This document shows, piece by piece, positions 1-64,000 of a stretch of DNA of 64,000 bases. The stretch comes from Sinorhizobium americanum (GTDB lineage: Bacteria > Pseudomonadota > Alphaproteobacteria > Rhizobiales > Rhizobiaceae): assembly GCF_001651855.1 (NCBI RefSeq), contig NZ_LNQC01000047.1, positions 62,001 to 126,000 on the forward strand, written 5' to 3'. The translations under genes and the position numbers were made by a program. Under the pieces are notes generated by a model that ran no database searches, had not been told where the DNA came from, and saw only the letters and a list, made by a program, of their open reading frames with translations. Numbering within the stretch: position 1 is the first letter of the stretch; every line of letters begins with the position of its first letter.

Positions 1-63
1 ATACCAAGGCAGACTAGCGCCGATTGATTAACCGACCGTTGACCATGAATGGCAAGGAAAAGG

Positions 64-93
64 AAACCCGCCGGCCGTCAGGCAGGCGGGTTT
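64..93 (-). terminator. Rho-independent terminator of eno
   Basis: A perfect 9-bp stem (AAACCCGCC at 64-72 with GGCGGGTTT at 85-93) closes a 12-nt loop about 30 bp past the eno stop codon. On the minus strand it runs into a T-rich stretch (TTTCCTTTTCC), so it fits an intrinsic terminator for eno. I see nothing else in positions 1-124. Confidence 0.75.
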
Positions 94-124
94 GGCAATT
101 TGATGCTGATGCCAGTGGCAGCGA

Positions 125-1462
<1,338 letters not shown>

Positions 1463-1541
1463 TTACAATGGCGCGGGGCGCCAGGAGCACGGGGTGCCGT
1501 CGCGCGTCATGAAAACTTCACGCGGGACGGCACCTGCTCAC

Positions 1542-2381
1542 TCAAGCCTTGGCGATCGCGTCGAAGGCGAGCAGTTTCTCGAGAAGCCGCGGCATGTCCT
1601 TGAGCGGCACCATGTTCGGGCCGTCGGAGGGGGCATTGTCCGGATCCTCATGCGTCTCGATGAAGACGCCGGCAACGCCGACGGCGACGGCGGCGCGTGC
1701 CAGGGTCTCGACGAACTCCCGTTGACCGCCCGAGGAGCCGCCCTGCCCGCCGGGCTGCTGCACCGAATGGGTGGCGTCGAACACGACCGGGGCCCCGAGC
1801 GCCGCCATGATCGGCAGAGAGCGCATGTCGGAAACGAGCGTGTTGTAGCCGAAGGATGCGCCGCGCTCGCAGAGAAGGACGTTCGGGTTGCCGCTCATCG
1901 TGAATTTGGCCAGCACGTTCTTCATGTCCCAGGGCGCCAGGAACTGGCCCTTCTTGACGTTGATGGCGCGCCCGGTCTTGGCGGCCGCTACGAGAAGATC
2001 GGTCTGGCGCGACAGGAAGGCCGGTATCTGCAGAATGTCGACGGTCTCGGCGACCGCGGCGCACTGCTCTTCCGTGTGGATGTCGGTCAGCACCGGGAAG
2101 CCATATTCGCGCTTGAGGTCGGCAAAGATTTCCATTGCCTTTTCAAGGCCGATGCCGCGCTTGCCGGAGAGCGAGGTGCGGTTGGCCTTGTCGAAGGAGG
2201 ACTTATAGACGAGGCCGAGGCCGAGCGACTTACAGAGTTCGACCAGCCTGCCGGCGATCATGAAGGCATGTTCGCGGCTCTCCATCTGACAGGGGCCGGC
2301 GATCAGCGTCAGCCGCTCCTGCTGGGAGAACACCACCTGGCCGGCACCCTCGCCGACGACGACCCTTGCATTCGTTTCCAT
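1542..2381 (-). CDS. kdsA: 3-deoxy-8-phosphooctulonate synthase (KDO-8-P synthase)
   Basis: It condenses phosphoenolpyruvate with arabinose 5-phosphate to KDO-8-phosphate, the first committed step of the KDO sugar of lipopolysaccharide. The 279-residue product matches the family: [12 protein letters not shown] near the N-terminus, [34 protein letters not shown] and the C-terminal [17 protein letters not shown] loop. The open frame continues far upstream of 2381, but homology starts at the METNARVVV methionine. Only 2 bp separate that start from the stop of the upstream VOC gene, so the two are very likely co-transcribed. Confidence 0.97.
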
Positions 2382-2383
2382 CA

Positions 2384-3271
2384 CTACACTCCAAATGCGA
2401 AAATCACCCCCTGCCCCGGCACTTCCGGGACAACGAGGCGTCCGCCCATTTCTGCAAATTCGATGTCGTTCTGCGCAAACAGCGCGCGCGTCGCTTCGAG
2501 GTCGGCGACGCGGAAGACCACGGCACGGCCGCGCAAGCCGCGGTCGGTCGCGCTGACGGAGCGGCCATAGAAGGCCTCCGTGCCTGCAGTGTTCAAGACC
2601 GACAGTTTGGCGCTGCCGGCCTGGATATCCATGCCGAATGAATGAGCCGAAACTTCGCGCTCGTCGACCGCTTCCTGCAGCAGATACTGGAAATCGGTTG
2701 GATTGGGTTCCGAAAGAACAACCTCGGCGATGCCGGTCACGCCGTTCTCGTGATCGGTGAGCGCGCCGTCGACCGGCAGGGCGCGGATCCGCTGGCAGCT
2801 GAACAGGAAGAAGTCCGGCGCGCGCAGGTCCGCAGCAAAGGCCAGCCTGAAGGAGCCGAGCCCCTCGCGCCCGTCCGGCAGGCGCATAGGCCGGGAAAAC
2901 TCCAGCATCTCGCCGCCGGAGATACCGCAGGACCGGTAGCGGATGTGATCGGCGGCGGCATCGGGCGTCCCGAGCACGATCGCCGACAGACCCTCCGGGC
3001 CCTGCCGGAAGCGGAAGGCATGGTCGCGCGCCACAAAGGCATTGCCGGAAAGCGCGGCAGCCTCGCACTCCTCACGCGAGGCGATGGCGAGCGGCTCCAG
3101 ATAGGTATTGTCCGAAAAGAAGACGCAGGCGTTTTCAGTGCCGAAGGGATGCCGCGCATCTCCGGCGACGGTGAAGCCGAGATCGCCTAGGCGCCGCCTC
3201 GCCTGCCCGAGTTCCGCCACCGGCAGCACGAGATGATCGAGCGGGCGGGCGGTGCGGGTAGGCAGGTTCAT
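2384..3271 (-). CDS. VOC-superfamily (glyoxalase-like domain) protein
   Basis: The 295-residue protein starts with a glyoxalase-like fold segment ([20 protein letters not shown], then LGDLGFTV and [12 protein letters not shown]) and a second half with the same kind of beta-alpha repeats ([27 protein letters not shown]). This pattern fits the VOC metal-dependent fold, probably the glyoxalase-like Pfam group that acts as a lyase or dioxygenase; no substrate can be read from the sequence. The start at 3271 was chosen because homology begins at [13 protein letters not shown]. It lies 2 bp upstream of kdsA and downstream of pyrG, an arrangement familiar from rhizobia, but no functional link to KDO synthesis is evident. 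Confidence 0.85.
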
Positions 3272-3395
3272 GGCGATTTCCCTGATGACCGGTTTGCCGC
3301 TGTTTGCAACTTTTGACCGATGATTGCAAGCGGCAGCAGGACAGGCGTCGAAATGCAGCCACCTCACTCAAGCATGCGAGGCGCCAATAGGCGTA

Positions 3396-3421
3396 CGGCC
3401 GGTCCTGAGGGGGACCGGCCG
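3396..3421 (-). terminator. Hairpin after pyrG, probable terminator
   Basis: A perfect 10-bp GC-rich stem (CGGCCGGTCC at 3396-3405, GGACCGGCCG at 3412-3421) with a 6-nt loop sits 26 bp past the pyrG stop. It lacks a clear T-run on the minus strand, so termination may be partial or the hairpin may serve as a 3' end stabiliser. Confidence 0.55.
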
Positions 3422-3447
3422 CGAAATCGGGACATAGGGGAAAGAGG

Positions 3448-5680
<2,233 letters not shown>

Positions 5681-5813
5681 CAGCTTCCAGTCCTGCCCTT
5701 TTCGGGGCATTCGAATCGAACGATCGCGGCCACGTCACGGGCCGCGCCAAATTTCGCGCCTCTTTATACCAAGCCGCCGCCTATTCCAAGCCCCTGCCCG
5801 CCGCACACGGCGA

Positions 5814-6584
5814 TCACGCAGTCAATTCTTCATAGGCCCCGTAGATGGCGAGGAAGTCTTCCGCTTTCAAGCTGGCGCCGCCGATCAGCGCACCGTCCAC
5901 ATTGGCGACGCCCATCAGTTCCTTGGCATTGGAGGGCTTGACGGAGCCACCGTAGAGAATGCGCATCTTGCCGCCCTCTGCACCGAAACGGGAAACGAGT
6001 TCGGCACGCATGAAGGCATGCGCCTCTTCCACATCTCCGACGGTCGGCGTCAGCCCGGTGCCGATCGCCCAGACCGGCTCATAGGCAATCACGGTGCTCT
6101 CCGCCGTCGCGCCATCCGGCAGGCTGCCAGCGAGCTGGCGCTTCAGGACGTCGAGCGTCTTGCCGCCTTTGCGTTCTTCTTCGGTCTCGCCAATACAGAC
6201 GATGGCGACGAGGCCCGCCGCACGTGCGGCTTCGGTCTTGGCCCGCACCAGTGCATCAGTTTCGGCATGATCGGTGCGGCGTTCGGAATGGCCGACGATG
6301 ACATGGGTGCCGAAGCAATCGGCGATCATCTCGGCAGAAACATCGCCGGTGTGGGCGCCCGATTGCTTCTGGTGGCAGTTCTGCGCGCCGATCATCAGCG
6401 GGCTGTCGTCGCAAAGCGCAGTGGCAACATAAAGCAGCGTCGCCGGCGGGCAGATCAACGCCTCGACCTTGGCGGAAAGCTCACCCTTGACGCCCTCGGC
6501 CATCGCCTTGATCTGGTCCAGCGAAGCACGCGTACCATTCATCTTCCAGTTGCCGGCAACAAGCGGGCGGACGTCAGGCGTCAT
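5814..6584 (-). CDS. tpiA: Triose-phosphate isomerase
   Basis: It interconverts dihydroxyacetone phosphate and glyceraldehyde 3-phosphate in glycolysis. The 256-residue product has the substrate Lys in AGNWKMNG (near residue 13), the electrophilic His in VIVGHSERR, the catalytic Glu in [13 protein letters not shown] and the phosphate loop ILYGGSVKP. The frame is open upstream to 6800, but the homologous N-terminus is [14 protein letters not shown] at 6584. It lies 133 bp upstream of secG on the same strand and diverges from the cytochrome b561 gene across a 215-bp gap. Confidence 0.98.
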
Positions 6585-6799
6585 CGGTTCTTCCTCCGGG
6601 ATCAAAGCCTCTCGGGCAAGCGGCCTAGCAAATCGGCCAGGCAAATGAAAGCACCTCGCCGCAGATTCCGGCTCGTCAGCCAATAGGCGCCACGCGCACG
6701 AACGACCCGGCGCGGCAGAATTTGGACAGCAACGTTCCGAATAAAACCGCGCCTTAAGGCGTCTCACGGCAACGGGAGACCAACTGGTCAAGTCACCCA

Positions 6800-7426
6800 A
6801 TGCTGCGCAACGGCGAGAACGACTTCGGTATAGTAACGATCGTGCTGCACTGGACGATCGCGCTGCTGGTTCTCGGCCTGATGGTGGTCGGCTTCGCCAT
6901 GCGGCGAATCGAGCTCGATCCGGCGCTGCAGTTCTCGCTTTACCAATGGCACAAGTCGCTCGGCTTCACCGCCTTGGGGCTCGCGCTCTTGAGAGCCATC
7001 TGGTGGTTGACAGAGCGAACCCCGAGGCCCGTTCCAGGCCTCCACCCGTTCGAACATGCCGCAGCGCGCCAAACGCACAGGATATTGATCCTCCTTGGGA
7101 TTATCACCCCGCTGGCCGGCTGGGCCGTCGCCTCCGCCTCGACATTGAACATGCCGAGCCTCTACTTCAACATCATCGTCATACCGCATCTGCCGCTGCA
7201 GCAATCGGATAGCGCCGAGGCGTTCTGGGCCCTCACCCACGCATTGCTCGCCTATGTCATGCTCGCTTTGGTGGCCATCCACATTGCGGCGGCGATCTAC
7301 CACCAGTTCGTCCGAGGCGAGGCCGTGTTGATCCGCATGCTGCGCTCCGGCTTCCGGAGGAGCGACGCGGCGCCAGTCGAGGCCGGAGAAGCCAGTGAAG
7401 CCGTTGCCGGGAGGAATGATCCATGA
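6800..7426 (+). CDS. Cytochrome b561 family membrane protein
   Basis: The 208-residue protein has four predicted membrane helices and paired histidines suited to bind two b-type haems: H17 in [17 protein letters not shown]50 in [14 protein letters not shown], then HRILILLG and the C-terminal [15 protein letters not shown]. Bacterial b561 proteins pass electrons between quinones and periplasmic acceptors. It overlaps the YceI gene by 4 bp, a pairing common in proteobacteria and pointing to a shared quinone or isoprenoid-linked role. The C-terminal 30 residues are polar and probably cytoplasmic. Confidence 0.9.
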
Positions 7427-8007
7427 ACGCTCGTCGCCATCTCGCCCTGACAGCAGCCTTCGCGTTGATCGCTATGGCTCTACCGGCCCGCGCACAGGCG
7501 CCGTCGCTCGCGGATGCGGCCGGGAGCTACAGCATCGCCACTTCCTCGCGCATCCATTTCAGTATCGGGCAGACGGGCGGCGGTGGCATCGCCGGCAACT
7601 TCGCAAAGTTCTCCGGCAAGTTTCGGATAGATGGCGGCAATGTCTCCCGATCGTCGGTCGAGTTCACGCTCTTTCCGGAGAGTGTCAGGGCGAGAGAGCG
7701 CCGTATCGAGAACTTCCTGCGGTCGAGCGCAGTCTTCGACACGGATAACTATCAGACCGTGACTTTTCGCTCTACCCGCGTGACACAGACCGGGCCTAGT
7801 AGTGCAAACATCGAGGGTGCGCTGACGGCGCGGGGCAAAACGCGCAAGGAACGCTTCGCCGTTACCCTGACCGACTGGGACAAGCGCTCAATTTCCTTCA
7901 CCATCCGCGGCAGCATTCGCCGTGCACCCTACGGCATGGACGTCGGCACTCCCATTTATTCCAACGTGGTCGAGTTCGACATGGACATCAAGGGACTGAG
8001 GCGCTGA
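7423..8007 (+). CDS. YceI family periplasmic lipid-binding protein
   Basis: The 194-residue product begins with a signal peptide ([20 protein letters not shown], cleavage likely after PARAQA) followed by a YceI domain: a lipocalin-like barrel that binds isoprenoids such as polyprenyl quinones. Family features seen are GSYSIATSSRIHFSIGQ, GNFAKFSGKFRIDG, the FTLFPESV strand and DNYQTVTFRSTRV. It starts within the last codons of the b561 gene (ATGA overlap), so the two are translationally coupled. The exact ligand is unknown. Confidence 0.92.
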   Translation: MNARRHLALTAAFALIAMALPARAQAPSLADAAGSYSIATSSRIHFSIGQTGGGGIAGNFAKFSGKFRIDGGNVSRSSVEFTLFPESVRARERRIENFLRSSAVFDTDNYQTVTFRSTRVTQTGPSSANIEGALTARGKTRKERFAVTLTDWDKRSISFTIRGSIRRAPYGMDVGTPIYSNVVEFDMDIKGLRR

Positions 8008-8013
8008 CCGGCG

Positions 8014-9330
8014 TCAGCTCTCGAGTGCAAGCGCCGTGCGCCTCCAGAAATCCGAAACCATGGCCGGATCTCGCAGCGCTTCGAGTTTTCGCCATGACGG
8101 GAAAGAGGCCTCGAAAACCGCGGGGCTCATGCGGAAGTCCGCGCTTGGATTCACCGCCCCGCCGGTCTCGACGGCAATACGGTCCAAAGCGTCGAGCAGT
8201 TTGACGGTCGCTTCGCCCTGATTGGCGAAGTCCAAGGTCAGCGCGAAACCCGGCCGGGGAAAGGAAAGCAAGCCTCGTGCTTCGGCGTTCCCGAAACGGT
8301 GCAGCGCCGTCAGGAAGGAGGCGTGGCCGTGTTCGCGCGCGGTCTTCAAGAGGCGAAGCGTCGTCTCCTCGGCATTCTCGGCCGGATAGACGCTCTGGTA
8401 CCGACAAGGACCCTGAGGCCCGTAGAGTCGGTGCCAGGCACCAAGCCGGTCGAGCGGATGGAAATAGGACGTCCATTTCACCGTCGATACCGTTTCGCCG
8501 CGCACTTCCCTGCGAAAGCGGTATTCATTGAGCGCCTTCAGCGTCAGGGAATTCAGCGGATTGAACGGCGTGGAGAAGGGCAGCGAAGGCTTCGGCCCCT
8601 TGGGAATGTCCGGATATTCGCAGGATGCGTCGGCGTGATCGGCAGCCCAGAGCACGCCCCTGCCCGTCCGCCGGCCGCTCGCCAGCTGATCGATCCAGGC
8701 GACCGAATATTCATGCTCCTCGCCGACGCGGTCGATCAGTGCGAAATAGTCCTCGAGGCATTCGAAGCGAATGGCGTGCTGTTGGACATGCGGCGAAGGC
8801 ACTTTAATCAGCTGCAGTTCGGCATCGAGGATCAGTCCCGTCAGGCCCATGCCGCCGATCGTGGCGGCGAAGAGTTCGGCGTTCTCCTCGGCGGAGCAGA
8901 CCAGGCGCTCGCCGTCCGAGCGCAGCAGCGTCAGCCGCCGGACATGATTGCCGAAGGCGCCGCGGGCATGATGGTTTCTGCCGTGAACGTCATTGGCGAC
9001 GGCCCCGCCGACCGTGACGAGACCCGATCCCGGTGTTACGGGAAGGAAGAAGCGGTGCGGTATCGCCTTGACGAGGATGTCGCGCAGCGTGGCGCCGGCC
9101 TCGCAGGTCACCACGCCGGTCCCCGGATCGAAGGCGAGGATGCGGCCGTGCCTCGCGCCGTCGATCAATGTGCCTCGGTCATTGCGGCAAACATCGCCAT
9201 AGCTCAGGCCGTTGCCGAAGGGCAGATAGGCCATGGGCGTGATCGTACCGAGCCGATCCTCGTAGTCGTCCGGCGAGATGGTGCCTTGCGGACGATCCTC
9301 CGGCCACCGCCAGCTTTCAACCTTGTTCAT
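8014..9330 (-). CDS. FAD-binding oxidoreductase (DprE1 / aldonolactone oxidase-like)
   Basis: The 438-residue protein carries an N-terminal FAD-binding type 4 domain: GNGLSYGDVCRND, GVVTCEAGATLRDIL and the dinucleotide segment VTVGGAVANDVHGRNH, followed by IGGMGLTGLILDAEL. The C-terminal half (LTALHRFGNAEARGLLSFP, GFALTLDFA, and DALDRIAVETGGAVNPSADFRM) resembles aldonolactone oxidases and DprE1, which oxidises decaprenylphosphoryl ribose. The substrate cannot be assigned here; oxidation of a sugar or a polyprenyl-linked sugar is likely. It is convergent with yceI (6-bp gap) and 33 bp downstream of an exported hydrolase gene on the same strand. Confidence 0.8.
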   Translation of the reverse strand: MNKVESWRWPEDRPQGTISPDDYEDRLGTITPMAYLPFGNGLSYGDVCRNDRGTLIDGARHGRILAFDPGTGVVTCEAGATLRDILVKAIPHRFFLPVTPGSGLVTVGGAVANDVHGRNHHARGAFGNHVRRLTLLRSDGERLVCSAEENAELFAATIGGMGLTGLILDAELQLIKVPSPHVQQHAIRFECLEDYFALIDRVGEEHEYSVAWIDQLASGRRTGRGVLWAADHADASCEYPDIPKGPKPSLPFSTPFNPLNSLTLKALNEYRFRREVRGETVSTVKWTSYFHPLDRLGAWHRLYGPQGPCRYQSVYPAENAEETTLRLLKTAREHGHASFLTALHRFGNAEARGLLSFPRPGFALTLDFANQGEATVKLLDALDRIAVETGGAVNPSADFRMSPAVFEASFPSWRKLEALRDPAMVSDFWRRTALALES

Positions 9331-9363
9331 GCGGAATTTCCATTCACGGCCGCGAGCATTCCG

Positions 9364-10242
9364 CTAACGCTCAAGAATCCAGTTCAGCGCATCCCGCCAG
9401 TCGGTCATGCGCACCGGCGTCCCATGGGAACCGGTCTCAAACAACACGAAGCGAGTGGGGTAGCCCTTGTCCTTCAGGGAGCGGTAGAGCGCAATTTGCA
9501 CCTCGGCGGGATAGACGCTGTCATTGCTGCCATGGCTGAAGAACATCGGCAGCCTCGACTTATAGGCTGCGCTCTCTTGAAACGCCGGATCGGCGACCCC
9601 TCCCATGACCATCATGCCGCTCAACATTGCGGTCGCCTGCTGGTCGCGCGAGATGGCCCAGCAAATGAAACTGCCCATGGAAGCGCAGGACAACACGACG
9701 GGCCGATTGCCGGATCGCTCGGCGGCAAAGCGGATCAGCGCCGCAATATCGGCCACGCCCGCCGCATCGAAGGAGCGCACGCTCGGCGCATAGTAGATAC
9801 CGCCACTGCCGACCGTCAGATTCTTCAGCCGGTTGAAATTGCCGCCGAAGGAGAAGTCGTTGGCACCGAGGCGCCGGTCGCCACCGCGGCCGTGGATGAA
9901 GATAACGGTGAAGGCAGCCCCACGATCCCGGCCGACGCGCGTGACGTCGATCGAACGACCGCCGAGGTCGAGCGTCTCGTTGGCCTGCGAACTCTTGACG
10001 CCAAGCGATACATAGGCCCGCTTGACGCGCCGCTCCGGAATCTGATCGCGACCGTTGATGTCCCTGAGTTCCTGATAGCCGACAACGCGGAAATCGCCAC
10101 CATCCTCCTCCCGCAGTATTTCGGGATAGCCGAACAGTGCATCCTTGTAGGGCGGCAACGGCTTCGCCTCGGCGGCAGCGACAACGCTTGAAAAGAGCAC
10201 CGCGGCAATCAGGCACCGGATGGAGAAAACAATTGTGGACAT
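9364..10242 (-). CDS. Exported alpha/beta hydrolase
   Basis: The 292-residue product starts with a signal peptide (IVFSIRCLIAAVLFSSVVAA, cleavage near AEAK). The mature part has an oxyanion-type segment FIHGRGGDRRLG, a nucleophile motif VLSCASMGSFICW and a late His in TGSHGTPVRM, so it looks like a serine hydrolase. The nucleophile context C-A-S-M-G fits the family elbow with Ala instead of the first Gly. The frame is open upstream to 10377, but the 10242 ATG places the signal peptide at the N-terminus. It may be co-transcribed with the downstream FAD oxidoreductase. The substrate is unknown. Confidence 0.75.
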   Translation of the reverse strand: MSTIVFSIRCLIAAVLFSSVVAAAEAKPLPPYKDALFGYPEILREEDGGDFRVVGYQELRDINGRDQIPERRVKRAYVSLGVKSSQANETLDLGGRSIDVTRVGRDRGAAFTVIFIHGRGGDRRLGANDFSFGGNFNRLKNLTVGSGGIYYAPSVRSFDAAGVADIAALIRFAAERSGNRPVVLSCASMGSFICWAISRDQQATAMLSGMMVMGGVADPAFQESAAYKSRLPMFFSHGSNDSVYPAEVQIALYRSLKDKGYPTRFVLFETGSHGTPVRMTDWRDALNWILER

Positions 10243-10482
10243 AGACACCCGACGGGCTCCCTGGTTCGGCTCATGCCTTGCCATCGGCACCTTCGCGACG
10301 CAACACTCAAGCCGCAATTCACCGCAGAGTCCGGCCTTCGCATCCGAAAATTCGCCTTTTGTTCGCGCTTTAGGCAAGACTCTGGCAGAATTCGGGTGAT
10401 TCGGATGCCAAGGGATGGCGACCGCGGCGCGGTCTTGCTATGGCCTTGCCGATAGAGACGACAGGAACGATCTAACCACTCC

Positions 10483-12543
10483 ATGGACGACAGCAGCGAC
10501 CTCTTTTCCGCCATGCCTTTGCAGCCGAAGCCTGCCGATGCCGGCGCGCCGCGCAAGCCGACAGCGCCTGCCGCCGGCAACGTCGCACCGCTTGCGCCGA
10601 AGAGCAGCGACGGCAGCGACTACGACGCTTCGGCAATCGAGGTCCTCGAGGGGCTGGAACCGGTGCGCCGGCGGCCGGGCATGTATATCGGCGGAACGGA
10701 CGAAAAGGCGCTGCACCACCTCTTCGCCGAGGTGATCGACAACTCGATGGACGAGGCCGTCGCCGGCCATGCCAACTTCATCGAAGTGAACCTCGACGCC
10801 GAAGGCTTCCTGACGGTGACCGACAACGGCCGCGGCATTCCGGTTGAAAACCACCCGAAGTTCCCCAACAAGTCGACCCTCGAAGTGGTCATGACGGTGC
10901 TGCATGCCGGCGGCAAGTTCGACGGCAAGGCTTACGAGACCTCGGGCGGACTGCATGGCGTTGGCGTCTCCGTCGTCAACGCGCTGTCGGATTCGGTCGA
11001 GGTCGAGGTGGCCCGCAATCGCAAGCTCTACAGGCAGCGCTTTTCTCGCGGCATTCCGCAGGGCGGGCTCGAAGAGCTCGGCGAAGTACACAATCGCCGC
11101 GGTACCAAGGTCCGGTTCCACCCAGACCCGCAAATCTTCGGGCCGCATGCCCGGTTCGAGCCGGCGCGGCTCTTCCGCATGGCCCGCTCCAAGGCCTATC
11201 TCTTCGGCGGCGTCGAAATCCGCTGGTCCTGCGACCCGTCGCTGTTGCCGGAAGGTTCGGAGACCCCGGACAGGGCAGTGTTCCACTTCCCCGGCGGTCT
11301 CAAGGACTATCTCGCCGCGACGCTCGGCAAGGAATTCACCGTCACCCGCGAGATCTTCGCCGGCAAGTCGGAAAAGGCGGGCGGCCATGGCTCGCTCGAA
11401 TGGGCGGTCACCTGGTATGGCGGCGACCAGCAAATCCACTCCTATTGCAACACGATCCCGACGCCGGAGGGCGGTACGCACGAGGCGGGGCTGCGCATCG
11501 CGCTGACCAAGGGCCTGAAGAACTACGCCGATCTCACGCAGAACAAGCGGGCCGCGATCGTCACCACCGACGACGTGATGATCTCGGCAGCAGGCATGCT
11601 GTCGGTGTTCATCCGCGAGCCGGAATTCGTCGGCCAGACGAAGGACAAGCTGGCCACCGTCGAGGCGCAGCGAATCGTCGAAAATGCCCTGCGCGATCCC
11701 TTCGACCATTACCTTGCCGACAATCCTGCGGAAGCGGCGAAGCTTCTCGACTGGGTCATCGAGCGCGCCGAGGAGCGCGTCCGGCGGCGCAAGGAAAAAG
11801 AAGTCAACCGCAAGACGGCGGTTCGCAAGCTGCGCCTGCCCGGCAAGCTCGCCGACTGTGCGCAGAATACGGCGGAAGGCGCGGAGCTCTTTATCGTCGA
11901 GGGAGACTCGGCAGGCGGCTCGGCCAAGCAGGCGCGCAACCGCGCCAACCAGGCCATCCTGCCCTTGCGCGGCAAGATCCTGAACGTCGCCAGCGCCGGC
12001 CGCGAGAAGCTCGGCGCCAACCAGCAGATCACCGATCTCGTCCAGGCGCTCGGCTGCGGCACGCGGTCGAAATACCGCGAGGAGGACCTCCGCTACGAGC
12101 GCGTCATCATCATGACCGACGCGGACGTCGACGGCGCCCACATCGCCTCGCTGCTGATCACCTTCTTCTACCAGGAAATGCCGGAGCTCATCCGCGGCGG
12201 CCACCTCTATCTCGCCGTGCCGCCGCTTTACCGGTTGAGCCAGGGTTCCAAGACGCTCTATGCCCGCGACGACGCGCATCGCGAAGAACTGATGCGCACG
12301 GAGTTCAACGGCCGCGGCAAGGTCGAGATCGGCCGGTTCAAGGGTCTGGGCGAGATGCTGCCGGCGCAACTCAAGGAAACGACCATGGATCCGGCCAACC
12401 GGACCCTGCTCAAGGTCGAGATAGACGACGTCGATTTCGAGGGCACGCGTGAGGCTGTCGACAATCTGATGGGCACCAAGGCCGACGCCCGCTTCCGCTT
12501 CATCCAGGAGCGCGCCGTCTTTGCGGACAATCTGGATATTTGA
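10483..12543 (+). CDS. parE: DNA topoisomerase IV subunit B
   Basis: ParE is the ATPase subunit that with ParC decatenates daughter chromosomes. The 686-residue product shows the GHKL ATPase (EVIDNSMDEAVAGHA, VTDNGRGIPVE, GGLHGVGVSVVNALS), the transducer domain with a QTK loop (EFVGQTKDKL) and the TOPRIM domain (LFIVEGDSAGGSAKQAR, IIMTDADVDGAHIASL). It is ParE rather than GyrB because there is no long insert in the C-terminal domain and the context lacks recF/dnaN. The first 45 residues form a Pro/Ala-rich extension before the conserved DYDASAIEVLEGLE. Confidence 0.95.
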   Translation: MDDSSDLFSAMPLQPKPADAGAPRKPTAPAAGNVAPLAPKSSDGSDYDASAIEVLEGLEPVRRRPGMYIGGTDEKALHHLFAEVIDNSMDEAVAGHANFIEVNLDAEGFLTVTDNGRGIPVENHPKFPNKSTLEVVMTVLHAGGKFDGKAYETSGGLHGVGVSVVNALSDSVEVEVARNRKLYRQRFSRGIPQGGLEELGEVHNRRGTKVRFHPDPQIFGPHARFEPARLFRMARSKAYLFGGVEIRWSCDPSLLPEGSETPDRAVFHFPGGLKDYLAATLGKEFTVTREIFAGKSEKAGGHGSLEWAVTWYGGDQQIHSYCNTIPTPEGGTHEAGLRIALTKGLKNYADLTQNKRAAIVTTDDVMISAAGMLSVFIREPEFVGQTKDKLATVEAQRIVENALRDPFDHYLADNPAEAAKLLDWVIERAEERVRRRKEKEVNRKTAVRKLRLPGKLADCAQNTAEGAELFIVEGDSAGGSAKQARNRANQAILPLRGKILNVASAGREKLGANQQITDLVQALGCGTRSKYREEDLRYERVIIMTDADVDGAHIASLLITFFYQEMPELIRGGHLYLAVPPLYRLSQGSKTLYARDDAHREELMRTEFNGRGKVEIGRFKGLGEMLPAQLKETTMDPANRTLLKVEIDDVDFEGTREAVDNLMGTKADARFRFIQERAVFADNLDI

Positions 12544-12618
12544 GGCCGTTGCCAGCTATAGGCGAATCTCTGAATTGCCGCTGACCGGCAGCGCGATGAG
12601 GGGCAAAACCGCCGGTGA

Positions 12619-13092
12619 TCACTCAGCTACTGGCCCCACCCGTTTCTCCATGAACAGGCTGAGCGGATCGGGCAGGTAGCTGCCAAAGGGCGGCCGCTCG
12701 ACATAGCCGAACGATCGGTAGAGGCCGATCGCCTCCGGCTGATAGATGCCCGTCTCCAGCCGAATCGCGGACAGGCCGAGTTTTTCCGCCCTGGCTTCCA
12801 GCGCAGCTAGAAGCCCTTTGCCGACTTTCAGCCCCCTCGCCTCCGGATCGACGAACATCCGCTTGATCTCGGCCGTCCCGTCGCCGGCGTCCACCAGCGC
12901 GCAGCAGCCGACGATCGCGCCGTTCGATCGTGCGACAAGGAAGGACACTGTCGGCTTTTCCAGGGTCGAGACATCGACCAGATGGTTACTTTCAGCCGGA
13001 TAAAGCGATGCCGCATAGGCATCGGAGAGTTCGAGCAGGCGGAGGATGGCCGGCTGGCGCGGTGCTTCCTCGGCGATAGTGATGGTGGTCAT
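12619..13092 (-). CDS. GNAT family N-acetyltransferase
   Basis: The 157-residue protein fits the GNAT fold: motif D/C strand (VSFLVARSNGAIVGCCALVD), then EIKRMFVDPEARGLKVGKGLLAALEARA, which holds the acetyl-CoA pyrophosphate loop (R-G-L-K-V-G-K), and SAIRLETGIYQPEAIGLYRSFGYVE, typical of motif B. The start at 13092 is the first methionine giving a plain cytoplasmic N-terminus; the frame extends to 13197. The acceptor substrate is unknown. It is convergent with parE and is followed upstream by 223 bp without a recognised gene. Confidence 0.88.
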   Translation of the reverse strand: MTTITIAEEAPRQPAILRLLELSDAYAASLYPAESNHLVDVSTLEKPTVSFLVARSNGAIVGCCALVDAGDGTAEIKRMFVDPEARGLKVGKGLLAALEARAEKLGLSAIRLETGIYQPEAIGLYRSFGYVERPPFGSYLPDPLSLFMEKRVGPVAE

Positions 13093-13315
13093 TCCAAGCC
13101 TCAATGCAGATTCTAACGATCCGTACGATCGATGCGACGAAACTAACGGCAATGACGAACGGCGCCAATACGTCAAACGGCGCAGGGAGAGCTGCAATCA
13201 ATCCGGGTGACGGGACGAAACAATTTGTTTTGTGGGACGGCTATTTTGCCCTACTTCGGAAACAATCGAAGCTCCATAGGATTGAGGGCAACAAACTTCT
13301 GAACGGACCAAAGAC

Positions 13316-13744
13316 ATGAAAGCCGCCCTGATCGTCATGACCATTCTCGGTTGCGATGACAATGTCACGCAGTGCCACTACATCTCGACGGTGAACGGCA
13401 CCTGGCCGTCGATCGCTCATTGCGACACGGAATCTCAAAAGGAACTGCCGAAGTTCTCCAACAGGAACTACCCGGTCGTCGTTGCCGTTTGCGAAACCTC
13501 GGGATCGGACATGACGGCATCCACCGAACCTGCTCCCACGGCCGCCCCGCAGGCCACTGAAGCGCCGCAGCAGGCCGCAACCGCCCCGGCGACGCCAGAG
13601 GAAAAGCCGGGCCTGCCGAAGCGCGCCCTGACATGGCTGAGCGGCGCAGTGCCGGATCGCCAAAAGCTGCAGGCGATCGTCAGCGCCCCGGTGCATTACA
13701 TGGAAGACGGCTATTCCTGGGTGGCGCGCCGGTTCGGCAACTGA
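13316..13744 (+). CDS. Conserved hypothetical protein with Ala/Pro-rich linker
   Basis: I do not recognise a functional family. The 142-residue product has a short N-terminal part with four cysteines (CDDNVTQCHY, AHCDTES, VAVCETSG), then an Ala/Pro/Thr-rich linker (residues 65-98) and a C-terminal segment (LPKRALTWLSGAVPDRQKL, VHYMEDGYSWVARRFGN). The sequence MKAALIVMTILGCDDNVTQC suggests a small domain rather than a signal peptide. Coding potential is supported by frame length, rhizobial codon use and no competing frame. It is convergent with the DUF2336 gene, 8 bp apart. Confidence 0.7.
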   Translation: MKAALIVMTILGCDDNVTQCHYISTVNGTWPSIAHCDTESQKELPKFSNRNYPVVVAVCETSGSDMTASTEPAPTAAPQATEAPQQAATAPATPEEKPGLPKRALTWLSGAVPDRQKLQAIVSAPVHYMEDGYSWVARRFGN

Positions 13745-13752
13745 GACGCCGA

Positions 13753-14874
13753 TCAGGCCGCCTGCCGCGCGGCAAGCAAGGCATAGTCCCGGGCGACTTG
13801 CCGTAGCTCGGCGAAGCCCAGTCGCTCCACGAGTTCGGCGACGGAGGCCGATGTCGAGCACGGGTTCCGGCGAAGACGTTCAAGGAGAGCGGCAAGCGAT
13901 GCCGGCGCGCCCTCGCTCGTCTGGGCCTGCCAGTGAAGGACGGCTTGCGCGAAGGCTTCGCTGACGTCGCGCCCCAGCCCGGCGCTCTCGAAGAGAGCGC
14001 GGATCGAATGGACGCGCCCCCCGGAAAGGATCGAGCGCACGCGCTTTTCGGCAAGGCCGGAAAGATCGGCCATGGCCAGGACGAAGAAGTCCGTGGCGCC
14101 GCTGCAGAGGGCGCTCATCAGAAAGGCTGGGGTCAAGCGCCCCGTCTCGCGCAAGTGGGCGACCATTTGGGACAGGTCGTCCGGCGACGCGACGGCCGTC
14201 ATCGTCAAGGCCGTAGCGTCGCATGCCTCTCTCGTGACACGCGCTACGCGGGCCGAGCCAATGACCGCCTGGATGAACCCGGAAGCCGAGAGCGCCGCAC
14301 CGATTTTCTCGGCAAGCGCATGCCGCGCGTCGCTCGGCAGGTCGGCACGGGCCAGCAAACGGTCGCGTACCGCGGCAACATGCCCGAGCCGGCAGGCGAT
14401 CCTTCTGAGAGAACCCTGCAGGAGCATGGCGCCGCTATTCTCAAGGAGAATGGTAACCTCCTCCTCGTCGCCGATCTCCGCAATTGCCGCGGCAACGGAA
14501 CAAGACACCGCCCCACGCGCCGCGATCAGCGCCCGCGTCTCCGCCGTGCCGCGCGCGGCAAGGTCGACGAGATCCGCATCGGTAAGCACCGGCGAACGCG
14601 CGATTGCCGCGAAGGCGATTTCGGGCTGGTCCTCCGCGAGCGCCCTGACGATGGCTCGCGGCGCCGACGGGCAATCGGCGAGCGCCTCGACCAGCGCCAA
14701 TCGCACCTTCGGCGAAGGATCGTCCAATAGGAAAGTCATCGCCATTTCCGCGGCATGCCGATCGAGGCCGTTCATCTCGGCTTGGGCATAGGATCGCCCG
14801 AGCGCATTGGCAGCACGTGCGCGGTCGCTGGTTCTCGCCGTTTCCACCCAGCGAAGAAATGCTTGTATGATCAC
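13753..14874 (-). CDS. DUF2336 domain, HEAT-like helical repeat protein
   Basis: The 373-residue protein is built of helical repeats that fit the alphaproteobacterial DUF2336 family: AMTFLLDDPSPKVRLALVEALADCPSA, ALAEDQPEIAFAAIARSPVLTDADLVDLAA, and similar units through residue 200. HEAT-like repeats usually bind protein partners. In other alphaproteobacteria members neighbour PilZ or chemosensory genes, but nothing here points to a partner. It diverges from the CitE-like gene with a 72-bp gap. There is no signal peptide or membrane segment. Confidence 0.8.
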   Translation of the reverse strand: MIIQAFLRWVETARTSDRARAANALGRSYAQAEMNGLDRHAAEMAMTFLLDDPSPKVRLALVEALADCPSAPRAIVRALAEDQPEIAFAAIARSPVLTDADLVDLAARGTAETRALIAARGAVSCSVAAAIAEIGDEEEVTILLENSGAMLLQGSLRRIACRLGHVAAVRDRLLARADLPSDARHALAEKIGAALSASGFIQAVIGSARVARVTREACDATALTMTAVASPDDLSQMVAHLRETGRLTPAFLMSALCSGATDFFVLAMADLSGLAEKRVRSILSGGRVHSIRALFESAGLGRDVSEAFAQAVLHWQAQTSEGAPASLAALLERLRRNPCSTSASVAELVERLGFAELRQVARDYALLAARQAA

Positions 14875-14946
14875 CTATGCCCCACTAGACACCCGACAGC
14901 CCCAATGTCCGAGTATTAGCGGTCAAAGGTTTAAGATTGGTTCACC

Positions 14947-15648
14947 ATGTCCGTTAACCGCGCGCAAACCATGAAACCTCTTCTGTACCTCGCAGCCGGC
15001 GAACAGTTCCCCGAGGAAAAGCTGCTGCAGGCCGTTCAAGGGATCGTTGTCGATGCCGCTGCACTCGCAAGCCTGCGGCAACCGGACAGAGGGCAAGCGC
15101 CCTGCCTCCTTCTGGCGCGGATCGGGCCGGCCGAACCGATCAGCGAAGAGGATCTCTCGAGCCTCCTTGCCGGCGTTGACGGCATCGTGTTGACGGCGTG
15201 CCGAGGACCCGCCGATATCCAGAAGCTCGATGTGATGCTGAAGGTCGCCGAGGCGGCGGCAGGAATGGGCCAGGGTCGAACGGCGCTCCTTGCGGAATAT
15301 GCAACGCTTGCCGAAAGCGTCCTCTCGCCCCACTCGATGGCCGGCGTTTCGCCGCGCCTCTCCGCACTGGTCTTCGACGCCTCGGCGCTCGCGGAAGCAT
15401 GCGGCTGCCGGCGCGTCACCGGGACAGGCGATGTGCCGGCCGTCGTCCGGGCCGGGCGCGTCGCGGCCGTTCTGCGGGCAAGCGAAGCCGGCATCGCTTC
15501 CTACGAGATGCTGCCCGCCGATGCCGTCGACGAGGCGGCGGTGCGGCGGCTTTGGACAAACAGTCTCGATAACGGCTTCTCGGCCGTGGCCGCCGGCTCG
15601 CCGCGGCAGATCGAGCTTCTCGCTGACGCTGCTTCGGACGAAATCTAG
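14947..15648 (+). CDS. CitE/HpcH aldolase-like protein, probably non-catalytic
   Basis: The 233-residue product resembles the C-terminal two thirds of the HpcH/HpaI (CitE-like) aldolase family: VDGIVLTACRGPADIQKLDVML, TALLAEYATLAESVLSPHSM and SPRLSALVFDASALAEACG line up with the family's PKVES, ETA and FGxxDLxxDLG segments. The usual metal-binding Asp of the last segment is replaced by Ala, and the N-terminal RSxLFVPG and LEDAV motifs are absent. It may therefore be a relic or a protein with a changed role. Start could be 14947 or 14971 (MKPLLYL). It overlaps the flavin reductase gene by 4 bp at the 3' ends. Confidence 0.6.
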   Translation: MSVNRAQTMKPLLYLAAGEQFPEEKLLQAVQGIVVDAAALASLRQPDRGQAPCLLLARIGPAEPISEEDLSSLLAGVDGIVLTACRGPADIQKLDVMLKVAEAAAGMGQGRTALLAEYATLAESVLSPHSMAGVSPRLSALVFDASALAEACGCRRVTGTGDVPAVVRAGRVAAVLRASEAGIASYEMLPADAVDEAAVRRLWTNSLDNGFSAVAAGSPRQIELLADAASDEI

Positions 15649-16247
15649 CGGACCGGCCGCGTCATTTCGAAGACATCGCCGCCATCGCAATAATCCATGT
15701 AGCCGAGACGTGCGAGCGGCTTGACGGTGGTCACGTCGAAGCGTCCGTCACGGATGGCCTCGTCGCGGATATGAATGCCGACGACGGCGCCAATGACGAC
15801 GTAGCTGTCGGATTCCACGCCATCGAGATCCCTCGGTCGGAACATCTCCGTCATCCGGCACTCGAGCGCGGCGAAGGCCTCGCCGACGAAGGGCGCCTTG
15901 ACGAGCGTTCCCTCGACCGGCGTCAAGCCGGCGATCTCAAACTCGCTCTCGCCGTGCGGCGCCGCCACCGAGGTCCTGTTGACGGCCTCGCTGAGGTTGC
16001 GGCTGGCAAAGCTCGCCGTGAACGCACCGGTCGCTTCGATGTTGCGCACGGAATCCTTGTAGCCGCTCGAGGAGAACATGACGAGCTTCGGCCGGTCACT
16101 GATCGCATTGAAGAAGGAATAGGGTGCGAGGTTCAGCGAGCCGTCCGCGGCGCGCGTACCAATCCAGCCGATCGGCCTCGGCGACACGATCGCCTTGAAG
16201 GGGTCGTGCGGCAAGCCATGCCGGTTCGAGGCCGTTTCGTAGAACAT
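15645..16247 (-). CDS. Flavin reductase family (FMN-binding) protein
   Basis: The 200-residue product is a flavin reductase-like split-barrel protein: FKAIVSPRPIGWIGTRAADGSLNLAPYSFFNAISDRP is the family hallmark for FMN binding, followed by KDSVRNIEATGAFTAS and EAFAALECRMTEMF. Such proteins supply reduced flavin or act directly on small substrates. The ATG at 16247 shares a base with the stop of the nitroreductase gene upstream (TGATG), so the two are translationally coupled and probably form a flavoprotein pair. Confidence 0.9.
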   Translation of the reverse strand: MFYETASNRHGLPHDPFKAIVSPRPIGWIGTRAADGSLNLAPYSFFNAISDRPKLVMFSSSGYKDSVRNIEATGAFTASFASRNLSEAVNRTSVAAPHGESEFEIAGLTPVEGTLVKAPFVGEAFAALECRMTEMFRPRDLDGVESDSYVVIGAVVGIHIRDEAIRDGRFDVTTVKPLARLGYMDYCDGGDVFEMTRPVR

Positions 16248-16831
16248 CAGGCCTCTTCCCCGACCCAGGTGACGATCTCGGCGAGCTCCGGCCTTGGCCG
16301 CTCCGTCGGCGGTACCATGGCCGTGCCGATGTGAATGAAGCCGGCGATTCTTTCGCCGGGTGCGACGCCGAGCAGCGGATAGGCTTTCTCGTCGAAGGCG
16401 TACCATTCGGTCAGCCAGTTAGAAGCATAGCCGAGCGCATTCGCCGCCATCAAAAGATTGAGGCACACGGCGCCTGCCGACATCATCTGCTCCCATTCGG
16501 GAATCTTGAAATGCGGCGCGGCCTTGCTGACCACCGCAACGACGACCGGGGCGCGGGTCAGCCGCGCCTCCTCGACCTTGATCAGTTCCTCCGAGAGATC
16601 TGGCTTGGCAGCAAGCGCCATCTTCTTCAACTCGCCGCTGATCCGCGCCCTCTCCTCGCCGCGATAGACGATGAAGCGCCAAGGGGCCAGCTTGCCGTGG
16701 TCGGGCACGCGGGTGGCGAGCCTCAGCATTTCCTCTACCTCAGCCTTGCCCGGCCCTGGCGGCCCCATCTGAAAGGCGGGAATTGACCTGCGGGAAGCGA
16801 GATAGTCGACGAGCCTAATTTCGGTTTTCAT
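16247..16831 (-). CDS. Nitroreductase family protein (YdjA-like)
   Basis: The 194-residue protein has the nitroreductase fold for [15 protein letters not shown] at the N-terminus (the RRS FMN-phosphate contact), [42 protein letters not shown] and the C-terminal GFIHIGTA. The RVPDHGKL context and short length place it with the YdjA/TdsD group of small NAD(P)H-dependent nitroreductases. The substrate is unknown. It is the upstream gene of a two-gene unit with the flavin reductase. Confidence 0.92.
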
Positions 16832-16931
16832 ATCGAGCGAATTCCACTAACTTGCCGCCGGATCGACAGCCACGAAAATGCCATACCGGCGTCTCAAGTG
16901 GAGTCACTCAGTCAGGAAGTCAACTGCCCTC

Positions 16932-17933
16932 ATGCGCATCCGCACTCGTATTTTGCTGAGAACCGCCTTGGCGACCATGCTCGCCGGTTCTGCTGCGGAG
17001 CGGACAGTCGCGCAAGATGCCACCGACGCCTTCAAGAGCTTTCCATCGATCTCCGGCAGCCGGAAGATGCCGAAGCTCACGAGCTTCAATCCGCTCGTCA
17101 GCGACCCAACCCAGAACGGCGAACTGAAGGACGTGAAGCTCGAGGCCCTGCTGACGAGTGACGGCGAGCCGGTGGAGTCGGGCCTGAGCTGGCGGGTCTT
17201 CAGCCCGATCCCCGGAGGCGACGGCAAGCTCCCGCTGCTGGCCACTTCCGAAGGCGGCTCCACGGCTTTCAATCTCGTGCCCGGTGAATATTTCGTCAAT
17301 GTTGCCTTCGGTCGCGCGGCAGCCACCCGCAAGATTCGCGTGCCCGAACAAGGCGAATTGGACAAACAGGTCCTCGTGCTGGATGCTGGCGGCGTCATGC
17401 TGAACGCGGTCTCCGGCAGTGACGTGCGTATTCCACCGAACGAGCTGAGCTTTTCGATCTTCTCATCCGATGTAAAGGAGGACGGCGAGCGCGCCCTGAT
17501 CGTCGCTGACGTGAAGCCCAACACGGTGGTTCGGCTCGGCGCCGGCACCTATCACGTCGTTTCCGACTATGGCGCGGTCAATGCGGTGATCCGCGCCGAT
17601 ATCCAGGTGGAAGCCGGCAAGCTGACCGAAGCAACGATCCAGCACCGCGCCGCCAAGCTGACATTGAAGCTCGTCTCGGAACCCGGCGGCGAGGCGATTG
17701 CCGACACCGCCTGGTCGATCCTGACCTCGTCGGGCGACGTCGTCAGCGAAAGCGTCGGCGCCTTTCCGACGCTGGTGCTTGCCGAGGGTAGCTACACGGC
17801 CGTGGCGCGCAACAAGGACAAGATCTACCAGCGCGACTTTGCCGTAAAGGCCGGCGTCAATACCGATGTGGAAGTGCTGCTGAACGGCAGCGGCGCGCCT
17901 GGCGAGACCGCCAATGCCGACGCGCTCGACTGA
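16932..17933 (+). CDS. Exported beta-rich protein of unknown function
   Basis: The 333-residue product has a signal peptide (MRIRTRILLRTALATMLAGS, cleavage near TVAQDA) and a mature region made of repeated beta-strand units with an Ig-like or carboxypeptidase-regulatory-like pattern: STAFNLVPGEYFVNVAFGRA, VVRLGAGTYHVVSDYGAV and TLVLAEGSYTAVARNKDK share the form [pro-x-G-x-Y-x-V]. These three copies, each about 80-100 residues apart, suggest three tandem domains. The frame begins at 16878, but the ATG at 16932 gives the clean signal peptide. Function is unknown; a periplasmic or surface role is likely. Confidence 0.75.
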   Translation: MRIRTRILLRTALATMLAGSAAERTVAQDATDAFKSFPSISGSRKMPKLTSFNPLVSDPTQNGELKDVKLEALLTSDGEPVESGLSWRVFSPIPGGDGKLPLLATSEGGSTAFNLVPGEYFVNVAFGRAAATRKIRVPEQGELDKQVLVLDAGGVMLNAVSGSDVRIPPNELSFSIFSSDVKEDGERALIVADVKPNTVVRLGAGTYHVVSDYGAVNAVIRADIQVEAGKLTEATIQHRAAKLTLKLVSEPGGEAIADTAWSILTSSGDVVSESVGAFPTLVLAEGSYTAVARNKDKIYQRDFAVKAGVNTDVEVLLNGSGAPGETANADALD

Positions 17934-18141
17934 TGTCACCGCCTTGGCCTGAGGCAGCGTCAAGCGATCACCAAAGAGAAGGCTGAGGCCGCCGAGGCCT
18001 CGCTTAGCCGTTTGCCGGAAATGTCGCGGCAGCCGAAGTCGTCGAGAGCGAACTTTATGCCGGAGCACTTCAGCTTTCGGATGGCGGCACGCGCCTTCAG
18101 GCGCGTGCCCACCGCAGTTCGAAACACCGCTCAATCGGCGC

Positions 18142-20121
18142 TCAGGCAGCCCGGGCGCTCCGTTCGGCCTTGCGCTTGAGGTCGGGCGCCATTGCTTCGC
18201 CCGAGAGCGTAGCGACCGCCTCGTCCAGAGACATTGCCGTCTGCGCCTGGGAGCCGAGCCGACGGATGTTGACCGAACGCTCCTCCGCCTCGCGCTTGCC
18301 GCAGACGACGATCACCGGAACCTTCGTCACCGAATGCTCCCGGACCTTGTAATTGATCTTCTCGTTGCGGAAGTCGGTTTCAACGGTAAGCCCGGCCTCA
18401 CGCAGCCGTGCCGCGACCTCGCGGCCGTAATCGTCTGCGTCCGAAGTAATGGTTGCCACGACCACCTGCAGCGGCGAGATCCACAGCGGCATATGACCGG
18501 CATAGTTTTCGAGCAGAATGCCGAGGAACCGCTCCATCGAACCGCAAATGGCGCGATGGATCATCACCGGCTGGCGCTTCTCCGAATCCTTGTCGATGTA
18601 GAAGGCACCGAACCGCTCCGGCAGGTTGAAGTCGACCTGGGTCGTTCCGCACTGCCATTCGCGGCCGATCGCGTCCCGCAGCGTGTACTCGAATTTCGGC
18701 CCATAGAAGGCGCCCTCGCCCGGCAGGATTCCGGTCTTGATGCGGCCCTCGGACTGCGCCTCGATGGTCTTCAGCACCTCGGTCATCACGGCCTCGGCAC
18801 GGTCCCAGAGCGCGTCGGAGCCGACGCGCTTGTCCGGCCGCGTCGAAAGCTTGACGACGATCTCCTCGAAGCCGAAGTCTTCATAGACCGAGAGGATCAG
18901 ATCGTTGATCTTCAGGCATTCGGCCGCCATCTGCTCGTCGGTGCAGAAGATGTGCGCGTCGTCCTGCGTGAAGCCGCGCACACGCATCAGTCCGTGCAGC
19001 GCGCCGGACGGCTCGTAGCGATGCACGGCGCCGAATTCGGCCATGCGGACAGGCAGTTCGCGGTAAGACTTCAGACCATGCTTGAAGATCTGGATATGGC
19101 CGGGGCAGTTCATCGGCTTCAACGCGAAGACCCGATCGTCGTCCGTCTCGTCGCCGGCGACCGTCACCTTGAACATGTTGTCGCGGTACCAGCCCCAGTG
19201 GCCGGAGGTCTCCCAGAGTGACTTGTCGAGAACCTGGGGCGCGTTGACTTCCTGGTAGTCGATCTCGAGCCTGCGGCGCATATAGGCGACGAGGCTCTGG
19301 AATATACGCCAGCCCTTGCCGTGCCAGAAGACGACGCCCGGTCCTTCTTCCTGGAAATGGAACAGGTCCATCTCGCGGCCGAGGCGGCGATGGTCGCGCT
19401 TCTCGGCTTCGGCGAGCACGTGCAGGTACTGATCCAGTTCCTCCTGCGTGTGCCAGGCCGTGCCGTAAATGCGGGTCAGCATCGGATTGTTGCTGTCGCC
19501 ACGCCAATAGGCGCCGGCCACCTTCATCAGCTTGAAGGCCGTGCCGATCTGGCCCGTCGAGGCCATGTGCGGGCCACGGCAGAGGTCGAACCAGTCGCCC
19601 TGGTAGTAGATTTTCAGATCCTGGCCTTCCGGGATCGCGTCGACGAGCTCGACCTTGTAGCTCTCGCCCTTGGCGGCGAAGACCTCCTTTGCCTTCTCAC
19701 GCGACCAGACCTCCTTGGTGAAGGGATTGTTGCGTGCGATGATCTCCTTCATCTTCTTCTCGATGACCGGCAGGTCATCGGGCGTGAAGGGCTCGTTCTT
19801 GGCGAAGTCATAGTAGAATCCGTTGTCGATGACGGGACCGATCGTCACCTGCGTTCCCGGCCACAATTCCTGCACGGCCTCGGCCATCACATGGGCCGCG
19901 TCGTGGCGGATCAGTTCGAGCGCGCGCCTGTCTTCCCGCGTGACGATCTCGATCTTGCCGTCGGCGACTGGATCGGAAAGGTCGCGCAGGTCGCCGTCGA
20001 GAGCGATGGCGACAGCCTTCTTGGCCAGCGACTTCGAGATCGACTCGGCGACATCGCGGCCGGTCGTGCCCGCGGCAAACTCACGGACGGAACCATCAGG
20101 AAATGTAAGGGAAACGGACAT
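18142..20121 (-). CDS. thrS: Threonyl-tRNA synthetase
   Basis: It charges tRNA-Thr. The 659-residue product shows all domains in order: TGS (residues 1-62, [19 protein letters not shown]), the editing domain with HDAAH near residue 74 and DLCRGPHM, the class II catalytic core (motif 2 [23 protein letters not shown], zinc ligands in MNCPGH and [10 protein letters not shown]) and the anticodon-binding domain ([15 protein letters not shown]). Length matches other alphaproteobacterial ThrRS. A 208-bp gap separates it from the convergent exported-protein gene; DUF1697 lies 118 bp upstream on the same strand. Confidence 0.98.
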
Positions 20122-20239
20122 CGTGATCTCCTATCCAGTCCCGCCAACGAATGCGGGTGGTATGGTTGCCGGCGGGGCCGGTGAATTGACGCGGGCCTGA
20201 TAAAGGTTTTTGGCCGGTGAGTAAAGGCGCGGCGGCCCG

Positions 20240-20779
20240 TCAACCGGCAAGTATCCTGCGCAAACCCTTGACAGTGTTCCAGTTTCGCCACGTGCCGATG
20301 CCAAGCCGTTTCGTCGTCGAGGCGCCGAGCAGTCTCGACTCGCTCGCCTTGCCGCCGAAATCCGCCCAGAGATCGCCACCGACGACGGCGACACGTTCGC
20401 CTCTCGTACAATAGCTCCGAAGTCCGTCGAATGCGTCCGGCCGAAGCGGAGAACGCATGACGCGAATATGGACCCGAGCCGGGTCCTCCTCGCCCGCCGC
20501 AAGGAACGGATTGCCGTCGGCAAGCCGCAGCCAGTCGTCGGCCGAACGCGCGATGATGTCCACATGCCGGTCGAACGTCTCGAGGAATGCCTTTTCAAGC
20601 GCCGATTCGATCTCTGCAAGCGGCTGTTCCGGAGCCTCGAAGATGAGATTGCCGGTGGCGACGAGGGTGCGCGGCAAGCGATAGCCGAGCCGCTCCGCCA
20701 TCTGGCGAAGATCCGCCATCACGACACGCCGGCCCTCGCCCAGTATGATGCTGTGGAGCAGCGCGACATAGCTTGTCAT
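20240..20779 (-). CDS. DUF1697 family protein
   Basis: The 179-residue protein matches DUF1697 by its N-terminus (TSYVALLHSIILGEGRRVVMADLRQMAERLG) and the segment LVATGNLIFEAPEQPLAEIESALEKAF, corresponding to the family's YIQSGNVVF pattern. The C-terminal SRLLGASTTKRLGIGTWRNWNTVKGL fits the conserved TTRNWNTV ending. No enzymatic role is established for the family. It sits 12 bp downstream of the DUF2267 gene, so the two probably share a transcript. Confidence 0.88.
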   Translation of the reverse strand: MTSYVALLHSIILGEGRRVVMADLRQMAERLGYRLPRTLVATGNLIFEAPEQPLAEIESALEKAFLETFDRHVDIIARSADDWLRLADGNPFLAAGEEDPARVHIRVMRSPLRPDAFDGLRSYCTRGERVAVVGGDLWADFGGKASESRLLGASTTKRLGIGTWRNWNTVKGLRRILAG

Positions 20780-20791
20780 TTCCCCTCCGAA

Positions 20792-21211
20792 TCACGCCCG
20801 CCAGAAATCGACGGCCCCCTGCGGCAGCCGCGCGAGCACCCGATCGAGCTTTGCTTCGTCAACGTCTCGCCGAAGGGCCGCGGCGACATCCGCGATGGCC
20901 GAATCCGGCGAGACATTGTGATCGCCGCGGAAAGCCTGCACCTCACGGGTCATGGCGAGCCGACCGGAGAAAGGCACGGTCGGCTCCTCGAGATCCCAAT
21001 CCGTGACGAAGATCGCCCGCAGCACCGGCGGCAGGACGCTGGCGAAGAGCAGCGCCTCGGAAATGTCGAGGCGGCGTCGAAAGGCCTGAAGCACCGCCTG
21101 CACCATCGTATAGGCCTGATTGGTCGTCCGCAGGCCGGCCGTGTCGCGCGCGTCGAGGATGAAGCGATCAAAATCGGCGGACGCCTGCCGGTACTCCATC
21201 GGGATCGTCAT
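20792..21211 (-). CDS. DUF2267 family protein
   Basis: The 139-residue protein is a small helical DUF2267 member: TTNQAYTMVQAVLQAFRRRLDISEALLFASVLPPVLRAIFVTDWD is the family core, and the C-terminal part (ALRRDVDEAKLDRVLARLPQGAVDFW) fits the second helical repeat. Function is unknown. The start at 21211 is favoured over 21253 because homology begins at MTIPMEYRQASADFDRF. Five bp separate it from the yidD stop, so SufU-like, yidD, DUF2267 and DUF1697 look like one minus-strand unit. Confidence 0.85.
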   Translation of the reverse strand: MTIPMEYRQASADFDRFILDARDTAGLRTTNQAYTMVQAVLQAFRRRLDISEALLFASVLPPVLRAIFVTDWDLEEPTVPFSGRLAMTREVQAFRGDHNVSPDSAIADVAAALRRDVDEAKLDRVLARLPQGAVDFWRA

Positions 21212-21216
21212 GGCGA

Positions 21217-21588
21217 TCACGCATCCTTTCGCCAGCGCTGCCAGAAGCGCCACGGCGCATACCAGCGCTGGCGCGGCGCAAGCCTCTCCGGCACCGGATC
21301 GAACCCATGCGTTCCGCCGGGCCCACAGCGCAGGACGCGAAACAGCGTCAGCCAGCCGCCGGCCCAGAGACCGTGCCGGGCTATCGCCTCATAGCCATAT
21401 TCCGAACAGGTGGGCAGATGCCGGCAGGAATTGCCGATGAAGCTCGACAGCGTCAGCTGATAGGTGCGGATGGCCGCCATGCCGAAGAGACGGCCAGGAG
21501 TCTTGCGAATCGGCCCCGACCAGTTGCGGCCGGCGATGACTCTTCGGCTACTTCGAAGAAGGCGGTCGGACTGCGGCTTTCCGCACAT
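21217..21588 (-). CDS. yidD: Membrane protein insertion efficiency factor YidD
   Basis: YidD assists insertion of inner-membrane proteins alongside YidC. The 123-residue product has the signature of the family: TYQLTLSSFIGNSCRHLPTCSEYGYEAIARHGLWAGGWLTLFRVLRCGP, with its three cysteines and the amphipathic helix. It is longer than E. coli YidD because of about 40 extra N-terminal basic residues; the conserved part could also start at the internal M37 (MAAIRTYQLTL). It is not next to yidC here. The upstream SufU-like gene ends 3 bp away. Confidence 0.92.
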   Translation of the reverse strand: MCGKPQSDRLLRSSRRVIAGRNWSGPIRKTPGRLFGMAAIRTYQLTLSSFIGNSCRHLPTCSEYGYEAIARHGLWAGGWLTLFRVLRCGPGGTHGFDPVPERLAPRQRWYAPWRFWQRWRKDA

Positions 21589-21591
21589 CGT

Positions 21592-22038
21592 TCATACTGC
21601 GGTTGCGAGGCGCTTGGCCTCGATCTGGCCGATCGCATCGACAACCGCGTCAAAGGTCAGCATCGTCGAGGCATGGCGCGCCTTGTAGTCGCGAACGGGC
21701 AGCAGAAAGCGCATGTCCTCGAAGCGGCCGCAAGGCCCCTCTCCGTCCGCCTTCAGCATGGCCAGCATGTCCTCACGCGCCCGGCGGATTTCCGCAGCAT
21801 GCGCGCCAACGACATGGCGGGCCATGATCGAGGACGATGCCTGTCCCAGGGCGCAGGCCTTCACATCATGGGCGAAGTCGGTGACGACATCCCCATCCAT
21901 CTTCAGCCAGATTCTGACTTTCGACCCGCAAAGCTTCGAATGTGCCGCAGCTTCCGCATCGGCATCGGCGAGCATTCCGACCCTCGGAATGTTGCCGGCA
22001 AATTCGAGAATCCTGCTGTTGTAAATGTCATCCATCAT
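21592..22038 (-). CDS. SufU/IscU-like iron-sulfur scaffold homologue
   Basis: The 148-residue protein belongs to the NifU N-terminal/SufU scaffold family: IYNSRILEFAGNIPRVG, HSKLCGSKVRIWLKMDGD (C37) and DVKACALGQASSSIMARHVVG (C62). In SufU a third cysteine near the C-terminus completes the metal site; here that position reads RHAST, with Ser at 124. C103 is another possible ligand. It may therefore be an altered scaffold or trafficking protein. It leads a minus-strand group with yidD and diverges from folE across 339 bp. Confidence 0.85.
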   Translation of the reverse strand: MMDDIYNSRILEFAGNIPRVGMLADADAEAAAHSKLCGSKVRIWLKMDGDVVTDFAHDVKACALGQASSSIMARHVVGAHAAEIRRAREDMLAMLKADGEGPCGRFEDMRFLLPVRDYKARHASTMLTFDAVVDAIGQIEAKRLATAV

Positions 22039-22134
22039 TTGACGCGATCCGGCTGATTTTTCGCGGTTTTGAGTGATCGGCGCATGATTTTCTCCGGTAC
22101 AGGGGAAAAAAGCACGGCGCGCTCGCCTGGGCCT

Positions 22135-22162
22135 CTTTCATCCATGTGGCGCCATACTATAT
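22135..22162 (+). promoter_or_regulatory. Candidate sigma-70 promoter for folE
   Basis: CTTTCA (22135-22140) and CTATAT (22157-22162) are 16 bp apart. The -10 matches the rhizobial form CTATAT exactly and the -35 shares four of six bases with CTTGAC. Transcription would start near 22169 and give a leader of about 210 nt. This is a by-eye match only. Confidence 0.35.
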
Positions 22163-22377
22163 GCTATGTCGTGTTGGGGCGACAGTTCCGCAAGAGGATA
22201 AGTGTCGCCTGTTGTTTGGGAAACCGTGCCGGACGGTCCAGTGCACTGCTAAGCCAGGACCCGAAAGCCCCGGAGCCCGCCAACGGAACCCAAGCCTGCA
22301 GGGTTAGGCGAATGGCCAATGGCGAGTTGTCCGAAAGATAAAACGTCAGCGATTCCGCTCGCGCATCAAGAGGCCAT
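22163..22377 (+). other. Possibly structured leader of folE
   Basis: The stretch between the candidate promoter and folE has several local hairpins: GGCGACA at 22178-22184 with TGTCGCC at 22203-22209, ACCGT/ACGGT close by, and AACCC/GGGTT near 22290. Such length is unusual for a rhizobial 5' UTR. I could not match it to the known folE-associated THF-II riboswitch, whose conserved core motifs I do not see. It may be a cis-regulatory RNA or plain non-coding DNA. Confidence 0.3.
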
Positions 22378-22995
22378 ATGGACGCCATAGTAAAGAATTT
22401 CCCCGTGCTCGACGACACCAGTGGTCGTCCGACGCAGAAAGAAGCCGAGGAAGCCGTTCGCGTACTGCTGCGCTGGGCCGGCGAAGACCCGACCCGGGAG
22501 GGCCTGAAGGACACGCCAGCGCGTGTCGTCAAATCCTATCGGGAAATCTTTGGCGGCTACGACCTGGTTGCCGAAGACGTGCTTGGACGCACCTTCGAGG
22601 AGGTCTCGGGCTACGACGATATCGTGCTTGAGAAGGACATTCCGTTCTATTCGCATTGCGAACACCACATGGTGCCGATCATCGGCAAGGCACATGTCGC
22701 CTATCTGCCAAACGGCCGCGTCCTGGGCCTTTCGAAGATCGCCCGTGTCGTCGACATCTATGCGCGCCGCCTGCAGACGCAGGAGTCGATGACGGCGCAA
22801 ATCGCCAAAGCGATCGACGAGACGCTCGCTCCGCGCGGCGTCGCCGTGCTGATCGAGGCGGAGCATCTGTGCATGGCGATGCGCGGCATCAAGAAGCAGG
22901 GCGCGACGACGCTGACGACCACCTTTACCGGTGCCTTCAAGACGGAGCCGGCCGAGCAGGCCCGCTTCATGACCATGTTGAGGGGCTTCAAGTAA
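22378..22995 (+). CDS. folE: GTP cyclohydrolase I
   Basis: It converts GTP to 7,8-dihydroneopterin triphosphate, the first step of tetrahydrofolate synthesis. The 205-residue product shows the family core: [45 protein letters not shown] (zinc Cys and His), [20 protein letters not shown] and [19 protein letters not shown] (second zinc Cys). Length and motifs indicate the zinc-dependent type IA enzyme. hisI follows 22 bp downstream on the same strand, which suggests one transcript joining folate and histidine synthesis genes, both with a cyclohydrolase step. Confidence 0.98.
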
Positions 22996-23017
22996 GCTCC
23001 AGCAAGGCGCTTTCGCG

Positions 23018-23470
23018 ATGACGCTGACTTTTGCTGCTCCGTCGAACGACAAGGCCGAGCTTGAGATTGGCTCGGCCTTCACGCCCCGCTTCGACGAGAA
23101 GGGCCTGGTCACCGCTGTAGTGACCGACGCCCGCGACGGCGAATTGCTGATGGTCGCGCATATGAATGCCGAGGCACTGGCGCTGACGATCGAAACCGGT
23201 ATTGCCCACTATTTCAGCCGCTCGCGCAACAGCCTATGGAAGAAGGGCGAGAGTTCCGGCAACGTGCAGGCCGTCCAGGAAATCAGGACCGATTGCGATC
23301 AGGACGCCGTCTGGCTGAAGGTTACCGTTGCAGGCCATGACGCCACCTGTCACACGGGACGCCGCTCCTGCTTCTACCGCACGGTTGGGGTCGAGGGCGG
23401 TGAGCCGAAAGTAACCATTTCGGATGAACGCAGATACTTTGATCCGAAGCTTGTCTACGCCGAAAAATAG
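23018..23470 (+). CDS. hisI: Phosphoribosyl-AMP cyclohydrolase
   Basis: It opens the adenine ring of phosphoribosyl-AMP in the third step of histidine biosynthesis. The 150-residue product has [40 protein letters not shown] (metal-binding Asp/Cys) and [17 protein letters not shown], the three blocks of the monofunctional HisI family with its zinc cysteines. No fused HisE domain is present, as expected in alphaproteobacteria. It lies directly after folE, away from the main his operon. Confidence 0.98.
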
Positions 23471-23783
23471 CGCCTGGCTGAAAGCATCTGGATTTTCCTG
23501 GGGCACCCCCATGTTATATTCATACTTTAGAAACTAAACGCGCGCTTAATCATTTATCATACAATCGGTTCCTGCGGTAACTGCGGCGTTCCGAGCTGTG
23601 TTGCAGATTGTATCCAATGTTTACTGGGCCAGCCGCATTGGCGACAGGTTCGGTGCTAAATTTCAATTCTGGTGCCAGTCTTTCAGCCATGAATGTGACA
23701 AGGCCGACACCACGCCGGCTTGGCAGGGCTCTCCTACAAGACGCGCTTCAGATTAATCGGTTCGGCGGTGTTGGAGGTGCCGG
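23471..23783. other. Intergenic region, no gene recognised
   Basis: The 313 bp between hisI and the patatin gene contain an A/T-rich patch around 23515-23560 (TTATATTCATACTTTAG, then TAATCATTTATCATAC) that could hold the promoter for the patatin gene. I see no convincing open frame or strong hairpin. Confidence 0.5.
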
Positions 23784-24746
23784 ATGTTGAACTGGACGTT
23801 CACGCGCAATAATCAAATAGCCGACCTGTCCGGCCCCAATGGCACATCGCTGACGACCACACCTTCTGAACCAGTTCCGCTCCCGGCGAAGCCGAAGATC
23901 GCCATAGCCCTTGGCGGCGGCGCGGCGCGTGGCTGGGCGCATATCGGTGTCTTAAGAGCACTCGACGAAGACGGGATCGAGGTCGGCATGATCGCCGGCA
24001 CGTCGATCGGCGCGCTTGTCGGCGGCTGCTATCTCGCCGGCAAGCTCGATGAACTCGAAGACTTCGCCCGCTCCCTCACCGTCCGCCGCATCGCCAGCCT
24101 GCTCGATTTCGCCATCGGCGGCGGCGGCCTTTTCGGTGGCCTGCGGCTCACCAAACGCATGCAGGAGCACCTCGAAAATATCAGCATCGAGGATCTCGAC
24201 CGCCCCTTCATCGCAGTCGCCACGGAAGTTCACAGCGGCCACGAGGTGTGGCTGGAAAAGGGTTCGCTGATCACCTCGATACGCGCGTCATATGCGCTGC
24301 CGGGTATTTTCGAACCGATCCATGCGAATGGACGCACCCTCATCGACGGCGCGCTCGTCAACCCGGTTCCCGTCTCCGTTTGCCGCGCCTACGAGCAGCA
24401 ACTCGTCGTCGCCGTCAACCTCAACTACGATCTCTACGGCCGGTCCGCCGTCGTCAAACACAGTGCCGGCATGGAGGCCCCCGATGCCCCCGCCAAGGCT
24501 GGCAGTGCCTATTCGGCGCGTCTCGGCATGACGAGCGTCATGGTGCAGGCCTTCAACATCATTCAGGATCGTATCTCGCGCGCACGTCTCGCCGGCGACC
24601 CGCCGGATCTGGCGCTCCATCCAAAGCTTAACGATATCGGACTGTCGGAATTTCACCGCGCCGGCGAAGCGATCGAACGCGGCTACCTAGAGGCCAAAGC
24701 CAAGCTTGCCGAGATCAAGCGAATGCAAGAAGCGCTTGCCCGATAG
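23784..24746 (+). CDS. Patatin-like phospholipase (RssA/YchK type)
   Basis: The 320-residue protein is a bacterial patatin: oxyanion loop ALGGGAARGWAHIGVL (residues 42-57), nucleophile Ser74 in AGTSIGALVGG, and catalytic Asp188 in LIDGALVNPVPV. It should be a serine acyl hydrolase acting on membrane phospholipids or related esters. There is no signal peptide and the first 35 residues are polar, so the protein is probably cytoplasmic or peripheral. The C-terminus (AFNIIQDRISRARLAGDPPD) is typical of the RssA group. A large palindrome lies 55 bp downstream. Confidence 0.93.
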   Translation: MLNWTFTRNNQIADLSGPNGTSLTTTPSEPVPLPAKPKIAIALGGGAARGWAHIGVLRALDEDGIEVGMIAGTSIGALVGGCYLAGKLDELEDFARSLTVRRIASLLDFAIGGGGLFGGLRLTKRMQEHLENISIEDLDRPFIAVATEVHSGHEVWLEKGSLITSIRASYALPGIFEPIHANGRTLIDGALVNPVPVSVCRAYEQQLVVAVNLNYDLYGRSAVVKHSAGMEAPDAPAKAGSAYSARLGMTSVMVQAFNIIQDRISRARLAGDPPDLALHPKLNDIGLSEFHRAGEAIERGYLEAKAKLAEIKRMQEALAR

Positions 24747-24800
24747 CGGAAGCCCGGCGCGCATCACAGACCTGCCAGGATTTTGGAGCCCTTGCCGCTG

Positions 24801-24837
24801 ACCTGTTTCGCGCGCCTGAGAGACGCGCGAAACAGGT
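24801..24837 (+). terminator. 14-bp palindrome after the patatin gene
   Basis: ACCTGTTTCGCGCG (24801-24814) and CGCGCGAAACAGGT (24824-24837) form a perfect 14-bp stem with a 9-nt loop. It can act as a terminator for the patatin gene, though no T-run follows; it may also belong to the family of rhizobial intergenic palindromes seen nearby. Confidence 0.5.
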
Positions 24838-24920
24838 AGATTGAATCACCCTCGCCTCTAGAACATCCTGCTTTCAAGCAGAACCTCTGAGAGAGAAAAG
24901 ATGCTCTAGATTCAAATTGT

Positions 24921-24962
24921 TAGAGCGTCCTTTGCGCGTTCAAATGAACGCGCGGCGCTCTA
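24921..24962. repeat. Intergenic palindromic repeat overlapping the CBS-gene stop
   Basis: TAGAGCG (24921-24927) pairs with CGCTCTA (24956-24962) and GCGCGTTC (24934-24941) with GAACGCGC (24946-24953), giving a long two-part hairpin. The string AGCGTCCTTTGCGCGT also occurs at 28196-28211, so this is a dispersed element of the RIME/REP kind. The stop codon of the CBS gene lies inside its outer arm. Confidence 0.6.
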
Positions 24963-25388
24963 TCCGGCGATGTAAGCCTTGATTTCTTCAGTCTCGCGCT
25001 CGATGGCGCGAATATGGTATTTCACGACGTCGCCGATCGATATGATGCCGGCCAGGCGGCCCTCACTCTCAACCGGAAGATGGCGCGCGCGGAATTTGCT
25101 CATCATTTCCATCAGGCTCTGCACTGTCATTTCCTCGCCGCAGCAATAGACGTTCTGCCACATGACCGAGGAGACCGGTTTGTCGAGACAGCTGGCACCA
25201 TATTTGGCAACGGAGGCGACGACGTCGCGTTCGGTGAGAATGCCGACGATATGATCATCCGCATCGACGATAACCACGGCACCGATATGATTGTCATGGA
25301 GCAATGTTGCCGCCTGCTGCACTGTCACCTGAGGCGTGACGGTTACGACGCTACGGCCCTTTTCATTGAGAATTGCTTTGACTGACAT
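24960..25388 (-). CDS. Tandem CBS-domain protein
   Basis: The 142-residue protein is made of two CBS domains: residues 1-70 (VQQAATLLHDNHIGAVVIVDADDHIVGILTERDVV) and 75-135 (SVMWQNVYCCGEEMTVQSLMEMMSKFRARHLPVESEGRLAGIISIGDVVKY). Such pairs bind adenine nucleotides or related ligands and often act as sensors. There is no other domain, so its partner is unknown. The frame is open far upstream, but homology starts at 25388 (MSVKAILNEKG). It ends inside a palindromic repeat. Confidence 0.92.
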   Translation of the reverse strand: MSVKAILNEKGRSVVTVTPQVTVQQAATLLHDNHIGAVVIVDADDHIVGILTERDVVASVAKYGASCLDKPVSSVMWQNVYCCGEEMTVQSLMEMMSKFRARHLPVESEGRLAGIISIGDVVKYHIRAIERETEEIKAYIAG

Positions 25389-25738
25389 GCACACATCTCC
25401 CGTTGCGACAATACCGGGCTCGCGGGGAGAGGCTCTCGCCGTATCAACTGCTGCGCACGCATCCAGACGCTCGTGAAGATGCTTTACGGACAGTCGGCCG
25501 CAGGAACCCGACCCGATAAGGCGCTCGTGCCTCCACACGAAGCGCATACCCGGCCTTTCAGCGGCCGCTTCACGTTGGGTGATCGGCGACCGTGGTGAAT
25601 GGTGCGTCAGGACTCCAATGAAATCAAGCCTTCGCGCGAGGTCGTTCAGTCTCTTCTGAGCGAAGAACATCACGATGGTCCTGAAGGTGAAACAATCCTT
25701 CAGCCCGCTGCGACGCCGGATGCGGCACTCCATCTGCC
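25389..25738. other. Intergenic region, no gene recognised
   Basis: The 350 bp between the CBS gene start and the rhomboid gene stop hold only a continuation of the open frame on the minus strand, with Arg/His-rich translation that does not look like protein. I see no clear hairpin. The CBS gene promoter should lie here. Confidence 0.5.
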
Positions 25739-26467
25739 TTAATTGCGCGGATCGAATAGACCGAACAGAAGGAAGCCGAAGAGAAAACCGCCGATATGCG
25801 CCTCCCAGGCGACGCTTCCCGCGCCTCCCATCGAGAAGAGGCCGAGGCCGATCAGAAAGTTGGTCAGGAACCATATCCCGGTGAACACCAGTACGGACCG
25901 GTTTCCGAGCGTTTCCACGAGCGAAAGCCGCCGGTTGAGATGGGCGAACTGGCGGCTGATGCGGCCGCTCGGCGAAAAGACGAAGCGCGCCGCCGCTCCC
26001 ATGAAGCCGGAGACGACGCCCGAAGCACCGACAACCACCGCCATCTCGCCCCAATGGAAGACGACGTGCAGAGCGACGGCCGCCGCAGCCGATAGACACC
26101 AGAGGATGGAGAGGCGTGCGACGCCGATACGGCGCACGACCGGCGCGCCAAACGCGACCATCCAGAAGATGTTGAAGATCAGATGCTCCCAACTGCCGTG
26201 GAGAAACGAATAGGTTACGGGTGTCCACAGCCAGACGAGACCCTGATCGCTGAGCGGGATCGTGTAGCGCGCCGGCAGGAAAGCAAAGTTGAGAATGACT
26301 TCCTGATCCAGCGTCTCCGGCAGAACGTAATTTCTGATCGCGTGGATTGCGACCAGGAAGAGGAGAACGAAGGTCAGGCCCTGCGGAAGATTGAAGGCGG
26401 GTTCCCGGCTGCGACTTACCGTGTTTTCGCCATCGACTGGTGTCGCCGGCTGATCCTGATCCATCAC
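25739..26467 (-). CDS. Rhomboid family intramembrane serine protease
   Basis: The 242-residue protein has about six membrane helices and the rhomboid catalytic elements: H95-LIF-N99 in the second helix (GSWEHLIFNIFWM), nucleophile Ser149 in VVVGASGVVSGFMG and His224 in EAHIGGFLFGFLLF. It should cleave transmembrane substrates inside the bilayer. The first 28 residues are polar and cytoplasmic. No substrate can be inferred from the neighbourhood. A probable small RNA ends 89 bp upstream of its start on the same strand. Confidence 0.93.
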   Translation of the reverse strand: MMDQDQPATPVDGENTVSRSREPAFNLPQGLTFVLLFLVAIHAIRNYVLPETLDQEVILNFAFLPARYTIPLSDQGLVWLWTPVTYSFLHGSWEHLIFNIFWMVAFGAPVVRRIGVARLSILWCLSAAAAVALHVVFHWGEMAVVVGASGVVSGFMGAAARFVFSPSGRISRQFAHLNRRLSLVETLGNRSVLVFTGIWFLTNFLIGLGLFSMGGAGSVAWEAHIGGFLFGFLLFGLFDPRN

Positions 26468-26555
26468 TCACTTCCTGCTCACGTGCCTACGACGGCCGTG
26501 TCTCTGCCGTCCGGGCGGTGCCGACGACGCGCAAAGGGATAAGCAAACAAAAAAA

Positions 26556-26581
26556 GGCCGTCCAGTAAAAACTGAACGGCC
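26556..26581 (-). terminator. Rho-independent terminator upstream of the rhomboid gene
   Basis: On the minus strand an 11-position stem (GGCCGT-C-CAGT at 26556-26566 with ACTG-A-ACGGCC at 26571-26581, one mismatch) with an AAAA/TTTT loop runs into TTTTTTTG. No minus-strand protein gene ends here, so it must end some other transcript, probably a small RNA. Confidence 0.75.
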
Positions 26582-26690
26582 ATCGAGCCCAAATCCGGTG
26601 CTCCAGTCGATGTGCCGAAGGCAACCCTTCGTGAAGTGATGGCGACGAAATGCCAGCCGCCGCCCTCGCAAGCAAGCGAAACCGATCATT
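26556..26690 (-). ncRNA. Candidate small RNA
   Basis: The terminator at 26556-26581 has no coding gene in front of it. Just upstream on the minus strand lie a GTTG-tetraloop hairpin (CGAAGG at 26616-26621 with CCTTCG at 26626-26631) and an ATCGA/TCGAT stem (26582-26586 with 26607-26611). The 5' end is a guess. It could instead be an attenuator in the rhomboid leader, but a full terminator with seven Ts favours a free transcript. I do not recognise a known family. Confidence 0.4.
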
Positions 26691-26825
26691 AACCTTAATT
26701 TCCACGTGGCACGGAAATCGCTCCTTCCTTTTCAGGACCGAGCGAGAGGCAGCCACCTGTATCACTCCGGTACAGCCGCCCACCTAGTCAGGGAGTGTAT
26801 CGCCCGTATGTGCAGAAGAACAACA

Positions 26826-27428
26826 ATGGAGCTGTTCCAGTATTGGAATGCCGTCCGCGGCAATCGCGACCTCCCCCGCCGGGACGAAATCGATCCGGCG
26901 CATATCCGTTCACTGCTGCCCGATCTTTTCATTCTTCAAAGGCAGGCAAGCGGAGACGTTCGCTTTCGCCTCGCCGGCACCGGGGTCTGCGCGCTGTTTG
27001 GCCATGAATTGCGCGACGGACAATTCTGCGACCTCTGGCTGGACTCGGAAGCGGACGGAATCGCCCGCGTTGCCGATGACGTGATGACGCAAATGACACC
27101 CATGCTGCTCTATGCCCGCGGCTCCACGGAAGCTGGTGACGAGCTCGACGTCGAACTGCTGCTTGCGCCCCTGGCATCGCCCGACGGCATGAACGACCGG
27201 CTGCTTGGCGCGCTCTCTGCCCTCGCCCGCCCCGTCTGGCTGCACATGACGCCACTTACTCATCTTGTCACAACCGGCCTCAGCCTTCCCGATGCTTCCC
27301 CTAACCTGCCGCTCGATCGCTCCTATGCGCCATCGGCTGAAACAAACTCACGCGTTGCGCGCTTGGTCGGCGGCAACAACCGCAACGTGTCTCATTTGCG
27401 CATCCTTGACGGCGGCAAGCGTGGCTGA
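26826..27428 (+). CDS. PAS_5 domain protein
   Basis: The 200-residue protein matches the alphaproteobacterial PAS_5 family: MELFQYWNAVRGNRDLPRRDEIDP, HIRSLLPDLFILQRQASGDVRFRLAGTGVCALFGHELRDGQFCDLW, and the C-terminal ARPVWLHMTPLTHLVTTGLS. It has no output domain, so it may act as a small ligand- or redox-sensing protein. The start may be 26826 or 26808 (MCRRTTMELF), since both have weak ribosome-binding sites. A tandem PilZ gene follows 92 bp downstream on the same strand, an arrangement that hints at a c-di-GMP link. Confidence 0.83.
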   Translation: MELFQYWNAVRGNRDLPRRDEIDPAHIRSLLPDLFILQRQASGDVRFRLAGTGVCALFGHELRDGQFCDLWLDSEADGIARVADDVMTQMTPMLLYARGSTEAGDELDVELLLAPLASPDGMNDRLLGALSALARPVWLHMTPLTHLVTTGLSLPDASPNLPLDRSYAPSAETNSRVARLVGGNNRNVSHLRILDGGKRG

Positions 27429-27520
27429 CGAGGGCATGCATCCAGACCTCTGGCGAACCTTCTATTAACCGGCGACGCCTATACTTCCGCGTGCAAGCAT
27501 ATGTCGATCGCAGAGTGACC

Positions 27521-28132
27521 ATGTTCTCGTTCCAGCACGCCCAAAACAGCGGCCCGAGGCCCCACCAAGAGAACGCCTTCCAGCGCGTTTCGGTAAATCT
27601 CGCGGGGCGGCTGATGCTTGCCAATCGTGACGAATATGAATGCACCGCGGTCGACATGTCGCCGGGGGACGTGCTTTTCGCGACCGCGGCGCGGCCGCGC
27701 GCCGGCGAGCGCATCATTGCCTATATTGATCATGTCGGTCGCCTCGAAGGCACCGTCTCCAGACTCGGCGAGGATGCGTTCGTCATCCAGTTGAACGCCA
27801 CCGAGCGCAAGCGCGAGAAGCTCGCCGCGCAGCTCACCTGGATCGCCAACAAGCACGAACTGGGGCTGCCGGAAGATCGGCGCCACGACCGCCTTGCCCC
27901 ACGCAAGACTGTGACCGAACTCACCGTCGACACCGGCGAGAAATATGCCTGCCGCATCATCGACCTTTCGCTCTCGGGTGCGGCGATCGATATCGATGTT
28001 CGCCCCGCCATCGGAACGGGGGTCAAGCTCGGCAACGGTATGAAAGGCAGGATCGTGCGACATTTCCAGGAGGGCGTCGCGATCGAGTTTTCCGGCGTCC
28101 ATGCGCGCGAGGCGCTGACCGAGTTCCTCTAG
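27521..28132 (+). CDS. Tandem PilZ domain protein
   Basis: The 203-residue protein holds two PilZ domains. The first (residues 20-95: FQRVSVNLAGRLMLANRDEYECTAVDMSPGD) has the DxSxG element but lacks a full RxxxR. The second (residues 118-200) has both c-di-GMP motifs: RRHDR and DLSLSGAAIDI. It should therefore bind c-di-GMP through its C-terminal half. The ATG at 27521 is preceded by GAGTGACC. It follows the PAS_5 gene and is followed by a rhizobial palindrome that begins at its stop codon. Confidence 0.9.
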   Translation: MFSFQHAQNSGPRPHQENAFQRVSVNLAGRLMLANRDEYECTAVDMSPGDVLFATAARPRAGERIIAYIDHVGRLEGTVSRLGEDAFVIQLNATERKREKLAAQLTWIANKHELGLPEDRRHDRLAPRKTVTELTVDTGEKYACRIIDLSLSGAAIDIDVRPAIGTGVKLGNGMKGRIVRHFQEGVAIEFSGVHAREALTEFL

Positions 28133-28232
28133 CGCATCGGCCCGAAAATCCGACCCGATTTTCGGAAAGCACGATGCGTAGCTTCAAAGATTTACAGCGT
28201 CCTTTGCGCGTCCTGAGAGATGCACTGCGCTG
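28133..28232. repeat. Rhizobial intergenic palindromic element
   Basis: Outer arms CGCATCG (28133-28139) and CGATGCG (28172-28178) flank an inner hairpin CCGAAAATC/GATTTTCGG (28142-28150, 28157-28165). A second part at 28195-28232 begins with CAGCG, contains TCCTTTGCGCGT and ends with CGCTG. This composite pattern is the one seen in Sinorhizobium repeats of the RIME type. The same TCCTTTGCGCGT core occurs at 24921-24962. The element begins directly at the end of the PilZ gene. Confidence 0.65.
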
Positions 28233-28753
28233 AAAGGTCAGGACACAGCGCGCCAAACGCTGCACTACCTATATCCTGAAGCCGCTCATCCCGCGCCATC
28301 TCGCCGTCCCTGCGTGTACCGCCACTGGCTGCCATTCCGCTCGCCCATGAACGTCCCCTTCAATCCTTTAGAATTACCGCCGACGCACCCAAGCTTAGGG
28401 CGAGATATTTTTTGGTTAATCGTCAGTTACGACAAGTCTACCGCTGATTAACTTTATAGCTACCATTTCGCCCATCTCCCGGGTGAATGGCGGGGCCGTG
28501 CCCAAAGGCCGCGTCTCTGCGCCAAGCCATCACGTGAATAAATTACCCATGTTTTTCAATCATATGCCGTTTGCCTCGGGGGCCGCTCAAGGCAAAATTC
28601 GATAAAAATTTAGCCGAATTTTATTCTTATTCAACTCAAGTTCTATTCGAGTTTTATTCTTATGTTATTCTCATTTGTACTTATTTTTACCTCGGATATT
28701 CGCTGCCGATAAAAAGCCTTGTGACATTGTCGAACCACAACGGGGAGACAAAC
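28233..28753. other. A/T-rich intergenic region upstream of the BTLCP gene
   Basis: This 521-bp stretch holds no protein gene I can support. It contains an inverted repeat AAAATTCG (28594-28601) / CGAATTTT (28615-28622) and an imperfect 33-bp direct repeat (28615-28647 and 28648-28680), both parts carrying TTTTATTCTTAT. The base composition is far more A/T-rich than the surroundings. It reads in frame with the protease gene without a stop from 28571, which would add 61 residues with FYSY repeats; a good ribosome-binding site (GGGGAGAC) sits before the ATG at 28754, so I treat it as leader. Confidence 0.5.
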
Positions 28754-29362
28754 ATGCACAACATAATCGCCAAGACGTTCGCCGCTGCGGCTCTCATAGC
28801 AGGCTTCCTGGCAGGCCCTGCCCTTGCCCTTCCGGCGAATATGACCGTCGGCGGCTCGACCAACCCGCCGGTCGGCCACTACGAGTTCTGTAAGGGCCAT
28901 TCGTCCGAATGTTCGCCGACAGGTGCCGACCGCGGCCCCGCCATACTGACGCGCGATGGGTGGAAGAAAATCCTCGAGGTCAATTACGAGGTGAACCAGG
29001 CGATCACGCCGATGACCGACATGGAAATCCATGACGTGGAAGAGAAGTGGTCCTATCCGGATGTCGTCGGCGATTGCGAGGACTACGTGCTCCTGAAGCG
29101 TCGCAAGTTGATCGAGAGCGGCTTTTCCCCGGCCGATCTTTTGATCACGGTCGTGCTGCAGCCAAACGGCGACGGCCATGCTGTGCTTACGGTGCGCACC
29201 GATCGCGGCGATTTCATTCTCGACAACATGCGCAGCAAGGTCCTGCTGTGGTCCGAGACCGAATACACCTTCCTGAAGCGCCAATCGTCCGAAAATGCCG
29301 GGAGGTGGGTGAAACTGCAGGACGGCCGCGCGGTTGCCGTGGGTACGGTCCGCACCGAGTAG
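28754..29362 (+). CDS. Transglutaminase-like cysteine proteinase (BTLCP family)
   Basis: The 202-residue protein has a signal peptide (IIAKTFAAAALIAGFLAG, cleavage near ALA) and the catalytic triad of bacterial transglutaminase-like cysteine proteinases: Cys108 in VVGDCEDYVLLKRRKL, His142 in GDGHAVLTVRTDRG and Asp157 in FILDN. Two more cysteines (C46, C53) may form a disulfide. LapG, a relative, cleaves a surface adhesin under c-di-GMP control, but this group is common in Rhizobiales and its substrates are mostly unknown. The ATG at 28754 has a good Shine-Dalgarno. A tandem PilZ gene lies upstream. Confidence 0.9.
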   Translation: MHNIIAKTFAAAALIAGFLAGPALALPANMTVGGSTNPPVGHYEFCKGHSSECSPTGADRGPAILTRDGWKKILEVNYEVNQAITPMTDMEIHDVEEKWSYPDVVGDCEDYVLLKRRKLIESGFSPADLLITVVLQPNGDGHAVLTVRTDRGDFILDNMRSKVLLWSETEYTFLKRQSSENAGRWVKLQDGRAVAVGTVRTE

Positions 29363-29573
29363 GTCCGCAGGCGGCGGCCATCATGAATGCCACACGGGCT
29401 TCGGTCAGGGTCCCCGTCCAGACCAAGCCCCTGGGCCGGTTCCGTTTGTCCCCGGAACCGGCCCATATTTCATTGTGCGACACACAGCAGGCGCTTCATC
29501 GAAAATTAACCATGCTGGGCGAGCGTCAGGGAGCGACCGCCGCCGGAGTCGGCCAGACGAAGGATGGAGGAGC

Positions 29574-30347
29574 GTGCATCTCCAATCGGCCACGCCATCG
29601 CTACGGACGGCACCTCTCGTGAACGAGCCCTTGAGTCCCCAACCGGAACTTGCGCCGCTTCTTTCGCCACGCCTCGCCTACATGGTCATCGCGGCGGTCG
29701 GGCTTCTGGCAACGCTCGTGCTGGCTATTTCGTTGTCCACGCCGTGGCTCGGTGAGAAGCTGGCGCGCGCCGGACATACCTCTAGCCGCGAAAGCCTCGA
29801 TATCTTCATCGGACAGGATCATCTGCGCCTACCGGCCAATGTCATTCGCTTCGACAGCCAGCGTGCCACGGGTGTCGCCGAGCGGGTCGATCTGTATCTC
29901 ACATGGCCGACACTCGAGGGCTACAGCGACGCGACCCGCCATGTGTTCAATGATGTCGATCAGCCAGAAAGGCTAATCTTCATACAAATCTCACAAAGCA
30001 CCATGTCCCGCGACATGTCGGGGCGGCTCGAGCCGATCTATCGCCACATTCTGGAGGAGAGCGCTCAACTCGGCCCGGCGGGGCTCACCAAATACGATGC
30101 CAAGCCGAGCTCCAGTTATGCCGGCGAAGCCTTCTTCGCTGCTGCTCGACCCGGCCGCCCACCCTTTGCCCTGCGTTGCCTCCTGCCGGGCAGCCCCGCG
30201 ACCTCGACAAGCGCCGATTGCCAGCGTGACTTTCACGCGGGCAAGGATCTCAGCATTCTCTACCGTTTCTCGGCAAAGTTGTTGCCGGAATGGCAAGCAA
30301 TCGATGCCTCGTTGGAAAGTTTCATCCGAGACCGACTCGTGCCGTGA
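29574..30347 (+). CDS. Membrane-anchored hypothetical protein
   Basis: I do not recognise a family. The product of about 257 residues (GTG start at 29574, preceded by GGAGG; a second GTG at 29619 is possible) has one membrane helix near residues 33-55 (YMVIAAVGLLATLVLAISLS) followed by a soluble, probably periplasmic domain of about 200 residues: FIGQDHLRLPANVIRFDSQ, DLYLTWPTLEGYS, FALRCLLPG. Two cysteines (LRCLL and SADCQRDF) may pair. The ending LYRFSAKLLPEWQAIDASLESFI is conserved-looking. It precedes the D-Ala-D-Ala carboxypeptidase gene by 186 bp. Confidence 0.7.
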   Translation: MHLQSATPSLRTAPLVNEPLSPQPELAPLLSPRLAYMVIAAVGLLATLVLAISLSTPWLGEKLARAGHTSSRESLDIFIGQDHLRLPANVIRFDSQRATGVAERVDLYLTWPTLEGYSDATRHVFNDVDQPERLIFIQISQSTMSRDMSGRLEPIYRHILEESAQLGPAGLTKYDAKPSSSYAGEAFFAAARPGRPPFALRCLLPGSPATSTSADCQRDFHAGKDLSILYRFSAKLLPEWQAIDASLESFIRDRLVP

Positions 30348-30533
30348 ATTTGTCAAAGAGTCGTGGTCGAGGCAGCCTGCTCGCCGATGCGGCCAGCGGT
30401 GCCATAGCCGAACAAGACAAACCGCCCCGGAAACCAATCATTCATCATAAACCGATTGGTAACGCTATCCCGATAGTGTCTCGGGAACGGTCGTATCCGG
30501 AGACCGCGTCCGGACGACACCCATGACATAAGA

Positions 30534-32042
30534 ATGAAGAGCAAAGCAGTGTCTCGATCCGTTTTTTTTGATCTCGCTAAACGTCCGCTCGGCGGCTTTG
30601 CAAAGGTGATAGGGCGGGTCGTCCTCGCTGGCGTCGTCGCCAGTTTGGCCCTCTCGACACCGGCATCCGCCAATCCGAAATATGCCGGCATCGTCGTCGA
30701 CGCGAAGACCGGCAAGGTGCTCTATGGGGAGGATGCGGACCAGCTGCGCTATCCTGCTTCGCTCACCAAGATGATGACGCTGTACCTGACCTTCGAGGCG
30801 CTCGAGGCCGGCCGGATCAGCAAATCCACCCCGGTCCCTTTCTCAAAGAAGGCCGCGGCGGAGCCGCCGTCGAAGCTCGGTGTCCGCGCCGGTAAGTCGA
30901 TCACCGTCGAACAGGCTGTCCTTTCGCTGGTGACGCGATCGGCCAACGACGCGGCGACGGCTCTTGGCGAGCTGCTCGGTGGATCGGAACAGCGCTTCGC
31001 CCGTATGATGACGAACAAGGCGCGCGCCCTCGGCATGACGCGGACGACCTATCGCAACGCCAATGGCCTACCGAATGCGGAACAGAAGACCACCGCACGC
31101 GATCAGGCCCGGCTCGGTCTCGCCCTGCGCCAGCATTTCCCACAATACTACGATTACTTTTCGACCCGTAGCTTCCGCTTCGGCAAGCAGACGATCGGCA
31201 ACCACAATCGCCTCCTCGGCAATGTACGCGGCGTCGACGGCATCAAGACCGGCTACACGCGTGCTTCCGGTTTTAATCTGGTGACCTCCGCCCAAGTCGA
31301 TGGTCGCAGCATCGTCGCCGTGGTGATGGGCGGAACCTCCGGCGGCTCCCGCGACGCACAGATGCGCAAGCTGGTCGCCAAGTACATGCCGACCGCCTCG
31401 CGTCGCGGCAACGGCAACCTGATCGCCGAAGCGCCGGCCGCACCGGTCGACACCGTTACGGAAACGGCCGTCGCCGAGGCCGAAGTGCAAGCCGTCGCTG
31501 CAGCCGCATCCGTCGCCGCCGCTTCGGACCTGCCGAACACCGGTCCGGTACCGGATTTCCGTTACGGTAGCGAAAGCGCCGGCAGCGTCGAAATGGCCTA
31601 TGCAGCCGAAAAGCCCGCTTCCGACAATCCGGTCCTGGCTGCCAAGGCTGCGCCGAACACGCTCGATGCCCAAAGCGCCAAGCTCACCCGCCAGGCCGCC
31701 GTCTCGGCCGACGTCGATACGCAGATCACCAATTCGGTCGCCAAGGCAGAGGCTTCGGCCGGCGCCGAGGCAAGGATGCAAGCCGACATACAGCCGCAAG
31801 GCTGGGTCATTCAGATCGGTGCCACGGCCGACAAGGCACAAGCCATGACCCTCCTTGGCAATGCCAAGGAAAAAGGCGGCAAGGTGCTGCGGGATGCAAC
31901 ACCGTTCACCATCGCATTCGGCGATGGTTCGGCACAGGTCTACCGGGCACGCTTCGGCGGTTTCGATGACCAGAACAAGGCGGTCAACGCCTGCAAGATC
32001 TTGAAGAAAAAGGGCTTCGCCTGCTGGGCCAGCCAGCAGTGA
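30534..32042 (+). CDS. D-alanyl-D-alanine carboxypeptidase with C-terminal SPOR domain
   Basis: This penicillin-binding protein trims the terminal D-Ala of peptidoglycan stem peptides. The 502-residue product has a signal or membrane anchor (residues 24-46), the active site Ser76-x-x-Lys79 (PASLTKMM), Ser136-Ala-Asn138 and Lys238-Thr-Gly240 (GIKTGYT), then a long Ala/Val/Glu-rich linker (residues 300-415) and a SPOR domain (GWVIQIGATADKAQAMTLLGNA, ending GFACWASQQ). SPOR domains bind denuded glycan at the division septum, so it probably acts there. A GC-rich hairpin follows the stop codon. Confidence 0.95.
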   Translation: MKSKAVSRSVFFDLAKRPLGGFAKVIGRVVLAGVVASLALSTPASANPKYAGIVVDAKTGKVLYGEDADQLRYPASLTKMMTLYLTFEALEAGRISKSTPVPFSKKAAAEPPSKLGVRAGKSITVEQAVLSLVTRSANDAATALGELLGGSEQRFARMMTNKARALGMTRTTYRNANGLPNAEQKTTARDQARLGLALRQHFPQYYDYFSTRSFRFGKQTIGNHNRLLGNVRGVDGIKTGYTRASGFNLVTSAQVDGRSIVAVVMGGTSGGSRDAQMRKLVAKYMPTASRRGNGNLIAEAPAAPVDTVTETAVAEAEVQAVAAAASVAAASDLPNTGPVPDFRYGSESAGSVEMAYAAEKPASDNPVLAAKAAPNTLDAQSAKLTRQAAVSADVDTQITNSVAKAEASAGAEARMQADIQPQGWVIQIGATADKAQAMTLLGNAKEKGGKVLRDATPFTIAFGDGSAQVYRARFGGFDDQNKAVNACKILKKKGFACWASQQ

Positions 32043-32049
32043 CAGACAC

Positions 32050-32069
32050 GGCCGGATGTTTTTCCGGCC
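32050..32069 (+). terminator. Hairpin after the carboxypeptidase gene
   Basis: GGCCGG (32050-32055) pairs with CCGGCC (32064-32069) around a T-rich loop, 8 bp past the stop codon. There is no T-run after it, so terminator activity is only probable. Confidence 0.4.
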
Positions 32070-32109
32070 CGTTCTCCTCGGAAATTGTTTTAGCGTAACG
32101 AGGTTTGTC

Positions 32110-32379
32110 ATGGCAGTGAACGAGAATGTCCCCGGGATCATTGCGATACCGGGAAGGAAGGGAAAGCCCTCGCGCATGGGCCTGCATCCGCTGCATGAGG
32201 CGGCCATGCGCATAGCCGACGCCGGTCTCAACCGCTCCAAAGGGAAAACGCGCGATCTGGTGGCCATGCTGCTGACGCATGGCGCCCGCGCCTGGCGCTC
32301 GACCCAACCGCGTGCGGGAATACACCTACACGTCACTGCAGCCGGTTGCCAGCATCCCTTGAGACTCCGGATCGGCTGA
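32110..32379 (+). CDS. Small hypothetical protein
   Basis: The 89-residue frame (MAVNENVPGIIAIPGRKGKP) starts 67 bp after the carboxypeptidase gene with a modest ribosome-binding site (ACGAGG). It contains a plausible helix (LHEAAMRIADAGLNRSKGKTRDLVAMLL). I do not recognise a family and it could be chance; the opposite strand is also open here. It is convergent with DUF1489. Confidence 0.35.
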   Translation: MAVNENVPGIIAIPGRKGKPSRMGLHPLHEAAMRIADAGLNRSKGKTRDLVAMLLTHGARAWRSTQPRAGIHLHVTAAGCQHPLRLRIG

Positions 32380-32411
32380 CACGAAGAGTGCATTGTTTGC
32401 GGCGCGGCCCG

Positions 32412-32849
32412 TTACAAGAGGCCGAGTTCCGCCAACTCACGGCGCAGTTCCAGCGGCATTTCGCCGCCGTCGGAGGAAAGCGACGCCAGATCGCGCGGCG
32501 CCTCTTTCTGCTCCAGATACCGCCAACCTTGGAAAGCGCGGCGCGGCTGAAGCTCGGTTTCGACCACTTGCGGCCCCAGGATAAGATTGCACCGGCCAAT
32601 GCCTTCGCCGTCGGTGAAGGTCTCGATGCCGATCAGCGGCTGGCGTGCCTGTACATATCCCTTGATCACCCAATAGAGCGAACCGCCCGCGAGAATATCC
32701 TCGGTGCGCTTCGGCACCATCCGGGTCGTGTGAAAGGAGTGCGGCTCCAGCCCGGCCGCGACAGCCGCCAAGGCCTTGCGGGCGACCCACTCGCGCAAGT
32801 CTTCGACGGATTCTGCGCCGACGCAGAGCTTTATGAGATGCAAAGCCAT
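32412..32849 (-). CDS. DUF1489 family protein
   Basis: The 145-residue product matches DUF1489 of alphaproteobacteria along its full length: MALHLIKLCVGAESVEDLREWV, THTR-like segment HTTRMVPKRTEDILAGGSLYWVIKG, ETFTDGEGIGRCNLILGP and AFQGWRYLEQKEAPRDL. The family has no established function; its name-giving pattern (R, W and Cys positions) suggests an RNA- or nucleotide-related fold but this is only a guess. It lies 76 bp downstream of sdaA on the same strand. Confidence 0.9.
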   Translation of the reverse strand: MALHLIKLCVGAESVEDLREWVARKALAAVAAGLEPHSFHTTRMVPKRTEDILAGGSLYWVIKGYVQARQPLIGIETFTDGEGIGRCNLILGPQVVETELQPRRAFQGWRYLEQKEAPRDLASLSSDGGEMPLELRRELAELGLL

Positions 32850-32925
32850 GGCAATGCTTGAACACCCGTCCGCCGCCTATGGTCAAGCGGATTGACCCGG
32901 TTCGTCCACAAAAGACGATTCGGCA

Positions 32926-34326
32926 TCAGCACTCGACGACGTTGACCGCAAGACCGCCGGTTGAGGTTTCCTTGTACTTGTCGTTCATATCGACGCCGGT
33001 CTGCCGCATCGTCTCGATGCAGGCGTCGAGCGGCACAAAATGCTTGCCGTCGCCCTTGAGCGCAAGCGACGCGGCGGTCACCGCCTTCACCGCGCCGAGC
33101 GCATTGCGCTCGATGCACGGCACCTGAACGAGGCCGGCGACCGGATCGCAGGTCATGCCGAGATGGTGCTCCAACGCAATCTCGGCCGCATTCTCGACCT
33201 GCTCCGGCGTGCCGCCCATCACGGCTGCGAGGCCCGCCGCCGCCATGGCGGAAGCCGACCCGACCTCGCCTTGACAGCCGACCTCGGCACCGGAGATCGA
33301 GGCGTTGTGCTTGATGATGCCGCCGACAGCGGCGGCCGTCAGCAGGTAGTCGCGAATACCCTCCTGGTCGGCATCCTCATGGAAATGCAGGTAATAGCGG
33401 ATGGTCGCCGGCACGACACCGGCCGCACCATTCGTCGGCGAGGTGACCACCCGGCCGCCGGCGGCATTCTCCTCGTTGACGGCCATTGCATAGACGCTCA
33501 GCCAATCATTGGCGAGCAGCGGATTGGTCTTGTTGGAGCGCCATTCCTCCTGCAATTTGTCATGAATTGCCCGGGCCCGCCGGCGGACCTTCAGGCCCCC
33601 CGGCATGATCCCTTCCTGACTGAGGCCGCGATCGATGCAGGCGCCCATAGCCGACCAGATGCGGTCGAGGCCGGCATCAAGTTCGTCCCGCGACATCGAA
33701 CATTCCTCGTTTGCCCGCTTCATCTGGGCAATCGTCAATCCGGAGCGCGCCGCCATATCGAGCATCTGCTGGGCAGTCGCGAAGGGATACGGGATTTTGG
33801 TACCGGTTGACTTATTCTTGGTCGCTCGCATCGCTTCGAGCTCCGTGTCGGTGACCACGAAACCGCCGCCGATCGAATAATAGATCCGCTTCAACAACAG
33901 CCGGTCGTCGCGGTCGAAGGCGGAAATGGACATGCCATTGGCGTGCCCCGGCAGCGGCACTTTCTTGTCGAAAACCAGATCGGTCTTCGGCTGAAACACA
34001 TAGGAGGGATGGCCGGGGGGCGTGATGCGGCCCGTCCGCTCTACCTCATCGATGATGGCGTCCATCCGGTCGGGGTCGACCAGATCAGGCCGCTCGCCCA
34101 TCAGCCCCAGGATCACCGCCCTCCCCGTCCCGTGGCCGATCCCCGTATGGGCCAGGGAACCGTGCAAGCTGACCTTGATCGCGGCGACGGCGGCATGCGA
34201 CGGCCGCGGCCATTCGTCCGACAGCAAAAGATCGAGGAAACGGTTCGCCGCCGACATCGGCCCCATCGTATGGGAGCTCGAGGGACCGATACCGATCTTG
34301 AAAACATCGAAGACGGAAAGAAACAT
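32926..34326 (-). CDS. sdaA: L-serine ammonia-lyase (iron-sulfur type)
   Basis: It deaminates L-serine to pyruvate and ammonia. The 466-residue single-chain product has the beta domain at the N-terminus ([43 protein letters not shown]) and the alpha domain at the C-terminus ([58 protein letters not shown]). The cysteines in those alpha-domain blocks are expected to bind a 4Fe-4S cluster. Length and order match the single-chain proteobacterial SdaA. The 258-bp gap upstream, shared with the divergent DUF599 gene, should hold both promoters. Confidence 0.97.
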
Positions 34327-34584
34327 GAAATTGCCTGCCCCAGCGCCTGACAGAGCACCCCGCCTGTGCGGACCAGAACCCTGTATCGATTGGATCGGTG
34401 CCGTCTCGAATCTTTCCGAACGCGGCCCGATCGTCCTTATATATAGGGTGAAAGCCTAAGCGATCCTATGCCAATCGGTCAGGCGACCGACCGACATCGG
34501 ATTTTGCCCGTGCGACATCGCCCAGCCGGCTGAGTGCGGCGCAGCGATCTTGCATTTTCGAACGGCCATGCCAAAAAGACGTGC

Positions 34585-35274
34585 ATGACGATCGAAGATT
34601 ACATAGCGCTCTGCATCTTCCTGCTGCTGTGGGGCAGCTTCAATTGGGCGACCGATGGCCGACGCAATTTCAAGCGAATCAGCCTGACCCGCCTGATGAA
34701 CGAAAACAGGGCGCGGTGGATTCGCAACTCCCTCAATCGCGACCTGAAGATGATCGACACTCAGATCATCGCCGGCCTGCAGGCCGGCACCGCCTTCTTT
34801 GCCTCGACGACCATCTTCGCGCTCGGCGGCTGCTTTGCGTTGCTCGGGGCGACCGAACAGGTGCAGATGATCTTCAACGACCTGCCACAGGTTTTTCGCG
34901 GTGGCCGGGCGGGATTCGAGCTGAAGGTCGGCGGCCTGACGTGCCTCTTCGGTTATTCCTTCTTCAAGTTCGGCTGGTCCTACCGGCTGTTCAACTACTG
35001 CTCCATCCTGATGGGCGGCATTCCGATGACGGCCGACATGTCGCGCGACCGCCGAGTGGCAGAACAGGCGGCCGAGCGTGCCATCAGAATGAACATCCTC
35101 GCCGGCAAGCATTTCAATGCCGGGTTAAGGGCGATCTTCCTGTCGATCGGCTATCTCGGCTGGTTCATCAGCCCCTATGTCTTCATCGTGCTGACGTGCC
35201 TCGTGATTTTCGTGCTGACGCGCAGGCAGTTCTTCTCCGAAGCACGCGACGCCTTGCTCGCCGACACGCAGTAG
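34585..35274 (+). CDS. DUF599 family membrane protein
   Basis: The 229-residue protein has four probable membrane helices: residues 5-21 (YIALCIFLLLWGSFNW), 62-85 (GLQAGTAFFASTTIFALGGCFALLG), 113-130 and 185-212 (GYLGWFISPYVFIVLTCLVIFVLTRR). It matches DUF599 by NRARWIRNSLNRDLKMIDTQIIAGLQAGTAFF. No function is known. The frame is open to 34534, but homology and the ATG at 34585 (MTIEDYIAL) set the start. DUF1624 and an isoprenylcysteine methyltransferase homologue follow on the same strand. Confidence 0.85.
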   Translation: MTIEDYIALCIFLLLWGSFNWATDGRRNFKRISLTRLMNENRARWIRNSLNRDLKMIDTQIIAGLQAGTAFFASTTIFALGGCFALLGATEQVQMIFNDLPQVFRGGRAGFELKVGGLTCLFGYSFFKFGWSYRLFNYCSILMGGIPMTADMSRDRRVAEQAAERAIRMNILAGKHFNAGLRAIFLSIGYLGWFISPYVFIVLTCLVIFVLTRRQFFSEARDALLADTQ

Positions 35275-35406
35275 ACCGCCCTCACTCGCGCCCGCGAAGC
35301 GACGATCGACGCTGGACAAAGACGAGAATCGGTCTTCTTCTCAACAAGATCGCGACGAGTCTGCGATCTGCCGAACGCCTCCTTTTCTCAACGGAACGGC
35401 AACGCC

Positions 35407-36417
35407 ATGCCTGAGACTTCTGCGACGACCATCGAGGAAACACCGACCGAACAGCCGGCGGTGATGCGGAGGGGCCGAATTGATCTCCTCGACGCGCTGC
35501 GCGGGCTGGCGCTCGTCGCCATGGCGATCTACCACTTCACTTGGGATCTGGAATTCGTCGGCTATGTGGCGGCGGGCACGGCGGGCACGGGCGGCTGGAG
35601 GCTTTTTGCCAGGCTGATCGCCAGCAGCTTCCTGTTTCTCGCCGGTTACAGCCTGGTTCTCGGCCACAGTCCGAAATTCCGCGCGCGCCCGTTTCTTAAG
35701 CGTTTCGCCAAAATCGCCGGGGCGGCGGCGCTGATCAGCGTTGCCACCTTTTTCGCGATGCCCCAGTCCTTCATCTTTTTCGGCATTCTCCATGCGATCG
35801 CGGCGGCAAGCCTCGTGGGCATTCTTTTCCTGCGGCTCCCGGCGCCGGTCTCATTCCTCGCCGCGGCTGCCGCCTTCGCTGCGCCACTCTATCTGCGCTC
35901 GGCCTTCTTCGACACGCCGGCGCTCTGGTGGGTCGGGCTCTCCGAAACGATCCAGCGCTCCAATGATTACGTTCCGCTTCTGCCGTGGCTAGCCCCGTTT
36001 CTCCTCGGCCTCGGCGCGGCGAAGCTGTTCCACCCGATGCTCATCGGCCGGTGGCAGTCCGCGCGAAGCGACCAGGGGAAGCTGTGGATCAAGCCGCTCG
36101 CCTTCGCCGGGCGCCACAGTCTGGCCATATACCTCATCCACCAGCCGCTGCTCATCGGGCTCGTCTACGCCTTTTCTCTCGTCGTCCCCGCCCCCGTCCC
36201 GGATCCGGCACAGGCCTATCGGCTGAGCTGCGAGCAAGCCTGCAGCCGTGAGGAATCGGGCATCTCGTGCAGCGTCTTTTGCGGCTGCACGCTCGACCAG
36301 CTGAAGGAGCAGAACCTGTTCGAGGATCTAAACCAGGGGAAGATCGACTTGAGAACGGATGAACGCATTGCGCGAATCGCCACTCAATGCACAATGGAAG
36401 CGCAGTCGGGGGACTAG
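35407..36417 (+). CDS. DUF1624 (heparan-alpha-glucosaminide acetyltransferase-like) membrane protein
   Basis: The 336-residue protein is a polytopic membrane protein of the DUF1624/HGSNAT catalytic family: RRGRIDLLDALRGLALVAMAIYHFTWDL at the N-terminus, IFFGILHAIAAASLVGIL, and LAFAGRHSLAIYLIHQPLLIGLVYAF. Such proteins transfer acyl groups across a membrane onto sugars or lipids; the acceptor here is unknown. The last 75 residues after the final helix form a polar tail with five cysteines (LSCEQACSREESGISCSVFCGC), not usual for the family. The next gene starts 3 bp after its stop, so the two are co-transcribed. Confidence 0.88.
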   Translation: MPETSATTIEETPTEQPAVMRRGRIDLLDALRGLALVAMAIYHFTWDLEFVGYVAAGTAGTGGWRLFARLIASSFLFLAGYSLVLGHSPKFRARPFLKRFAKIAGAAALISVATFFAMPQSFIFFGILHAIAAASLVGILFLRLPAPVSFLAAAAAFAAPLYLRSAFFDTPALWWVGLSETIQRSNDYVPLLPWLAPFLLGLGAAKLFHPMLIGRWQSARSDQGKLWIKPLAFAGRHSLAIYLIHQPLLIGLVYAFSLVVPAPVPDPAQAYRLSCEQACSREESGISCSVFCGCTLDQLKEQNLFEDLNQGKIDLRTDERIARIATQCTMEAQSGD

Positions 36418-36420
36418 GAC

Positions 36421-36894
36421 ATGAACGCCTATCGTGCCAAGCCGCTGAATTTTCCATGGCCACCGCTGATTTACGGCGCGGCAGCCCTTGGCGCCGTGGC
36501 CATCGGCCACGTTTTTCCCATTCCAGTCGCCCACGGGCATGGCTGGCTTCCGTGGCTGGCGGGCTGCGCCCTGATCCTTCTTGCGGCCTTGCTCGACCTC
36601 TGGGCCATCAAGGCCCTTCTCGAACGTCACACCGCCGTGCTTCCCCACCGCTGTGCAACCTGCCTCGTGACCGGCGGACCTTTCCGCTTCACCCGCAATC
36701 CGATCTATCTCGGCTATACCTTCGCGATGGTCGGCCTGGGCCTGATCACCCTCAATCCCTGGTTTTTCGTGATGGGAATGGTAGCCGTCGCCCTGACGAC
36801 GCTGATCGCCGTACGCAATGAGGAGCGGCACCTGCTCTCGCGTTTCGGCTTCGAATTCGAACGCTATTGCCGACACACCACGCGGTGGATCTGA
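36421..36894 (+). CDS. Isoprenylcysteine carboxyl methyltransferase-like (PEMT/ICMT) membrane protein
   Basis: The 157-residue product has about four helices and the phospholipid/isoprenylcysteine methyltransferase signature GPFRFTRNPIYLGYTFAMVGLGL with the conserved Glu-rich end RNEERHLLSRFGFEFERYCRHT. It probably methylates a lipid or a membrane-linked substrate with S-adenosylmethionine. It is translated together with DUF1624 (3-bp gap), which suggests the two act on the same envelope lipid or sugar. Confidence 0.88.
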   Translation: MNAYRAKPLNFPWPPLIYGAAALGAVAIGHVFPIPVAHGHGWLPWLAGCALILLAALLDLWAIKALLERHTAVLPHRCATCLVTGGPFRFTRNPIYLGYTFAMVGLGLITLNPWFFVMGMVAVALTTLIAVRNEERHLLSRFGFEFERYCRHTTRWI

Positions 36895-36960
36895 ACGGCG
36901 GAACGACAAAAGGCGGCACGCGGCCACCTTTCGAAGATTGCGGATATTTCTACGCGTTTC

Positions 36961-37347
36961 CTATGTCCCGACTCCGATCTCGGCAAGGCGCGTGAGGCAG
37001 GATTCCTCGACATTGTCGAGTTCGGCGAGCGTATCGTCGATATCCTTGCGCTTTTGACGCAAGTCCTCGCGCTTCTCCTCGACACGCTTCATCAGGAGCT
37101 GCAATTGGCCCATCTCGCCCGGCGGGTCCTTGTAGATTTGAATGATCTCTCGGATTTCCGCGATCGTGAAGCCGATGCGCCGGCCTCGAAGGATTTCCTT
37201 GATCAGATGCCGGTCGGCTGGGCGAAACAGGCGCGTGCGTCCGCGGCGCTCCGGATGGATGAGGCCCTCATCCTCGTAGAAGCGCAGCGTGCGGGTGGAG
37301 ATACCGAATTCCCGCGTCAGTTCCGTAATGCTATAGTACTTGTTCAC
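36961..37347 (-). CDS. MerR family transcriptional regulator
   Basis: The 128-residue protein starts with a GTG codon and has the MerR helix-turn-helix (YYSITELTREFGISTRTLRFYEDEGLIHPERRGRTRLFR), a second HTH wing (RHLIKEILRGRRIGFTIAEIREII) and a coiled-coil dimer helix (LQLLMKRVEEKREDLRQKRKDI). It lacks a large effector domain. The YYSI start and IYKDPPGE segment recall the LiuR group that controls branched-chain acyl-CoA breakdown, but the neighbours give no support. A perfect inverted repeat sits 35 bp upstream and is its likely operator. Confidence 0.88.
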   Translation of the reverse strand: MNKYYSITELTREFGISTRTLRFYEDEGLIHPERRGRTRLFRPADRHLIKEILRGRRIGFTIAEIREIIQIYKDPPGEMGQLQLLMKRVEEKREDLRQKRKDIDDTLAELDNVEESCLTRLAEIGVGT

Positions 37348-37381
37348 GCCACCGTTCCATCAAATCACAGCCTCAATATCA

Positions 37382-37403
37382 TTGACTTTGACGTAAAAGT
37401 CAA
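37382..37403 (-). promoter_or_regulatory. Probable MerR-type operator
   Basis: TTGACTTT (37382-37389) and AAAGTCAA (37396-37403) form a perfect 8-bp inverted repeat around a 6-bp spacer (GACGTA). It lies 35 bp upstream of the MerR start, between mgtE and the regulator gene, and fits an autoregulatory site. Confidence 0.55.
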
Positions 37404-37413
37404 ACACGAGGGG

Positions 37414-38835
37414 TCATGTGACGTGGAACCACCAGGTGGCGATGCCGAGGAAGCTGAAGAAGCCGGTGATATCCGTGACGGCCGTCACGAAGACGGCGGA
37501 GGAGACCGCCGGGTCGGCACCGGATTTGTCGAGGAGCAGCGGGATCAGGATGCCGGCCAGCGCCGCGGCCATCATGTTGATCAACATCGCTGTTGCGATG
37601 ATGCCTCCAATATGGACGTCCTGAAACCAGAAGCCTGCCACAAGGCCGATGAAGCTGCCGAAGATCATGCCGTTCAACAGGCCGACGCCCGCCTCGCGGC
37701 GGATGATCCTGGGTGCGTTGTGGATGTCGAGGCCGCGCGTGGCGAGCGCCCGCACCGTCACCGTCATCGTCTGCGAGCCGGCATTGCCGCCCATGCCGGC
37801 GACGATCGGCATGAGAATCGCGAGTGCGACGATCTGCTGGATCGTGGCATCGAAGAGGCCGATCACGGACGCGGAGATGCAGGCGGTCATGGAATTGACG
37901 AACAGCCAGGGGACGCGCGAGCGGGACGCCTCCGCGACCGAGTCCGATAGTTCCTCGTCACCGACGCCGGAAAGGCGCAGCAGGTCCTCCTCGGCTTCCT
38001 CCTGGATGACGTCCACGACGTCGTCGATCGTCAGAACCCCGACCAGCCGTCCGTTGTCGTCGACGACGGCCGCCGACAGGAGGTCGTACTGCTCGAAAAG
38101 CTGGGCCGCCTCCTCCTGGTCCATTTCGGCCGGGACCGAGTGACTGGTGTCGCGCATGATGGCATCGATCTTCACCGATCGCTTGGTGCGCAACACCCGG
38201 TCCAGATCGACGGTGCCGAGCAGCTTGAAGGTCGGGTCGATCACGAAGATCTGCGTAAAACTCTCGGGCAGATCGTCGTCCTCGCGCATGTAGTCGATGG
38301 TCTGGCCAACCGTCCAAAAGGGCGGCACGGCCACGAATTCGGTCTGCATGCGGCGGCCGGCGGTGCTTTCCGGATAGTCGAGCGAACGCCGCAAACGGAC
38401 GCGCTCGGTGAAGGGCAGCTTGGCAAGGATCTCCTCCTGATCCTCCTGATCGAGATCCTCGAGGATGTAGACCGCGTCGTCGGAATCCATCTCGCCGATC
38501 GCTTCAGCGATCTGCTCGTTCGGCAGGTGCTCGACGATATCTAGGCGGATCGCCTCATCGACCTCGGTCAGCGCGGCAAGGTCGAACTCCTTTCCGAGCA
38601 AGGAAACAAGCGCCAGGCGCTGTTCCGGCTGGATCGCCTCGAGCAGATCGCCCAATTCGGACGCGTGAAGGCCGGCGACGTGCTTGCGGAGATAGATCGT
38701 GTCGCGATCAGCGATCGCGGCACCGACATGCATCAGGAAATCCGAACGGACCGAACCGTCGTCGGCATAGATGTCCGAACCCTCAAAGGCAGCGAGTTCT
38801 TCAGAACCGCGGTCGTCGTCGCCTGTATCGCTCAT
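37414..38835 (-). CDS. mgtE: Magnesium transporter MgtE
   Basis: MgtE is a homodimeric inner-membrane magnesium channel gated by cytoplasmic magnesium. The 473-residue product shows the N-terminal helical domain (ASELGDLLEAIQPEQRLALVSLL, VDEAIRLDIVEHLPNEQIAEAI), two CBS domains (residues 155-285, TEFVAVPPFWTVGQTIDYMR, RLVGVLTIDDVVDVIQEEAEED) and five membrane helices with the channel segment MPIVAGMGGNAGSQTMTVTVRAL. The MerR gene lies downstream on the same strand. I see no recognisable Mg-sensing leader in the 212 bp upstream. Confidence 0.96.
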   Translation of the reverse strand: MSDTGDDDRGSEELAAFEGSDIYADDGSVRSDFLMHVGAAIADRDTIYLRKHVAGLHASELGDLLEAIQPEQRLALVSLLGKEFDLAALTEVDEAIRLDIVEHLPNEQIAEAIGEMDSDDAVYILEDLDQEDQEEILAKLPFTERVRLRRSLDYPESTAGRRMQTEFVAVPPFWTVGQTIDYMREDDDLPESFTQIFVIDPTFKLLGTVDLDRVLRTKRSVKIDAIMRDTSHSVPAEMDQEEAAQLFEQYDLLSAAVVDDNGRLVGVLTIDDVVDVIQEEAEEDLLRLSGVGDEELSDSVAEASRSRVPWLFVNSMTACISASVIGLFDATIQQIVALAILMPIVAGMGGNAGSQTMTVTVRALATRGLDIHNAPRIIRREAGVGLLNGMIFGSFIGLVAGFWFQDVHIGGIIATAMLINMMAAALAGILIPLLLDKSGADPAVSSAVFVTAVTDITGFFSFLGIATWWFHVT

Positions 38836-39047
38836 GGACCCGCCTCCAGAAGTACACGCCGCCTGAACCTGCGCTATAAGCAGCCCATTGCCCTGCTAGC
38901 GCAAAGCTCCGCCAAGGTCCACATGTCGACGCGGGGCCGCGGACCTTTTCTCCAAGCTGTTGCAAATGCACATGAAAAAAGTGAAACGAGTAAGGCTGCC
39001 GGCTCCGACGCACAACGAGGCAGTCATTCACGCAAGAGAGCATCCGC

Positions 39048-39539
39048 ATGGCACTTCGACCTATCATCCGGTTTCCACATCCGACGCTCGGGATCAGCGC
39101 CGAAATCGTCACCCGTTTCGACGATGACCTTCGCGCCCTCGTCGACGATCTCACCGAGACGATGCGCGCGGCTCCCGGAATCGGCATCACCGCCCCGCAT
39201 ATCGGCGTCCTCAAACGGGTGACGGTGATCGAGCTGGACCGCCAGACGGGTCCGCGTTGCTTCGTCAATCCTGAGATCGTCTGGCACTCGGAAGTCACGG
39301 CGCGCCACAGCGAGGGCAGCGTTTCGATGCCCGGCATTTCCGAGGACGTGGAGCGGCCGATGGGCGTTCGCGTCCGTTACCAGACGATGGCGGGCGAGAC
39401 GCGCGAGGAGGAGGCCAGCGGATTGATGGCCGTCTGCCTGCAGCACGAGATCGACCAGCTCGACGGCATCTTCTGGCTCCGTCGGCTGTCGAGACTGAAG
39501 CGGGATCGCGCGGTGAAGCGGTTCGAGAAACTGCGCTGA
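39048..39539 (+). CDS. Peptide deformylase homologue lacking metal ligands
   Basis: The 163-residue product is collinear with peptide deformylases, but its three active-site motifs are changed. Motif 1 reads GIGITAPHI (usual GxGxAAxQ). Motif 2 reads EGSVS, so Ser91 replaces the metal-binding Cys. Motif 3 reads HEIDQ, so Gln137 replaces the second metal His; H133 and E134 remain. It therefore should not bind the usual Fe or Zn centre and is unlikely to be the housekeeping deformylase, which must be elsewhere. It may be a regulator, a chaperone for nascent chains or a decayed paralogue. Confidence 0.88.
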   Translation: MALRPIIRFPHPTLGISAEIVTRFDDDLRALVDDLTETMRAAPGIGITAPHIGVLKRVTVIELDRQTGPRCFVNPEIVWHSEVTARHSEGSVSMPGISEDVERPMGVRVRYQTMAGETREEEASGLMAVCLQHEIDQLDGIFWLRRLSRLKRDRAVKRFEKLR

Positions 39540-39671
39540 GATCTGGCCGCGCCCTGCGGTTGCGCGAGGGCCTACGCTTCAATAGGGTCGCTCACGCCGG
39601 AAGTCTCCCCAATCCCGCGACTCGGACACAGGAGCCGAGCGACAGACCGAACTGAAACCGAAGGACATGCG

Positions 39672-39929
39672 ATGAAATATCTGCGTCTCACCCTCCTCTG
39701 CGCCGCGGCGCTTGCAGGCTGCACCGCCACGCCTGATCTCGAGCCGCTTCCCGGAAGCCTCACCTATGGGGAGACGGCCTCGTCGCGGAAGACCCAGGCG
39801 GCGCCCGGCGCGAAGATCCAGAACCGGTTCCTGCACGAGGGCAGAACGGTTTACGAGACCTACGAGGTCCAGCCGGACCACACCTACAAGCTCATCCGCC
39901 GCAGCGTGGTCGATTCCCTGGGCGACTGA
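39672..39929 (+). CDS. Small lipoprotein
   Basis: The 85-residue product has a lipobox: MKYLRLTLLCAAALAGCTAT, with Cys17 preceded by LAG, so it should be lipidated and exported. The mature part (about 68 residues, TPDLEPLPGSLTYGETASS, NRFLHEGRTVYETYEVQPD) has no family I recognise. It is 132 bp after the deformylase-like gene, and 7 bp downstream of its stop lies the stress-type promoter of the next gene. Confidence 0.75.
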   Translation: MKYLRLTLLCAAALAGCTATPDLEPLPGSLTYGETASSRKTQAAPGAKIQNRFLHEGRTVYETYEVQPDHTYKLIRRSVVDSLGD

Positions 39930-39936
39930 CCCTCTC

Positions 39937-39961
39937 GGAACATTGCGATGCCAAGCCCGTT
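39937..39961 (+). promoter_or_regulatory. RpoE2/EcfG-type promoter
   Basis: GGAAC (39937-39941) and CGTT (39958-39961) are 16 bp apart, matching the alphaproteobacterial general-stress sigma factor consensus. Transcription would start near 39970, about 20 bp before the ATG of the small membrane protein, and the site lies just behind the lipoprotein stop codon. Confidence 0.65.
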
Positions 39962-39989
39962 CTCCAGGGACAAACCAAGGAGAGATGCC

Positions 39990-40358
39990 ATGGCTAAATA
40001 TCTCGATGAACGCGGCGATCCGACAAGTGCTACGCACGACCCCGAGAGAAAGAGATTTTCGGCTGCGGAGGCAAAGCAGGGCCGCAGCGGCACGGCGATA
40101 TTGGCCGTACTCCTCGGCGGGCTCATGCTAGCCTTCGTCGCCTGGGGTGCGGTCGCAATCTGGGGCGAAGCCATCGACAGCGATCAGACGGCGGAAACGG
40201 AACAGATGCAGCCCGGACCTTCCACCGAGCAAACGGGCAGCGTCAATCAGGATCAATCCACGCCGGCGATACCGGCGCCGACCGACCGGGACCCGACCGC
40301 GCAAACCGGGACCGGCGGAGAAGTGCAGCAAGTCGCGCCCGACGGCACCGAGAAGTGA
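39990..40358 (+). CDS. Small membrane protein, probable stress-induced
   Basis: The 122-residue product has a charged N-terminus (MAKYLDERGDPTSATHDPER), one membrane helix (residues 36-58, AILAVLLGGLMLAFVAWGAV) and a Gln/Thr/Pro-rich tail (residues 64-122) with no cysteines. I do not recognise a family. The start at 39990 has a good Shine-Dalgarno (AAGGAGAG). An RpoE2-type promoter lies just upstream, so it should be induced in the general stress response. A strong palindrome follows its stop codon. Confidence 0.75.
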   Translation: MAKYLDERGDPTSATHDPERKRFSAAEAKQGRSGTAILAVLLGGLMLAFVAWGAVAIWGEAIDSDQTAETEQMQPGPSTEQTGSVNQDQSTPAIPAPTDRDPTAQTGTGGEVQQVAPDGTEK

Positions 40359-40372
40359 CCGCAGATCGGCCG

Positions 40373-40410
40373 GCATACGCGACGATCTCATCCAAGATCG
40401 TCGCGTATGC
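40373..40410. terminator. 16-bp palindrome between convergent genes
   Basis: A perfect 16-bp stem (40373-40388 with 40395-40410) with a 6-nt loop (CATCCA) sits between the stress membrane protein gene and the spoVR gene, whose 3' ends face each other. It probably terminates transcription in both directions, though neither side has a long T-run. Confidence 0.65.
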
Positions 40411-40431
40411 GCTTTGAGGGCAACGCGTCGG

Positions 40432-41985
40432 CTAATCTTCCTCTATATCCGCTGTCGAGCACTCGTAGAGCGTCTCGCCGGTTTCGGCCTCGACGCCGGC
40501 GAGGCTGACCTCATAACCCCACAGATGACGGACATGCCGCAGCGTCGCATCGCGGCTGGACTCCTCGAGAAGGACGCCGTTCTTGACATTGTGCTGCAGC
40601 CGTAGGTGGCGATCACCCAAAAGGTCGACGTCCATGACCTGAATGTCCGGTTGGTTGGCGCCAATGTCGTAGCTTCGAGCAAGCGCCGCCCGGATCGCCT
40701 CGTAACCGCGTTCGTTGTGAATCGAGGCAACCTCGCAATATTTCTCGTCCGCCTCGTCCGACAGCAGGAACAGCCTGAATTTGCGGATCAGCGCTGGGCT
40801 CAGATACTGCAGGATGAAGGACTCGTCGCGGTGGTTTGCCCAGGCATCCAGCAGCGTCTCACGCCAGTTGCCGCTGCCGGCGACGTCGGGAAACCAGTCG
40901 CGGTCTTCGGACGTCGGATCGACGCAGATCCGCTCGATGTCCTGCATCATGGCGAAGCCGAGTGCATAAGGGTTGATCCCGGGAAAGCGCGGATCGTCGA
41001 AGGAGGGCTGGAAGACGACGTTGGTGTGGCTCTGGAGGATCTCCAGCATCGCGCCTTCGGTTATTCTCCCCTGGTCGAAGAGAGTGTTCATGATCGTGTA
41101 GTGAACGAAGGTCGCGCATCCCTCGTTCATCACCTTGGTCTGCCGCTGCGGATAGAAATACTGGGCGATGACGCGGACGATCCGCAGGATTTCGCGCTGC
41201 CAAGGTTCGAGGATCAGGCTGGTCTTCTCGAGAAAGTAGAGCAGATTCTCATCCGGCAGGTTGAGCGCCTTCTTGCGCTCCGAAACGTCGCGCTCGACGG
41301 CGTCCGGATCGCTGCTCTCGCCTGTCGTCGGCAGCGTCCGCCACAGGTCGCTATAGGTCTGCTCCTCGTATTCCAGTCTTTCGCGCATCCGTTCCCGCTC
41401 CTTTTCCGACGACAGCCTCGGCGGCCGGCGGTAGCGGAAGACGCCCTGATCCATGAGCGCATGGGCGGAGTCGAGGATTGCCTCCACGGCGGTCGTCCCG
41501 TAGCGCTCCTCGCATTTGGTGATGTATTTCTTGGCGAACTCCATGTAGCTCAAGATGGCGCTGGCATCGGTCCATTGCCGGAACAGGTAATTGTTCTTGA
41601 AGAAGTGGTTGTGGCCAAAAGCCGCGTGCGCCGTCACCAGGGCCTGCATGGCCATGGTATTTTCTTCCATCAGGTAGGTGATGCAGGGATTGGAGTTGAT
41701 GACCAGCTCATAGGCAAGGCCGCGCCTGCCTCTGCGATAAAGGTGGTCCTCGAAGACGAAGCGCTTTCCGAAGGACCAGTGCTGGTACATCAACGGCATG
41801 CCGACGGAAGAATAGGCGTCGAGCATCTGTTCGGAAGAGATGATCTCGAGCTGGTTCGGATAGACGTCGAGGCCGAGATCATCGAGCGCGACGGTCTCGA
41901 TCGCGTCGTAGGTGCGCGAAAGCGTCTCGAAATTCCAGTCGGAGCCCTGAAACAGCAGGTTTGAAGCCGCACCCTTTTTTGGCAT
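40432..41985 (-). CDS. SpoVR family protein
   Basis: The 517-residue product belongs to the SpoVR family: SDWNFETLSRTYDAIETVALDDLGLDVYPNQLEIISSEQMLDAY, INSNPCITYLMEENTMAMQALVTAHAAFGHNHFFKNNYLF and VMNEGCATFVHYTIMNTLFD. The His/Glu-rich blocks suggest a metal site. SpoVR was named for a sporulation defect in Bacillus, but this organism is not a spore former; in proteobacteria it is paired with PrkA and DUF444 proteins. Here it is the last gene of the prkA-DUF444-spoVR cluster, 15 bp after the DUF444 stop. Confidence 0.95.
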   Translation of the reverse strand: MPKKGAASNLLFQGSDWNFETLSRTYDAIETVALDDLGLDVYPNQLEIISSEQMLDAYSSVGMPLMYQHWSFGKRFVFEDHLYRRGRRGLAYELVINSNPCITYLMEENTMAMQALVTAHAAFGHNHFFKNNYLFRQWTDASAILSYMEFAKKYITKCEERYGTTAVEAILDSAHALMDQGVFRYRRPPRLSSEKERERMRERLEYEEQTYSDLWRTLPTTGESSDPDAVERDVSERKKALNLPDENLLYFLEKTSLILEPWQREILRIVRVIAQYFYPQRQTKVMNEGCATFVHYTIMNTLFDQGRITEGAMLEILQSHTNVVFQPSFDDPRFPGINPYALGFAMMQDIERICVDPTSEDRDWFPDVAGSGNWRETLLDAWANHRDESFILQYLSPALIRKFRLFLLSDEADEKYCEVASIHNERGYEAIRAALARSYDIGANQPDIQVMDVDLLGDRHLRLQHNVKNGVLLEESSRDATLRHVRHLWGYEVSLAGVEAETGETLYECSTADIEED

Positions 41986-42000
41986 CCCGGTCGCCTCTCC

Positions 42001-43314
42001 CTAACGCGCTTGCACAGCCGGCTGTTTGCCGAAGAGTTTCCGGAAGACGGGATAAATGTCCGCAGGCTTGGCGATGCGGGTCATCTGGAAATTCGGCCAT
42101 TCGCCATCGACCGTGCGATAGGCGCGCCAGAGCGAGGTGCCGTTGTCGGTAGTGCCGAAAATCTCCGTCTCGCGCTCGTCGATGATCTCGACATAGGCGT
42201 AATACTGGCAGAGCCGCATTAAATCATCGTGCAGCAGCGACGCGCACCGCTCCGAGTCGCCTGAGATGTTCTCGCCGTCCGAAGCCTGGGCGGCATAGAT
42301 GTTCCATTCGCGGGCCGGATAGCGCTCCCGAATGACCCGGAGCATCTCCTCGAGCGCCGTCGAGACAATCGTGCCGCCGCTCTGCTTGCTGTAGAAGAAG
42401 GTGTTCTCATCCACCTCGCCCGCCTCGTCCGTGTGGCGAATGAAGACGATGTCGATCCTGTCGTAGCGCCGCTTCAGGAAAAGATGCAGCAGCACGAAGA
42501 ACCGCTTCGCAAGGTCCTTCTCGCGTTCGCCCATGGACGCGGAAACATCCATAAGGCAGAACATCACGGCGCTGGCATTCGGCAGCGGCTGCGGCTCGAA
42601 GCGGTTGAAGCGGATGTCGACCGGATCGACATAGGGAATGCGCCGACGCCGCCGTTCCAGCTTTTCGAGCTTCTGGCGCAGTTCCTCGAGGTCCTGCTGG
42701 TGCTTTGCACCGGCCCTGGGCTCCGCCTCCAGCCTGGCGATCTCCTCGGCAATCGCTTCCATTTCCTTTCGCCCCGGCCGGTGGAGGGCGATGCGGCGGC
42801 CGAAGCTGTTGCGCATCGTCCGGCCGACATTGATGTTCGTGGGCGAACCGGTCGCCGCAAAGCCCGCCCGACGCCGCTTGAAGGCGACGGACTCCTTGAG
42901 GTTGAGCTTGACCATGTCGGGAAGTTCCAGGTCCTCGAAGAAGAGGTCGAGCACCTCCTCGCGCGACAGCACGAATTGAAATTCGTCCTCGCTCCGCCCG
43001 GTGCCGGCGCCAGCGCCCGTGGCACCCCCGCCGGAAGCCCGCTTCGGCAGACGATCGCCCGCCGCGAACTCTCGATTGCCGGGCAGGACATATTTCCTTT
43101 CGCCCGTGTCGCCGGCCGGCTGGAAGGTCGGCTCGTTGACGCCGCGGGCAGGCATCGAGACGTTGTGATCAGCGTCGACGTCGGCGATCTTGCCCGACTT
43201 GACCTGTTCCTTGATGGCCCGTTTCAGTTCCTCGCGCGCGCGCTTCAGGAAGCGCTGCCTGTTACCGAGACTCTTGTCCTTCGGGTTAAGGCGGCGGTCG
43301 ATAAAGTTCGGCAT
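42001..43314 (-). CDS. DUF444 (YeaH/YhbH) VWA-like protein
   Basis: The 437-residue product is a DUF444 protein with a von Willebrand A-like fold. The N-terminus (IDRRLNPKDKSLGNRQRFLKRA) is the family's conserved start, and VMFCLMDVSASMGEREKDLAKRFF carries the MIDAS-type DxSxS. YAAQASDGENISGDS continues the metal site. It lies between prkA and spoVR with gaps of 24 and 15 bp, so the three are one operon. In enterobacteria the homologous yeaG-yeaH pair is coexpressed in nutrient stress; a mechanism is not established. Confidence 0.95.
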   Translation of the reverse strand: MPNFIDRRLNPKDKSLGNRQRFLKRAREELKRAIKEQVKSGKIADVDADHNVSMPARGVNEPTFQPAGDTGERKYVLPGNREFAAGDRLPKRASGGGATGAGAGTGRSEDEFQFVLSREEVLDLFFEDLELPDMVKLNLKESVAFKRRRAGFAATGSPTNINVGRTMRNSFGRRIALHRPGRKEMEAIAEEIARLEAEPRAGAKHQQDLEELRQKLEKLERRRRRIPYVDPVDIRFNRFEPQPLPNASAVMFCLMDVSASMGEREKDLAKRFFVLLHLFLKRRYDRIDIVFIRHTDEAGEVDENTFFYSKQSGGTIVSTALEEMLRVIRERYPAREWNIYAAQASDGENISGDSERCASLLHDDLMRLCQYYAYVEIIDERETEIFGTTDNGTSLWRAYRTVDGEWPNFQMTRIAKPADIYPVFRKLFGKQPAVQAR

Positions 43315-43338
43315 ATGCTGCCCCCTGCTAACCGCACC

Positions 43339-45288
43339 TCAGCCCGCCTTGTTGACGCGCATGTACCAGTCGACCAATCGACGCACCTGCCGTTCGGTGT
43401 AGCCGCGCTCTTTCATGCGCTGGACGAATTCGGCATGCTGCTTCTCGGTCGCGCTGTCCTTCTTGGAACCGAAGCTGATCACCGGCAGCAGGTCCTCGAC
43501 CTGACCGAACATGCGCTTCTCGATGACTTCCCTGAGCTTCTCGTAGCTCGTCCAGGAGGGATTGCGCCCATGATTCTTGGCGCGAGCCCGCAGGGTGAAC
43601 TTGACGACCTCGTTGCGGAAGTCCTTCGGGTTGGCAATGCCCGCCGGCTTTTCGATCTGAGACAGCTCACTGTCGAGGATCTTGCGGTTGAGAATCTGCC
43701 CCGTGTCGGGGTCCTTGAAGTCCTGGTCCTCAAGCCATGCGTCGGCATAGGCGATGTAGCGGTCGAAGAGGTTCTGGCCGTATTCGCTGTAGGATTCCAG
43801 ATAGGCTTTCTGGATTTCATGGCCGATGAACTCGGCATAGCGGCTGGCGAGTTCCGACTTGATGAAGTCGAGATAGGCCGCTTCCGTTTCCTTCGCGAAC
43901 TGCTCGCGCTTGATGGCCTGTTCCATGATGTACATCAGGTGGACGGGATCGGCTGAAACCTCCTTCGTATCGTAGTTGAAGGTTTCCGACAGAACCTTGA
44001 ACGCGAAACGCGTGCTGACGCCGGTCATGGCTTCATCGACGCCGGCGGCATCGCGATATTCCTGCACCGAGCGCGCCTTCGGATCGACATCCTTGAGGTT
44101 CTCGCCGTCATAGACACGCATCTTCGTGTAGAGCGACGAGTTCTCGTGGGGGACGAGCCGGGTGGAGACCGTGAAGCGGCTCAGTATCTCCAGCACCTCC
44201 GGCGCGCAAGGATTGTTGAAGAGCTCGCTCTCGCGGAGAAGCTTCTCATAGATCATCTTCTCTTCGGTGACGCGCAGGCAATAGGGAACCTTGACCACCA
44301 AAATGCGGTCGAGGAACGCCTCGTTGTTGCGATTGTTCTTGAACTGCAGCCATTCCGATTCGTTCGAGTGCGCCAGGATCGTGCCCTGATAGGGGAAGGC
44401 ACCGAAGTTTTCCGTGCCATTGTAGCTGCCCTCCTGCGTCGCCGTCAGCAGCGGGTGCAGGACCTTGATCGGAGCCTTGAACATCTCCACGAATTCAAGC
44501 AGGCCCTGCGTCGTGCGGTTCAGGCCGCCGCTATAGGAATAGGCATCCGGGTCCGCCTGGCTGTAGTTTTCCAGCTGGCGGATGTCGACCTTGCCGACCA
44601 GCGAGGAGACGTCCTGGTTGTTCTCGTCGCCGGGCTCCGTCTTGGCGATGCCGATCTGACGCAGGCGCGAGGGGGTCAGCTTGACGACGCTGAATTTCGA
44701 TATGTCGCCTCCGACCTCGTCGAGCCGCTTTGAGGCCCAGGGCGAAATCAGGCCGGTCAGCCGTCGCCTTGCGATACCGTATTTGTCCTCGAGCAGGTCG
44801 GCCATGCGCTCGGGGTGAAACAGGCCCAGGGGCGACTCGAAGACCGGGCTGATCTTGCCGTCGACCATGAGCGTATAGATCGGCCGCTGCTCCATGAGCT
44901 TCTTCAGCCGCTCCGCAAGCGACGACTTACCGCCGCCGACCGGACCGAGCAGGTAGAGAATCTGCTTGCGCTCCTCGAGACCCTGGGCAGCGTAGCGGAA
45001 GTAACCGACGATCCGCTCGATCGTGTCTTCCATGCCGAAGAAATCGGAGAAGGCCGGATAAATTTTGATGGTTCGGTTTGCGAAGATTCGGCCGAGACGC
45101 TCGTCAGCACTGGTATCGACGAGAACCGGCTCTCCAATGGCATCCACCATCCGCTCCTGCGCGGTGGCGTACATGCTCTTGTCGTCGCGACATGCGAGGA
45201 GATATTCCTGTAGACTTATCTCTTCTTGCGCTGCACTCGAATAGATCTCCGAAAAGAGGTCGAAGACGTCAGATTCACTCCTTTGCAT
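43339..45288 (-). CDS. prkA: PrkA family serine protein kinase (YeaG-like AAA+ protein)
   Basis: The 649-residue protein is a PrkA/YeaG homologue: an AAA+ domain with Walker A at residues 115-122 (GPVGGGKS), then NRTTQGLLEFVEMFKAPIKVLHPLL, GTILAHSNESEWLQFKNN and SRFTVSTRLVPHENSSLYTKMRVY. The C-terminal third holds the reported kinase-like region. PrkA has been described as a serine kinase and, more recently, as having protease activity. The ATG at 45288 has a clear Shine-Dalgarno (GGGAGAG); the open frame extends to 45336. An RpoE2-type promoter lies about 70 bp upstream. Confidence 0.96.
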   Translation of the reverse strand: MQRSESDVFDLFSEIYSSAAQEEISLQEYLLACRDDKSMYATAQERMVDAIGEPVLVDTSADERLGRIFANRTIKIYPAFSDFFGMEDTIERIVGYFRYAAQGLEERKQILYLLGPVGGGKSSLAERLKKLMEQRPIYTLMVDGKISPVFESPLGLFHPERMADLLEDKYGIARRRLTGLISPWASKRLDEVGGDISKFSVVKLTPSRLRQIGIAKTEPGDENNQDVSSLVGKVDIRQLENYSQADPDAYSYSGGLNRTTQGLLEFVEMFKAPIKVLHPLLTATQEGSYNGTENFGAFPYQGTILAHSNESEWLQFKNNRNNEAFLDRILVVKVPYCLRVTEEKMIYEKLLRESELFNNPCAPEVLEILSRFTVSTRLVPHENSSLYTKMRVYDGENLKDVDPKARSVQEYRDAAGVDEAMTGVSTRFAFKVLSETFNYDTKEVSADPVHLMYIMEQAIKREQFAKETEAAYLDFIKSELASRYAEFIGHEIQKAYLESYSEYGQNLFDRYIAYADAWLEDQDFKDPDTGQILNRKILDSELSQIEKPAGIANPKDFRNEVVKFTLRARAKNHGRNPSWTSYEKLREVIEKRMFGQVEDLLPVISFGSKKDSATEKQHAEFVQRMKERGYTERQVRRLVDWYMRVNKAG

Positions 45289-45355
45289 CGTGCTCTCCCG
45301 CGGCAAGCCGCTTGGTTGAACCGGGATCGCTGCCAATCGGCTATTGCTTCAAGTG

Positions 45356-45380
45356 AACGGTTTCCTGACTTCAAAGTTCC
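45356..45380 (-). promoter_or_regulatory. RpoE2/EcfG-type promoter of the prkA operon
   Basis: Read on the minus strand, GGAAC (45380-45376) and CGTT (45359-45356) are 16 bp apart, exactly the general-stress sigma consensus. The expected start site near 45349 gives a 5' UTR of about 60 nt before the prkA ATG at 45288. The match is exact in all nine consensus positions. Confidence 0.7.
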
Positions 45381-45782
45381 TTCTTAACCGACACTGCAAG
45401 CGAATGCCGAAGCAGCAGCTCACGACGACATCCGCACATCAGTTCGGGACCGATCGATCGGCGCCTTAATCCAAGGATCGAGGACGCCATTCCGCAAGAC
45501 TCGTCGCTCTGTCACCCCATCATGCCGGCGCTTCTCGCGAATCCGTCATGACAATAGGAGCATAACCAAAACCCGGCCTTTCGCCGACTTTTTTTTTAGG
45601 ATTTCACGAATTTAGCGGTAAACAATGTTGTGTAGGGACGGTGACATCGTGAGTAGCCTAGCCGGGCGCTGTCTAACGATTCCGGGAGGGAAACGACGCC
45701 CGGAGGGAGCAGTGCGCGCGGCGGCGATTTGGCAACCGAGCCTGTCGATCGCCTCCGGCGGCGAATGCCTGAAAAATAAAAA
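45381..45782. other. Intergenic region, no gene recognised
   Basis: Between the prkA promoter and the tRNA-Leu terminator lie 400 bp without a gene I can support. A short GC hairpin (CGGC/GCCG at 45574-45586) followed by ten Ts near 45589-45598 could be a weak plus-strand terminator. A CGGGCG/CGCCCG inverted repeat lies near 45663-45714. Confidence 0.45.
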
Positions 45783-45808
45783 CCCCGTTCAACCATCAGG
45801 TTACGGGG
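45783..45808 (-). terminator. Rho-independent terminator of tRNA-Leu
   Basis: CCCCGT (45783-45788) pairs with ACGGGG (45803-45808), with an inner AACC/GGTT extension; on the minus strand the stem is followed by TTTTTATTTTT. It starts 15 bp beyond the CCA end of the tRNA. Confidence 0.85.
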
Positions 45809-45823
45809 CCTTCTTAATCTTGA

Positions 45824-45908
45824 TGGTGCGGTCGAGAAGACTCGAACTTCCACGGGTTGCCCCACAGCGACCTCAACGCTGCGCGTCTACCAATTCCGCC
45901 ACGACCGC
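45824..45908 (-). tRNA. tRNA-Leu (anticodon GAG)
   Basis: The 85-nt gene folds as a class II tRNA. Acceptor arms GCGGTCG/CGACCGC pair perfectly, the anticodon stem CAGCG/CGCTG closes the loop TTGAGGT (anticodon GAG, reading CUC/CUU), the T-loop is TTCGAGT and there is a variable arm of leucine type. The 3' CCA is encoded (45824-45826 on the minus strand). A terminator follows. Confidence 0.96.
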
Positions 45909-46104
45909 ATCGTGGTAGGTGCCGATTGCGTCGGCGGGGCTGCATGTAGCAAAAGGATTCAGGGTGCACAAGGGTAAGACGACAGAAATTTGACGGGAAA
46001 CGGAACTATTTCCGCGCCCCCTCCGCGAAGCACTGGAAACGCTGGACTCTTGCCGCGCGCGGCCCCATGTACAGGCCGGAAAAAATTACCAAACGGGCTT
46101 TCCC

Positions 46105-46824
46105 ATGCAGCGTGAAAATCTCAGCCAGACCATGTTTGCGGTGCCGGAATCGCCGCCGGTGCGCTGGCGCATCGCTCCCTCCCTCGTCGACTATCCACAG
46201 GCAGTCGAGACGATGGAGCGGGAGGCGGCCGCGATAGCGGACGGCACGGCCGACGAACTGGTCTGGTTGGTCGAGCACCCGCCCCTCTACACCGCCGGAA
46301 CAAGTGCGAATGACACCGACTTGGTAACGCCCGGACGCTTCCCCGTATTCGCAACCGGTCGCGGCGGCGAATACACCTATCACGGCCCGGGTCAGCGGGT
46401 CGTCTATGTGATGCTCGACCTGAAGCGCCGACGCCAGGACGTTCGTGGTTTCGTCGCCGCCCTCGAAAGCGTCGTCATCGCAACGCTCGATTCGATGAAC
46501 ATCAAGGGTGAGCGCCGCGAGGATCGAGTCGGCGTCTGGGTGCGCCGCCCGGAAAAGCAGCCGCTTCCCGACGGGTCGATGGCCGAGGACAAGATCGCCG
46601 CCATCGGCATCCGGCTGCGCAGATGGGTAAGCTTCCACGGCTTCTCGCTGAACGTCGATCCCGATCTCGACCATTTCGACGGCATCGTGCCCTGCGGCAT
46701 CCGCGATTACGGCGTGACCAGCCTCGTCGACCTGGGTCTGCCGGTCATGATCACCGACGTGGACATACGGATCAGGGAAGCCTTCGAGGCGGTTTTCGGA
46801 CCGACGCGCAGCGATTACGAATAA
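46105..46824 (+). CDS. lipB: Lipoyl(octanoyl) transferase
   Basis: LipB moves octanoate from acyl carrier protein to the lipoyl domains of 2-oxoacid dehydrogenases, ahead of LipA. The 239-residue product shows [40 protein letters not shown], the catalytic Lys163 ([20 protein letters not shown]) and Cys197 ([13 protein letters not shown]). Length is standard. It is convergent with the frameshifted EamA transporter gene, 11 bp apart, and 196 bp from the divergent tRNA gene. Confidence 0.97.
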
Positions 46825-46835
46825 CCGAAATCGAG

Positions 46836-47779
46836 TTAATCGAGCTTCCGCTTTTCCCTCTCGCGCCAGATGATGAACAGCCCGGAGCCGACGATGACGC
46901 CAATGCCGAGCCATCTGGACGGCGTCGGAAAATCGCCGAACACAAGATACCCGAGCGCTGTCGCGGAAACGATCTCGAAATAGTGGAATGGCGCCAGGAG
47001 CGACAGCGGCGCCAGGCGGAAGGCCTTCACGACGAGCAAATGGCCATAGCCCGAAATTGTGCCGAGAGCGATCACGAGTATCCAGCCGAGCCCCGATCGC
47101 GGCAGCGACGGCTCGAAATCGACTGCACCCATGCCGTTGCCGACCGCGATGACCGCCACCATGAAGAACGTCCCGCCGATTCCGGCTGTCGTCTGCATGG
47201 CGAGCGGCGAATCGGCACTGCCGACCGCGCGGTTGAGGAAGAGGTAACAGGCGAACAGGAAGGCGCAGGCCATCGGCAGAAGCGCGGTCAGGCCGAAGAC
47301 GGCGAAGCTCGGCTGGATGACGATCATCGCACCGCCGAAGCCGATGGCGATCGCGGTCCATCGCCGCCAACCGACCCTCTCGCGCAGGATCAATGCCGAC
47401 AGGCAGGTGAGGATGAAGGGCTCGACGAAATAGATAGCGAAGGCATCGGCAAGCGGCATGTACTTCACGGATACGAAGAACAGCAGGGCGGCCGCGGCAA
47501 GCAGCACACCGCGCAAAAGGTTCGGCCAAAGCCGCTTCGGATAGATCGCCTGCAACCCGCCCGCCGCCAGCAGCAGCGGAACGACCGAGACGAGCTGAAA
47601 GAAGAAGCGGTAGAGGTCACCTGTCCCGGCGACATGCCCTCGTGGACCGCCATGTACTTCGCGATAGCGTCCATACAGGGCAGGATGAGCATGGCGAACA
47701 GCATGATCGTCACGCCTTGCATCACCGCGCCGCGCGGAGCGTCGGCCGTTTGCGCAAATCCGTTCACGGGCAATTCCAA
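46836..47779 (-). pseudogene. EamA/DMT family transporter with a single-base frameshift
   Basis: A ten-helix drug/metabolite exporter of the EamA type is split between two frames. Residues up to MAVHEGMSPGQVT read from the ATG at 47779, and YRFFFQLVSVVPLLLAAGGLQ onward read in another frame to the stop at 46836. The change lies at about 47614-47617, where GTGACCTCTACCGC is found and GTGACCTTCTACCGC would restore the frame. The length is 944 bp, one short of a multiple of three. It is either a true inactivation or a sequencing error; if repaired the product would be 314 residues. Confidence 0.88.
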
Positions 47780-48005
47780 TTCGATGCCGAAGGTCGGGCC
47801 TGAGCCTAACCTGTTTCATCGCGGTTTCAACGCCCGGCAGCGGATAATCGCCCAGGCACAGAACGAGCCGCATTTGGCTGTGTTTATGACGCTCCGGAGT
47901 GCTCCGCCCGGGAAGGAATGCCGATAAGCTCGGCCTAGCTTCGCCCCGCAGGCAATCGATCACCGTGTGGGCGTCGAAGATGTCAGGTGAAGAGGAGAGC
48001 GAACC

Positions 48006-48398
48006 ATGCGCTTATCCACCGAAACCGTGATCGCGCGCCTGCGCCAAACAGGAGACGGCGACACGCTGGGCGGCCGTATCTGGAGAGCGCGCGACGCGGC
48101 AAGGTTTTCGATCAAGGAACTGGCAAGCAGGCTCGGCGTGCGCAGCGAAACGATATCCGCCTGGGAGCGCGACCGTGCCGAGCCCCGCACAAACCGGCTC
48201 TTCATGCTCGCCTCCATACTCGGTGTCACGCCAGCCTGGCTGATTGCCGGGATCGGCCGTGCCCCTGACGAAGGTCCGTCTCATTCGCATGCCGCGCTTC
48301 GCGAGCAACTCGAGCTTGTCAAAAGGCTCCACGAGCAAACGGGGGAAGCGATCGCGGCGCTCGAGAGCGAATTGGAACGGATCGAGGAAAATTTCTGA
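48006..48398 (+). CDS. XRE family (Cro/CI-type) transcriptional regulator
   Basis: The 130-residue protein has one helix-turn-helix near residues 26-75 (FSIKELASRLGVRSETISAWERDRAEPRTNRLFMLASILGVTPAWLIAG) and a coiled-coil-like C-terminus (LREQLELVKRLHEQTGEAIAALESELERIEENF). Such short XRE proteins bind DNA as dimers. The target is unknown. It lies 97 bp upstream of the frmA gene on the same strand and could control it, but no operator was identified. Confidence 0.9.
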   Translation: MRLSTETVIARLRQTGDGDTLGGRIWRARDAARFSIKELASRLGVRSETISAWERDRAEPRTNRLFMLASILGVTPAWLIAGIGRAPDEGPSHSHAALREQLELVKRLHEQTGEAIAALESELERIEENF

Positions 48399-48495
48399 TA
48401 GGTCATGTATTTTCAGCTTACGCGCGCCGCCTGCCGTTGTATTGACGATTGCAGGACGATCGCCGAACAGTTGCGGAATTCGAGGGAGAAGAAAA

Positions 48496-49623
<1,128 letters not shown>

Positions 49624-49699
49624 GTTCACATCAAGGATCAAGGAAGCGCCGGAACCACTCGAAATCCGGCGCTCTCCGCGGCTGCAGCGAATCGCAATC

Positions 49700-50140
49700 A
49701 TGATCTATGTCGATGCCGATGCCTGCCCGGTGAAGGCGGAAATCCTCAAGGTGGCCGAACGCCACGGCTTCGAAGTCACCCTCGTCGCCAATTCGGGCCT
49801 GCGGCCCTCGCGTGACCCGATGGTGCACAACGTCATCGTGTCGGCCGGCTTCGACGCCGCCGACAATTGGATCGCCGAGCATGCGGGCGAAGGCGACATC
49901 GTCGTCACCGCCGACGTTCCGCTTGCCGGGCGCTGCGTCACCGCGGGCGCATTCGTCACTGGGCCTACCGGCCGCGTCTTCGACAAGACGAACATCGGCA
50001 TGGCTTCCGCGATGCGCGATCTTGGTGCGCACCTGCGGGAGACGGGCGAAAGCAAGGGCTATAACGCCTCTTTTAGCGCGCGAGACCGCTCGGCCTTTCT
50101 CGAAACTCTTGACCGGCTCTGCCGTCGCGTCAAAAGGTGA
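49700..50140 (+). CDS. UPF0178 (YaiI/DUF188) family protein
   Basis: The 146-residue product matches the YaiI family over its full length: MIYVDADACPVKAEILKVAERHGFEVTLVAN, MVHNVIVSAGFDAADNWI, DIVVTADVPLAGRCVTAGAFV and AMRDLGAHLRE. The Asp-rich N-terminus is PIN-domain-like, so a nuclease role is possible but unproven. It lies 76 bp behind frmA and 27 bp ahead of a DUF1345 gene. Confidence 0.93.
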   Translation: MIYVDADACPVKAEILKVAERHGFEVTLVANSGLRPSRDPMVHNVIVSAGFDAADNWIAEHAGEGDIVVTADVPLAGRCVTAGAFVTGPTGRVFDKTNIGMASAMRDLGAHLRETGESKGYNASFSARDRSAFLETLDRLCRRVKR

Positions 50141-50167
50141 GGCGCGGAACGGCAGCGTGAGTGGCAA

Positions 50168-50824
50168 ATGACACCAAATCGGCTGAGACATTGGCCATTT
50201 TACCTGGCGCTTGCCGGTGCCCTTGTCAGTGCGCCGCTTGGGCATGCGCTGTTTCGCGAAGAGGCGATCGAGATCACTGCCATCGCCTTCTTCTGCATCT
50301 ATCTGACGATAGCGGCGTTCCGGCTGCCGAAACTCACTGGAGGCTATCTCGAGGCAAATGCGCGCGACACGGGTGAGCCGGAGCCGATCATATTTCTTGT
50401 GACGCTCCTGGCCGCCGCAGTCTCGCTGGTCGCGCTGTTCGTCGCGCTCAATCGCACCGACGACGGCGGCGCGGTCGAACTGATCCTTGCCTTCGCCTCG
50501 GTCACGCTCGGATGGGCAACCATTCACACGATGGCAGCGCTGCATTATGCGCATCTTTACTGGCTTGCGAACCGTCGCGACGACGGCAGCAATCCGGCAT
50601 CCCGTGGCCTTGCCTTTCCGGAGACCGACGCCCCCGGCGGCTATGACTTCCTCTACTTCGCCTTCGTTATCGGAATGACCGCGCAGACCTCCGACGTCGC
50701 CATCACCACGACGGCGATGCGGCGCGTCAACCTGATGCATGCGGTCGTTTCGTTCTTCTTCAACACGGTGCTCGTCGCAGCCGCGGTCAATGCCGCGGTG
50801 CAGCTTGCCGGCGGCACGCCATGA
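50168..50824 (+). CDS. DUF1345 family membrane protein
   Basis: The 218-residue product has about five membrane helices and DUF1345 features: LRHWPFYLALAGALVSAPLGHAL, ATIHTMAALHYAHLYWL and DFLYFAFVIGMTAQTSDVAITTTAMRRVNLMHAVVSFFFNTVL. Its function is unknown. The stop codon lies 16 bp before the fghA start, so the YaiI, DUF1345 and fghA genes look like one transcript behind frmA. Confidence 0.9.
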   Translation: MTPNRLRHWPFYLALAGALVSAPLGHALFREEAIEITAIAFFCIYLTIAAFRLPKLTGGYLEANARDTGEPEPIIFLVTLLAAAVSLVALFVALNRTDDGGAVELILAFASVTLGWATIHTMAALHYAHLYWLANRRDDGSNPASRGLAFPETDAPGGYDFLYFAFVIGMTAQTSDVAITTTAMRRVNLMHAVVSFFFNTVLVAAAVNAAVQLAGGTP

Positions 50825-50840
50825 CTACACGGAGAATTCG

Positions 50841-51674
50841 ATGAAAATCATCTCGCAGAACACCGCCTTCGGCGGCATGCAGGGCGTCTTCGCCCATGAC
50901 TCCAAGGCCTGCAAGGGCGAAATGACCTTCGCCGTCTATGTGCCGCCGCAGGCGACCAGCGAGCCGCGCCCGGTCGTTTGGTATCTCTCCGGCCTCACCT
51001 GCACCCATGCCAATGTCATGGAGAAGGGCGAATACCGTCGCTTGGCGTCGGAGCTCGGACTGATCGTCGTCTGCCCGGATACGAGCCCGCGCGGAGCCGA
51101 CGTCGCCGACGAGTTGACGAACTGGCAGATGGGCAAGGGCGCCGGCTTCTATCTCGATGCGACGCAAGCGCCCTGGGCCGAGCACTATCAGATGTACAGC
51201 TACATCACCGAGGAACTGCCCGCCTTGATCCGCGAGCAGTTCCGCGCCGACATGTACCGGCAGGGCATCTTCGGCCATTCGATGGGCGGCCATGGCGCGA
51301 TGACCATCGCGCTCAGGAACCCCGAGCGTTTCAAAAGCTGCTCCGCCTTCGCCCCGATCGTCGCCCCCTCTTCCGCCGACTGGTCCGCCGGCGCCTTCGA
51401 GAAATATCTCGGCGCGGACAAAGCCGCGTGGCGAAATTACGACGCCTGCGCTCTCGTCGAGGACGGGGCGCGCTTCCCGGAATTTCTAGTCGACCAGGGC
51501 AAGGCGGATGGCTTCCTTGAAAATGGTCTCAGGCCGTGGCTCTTCGAGGAGGCGGTGAAGGGCACCGGCATCGGCCTCACGCTTCGCATACACGAGCGCT
51601 ACGACCATTCCTATTACTTCATCTCGACCTTCATGGACGATCATCTGAAGTGGCACGCCGAAAGGCTCGGCTGA
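50841..51674 (+). CDS. fghA: S-formylglutathione hydrolase
   Basis: It cleaves S-formylglutathione to formate and glutathione, the second step of glutathione-dependent formaldehyde removal. The 277-residue product has the esterase D pattern: MTFAVYVPPQA, VWYLSGLTCTHANVMEKGEY, the nucleophile Ser147 in GIFGHSMGGHGA, catalytic Asp in DQGKADGFL and His in YDHSYYFI. It follows the DUF1345 gene by 16 bp and lies downstream of frmA, its functional partner. Confidence 0.97.
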   Translation: MKIISQNTAFGGMQGVFAHDSKACKGEMTFAVYVPPQATSEPRPVVWYLSGLTCTHANVMEKGEYRRLASELGLIVVCPDTSPRGADVADELTNWQMGKGAGFYLDATQAPWAEHYQMYSYITEELPALIREQFRADMYRQGIFGHSMGGHGAMTIALRNPERFKSCSAFAPIVAPSSADWSAGAFEKYLGADKAAWRNYDACALVEDGARFPEFLVDQGKADGFLENGLRPWLFEEAVKGTGIGLTLRIHERYDHSYYFISTFMDDHLKWHAERLG

Positions 51675-51682
51675 GGCGCCGG

Positions 51683-51994
51683 TCAGGATGCCGGCTGGAA
51701 TCTCGGCTGGCCGGCAGACTCGATCACGCGTACGCTCGAATCCGCAAGGCCGTGATGGCCTTCGGTGTCGATCACCAGATGCCAGTGCGCCGTTTCCGGA
51801 ATTGTCATCCGCAGCGGCGATTTCCGCGCTACGCCGCCGAAGAACTGATGCTTCAGCGTTTCCGTGTAGCGCGTGAAATTGACGTCGGTCATCAGGCGAA
51901 CATTGGCGACGGCCGACAGGGTGATCTCGATCCGCGTGCCGGCCCGCTGGGCCTTGAGATCATAGTGCGTGAAGTTCAGGGCTTTGCTCGCCAT
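51683..51994 (-). CDS. DUF1883 family protein
   Basis: The 103-residue product matches DUF1883: NFTHYDLKAQRAGTRIEITLSAVANVRLMTDVNFTRY, HQFFGGVARKSPLRMTIPETAHWHLVIDTEGH and SVRVI near the C-terminus. These small beta-rich proteins have been reported mainly in alphaproteobacteria, often fused to TIR domains in other bacteria. The ATG at 51994 starts the conserved region; the frame is open to 52204. It is convergent with fghA, 8 bp apart. Confidence 0.85.
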   Translation of the reverse strand: MASKALNFTHYDLKAQRAGTRIEITLSAVANVRLMTDVNFTRYTETLKHQFFGGVARKSPLRMTIPETAHWHLVIDTEGHHGLADSSVRVIESAGQPRFQPAS

Positions 51995-52136
51995 CGCAAT
52001 TGACCGGACCTTATATGAGACATCGCTACGACAGTAGCGGCGGGCGCTTAATGAATGGTGTCGTGTTTTCTCGTGGCCCTGACGATCGCAATGGTCTAGA
52101 GCCTTTCCTTGAAAAACTGGAAGCGGATCGCGGCAG

Positions 52137-53129
52137 ATGGCAGGCATAGAACACAGACAGGTGGACGGTGACGAGGCGGGCATGCGCCTCGACCGCTGGT
52201 TCAAGGTGCATTATCCGGGCTTGGGCTTCGGCCCGTTGCAGAAGCTGCTGCGTTCCGGTCAGATCCGCGTCGACGGGGCGCGTGCAAAATCCGACACGCG
52301 CGTCCAGCCTGGCCAGACGATCCGCGTTCCGCCGCTTGGCGTCGACGCGAAGGAAACCAAATCGGGCCCGATCGGCGGGCGGGACCTGCGCCATTCCCCG
52401 GACGGAGAGCTTTTGTCGCGCATGGTGCTGCACGAGGACGCCAAGGTCATCGTGCTCAACAAGCCGGCGGGTCTGGCAGTCCAGGGCGGGTCCGGCGTCA
52501 GCAGGCACATCGACAAGATGCTCGAGGCCTGGACGAACCAGAAGGGCGAAAAGCCGCGCCTCGTCCATCGGCTGGACCGGGACACGTCCGGCGTGCTCGT
52601 CATCGCCCGGACCCGGGGTGCGGCACAGCAGCTGACGGCCGCCTTTCGCGAGCGCGACACCAGGAAGATCTACTGGTCGCTGGTCAAGGGCGTTCCGCGC
52701 AAGCGTGAGGACCGCGTTTCCACCTGGCTCGTCAAGGAACAGACGCCGGACGGCGACCGGATGCGGATCGCAAAGCATGGCGACGAAGGCGCCGACCATG
52801 CCATTTCCTACTATCGGATCATCGAGCAGGCCGGCCAGAATCTCGCCTGGCTGGAAATGGAACCCTATACCGGCCGCACACACCAGTTGCGCGTCCACGC
52901 CGCCCATATCGGCCATCCGATCATCGGCGACCCGAAATATTTCGAGGCGGACATCAACTGGACCTTCCCCGGCGGCATCCAGAACAGGCTGCACCTGCAT
53001 GCCCGCTTTATCGACATCCCGCATCCGAACGGCGGACGCCTGAAGATCACGGCCCCCCTGCCGCCGCATATGGTGCAGAGCTGGAATCTGCTCGGCCTTG
53101 ACGAGAACGCCGCCGGCGAGGACGAGTGA
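52137..53129 (+). CDS. RluA-family 23S rRNA pseudouridine synthase
   Basis: The 330-residue protein has an S4 domain (residues 10-60, GMRLDRWFKVHYPGLGFGPLQKLLRSGQIRVDG) and the RluA catalytic core, with the catalytic Asp in RLVHRLDRDTSGVLVIAR, PYTGRTHQLRVHAAHIGHPIIGDPKY and LHLHARFIDIPHPNGG. It converts uridines in 23S rRNA, probably at the RluC positions; the exact subclass cannot be fixed by eye. Its stop overlaps the start of the HAD phosphatase (ATGA), so the two are translationally coupled. Confidence 0.92.
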   Translation: MAGIEHRQVDGDEAGMRLDRWFKVHYPGLGFGPLQKLLRSGQIRVDGARAKSDTRVQPGQTIRVPPLGVDAKETKSGPIGGRDLRHSPDGELLSRMVLHEDAKVIVLNKPAGLAVQGGSGVSRHIDKMLEAWTNQKGEKPRLVHRLDRDTSGVLVIARTRGAAQQLTAAFRERDTRKIYWSLVKGVPRKREDRVSTWLVKEQTPDGDRMRIAKHGDEGADHAISYYRIIEQAGQNLAWLEMEPYTGRTHQLRVHAAHIGHPIIGDPKYFEADINWTFPGGIQNRLHLHARFIDIPHPNGGRLKITAPLPPHMVQSWNLLGLDENAAGEDE

Positions 53130-53794
53130 TGAAGCTGGTGCTCTTCGACTGCGACGGCACGCTGGTCGACAGCGCCGGCCTCATCCATGAGGTCATGAGC
53201 CGTACCTTCGAGGCCTTCGATCTTCCCCGGCCGGAGGCCTTGGCGACGCGCGCAATCATCGGGCTGACGCTCGACATCGCTATCGCGAGGTTGCTCGGCC
53301 AGGAGCACATCGACCCGCGCGCCACCGCGATGACGACACATTACAAGGGCATCTTCAGCTCGGTGCGCGGCGAACAGGTCCATCAGGAAGCGTTGTTTCC
53401 CGGGATTGCCGAGATGGTGCAAGCCTTGGCCACCCGCGACCAGCTGTTGATTGGCGCCGTCACCGGAAAGTCGCGGCGAGGCCTCCAGCACATTGCCGCC
53501 ACCCACGGCTTCGACAAGCTCTTCTTCGTCTCGCGAACGGCGGATGATTGCCCATCGAAGCCGCATCCGGCAATGGTGATGGAATGCTGTGCCGAGGCAG
53601 GCGTCGATCCGAAAGACACGATTGTCATCGGCGATGCGATCTACGATATGCAGATGGCGAAGGCGGCCGGGGCCGCTGCCCTCGGGGTATCGTGGGGCTA
53701 TGCCAGCGTTCCGGCGCTGATCGAGGCCGGCGCCGACCACATCGCCCATGTACCGGCAGACATCATCGAATGGATGGGATTGAACCATGCCTGA
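53126..53794 (+). CDS. HAD family phosphatase (phosphoglycolate phosphatase-like)
   Basis: The 222-residue product is a HAD hydrolase: motif I DCDGTLVDSAG with nucleophile Asp7, motif II IGAVTGKSRRG, Lys in CPSKPHPAM and motif IV IVIGDAIYDMQMAKAAGAAALGVSWGY. The cap between residues 15 and 90 places it with the Gph-like group, which act on small phosphate esters. It overlaps both its neighbours: rluA ends at its ATG and the ATP12 gene starts 8 bp before its stop, giving a tightly packed three-gene operon. Confidence 0.92.
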   Translation: MMKLVLFDCDGTLVDSAGLIHEVMSRTFEAFDLPRPEALATRAIIGLTLDIAIARLLGQEHIDPRATAMTTHYKGIFSSVRGEQVHQEALFPGIAEMVQALATRDQLLIGAVTGKSRRGLQHIAATHGFDKLFFVSRTADDCPSKPHPAMVMECCAEAGVDPKDTIVIGDAIYDMQMAKAAGAAALGVSWGYASVPALIEAGADHIAHVPADIIEWMGLNHA

Positions 53795-54572
53795 TATTCG
53801 CGACGAATTGAGCGGAGCACTCAGCCACGAGGATCCGGTGCGCCGCGCCCAGATCCAGATGCAAAAGCCGGTGGCAAAGCGTTTCTACAAAACCGTCGGC
53901 GTCGCCGATGCCGAGGGTGGCGGGCACGCTGTGCTTCTCGACGGGCGGCCCGTTCGCACGCCAGCAAAGCGACCCCTTGCCGTCCCGACGCTCAAGCTCG
54001 CCAATCTGCTGGCCGCCGAGTGGGACGCGCAAGTCGATATCATTGACCCTTCGGCCATGCCGCTAACCCGCATCGTCAACACCGCCATCGACGGCGTCGC
54101 CGTCGACCAGCGCGCAGTCTTCGACGACATCCTGCGGTTCGCCGGCACCGACCTTCTCTGCTATCGCGCCGACAACCCGACCGGACTTGTGGAACGGCAG
54201 AACGACATCTGGAACCCCGTTGTCGATTGGGCCGCCCATTCGCTCGGCGCCCGCTTCATTCTTGCCGAGGGCGTCATCCATCAGGAACAGCCGAAGGAGG
54301 CGATTTCCGCCTACGCAGAAGGCTTGCGCGCCTTTGCGACGCCGCTCGGCCTCGCCTGCCTGCACACGATCACCACGTTGACCGGATCGGCACTGCTTGC
54401 GCTTGCCTTCGGCATGGGCCGGCTCTCGGCCGACGAGGCCTGGAAGGCAGCCCATGTCGACGAGGACTGGCAGATCGAGCACTGGGGCACCGACGAAGAG
54501 GCATTCCAGCGCCGTGAAAACCGCTGGCAGGAAATGCAGGCGGCCACCGCGGTCCTCGACGCGCTGAGATAA
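53787..54572 (+). CDS. ATP12 family chaperone for F1-ATPase assembly
   Basis: The 261-residue product is an alphaproteobacterial ATP12 homologue. The family helps assemble the F1 alpha subunit. Diagnostic segments are KRFYKTVGVADAEGGGHAVLLDGRPVRTPAKRPLAVPT, LANLLAAEWDAQVDIIDPSAMPLTRIVNTAIDG, TDLLCYRADNPTGLVERQNDIWNPVVDWA and DEDWQIEHWGTDEEAFQRR. It overlaps the HAD gene by 8 bp, a gene order frequent in Rhizobiales. It is convergent with sugE and ends just before a bidirectional terminator. Confidence 0.94.
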   Translation: MPDIRDELSGALSHEDPVRRAQIQMQKPVAKRFYKTVGVADAEGGGHAVLLDGRPVRTPAKRPLAVPTLKLANLLAAEWDAQVDIIDPSAMPLTRIVNTAIDGVAVDQRAVFDDILRFAGTDLLCYRADNPTGLVERQNDIWNPVVDWAAHSLGARFILAEGVIHQEQPKEAISAYAEGLRAFATPLGLACLHTITTLTGSALLALAFGMGRLSADEAWKAAHVDEDWQIEHWGTDEEAFQRRENRWQEMQAATAVLDALR

Positions 54573-54580
54573 CGTCAGTT

Positions 54581-54605
54581 GGCGTCTGCTGTAACGGCAG
54601 ACGCC
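54581..54605. terminator. Bidirectional terminator between the ATP12 gene and sugE
   Basis: GGCGTCTGC (54581-54589) pairs perfectly with GCAGACGCC (54597-54605) around a 7-nt loop. It sits in the 43-bp gap between the convergent ATP12 and sugE genes, so it can serve both. Confidence 0.7.
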
Positions 54606-54615
54606 TTACGCACGG

Positions 54616-54930
54616 TCATGCTGCCATTTTGAGGCCGGCAATGCCGGCGACGACCAGGCCGATGCAGCCGAGGCGCGCAACCGTCAGCGGCTCGGCGAAA
54701 AGGATGATTCCAAGCACGACGGTGCCGATCGTGCCAATCCCGGTCCAGACGGCATAGGCCGTGCCGAGCGGCAGCGATCGAACGGCAATTCCCAGCAAGA
54801 CGACGCTCAGGATCATCGAACCGACCGTAAGCACGGTCGGCGTCAGCCGCGTGAATCCGTCGGTGTATTTAAGGCCGATTGCCCAGCCGATTTCGAGAAG
54901 TCCGGCGAGAAGCAGAGTGAACCAGGCCAT
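54616..54930 (-). CDS. sugE: Small multidrug resistance protein, guanidinium exporter (SugE/Gdx)
   Basis: The 104-residue protein has four membrane helices and the SMR-family Glu13 in LLAGLLEIGWAIGLKYTDGF. The motif GWAIGLKYTDGFTRL and the segment LPLGTAYAVWTGIGTIGTVVLGIILF separate SugE/Gdx from EmrE-type pumps. Gdx proteins exchange guanidinium for protons. The ATG at 54930 has AAGGAG 6 nt upstream; a further ATG at 54945 is possible. A guanidine-II riboswitch lies in the leader, which strongly supports guanidinium export as the role. Confidence 0.94.
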   Translation of the reverse strand: MAWFTLLLAGLLEIGWAIGLKYTDGFTRLTPTVLTVGSMILSVVLLGIAVRSLPLGTAYAVWTGIGTIGTVVLGIILFAEPLTVARLGCIGLVVAGIAGLKMAA

Positions 54931-54950
54931 TTGAGGCTCCTTCATCTGGA

Positions 54951-55010
54951 GCGAGGCCGTCCCCGCGGGTGTTCGGGCCGATCAGGATCGCGCCCGTGCA
55001 GCCGTCTGCA
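54951..55010 (-). promoter_or_regulatory. Guanidine-II (mini-ykkC) riboswitch
   Basis: On the minus strand two short hairpins each carry an ACGG loop: TGCAG-ACGG-CTGCA (55010-54997) and GCGGGG-ACGG-CCTCGC (54966-54951, with one G-U pair). They are 30 nt apart, and the second lies 8 nt before the AAGGAG of sugE (54942-54937). Two ACGR-loop hairpins upstream of a sugE gene are the definition of this riboswitch class, which binds free guanidine and frees the ribosome-binding site. Confidence 0.85.
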
Positions 55011-55091
55011 ACTCGGGTCTCTGTGCCACAAAGCGCCGGAGCCAGCAAGCGGCTGGCCGGCAAAGCTGCTCTGCGCCGGCGGCACGGCTCG

Positions 55092-56402
55092 TCATGAGTT
55101 CCGTTCGCGGCGCAGCTTCGCCCACCATTCGAGCCGCTTGCGTATGTCCCGCTCGAAACCCCTCTCTGGAGGATCATAGAAGGTCCTGCGCCCCATCTTC
55201 TCGGGGAAATAGTCCTGGCCGGAAAAGGCATCGGGTTCGTCGTGATCGTAACGGTACCCCTCGCCGTAGCCCTCCCCCTTCATGAGCTTGGTGGGGGCGT
55301 TGAGAATATGCTTCGGCGGCAGCAGCGAGCCGTTTTCCTTGGCGGCGCGCATCGCCCCCTTGTAGGCCGTGTAGAGGGCGTTCGATTTCGGCGCGGTGGC
55401 GACATAGACGCAGGCTTGCGCCAGCGCCAGTTCCCCTTCTGGCGAACCGAGATAGTCATAGGCGTCCTTGGCGGCGTTGCAGATCACCAGCGCCTGCGGA
55501 TCGGCAAGGCCGATATCCTCGACCGCCATGCGCACCAGCCGCCTGCCGATATACAAAGGATCCTCGCCCGCATCGAACATCCGGCAGAGATAATAGAGCG
55601 CCGCATCCGGATCGGATCCGCGAACCGACTTGTGAAGCGCAGAAATCAGATTGTAGTGGCCGTCCTGGCCCTTGTCGTAAACCGGCGCGCGCCGCTGGAC
55701 GATTTCGCGCAGCGCATCGGCATCGAATATCTCGTCCTTGCGCGCCGCCCGCCAGACCTCCTCGGCCAACGTTAGCACCGCCCGGCCGTCGCCATCAGCC
55801 ATGCGGATCAGGCTCGCACGGGCGTCTTCATCAAGCGGCAGCGGCTTGCCCTCGGCCTGCTCGGCGCGCTTCAGGAGTTCCTCGAGGCTTGCCTCGTCAT
55901 GCGGCTTGAACGTCAGCACCCGCGCCCGCGACAGGAGCGCGGCGTTGAGTTCAAAGGACGGATTCTCCGTGGTGGCGCCCACCAGAATGACCGTCCCGTC
56001 TTCCATGACCGGCAGGAAACTGTCCTGCTGGGCGCGGTTGAAGCGATGGATCTCATCGACGAAGAGCAAGGTCTGCCGTCCCGACATGCGCCGGGCGCGG
56101 GCCGATTCGAAAACCTTCTTGAGGTCGGCGACACCGGAAAAGATCGCCGAGATCTGCTCGAAGGCGAGACCGGCCTCCCCCGAAAGCAGCCGCGCCACGG
56201 TGGTCTTGCCGGTGCCCGGCGGTCCCCAGAAAATCATCGAACCGAGCGAGCCTGAGGCGATCATCCGCGTCAGGGCGCCGTCCGCCCCCGTCAGGTGCTC
56301 CTGCCCGGTCACTTCGGCGAGCGTGCGCGGCCGCAGCCGATCGGCCAGCGGTCTTGCCGAGGCCATCTCCGGCGGTTCAATGGGGGAGAAGAGGTCGCTC
56401 AT
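55092..56402 (-). CDS. rarA: Replication-associated recombination protein A (AAA+ ATPase)
   Basis: RarA (MgsA) acts at stalled replication forks. The 436-residue product has the AAA+ core with Walker A (FWGPPGTGKTTVARLL), Walker B (LLFVDEIHRFNRAQQDSFLP), sensor 1 (VGATTENPSFELNAALLSRARV) and the C-terminal tetramerisation domain (ISALHKSVRGSDPDAALYYLCRMF, AYKGAMRAAKENGSLLPPKHILNAPT). Length is normal. Its ATG overlaps the stop of the DegP-type gene upstream by 4 bp (ATGA), so the two are coupled. Confidence 0.96.
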   Translation of the reverse strand: MSDLFSPIEPPEMASARPLADRLRPRTLAEVTGQEHLTGADGALTRMIASGSLGSMIFWGPPGTGKTTVARLLSGEAGLAFEQISAIFSGVADLKKVFESARARRMSGRQTLLFVDEIHRFNRAQQDSFLPVMEDGTVILVGATTENPSFELNAALLSRARVLTFKPHDEASLEELLKRAEQAEGKPLPLDEDARASLIRMADGDGRAVLTLAEEVWRAARKDEIFDADALREIVQRRAPVYDKGQDGHYNLISALHKSVRGSDPDAALYYLCRMFDAGEDPLYIGRRLVRMAVEDIGLADPQALVICNAAKDAYDYLGSPEGELALAQACVYVATAPKSNALYTAYKGAMRAAKENGSLLPPKHILNAPTKLMKGEGYGEGYRYDHDEPDAFSGQDYFPEKMGRRTFYDPPERGFERDIRKRLEWWAKLRRERNS

Positions 56403-57787
56403 CGGAAGAACTGTCTGATAAGCTGGCCGTCGCGCTCGATCTCGACGCGCCAGAACGAGGCGTCTTCGGCAACGACGCCTTGCAGCGTTTTCGAGTTGTC
56501 GATCGGCGTTCCATTCACGGAGCGTACGATATCTTTCGGCTCGAGGCCAATGCGCGCCGCCGGCGAGCCGCGATTAACCTCGGTCACGACGACCCCCTTG
56601 AGTGACGTCGGTATCCGCAGTTCGTCCGCAAGGCGCGGCGAAAGATTGGCGACGACGGCGCCGGCAAAGGGGTTCCGTCCCTCGATCAGCCGTTCGTCGC
56701 GTGGCGCGGTTTCCGGCGCCTGCTCCAGCTTCAGGGTGATATCGTGCGTTTCGCCGTGTTCGGTCACCGTCACGCGCGCTTCATGGCCGATGCCGACAGT
56801 CGTCAATCGGTAGCCGAGGGCATCCGGATGCTCCACCGAGATACCGTTGACAGCTGTCACCACCTGCCCCGGCTTCATGCCGGCATTTGCCGCCGGGCCG
56901 TCCGACTGGACGGCGGTCACCAGGGCACCGCGGGCGCGATCGAGGCCAAGCGCCTCGGCGACATCGGAGGTGACCGGCTCGAAGGTGGCGCCGACGAAGG
57001 GACGGACGAAGGAACCGCCGCCGCCCTCCGCGGAAGCGACGAAGACCTTGACCAGATTTGCGGGAATGGCGAACCCCACGCCGTTCGAGCCGCCGCCCCG
57101 CGAAAAGATCGCGGTGTTGATGCCGATCAGTTCACCCTTCATGTTGATCAGTCCACCGCCGGAATTTCCCGGATTGATCGCCGCGTCGGTCTGGATGAAG
57201 AAACCGAAATCTCCGTTGGAGATCTGGTTGCGGGCTAGCGCCGAAACGATACCGCTCGTCACCGTCTGCCCGACCCCGAACGGATTGCCCATCGCCAGCA
57301 CCAGGTCGCCAACCTCGACCGCGTCCGAATCACCGATCGGGATGATGTCGAAAGGACCATCTGCTTCGATCTTTAGGACCGCGAGATCGAGGCGATCGTC
57401 CTTGAGGACGATCTTGCACGGATACTCACGCCCGTCGGCGAGCGCCACCTTGATGTCGTCCGCCCCCTCGATGACGTGATTGTTGGTAACGACGATGCCG
57501 TCGCGACGGACGATTACGCCCGAGCCGAGCGACGATTGCTTCTCCGTGCGATTCGGCATGCGCTGGCCGAAGAACTCCTCAAAGAAGGGATCGACCGATC
57601 GCCGCTCGACGACCCGCTCGGCATAGACATTCGCCACGGCATTCGCCGTCTGCTTGACCAGCGGCGCGAAGGAGAGCTGCATTTCCGTGTGGGATTGGGG
57701 GACGGTCCTGGCGTCCTGCGCTACGGCCGGTGCCGACATGGCAATCGCAAGAACAAGAGCCGGCAGGGCTCGACGGCCAAAAATCAT
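56399..57787 (-). CDS. DegP/DegQ-type periplasmic serine protease
   Basis: The 462-residue protein has a signal peptide (residues 1-24, FGRRALPALVLAIAMSAPAVAQ) and a trypsin-like HtrA domain with the triad His104 (VVTNNHVIEG), Asp134 (DRLDLAVLKIE) and Ser209 (AAINPGNSGGG), followed by two PDZ domains (approximately residues 262-350 and 370-460). It should degrade or chaperone misfolded envelope proteins. It is translated together with rarA downstream, a pairing seen in other alphaproteobacteria. Confidence 0.95.
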   Translation of the reverse strand: MIFGRRALPALVLAIAMSAPAVAQDARTVPQSHTEMQLSFAPLVKQTANAVANVYAERVVERRSVDPFFEEFFGQRMPNRTEKQSSLGSGVIVRRDGIVVTNNHVIEGADDIKVALADGREYPCKIVLKDDRLDLAVLKIEADGPFDIIPIGDSDAVEVGDLVLAMGNPFGVGQTVTSGIVSALARNQISNGDFGFFIQTDAAINPGNSGGGLINMKGELIGINTAIFSRGGGSNGVGFAIPANLVKVFVASAEGGGGSFVRPFVGATFEPVTSDVAEALGLDRARGALVTAVQSDGPAANAGMKPGQVVTAVNGISVEHPDALGYRLTTVGIGHEARVTVTEHGETHDITLKLEQAPETAPRDERLIEGRNPFAGAVVANLSPRLADELRIPTSLKGVVVTEVNRGSPAARIGLEPKDIVRSVNGTPIDNSKTLQGVVAEDASFWRVEIERDGQLIRQFFR

Positions 57788-58053
57788 GAAGCATTCTCCC
57801 TTTCATTGCCGCTAGTTCAGATAGGATTTCGCAACAAAAAAGGCAAACGCGAGGCTGCCGCTCGGTGACGAAGCACGCTCGCGATTCAAGCCGTTTTTTC
57901 AGGCGTCTGCCGCGGCCATTTCATGAAAATCATCGCGGCGCCTCGCCCGCTCACGCGCCGTGCACGAAAACGTGGTCTCCCCCATCTTTTCCGGTGATCG
58001 AATCTCTGGTCATCTGGCCGAGATCAGCTTTCGATCCCTGTCGAGGAAGCACC

Positions 58054-58992
58054 ATGCCTGCCTACCGTCCGCCGCGGATCGCCGCGTCCGAAATCACCCC
58101 GGAGCCGTTCTTTCTCGATCGCCGCCGCTTTCTCGCCGCCGCAGGCGGCCTCGTTCTCGGCGGGGCCGGCGTGGCCGATGCGGCGGAACTCAAGGCTTCG
58201 GGCAGTCGTTACAAGGTCGAGGAGACCCTGACGCCCGAAAAGGACGTGACCACCTACAACAATTTCTACGAGTTCGGCACGGGAAAGGGCGACCCCGCCG
58301 CCAATTCGGGCGGCTTCAAGCCGGCGCCCTGGCGGGTGAAGGTCGACGGTCTCGTCGGCAAGCCGCGGGAGTTCGGCCTCGAAGAACTGCTGGCCCTTCC
58401 GCTTGAAGAGCGTACCTACCGAATGCGCTGCGTCGAAGCCTGGTCGATGGTGATCCCCTGGGTCGGCTTTCCGCTGGCGAGCCTCCTCGACAAGGTCGAA
58501 CCGCTCGGCAGCGCGAAGTACGTCGCATTCGAAACGGTGGTGCGGCCTGAGGAGATGCCCGGCCAATCCGGTTACTTCCAGCCGCTGCCCTGGCCCTATC
58601 GCGAGGGATTGCGGCTCGATGAAGCACGCCACCCTCTGACGATCCTCTCCGTCGGCCTTTATGGCAAGACATTGCCGAACCAGAACGGTGCCCCCATACG
58701 GCTGGTGGTCCCGTGGAAATACGGTTTCAAGGGAATCAAGTCGATCGTCCGCATTTCGCTCACCGACACGCCGCCGCCCTGCACCTGGAACCTCGCCGCG
58801 CCGGACGAATACGGCTTCTATGCCAATGTGAACCCGGCGGTCGATCACCCGCGCTGGAGCCAGGCAACGGAAAACCGGATCGGCGAAGGCGGCTTCTTCG
58901 GCTCCAATCGTCGCGACACGCTCGCCTTCAACGGCTACGCCGACGACGTCGCGGGGCTGTATTCCGACATGGACCTCAGGGTAAACTTCTGA
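58054..58992 (+). CDS. msrP: Protein-methionine-sulfoxide reductase catalytic subunit MsrP
   Basis: MsrP repairs oxidised methionines in periplasmic proteins with a molybdenum cofactor. The 312-residue product has a Tat signal ([18 protein letters not shown]), the molybdopterin-binding Cys126 in [20 protein letters not shown], and [22 protein letters not shown]. Further family blocks are [17 protein letters not shown] and [22 protein letters not shown]. The ATG at 58054 gives a typical N-terminus; the open frame extends to 57865. The heme partner msrQ begins 2 bp after its stop. Confidence 0.96.
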
Positions 58993-58994
58993 CC

Positions 58995-59657
58995 ATGGCC
59001 CTCGTACCCGCCTTGCCCAAGCGCTTTCATGGCCCCTCCGTCTGGGCGCTCTACGCGCTCGGCCTCATTCCAGCGGCATGGGCCTTCTATCTCGGTGCGA
59101 CCGGCCGGTTGCCGGGTAATGCCGTAAAGGAATTCGAGCACCTGCTTGGTCTCTGGGCGCTGCGCTTCCTCGTGGCGACGCTGACGATCACGCCGCTGCG
59201 CGATCTCTTCGGCCTGAACTGGCTAAGGTACCGCCGCGCCCTCGGTTTGCTCGCCTTTTACTACGTGCTGATGCACTTCACCGCCTATATGGTGCTCGAC
59301 CAGATGCTGCGCATCCCGGCGATCGTCGCCGACATCGCCCGCCGCCCCTTCATAACCATCGGCATGGCGGCCTTGGTCATGCTGATCCCCTTGGCGCTCA
59401 CCTCGAACAATTGGTCGATCCGCAAGCTCGGCCAGCGGTGGAACAAGCTGCACCGGCTCGCCTATGTGATCGCGGCCGCCGGCGCGCTGCATTTCGCCAT
59501 GGCCGTCAAGGTGGTAGGGCCGGAGCAAATGCTCTACATCGTGCTCGTCACACTCTTGCTTGCCTGGCGGGCGGTGCGAACGCCGTTCCTGCGGTGGAAA
59601 CGGCAACGGACGGCAGGGGCGCGATCTCATACTGCAACGCAAAAAGCGGCCGGGTGA
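58995..59657 (+). CDS. msrQ: Protein-methionine-sulfoxide reductase heme-binding subunit MsrQ
   Basis: MsrQ is the b-type haem membrane protein that passes quinol electrons to MsrP. The 220-residue product has six helices with haem-ligand histidines in FEHLLGLWALRFL, YYVLMHFTAYM and KLHRLAYVIAAAGALHFAM, and the segment TITPLRDLFGLNWLRYRRALGLLAF. It is separated from msrP by 2 bp and forms one operon with it. The 3' end overlaps the terminator of rplQ, which runs the other way. Confidence 0.95.
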   Translation: MALVPALPKRFHGPSVWALYALGLIPAAWAFYLGATGRLPGNAVKEFEHLLGLWALRFLVATLTITPLRDLFGLNWLRYRRALGLLAFYYVLMHFTAYMVLDQMLRIPAIVADIARRPFITIGMAALVMLIPLALTSNNWSIRKLGQRWNKLHRLAYVIAAAGALHFAMAVKVVGPEQMLYIVLVTLLLAWRAVRTPFLRWKRQRTAGARSHTATQKAAG

Positions 59658-59675
59658 AATCTCACCCGACCGCTT
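59644..59675 (-). terminator. Rho-independent terminator of rplQ
   Basis: AAGCGG-C-CGGGTGA (59644-59657) pairs with TCACCCG-A-CCGCTT (59662-59675), with a C/A mismatch and a 4-nt loop. On the minus strand the stem is followed by TTTTT, and it begins 24 bp after the rplQ stop. The left arm lies in the last 14 bp of msrQ. Confidence 0.85.
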
Positions 59676-59699
59676 CAGATCATTTGGGAAGCTACCTTA

Positions 59700-60125
59700 T
59701 CAGGCGGCTTCTGCTGCCTCCGCTTCGGCAGCGACGCGAGCGCGATCCTTGGCACCCTTGGCATCGACATCGCGGTCAACGAATTCGATGACAGCGAGCG
59801 GAGCATTGTCGCCCTGGCGGAAGCCCGCCTTCATGATGCGCAGGTAGCCGCCGTTGCGGGTGGCGTAGCGCGATGCGATGGCGTCGAACAGCTTCGAGAC
59901 GACGGCAACGTCACGGATCTGCGAGATCGCCTGACGGCGGGCGTGCAGGTCGCCGCGCTTGCCGAGCGTGACGAGCTTTTCGACGATCGGACGGATTTCC
60001 TTGGCCTTCGGCAGGGTCGTGACGATCTGCTCGTGCTCGATCAGCGACGCTGCCATATTGGCAAACATCGCCTTGCGGTGGCTGGCGGTTCTATTCAGCT
60101 TGCGGCCGGCTTTACCGTGGCGCAT
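59700..60125 (-). CDS. rplQ: 50S ribosomal protein L17
   Basis: L17 is a large-subunit protein near the exit tunnel. The 141-residue product begins [20 protein letters not shown] and carries [33 protein letters not shown] and [28 protein letters not shown], both standard L17 blocks. It is 44 bp behind rpoA and is the last gene of the alpha operon before a strong terminator. The Ala/Glu-rich tail (residues 122-141) is typical of Rhizobiaceae. Confidence 0.98.
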
Positions 60126-60169
60126 GGCTATTCTCCTTTACTTGCAGACATCCGCCTGCAGTTTAACGG

Positions 60170-61180
60170 TTAGTATTGGTCTTCATAACGCTTGGCGAGA
60201 TCTTCGATGTTCTCGGGCGGCCAGGACGGCACTTCCATGCCGAGGTGCAGGCCCATGGAAGCGAGAACTTCCTTGATCTCATTGAGCGACTTGCGACCAA
60301 AGTTCGGCGTCCGGAGCATTTCTGCTTCGGTCTTCTGAATGAGGTCGCCGATATAGACGATGTTGTCGTTCTTCAGGCAGTTGGCCGAACGGACGGAGAG
60401 TTCCAGTTCGTCGACCTTCTTGAGAAGCGCCGGGTTAAAGGCGAGTTCGGTGACTGCCTCTTCCTCGGCTTCCTTCTGCGGCTCGTCGAAGTTGACGAAG
60501 ACCGACAGCTGGTCCTGAAGAATGCGGGCGGCAAACGCGATCGCGTCCTCGCCGGTGACGGAGCCGTCGGTCTCGATCGACATCGTCAGCTTGTCATAGT
60601 CGAGAACCTGACCTTCGCGGGTGTTCTCAACCTTGTAGGATACCTTCTTGACCGGCGAATAGAGGCTGTCGACCGGGATGAGACCGATCGGTGCATCTTC
60701 CGAACGGTTACGCTCAGCCGGCACGTAGCCCTTGCCGTTGTTGACGGTGAATTCCATGCGGATTTCCGCGCCCTCGTCGAGGGTGCAGATCACATGGTTC
60801 GGGTTGAGAATCTCGATGTCGCCAACCGTCTGGATGTCACCGGCCGTCACGACGCCCGGGCCCTGCTTGCGCACGACCATGCGCTTGGAATCGTCGCCAT
60901 CCATCTTGATGGCGATTTCCTTGATGTTGAGCACGATATCCGTCACATCCTCCCGGACGCCCGGGATGGAGGAGAACTCGTGCAGCACGCCGTCGATCTG
61001 CACCGCGGTGACAGCAGCACCGCGCAGCGACGACAGAAGCACGCGACGAAGCGCGTTGCCGAGGGTCAGACCGAAGCCGCGCTCAAGCGGTTCCGCCACC
61101 AGCGTTGCCTTGGTGCGGCCGGAGGAGGTGAAATCCACCTTGTTCGGCTTGATCAGTTCCTGCCAATTTTTCTGGATCAT
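60170..61180 (-). CDS. rpoA: RNA polymerase alpha subunit
   Basis: The 336-residue product has the N-terminal assembly domain ([43 protein letters not shown]) and the C-terminal domain that binds UP elements and activators ([47 protein letters not shown]). The ATG at 61180 ([13 protein letters not shown]) starts the canonical N-terminus; the frame is open to 61222. rpsK lies 100 bp upstream and rplQ 44 bp downstream. Confidence 0.99.
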
Positions 61181-61280
61181 GTTTTCTGCCTTCCGTTCGT
61201 TGCCACCATCCAATCGTGGCAACCGAGCCCCGAAGACCGGCAGAACGCTTCCGCGCCCTCACCGGAATCTTGAATAATGA

Positions 61281-61670
61281 TCAGACGCGGCGCTTCTTGC
61301 GCGGACGGCAGCCATTGTGCGGGATCGGCGTCACGTCGCGGATCGACGTGATCATGAAGCCCGCGGCCTGCAGCGCGCGAAGGGCGGATTCACGACCGGA
61401 ACCCGGTCCGCAAACTTCCACTTCCAGCGACTTCATGCCGTGTTCCTGAGCCTTCTTGGCGCAGTCTTCGGCGGCGATCTGAGCGGCAAACGGGGTTGAC
61501 TTGCGCGAACCCTTGAAGCCCTTCGCACCGGCGGACGACCAGGCAATTGCATTGCCCTGCGCGTCGGTGATGGTGATCATCGTGTTGTTGAACGACGAAT
61601 TGACGTGCGCGACGCCGGACGTGATGTTCTTGCGCTCGCGGCGGCGAACGCGGGTGGCTTCCTTGGCCAT
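61281..61670 (-). CDS. rpsK: 30S ribosomal protein S11
   Basis: S11 belongs to the platform of the small subunit. The 129-residue product shows [46 protein letters not shown] and the C-terminal [23 protein letters not shown]. It is separated from rpsM by 229 bp with a terminator-like hairpin, and from rpoA by 100 bp, so this part of the operon may have its own promoter or an attenuator. Confidence 0.99.
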
Positions 61671-61853
61671 AGGATCCCTTTCTTAGATCTCTGCACCGCC
61701 GTAATTCCAGCGGCTCCACCGGGAAAAGGATTGGTCGTCCCCTGCCCTGCAATTTCGATATTCGCGGAACCGGTACGCCGGCTCCGCATCTGCTTCCCCG
61801 AACCGCGAACGGTCCGGCACAGGTCGGGCGCTCGCCCTTCCCAAACTGCAAAA

Positions 61854-61879
61854 GGAGGCCGGCGCGGACGCCAGCCTCC
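61854..61879 (-). terminator. Intrinsic terminator between rpsM and rpsK
   Basis: On the minus strand an 11-bp stem (61879-61869 with 61864-61854, one T-G pair) with a 4-nt loop is followed by TTTT. It starts 20 bp after the rpsM stop. Right beside the stop codon there is a second small hairpin (TTTCCC/GGGAAA near 61884-61900). It could end the secY-adk-rpsM transcript or act as an attenuator. Confidence 0.75.
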
Positions 61880-61899
61880 CGCTTTCCCTTTTCGGGAAA

Positions 61900-62268
61900 T
61901 TACTTCTTCTTGCCGGCGATCGCCTTAGCCGGACCCTTGCGGGTGCGGGCATTGGTGTGCGTACGCTGGCCGCGCACCGGCAGACCGCGACGATGACGCA
62001 GGCCGCGGTAGCAGCCGAGGTCCATCAGGCGCTTGATGTTCATCGCCGTTTCGCGACGCAGGTCACCCTCGACCTGGTAATCGCGGTCGATGGTCTCGCG
62101 GATCTGAAGGACTTCGGCGTCCGTCAGCTGGTGCACGCGACGGTCAGCCGGAATGCCGACCTTCTCGGTGATTTCCTTCGCGAATTTCGGGCCGATCCCG
62201 TGAATGTAGGTCAGCGCGATGACGACGCGCTTTGCCGTCGGGATGTTGACGCCAGCGATACGTGCCAC
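61900..62268 (-). CDS. rpsM: 30S ribosomal protein S13
   Basis: S13 sits in the head of the small subunit and contacts the P-site tRNA and S19. The 122-residue product begins [25 protein letters not shown] and includes [34 protein letters not shown], the family signature. The start is a GTG codon at 62268, preceded by AGGAG (complement of 62276-62280); the in-frame upstream ATG at 62304 would add 12 residues before the conserved start. adk lies 232 bp upstream. Confidence 0.98.
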
Positions 62269-62500
62269 GTCTATTCTCCTTGCGTTCCAGTTGCCATCCG
62301 GCAATAGGTGCTTCGTTACGCGACCTTGAAGAGCCGCACGTTGATTGAGGTTCGAGACACGTCAAAAACGACCGTACCCGGACTTCATTGTTTTGAAGAC
62401 CGCGCCGATCGCTTCTCATGTCGCGAGTTGACGCTGTCTTTGGAGGAATCACCCGGAAAAGTCAACTCCCCGGCGCTTCCATTTTGGCAAAGGCGACAGC

Positions 62501-63079
62501 CTATGCCAGAATCTTGTCGATCTCGGCGGTGACCGCTTCCACGTCCGCCATTCCGTCCACGGTCTTCAACTGACCGGTGCGGGCATAATGGTCCGAAAGC
62601 GGAGCTGTCTTCTCCCGGTATTCCATCAGGCGCTTCTTGAAGGCCTCCGGATTGTCGTCGGAGCGCACCGTGCCGCCGGCGGCAACGGTTTCCGCTACGC
62701 GATTCTCCATGCGCCGGACAAGCGCCGCCTCGTCGACCTTCAACTCGATGACGGCATTGAGTTTCAGGCCCTTGCGCTCGAGCATCCGATCGAGCGCAAT
62801 CGCCTGCGGAACCGTGCGCGGATAGCCGTCGAGAATGAAGCCCTTGGCGCAGTCCGCTGCGTCGATGCGGTCGGAGACGATTTCATTGACGATCTCGTCG
62901 GAGACCAGCTGGCCGGCATCCATGACCGCCTTGGCACGCTTGCCGACCTCGGTCGCCTGGGCAACGGCGGCCCGGAGCATGTCCCCTGTGGAAAGCTGCG
63001 GGATGCCGTATTTCTCCGTCAGAAGCTTGGCCTGTGTACCCTTGCCAGCGCCCGGCGGTCCCAAAAAAATAAGTCTCAT
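62501..63079 (-). CDS. adk: Adenylate kinase
   Basis: It interconverts ATP + AMP and two ADP. The 192-residue product has the P-loop ([16 protein letters not shown], residues 4-19), [32 protein letters not shown] (AMP site) and [22 protein letters not shown]. It lacks the zinc-type LID insert: between VRRMENRV and [14 protein letters not shown] there is only a short lid, as in other short alphaproteobacterial forms. Its ATG overlaps the secY stop by 4 bp, so it is coupled to secY. Confidence 0.98.
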
Positions 63080-64000
63080 CGTCCCCTCTTTCCTCCGCGC
63101 AGCTTCGACTTCTTGATCAGCCCCTCATACTGCTGGGCAATGAGGTGACCCTGGATCTGTGCTACCGTATCAAGGGTGACGCTGACAACAATCAAAAGCG
63201 ACGTACCACCAAGGTAGAACGGCACGCCGGTCTGCGAAATGAGGATTTCGGGCAGAATGCAGACGAAAATCAGGTAAATCGCACCGATTACAGTGATACG
63301 TGTCAGCACGTAGTCGATGTATTCGGCCGTGCGCTCACCGGGGCGAATCCCCGGAATGAAGCCACCATGCTTCTTCAGGTTGTCGGCCGTGTCCTTCGGA
63401 TTGAAGACGATCGCCGTGTAGAAAAAAGCGAAGAAGGCGATCATCGCTCCGTAGAAGACCATGTAGAGCGGCTGGCCATGCGCCAGCGCCCCGACGATCG
63501 TGGTCGCCCAGCCGGGCAGCGTCGCAGCATTGGCGAAACCGGCAAGCGTCGCGGGCAGCAGGAGCAGCGACGAGGCGAAGATCGCCGGGATGACGCCCGA
63601 CGTGTTGAGCTTCAGCGGCAGGTGCGACGTGTCGCCCTGGAACATGCGGTTGCCGACCTGGCGCTTCGGATACTGGATCAGCAAGCGGCGCTGGGCGCGC
63701 TCGACGAAGACGATCAGCGCAATGACCGCAACCACCATGACGATGATCGCCAGGATCAGCGGCGTCGAGAGCGCGCCGGTGCGGCCGAGTTCGAGGGTTC
63801 CGGCAAGCGCCGTCGGCAGATGGGCGACGATGCCGGCGAAGATGATCAGCGAAATGCCGTTGCCGATGCCGCGCGAGGTGATCTGCTCGCCGAGCCACAT
63901 CAGGAACATCGTGCCGCCGAGCAGCGAAATAACCGTCGAAATCCGGAAGAACCAGCCCGGATCGTTGACGAGGCCGCTACCGCTCTCGAGACCGACGGCA
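63076..64000 (-). CDS. secY: Preprotein translocase subunit SecY (3' part)
   Basis: SecY is the channel of the Sec translocon. The visible 308 codons (running off the window at 64000) contain the C-terminal two thirds: [123 protein letters not shown] and the final helix. The 5' end is outside the window. adk follows with a 4-bp overlap, and secG lies about 58 kb away in the same window. Confidence 0.98.

Follow-up and report, generated by a model that had tools for sequence, protein, structure and literature searches.

A prkA-DUF444-spoVR cluster behind a putative EcfG/RpoE2-type promoter in Sinorhizobium americanum

Genes encoding PrkA, a DUF444 protein, and SpoVR form a widespread though poorly understood trio that is reported to be starvation induced in several bacteria; the co-conservation of the three is itself established, having been published in 2007. 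In Escherichia coli and Salmonella, the same families are represented by yeaG-yeaH and a separate ycgB, with induction under stress or starvation and published control via NtrC/sigma-54 and RpoS, whereas at the locus described here the ycgB family member (spoVR) joins the other two as third gene and an EcfG-type promoter is predicted. The prkA-vWA-spoVR genes of Rhizobium etli have an identical order and were shown by RT-PCR to be an operon, but that operon is dependent on RpoN1 and (p)ppGpp (PMC3188799), and the lineage of an R. etli-like genome (G230) lacks the exact EcfG box. The MoxR AAA+/VWA pairs NorQ-NorD, RavA-ViaA, and CbbQ-CbbO also combine an AAA+ gene with an adjoining gene for a VWA protein bearing a DxSxS-T-D MIDAS (PMC9976466). 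They differ in that PrkA here matches families of its own (AAA_PrkA and the PrkA C-terminal domain) and in that a third gene, spoVR, always accompanied prkA and DUF444 among 150 genomes. The promoter box resembles those of EcfG/RpoE2 regulons, being identical to the R. etli EcfG1 motif (PMC3892343).

In the window (the whole stretch of 64,000 nucleotides that was analyzed), three genes with matches above the curated cutoffs of their families (NCBIfam PRK15455, PRK05325, and PRK11767) were found in that order, head to tail on one strand, with gaps of 24 and 15 bp, as the preliminary description had stated. The exact GGAAC-N16-CGTT sequence that it had read as a promoter about 70 bp ahead of prkA was confirmed at 45380-45356, 67 bp ahead of the prkA ATG. 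The features were as follows.

45356..45380, minus strand: putative EcfG/RpoE2-type promoter box GGAAC-N16-CGTT, GGAACTTTGAAGTCAGGAAACCGTT, from motif match and conservation in relatives
45289..45351, minus strand: predicted prkA mRNA 5' leader, containing a block conserved genus-wide and the ribosome-binding sequence GGGAGAG
45288..43339, minus strand: prkA, 649 aa counted from the ATG, YeaG-type AAA+ protein
43314..42001, minus strand: DUF444 gene (YeaH type), 437 aa, family match 5.4e-161
41985..40432, minus strand: spoVR (YcgB type), 517 aa, family match 3.7e-168

The prkA start in the ORF list is a TTG at 45336; the ATG at 45288, which follows GGGAGAG, is the start conserved across 29 aligned same-genus loci. 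A profile search of PrkA returned AAA_PrkA (1.1e-182) and the PrkA C-terminal domain (8.3e-73), and the Walker A motif is GPVGGGKS at residue 115. Transcription is predicted to start at about 45351 to 45344, 5 to 12 nt past the -10 element, according to the distance rule of PMC3616915.

GGAAC-N15-18-CGTT had 5 matches in the window versus 1.97 expected, with at least 5 in 3 of 100 shuffles. Across the whole genome, GGAAC-N16-17-CGTT had 153 matches versus 145 for the reversed pattern. Because the exact motif thus showed hardly any genome-wide enrichment, the single match ahead of prkA was not taken as proof; the box alone is weak to moderate evidence, and the genome-wide counts are what favors an accidental match at an operon outside the general stress regulon. 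That explanation was judged extremely unlikely against the comparative data, with which the box is clearly beyond chance: among upstream regions of lineage A (defined by PrkA at least 85% identical to that of the window), boxes were conserved and spacers diverged. Since lineage A rows overlap between collections, counts are quoted for 66 nonredundant rows, in which the exact box was present in 21 (200 shuffles, mean of 0.065 and maximum of 1) and the loose pattern GGAAC-N16-18-GTT, picked after the alignments had been inspected, in 55 (shuffle mean of 0.35, maximum of 3). Spacer columns in this set were low in information, and the exact box pair ranked first among 360 permuted pairs. The GGAAC-N16-CGTT sequence ahead of prkA is therefore very probably a real EcfG/RpoE2-type promoter, as judged from sequence comparison.

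Within the genus, the alignment (29 loci, own locus included, from 32 prkA-bearing genomes) contained the exact box in 20 loci and GGAAC-N16-AGTT at the same place in 9. The alignment left out L051, G004, and G007; the L051 genome recurs as L116 among the titled relatives, where it has the exact box. In other genera, 11 of 32 loci were exact, 15 had GGAAC-N16-18-GTT at about -69 to -97, and 6 had neither. Titled relatives, a set of 80 that shares some genomes with the earlier relative sets, gave 21 exact, 47 loose, and 12 with neither, and further lineage A rows from the genus of G230 were exact in 7 of 19 and without a box in 12, so that the box is absent from part of lineage A in all three sets. 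One locus (L185) was anchored on a non-start codon and was scored as a miss. In Mesorhizobium, the prkA -10 element was AGTT or GGTT and the nepR/phyR boxes were CGTT (three genomes inspected); in two Bosea genomes, the nepR box was CGTT in one and TGTT in the other.

The genome itself encodes NepR, PhyR, and an ECF sigma factor adjoining PhyR, which was named EcfG by its position beside nepR and phyR, and the phyR-nepR interval contains an exact box on each strand. GGAAC-N16-18-GTT boxes were also found near 14 of the 15 nepR matches inspected (of 20) in 14 other genomes. Under the proposed mechanism, PhyR would bind up NepR and set the EcfG/RpoE2 sigma factor free, which would then initiate at GGAAC-N16-CGTT before prkA and cause the trio to be produced together. 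The earlier proposal that the cluster belongs to the general stress regulon stands in part: the conserved box and the NepR, PhyR, and ECF genes with their own boxes are consistent with membership, but the literature on a role in stress is divided. An E. coli yeaG mutant survived long nitrogen starvation less well (PMC4664914), R. etli without prkA showed no clear phenotype under stress (PMC3188799), and loss of prkA made Mesorhizobium alhagi more tolerant, not less (PMC5041497). No report of prkA in an EcfG/RpoE2 regulon was found in the literature searched.

Sigma-54 (RpoN), acting under nitrogen or starvation signals, could instead be the main driver, with the GGAAC box secondary. R. etli prkA is strongly RpoN1 dependent (PMC3188799), a sigma-54 binding site is present at Salmonella yeaG (PMC3844500), and the E. 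coli yeaGH promoter region points the same way (PMC4664914). GG-N10-GC candidates were shared by 10 Mesorhizobium loci (at -31/-32) and by 4 Rhizobium loci (at -217 to -219), and some members of the R. etli-like group had a candidate sigma-54 site about 38 bp ahead of prkA. However, TGG[CT]-N8-[TC]GC was found in none of 29 same-genus upstream regions (450 bp each), and no site was common to the 80 titled loci among the best two sites per locus; weak sites may have escaped the sigma-54 weight matrix used. The Salmonella yeaG promoter reporter was, moreover, equally active without rpoN (PMC3844500), and the operon of G230 falls in a PrkA clade different from that of the window and without the exact EcfG box. 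Control chiefly by sigma-54 was accordingly considered quite unlikely for this locus.

The position of the R. etli operon was judged by G230, the only one of 394 genomes matched by the published R. etli forward primer. Neither the reverse primer (with as many as 4 mismatches allowed) nor a XhoI site was found in the 4.6-kb stretch of G230, and for that reason the identification of this genome as R. etli CFN42 was rejected and it was treated as a relative of CFN42. The G230 PrkA lineage is about 72% identical to that of the window, so that the R. etli operon is probably a member of another PrkA lineage and hence no direct counterexample to the claim made here for Sinorhizobium. The lineage split may be a reason that the R. 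etli results (RpoN1 dependence and no stress phenotype) need not apply in Sinorhizobium. The label "lineage B" covers two clades (12 and 5 rows) of a PrkA tree that was midpoint rooted, with no outside outgroup; the sampling that gave the 19 further lineage A rows covered 40 of 79 lineage B genomes and 19 of 20 lineage A genomes, the twentieth (L069) being already included. The 58 rows assigned to lineage B contained no exact box; one of them, L093 (79% identical, with none in the scanned region), is nested in lineage A by the tree. A primer pattern from M. alhagi, with the frame read by eye, matched the lineage B ending in 1 of 17 loci.

PrkA, DUF444, and SpoVR occurred all or none, in the identical 43 of 150 Pseudomonadota genomes; prkA and DUF444 adjoined in all 43 and spoVR in 40. 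The raw PrkA tally was 139 of 150 genomes (84 above the cutoff), and all except the 43 were set aside; the matches set aside were about 50 to 70 residues inside long frames and are presumably Lon-like. The trio was in order at 50 of 50 loci in one set and 79 of 80 in another, the single miss being a contig end. This occurrence pattern makes it highly likely that the three products form one functional unit, as had been proposed from the window, and E. coli strains without yeaG, without yeaH, or without both behaved alike (PMC4664914). The strict form of the proposal fared less well: antimicrobial-peptide resistance in S. Typhimurium was linked to yeaH and not to yeaG (PMC2375023), a poor fit with a strict unit. 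The same split favors a reading in which the three proteins share regulation and history but no joint machine, with PrkA, called a serine kinase in older literature (PMC3188799), acting as such on separate targets; a sequence search also returned no solved structural relative of DUF444 or SpoVR. Such independence is unlikely given the exact all-or-none occurrence, which extended to the 3 genomes (of 43) with spoVR apart, and given that B. anthracis PrkA showed no detected kinase activity and its kinase domain is said to be without a P-loop (PMC13001217).

Within the one-unit reading, PrkA is an AAA+ protein and DUF444 belongs to the VWA proteins and has retained an intact MIDAS, whose position is as follows.

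DUF444 protein, about residues 246-431: VWA domain, MIDAS residues D256, S258, S260, T315, and D346

These residues (DxSxS-T-D) were invariant in 24 of 24 sequences. The C-terminal half of the predicted DUF444 model resembled the VWA structure 7n1o (Z of 12.8, 145 residues, 3.0 Å) and the Rea1-MIDAS structure 6qta (Z of 11.3, 171 residues, 4.7 Å), in a model that was poor overall (pLDDT of 57.5); that of SpoVR was unusable (pLDDT of 47.7). Pfam VWA_2 matched the DUF444 sequence weakly, below the cutoff (E of 0.042). PrkA, as an AAA+ ATPase, would assemble into a ring, the MIDAS-bearing VWA domain of DUF444 would link the ring to a client protein, and ATP would be spent on remodeling the client once growth ceases, with SpoVR as client or effector; the chances of this coupling, the likeliest of the mechanisms considered, were put at about even. 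It would parallel NorQ-NorD, CbbQ-CbbO, and RavA-ViaA, with a PrkA-type ATPase in place of a MoxR-type one. B. anthracis PrkA was monomeric before and oligomeric after ATP addition, and protease activity of the purified protein was undetectable (PMC13001217). The whole explanation (an EcfG-driven operon, one unit, and the AAA+/VWA mechanism) was regarded as reasonably probable.

More tentatively, the trio may be a separate, non-MoxR AAA+/VWA machine with SpoVR as obligate partner, rewired in each lineage to the ruling starvation or stress sigma factor: EcfG in lineage A, among rhizobia and related bacteria, RpoN in R. etli, and RpoS plus RpoN in enterobacteria. With a sigma factor that can be deleted, a lineage rule for the box, and named MIDAS residues, regulation and mechanism become testable, and this in a soil bacterium that is harmless. 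AAA_PrkA and PrkA matched far above their cutoffs and no model named MoxR was hit; AAA_5 was marginal (22.3 bits versus a cutoff of 22, residues 112-143 only), and the weak sequence neighbors of PrkA were mostly Lon proteases. B. anthracis PrkA was placed in AAA+ clade III from its predicted structure (PMC13001217). PADLOC returned a single weak match, to PrkA (E of 0.0074).

The three genes prkA, DUF444 (YeaH type), and spoVR were found head-to-tail on the same strand, with intergenic gaps of 24 and 15 bp and a GGAAC-N16-CGTT element before prkA, as the preliminary description had correctly observed. The nearest titled relatives were Ensifer/Sinorhizobium strains (PrkA, 99 to 98% identity). 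The operon itself is already known, and the distinction of lineages made below is a useful addition.

Features of the prkA region in the window
45288..43339, minus strand: prkA, NCBIfam PRK15455 (PrkA family), above cut-off
43314..42001, minus strand: DUF444, NCBIfam PRK05325, above cut-off
41985..40432, minus strand: spoVR, NCBIfam PRK11767 (SpoVR), above cut-off
45380-45356, minus strand: GGAAC-N16-CGTT, 67 bp ahead of the prkA ATG
45908-45824, minus strand, same strand as prkA and upstream of it: tRNA-Leu (gag), the sole tRNA in the window

Judged on its own sequence alone, the promoter match was not strongly above chance: the whole genome contained 153 matches to GGAAC-N16-17-CGTT (exact box) versus 145 for the reversed control, and the window contained 5 versus 2 expected. 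The promoter was judged to be beyond chance because the comparison across relatives, not the single match, decides. Among 29 same-genus loci, including the window's own, 20 carried the exact box and 9 carried GGAAC-N16-AGTT at the same position. Loci from other genera (n = 32) had the exact box in 11 cases, GGAAC-N16-18-GTT (loose pattern) at about -69 to -97 in 15, and neither in 6. Corresponding counts were 21 exact, 47 loose, and 12 neither for 80 loci with organism titles, where misses included three Phyllobacterium and several Rhizobium loci, and 7 exact and 12 neither for 19 further lineage A rows (PrkA at least 85% identical to the window's) from the genus of G230, a relative of Rhizobium etli CFN42. 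Box statistics pooled all four sets (160 rows), with 59 exact matches and 130 matches to the loose pattern, which was picked only after the alignments had been inspected. With similar rows removed, the exact box occurred in 21 of 66 rows (shuffle mean, 0.065; maximum, 1) and the loose pattern in 55 of 66 (shuffle mean, 0.35; maximum, 3). The exact pair ranked first of 360 permuted box pairs with 21 hits, followed by an overlapping shift, GGAAC/GTTC, with 7; the spacer was nearly without information in lineage A rows.

A second block, CTGCTTCGG(C/T)AT (45404-45415, minus strand), starts about 35 bp ahead of the -35 box and was kept in 29/29 same-genus loci despite diverging flanks; it is possibly a regulator site. 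The predicted prkA 5' leader (45289-45345, minus strand) carries the block GGCAGCGATCCCG as well as a stretch resembling a hairpin, GCGGC/GCCGC, beside the ribosome-binding sequence, and similar leaders were present in some other lineage A genera.

Two NepR loci were found in the window's own genome. The neighbors at locus L192 were an ECF sigma factor and a protein assigned to the PhyR family (NCBIfam, 4.3e-116, above cut-off), and one exact box per strand lay between phyR and nepR. In 14 further genomes, 15 of 20 nepR matches were inspected, and 14 of these 15 had nearby GGAAC-N16-18-GTT boxes, mostly CGTT. Two Aminobacter-like genomes (G239 and G104) had AGTT before nepR and likewise before prkA, and the nepR box was CGTT in one Bosea genome and TGTT in another. 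Three Mesorhizobium-like genomes had CGTT at nepR/phyR versus AGTT at prkA, so prkA control may be weaker there. Through the conserved boxes and the regulator genes present, the earlier reading of an EcfG/RpoE2-type promoter is a well-supported inference. No publication placing the operon in an EcfG regulon was found in the literature searched on RpoE2, EcfG, and PhyR, and the main texts of PMC3616915, PMC6180224, PMC3892343, and PMC8877191 name neither prkA nor SpoVR. The promoter may already be in their supplementary tables under a locus tag.

PrkA phylogeny separated lineage A (47 rows; support, 100/99) from a clade of 12 that included the R. etli-like locus L105 (100/98), with five further rows forming a third clade; the latter two are termed lineage B. 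In the genus of G230, PrkA was 89 to 92% identical to the window's in 20 of 99 PrkA-bearing genomes and 71 to 74% identical in 79, with both versions together in 0/99, which suggests replacement or differential loss. One of 100 genomes in this genus, an incomplete one, gave no PrkA match. The exact box was found in 0/58 rows counted as lineage B (0/25 nonredundant), and the loose pattern was found in 13/58 (2/25 nonredundant), all variants of one sequence. Part of this lineage (L103, L105, and 11 of L195 to L234; 13 rows with small variants) carries a near-invariant GGAACGCCGTAGCCATCTCGATGGTT at about -66 to -72 of prkA, which may be a variant EcfG site.

Published phenotypes were compared with these lineages. 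In R. etli, prkA is described as RpoN1 dependent and without a clear stress phenotype (PMC3188799). These results probably describe the other lineage, not the window's, because the R. etli-like operon of G230 sits outside lineage A. One cloning primer of that study matched G230 only (1/394 genomes), 0.8 kb beyond its prkA end; the second was not found at this locus, and G230 is therefore taken as a relative of the study strain. The Mesorhizobium alhagi PrkA (649 amino acids; PMC7020829) looks like a lineage A member: translated by eye, a published primer yields MRVNKAG, the C terminus found at 30/32 other-genus lineage A loci. High salt reportedly lowers M. alhagi prkA expression and prkA deletion raises tolerance (PMC5041497); these observations argue against a simple protective role. 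In Escherichia coli, yeaG loss lowered survival in long nitrogen starvation, and yeaG, yeaH, and double mutants behaved the same (PMC4664914).

PrkA (counted at E values of 4e-98 or better, excluding matches of about 50 to 70 residues in long frames seen in many genomes), DUF444, and SpoVR occurred in the identical 43 of the same 150 Pseudomonadota genomes (26/94 genera). PrkA and DUF444 were adjacent in 43/43, with SpoVR adjoining in 40/43; both DUF444 and SpoVR matched in the same 4 of the 14 genomes used as controls. Gene order was intact at 50/50 loci in one set and 79/80 in the other. Co-conservation of YcgB/YeaH/YeaG was already published in 2007. In Salmonella Typhimurium, antimicrobial peptide resistance was tied to yeaH, not yeaG (PMC2375023), a poor fit to a strict unit. 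DUF444 was in two frame pieces in G564 and G639, as was SpoVR in G585, and the SpoVR alignment of L176 was restricted to residues 1 to 290; broken copies or sequencing errors are possible.

PrkA contained a Walker A motif. DUF444 residues D256, S258, S260, T315, and D346 were kept in 24/24 sequences, and residues about 246 to 431 of its predicted model, which was poor overall (pLDDT, 57.5), matched the VWA structure 7n1o (Z, 12.8; 145 residues; 3.0 Å) and the Rea1-MIDAS structure 6qta (Z, 11.3). Sequence comparison gave no match above chance level between any solved structure and DUF444 or SpoVR, and the SpoVR model was unusable. As an AAA+ protein and a MIDAS-bearing VWA protein, PrkA-DUF444 resembles NorQ-NorD, for which the MIDAS motif is described as the client-binding element during operation of the AAA+ ring (PMC9976466). 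By this analogy, we propose that PrkA-DUF444 would act as a remodeling pair, with SpoVR as its putative client or effector. Bacillus anthracis PrkA is described as a monomer when purified that forms oligomers once ATP is added, with neither kinase nor protease activity seen (PMC13001217). A remote PrkA relative (9xip; E value, 1.8e-49) has been solved as 30 chains across three entries (9xip, 9xiq, and 9xir), and its oligomeric state there could bear on the PrkA ring model.
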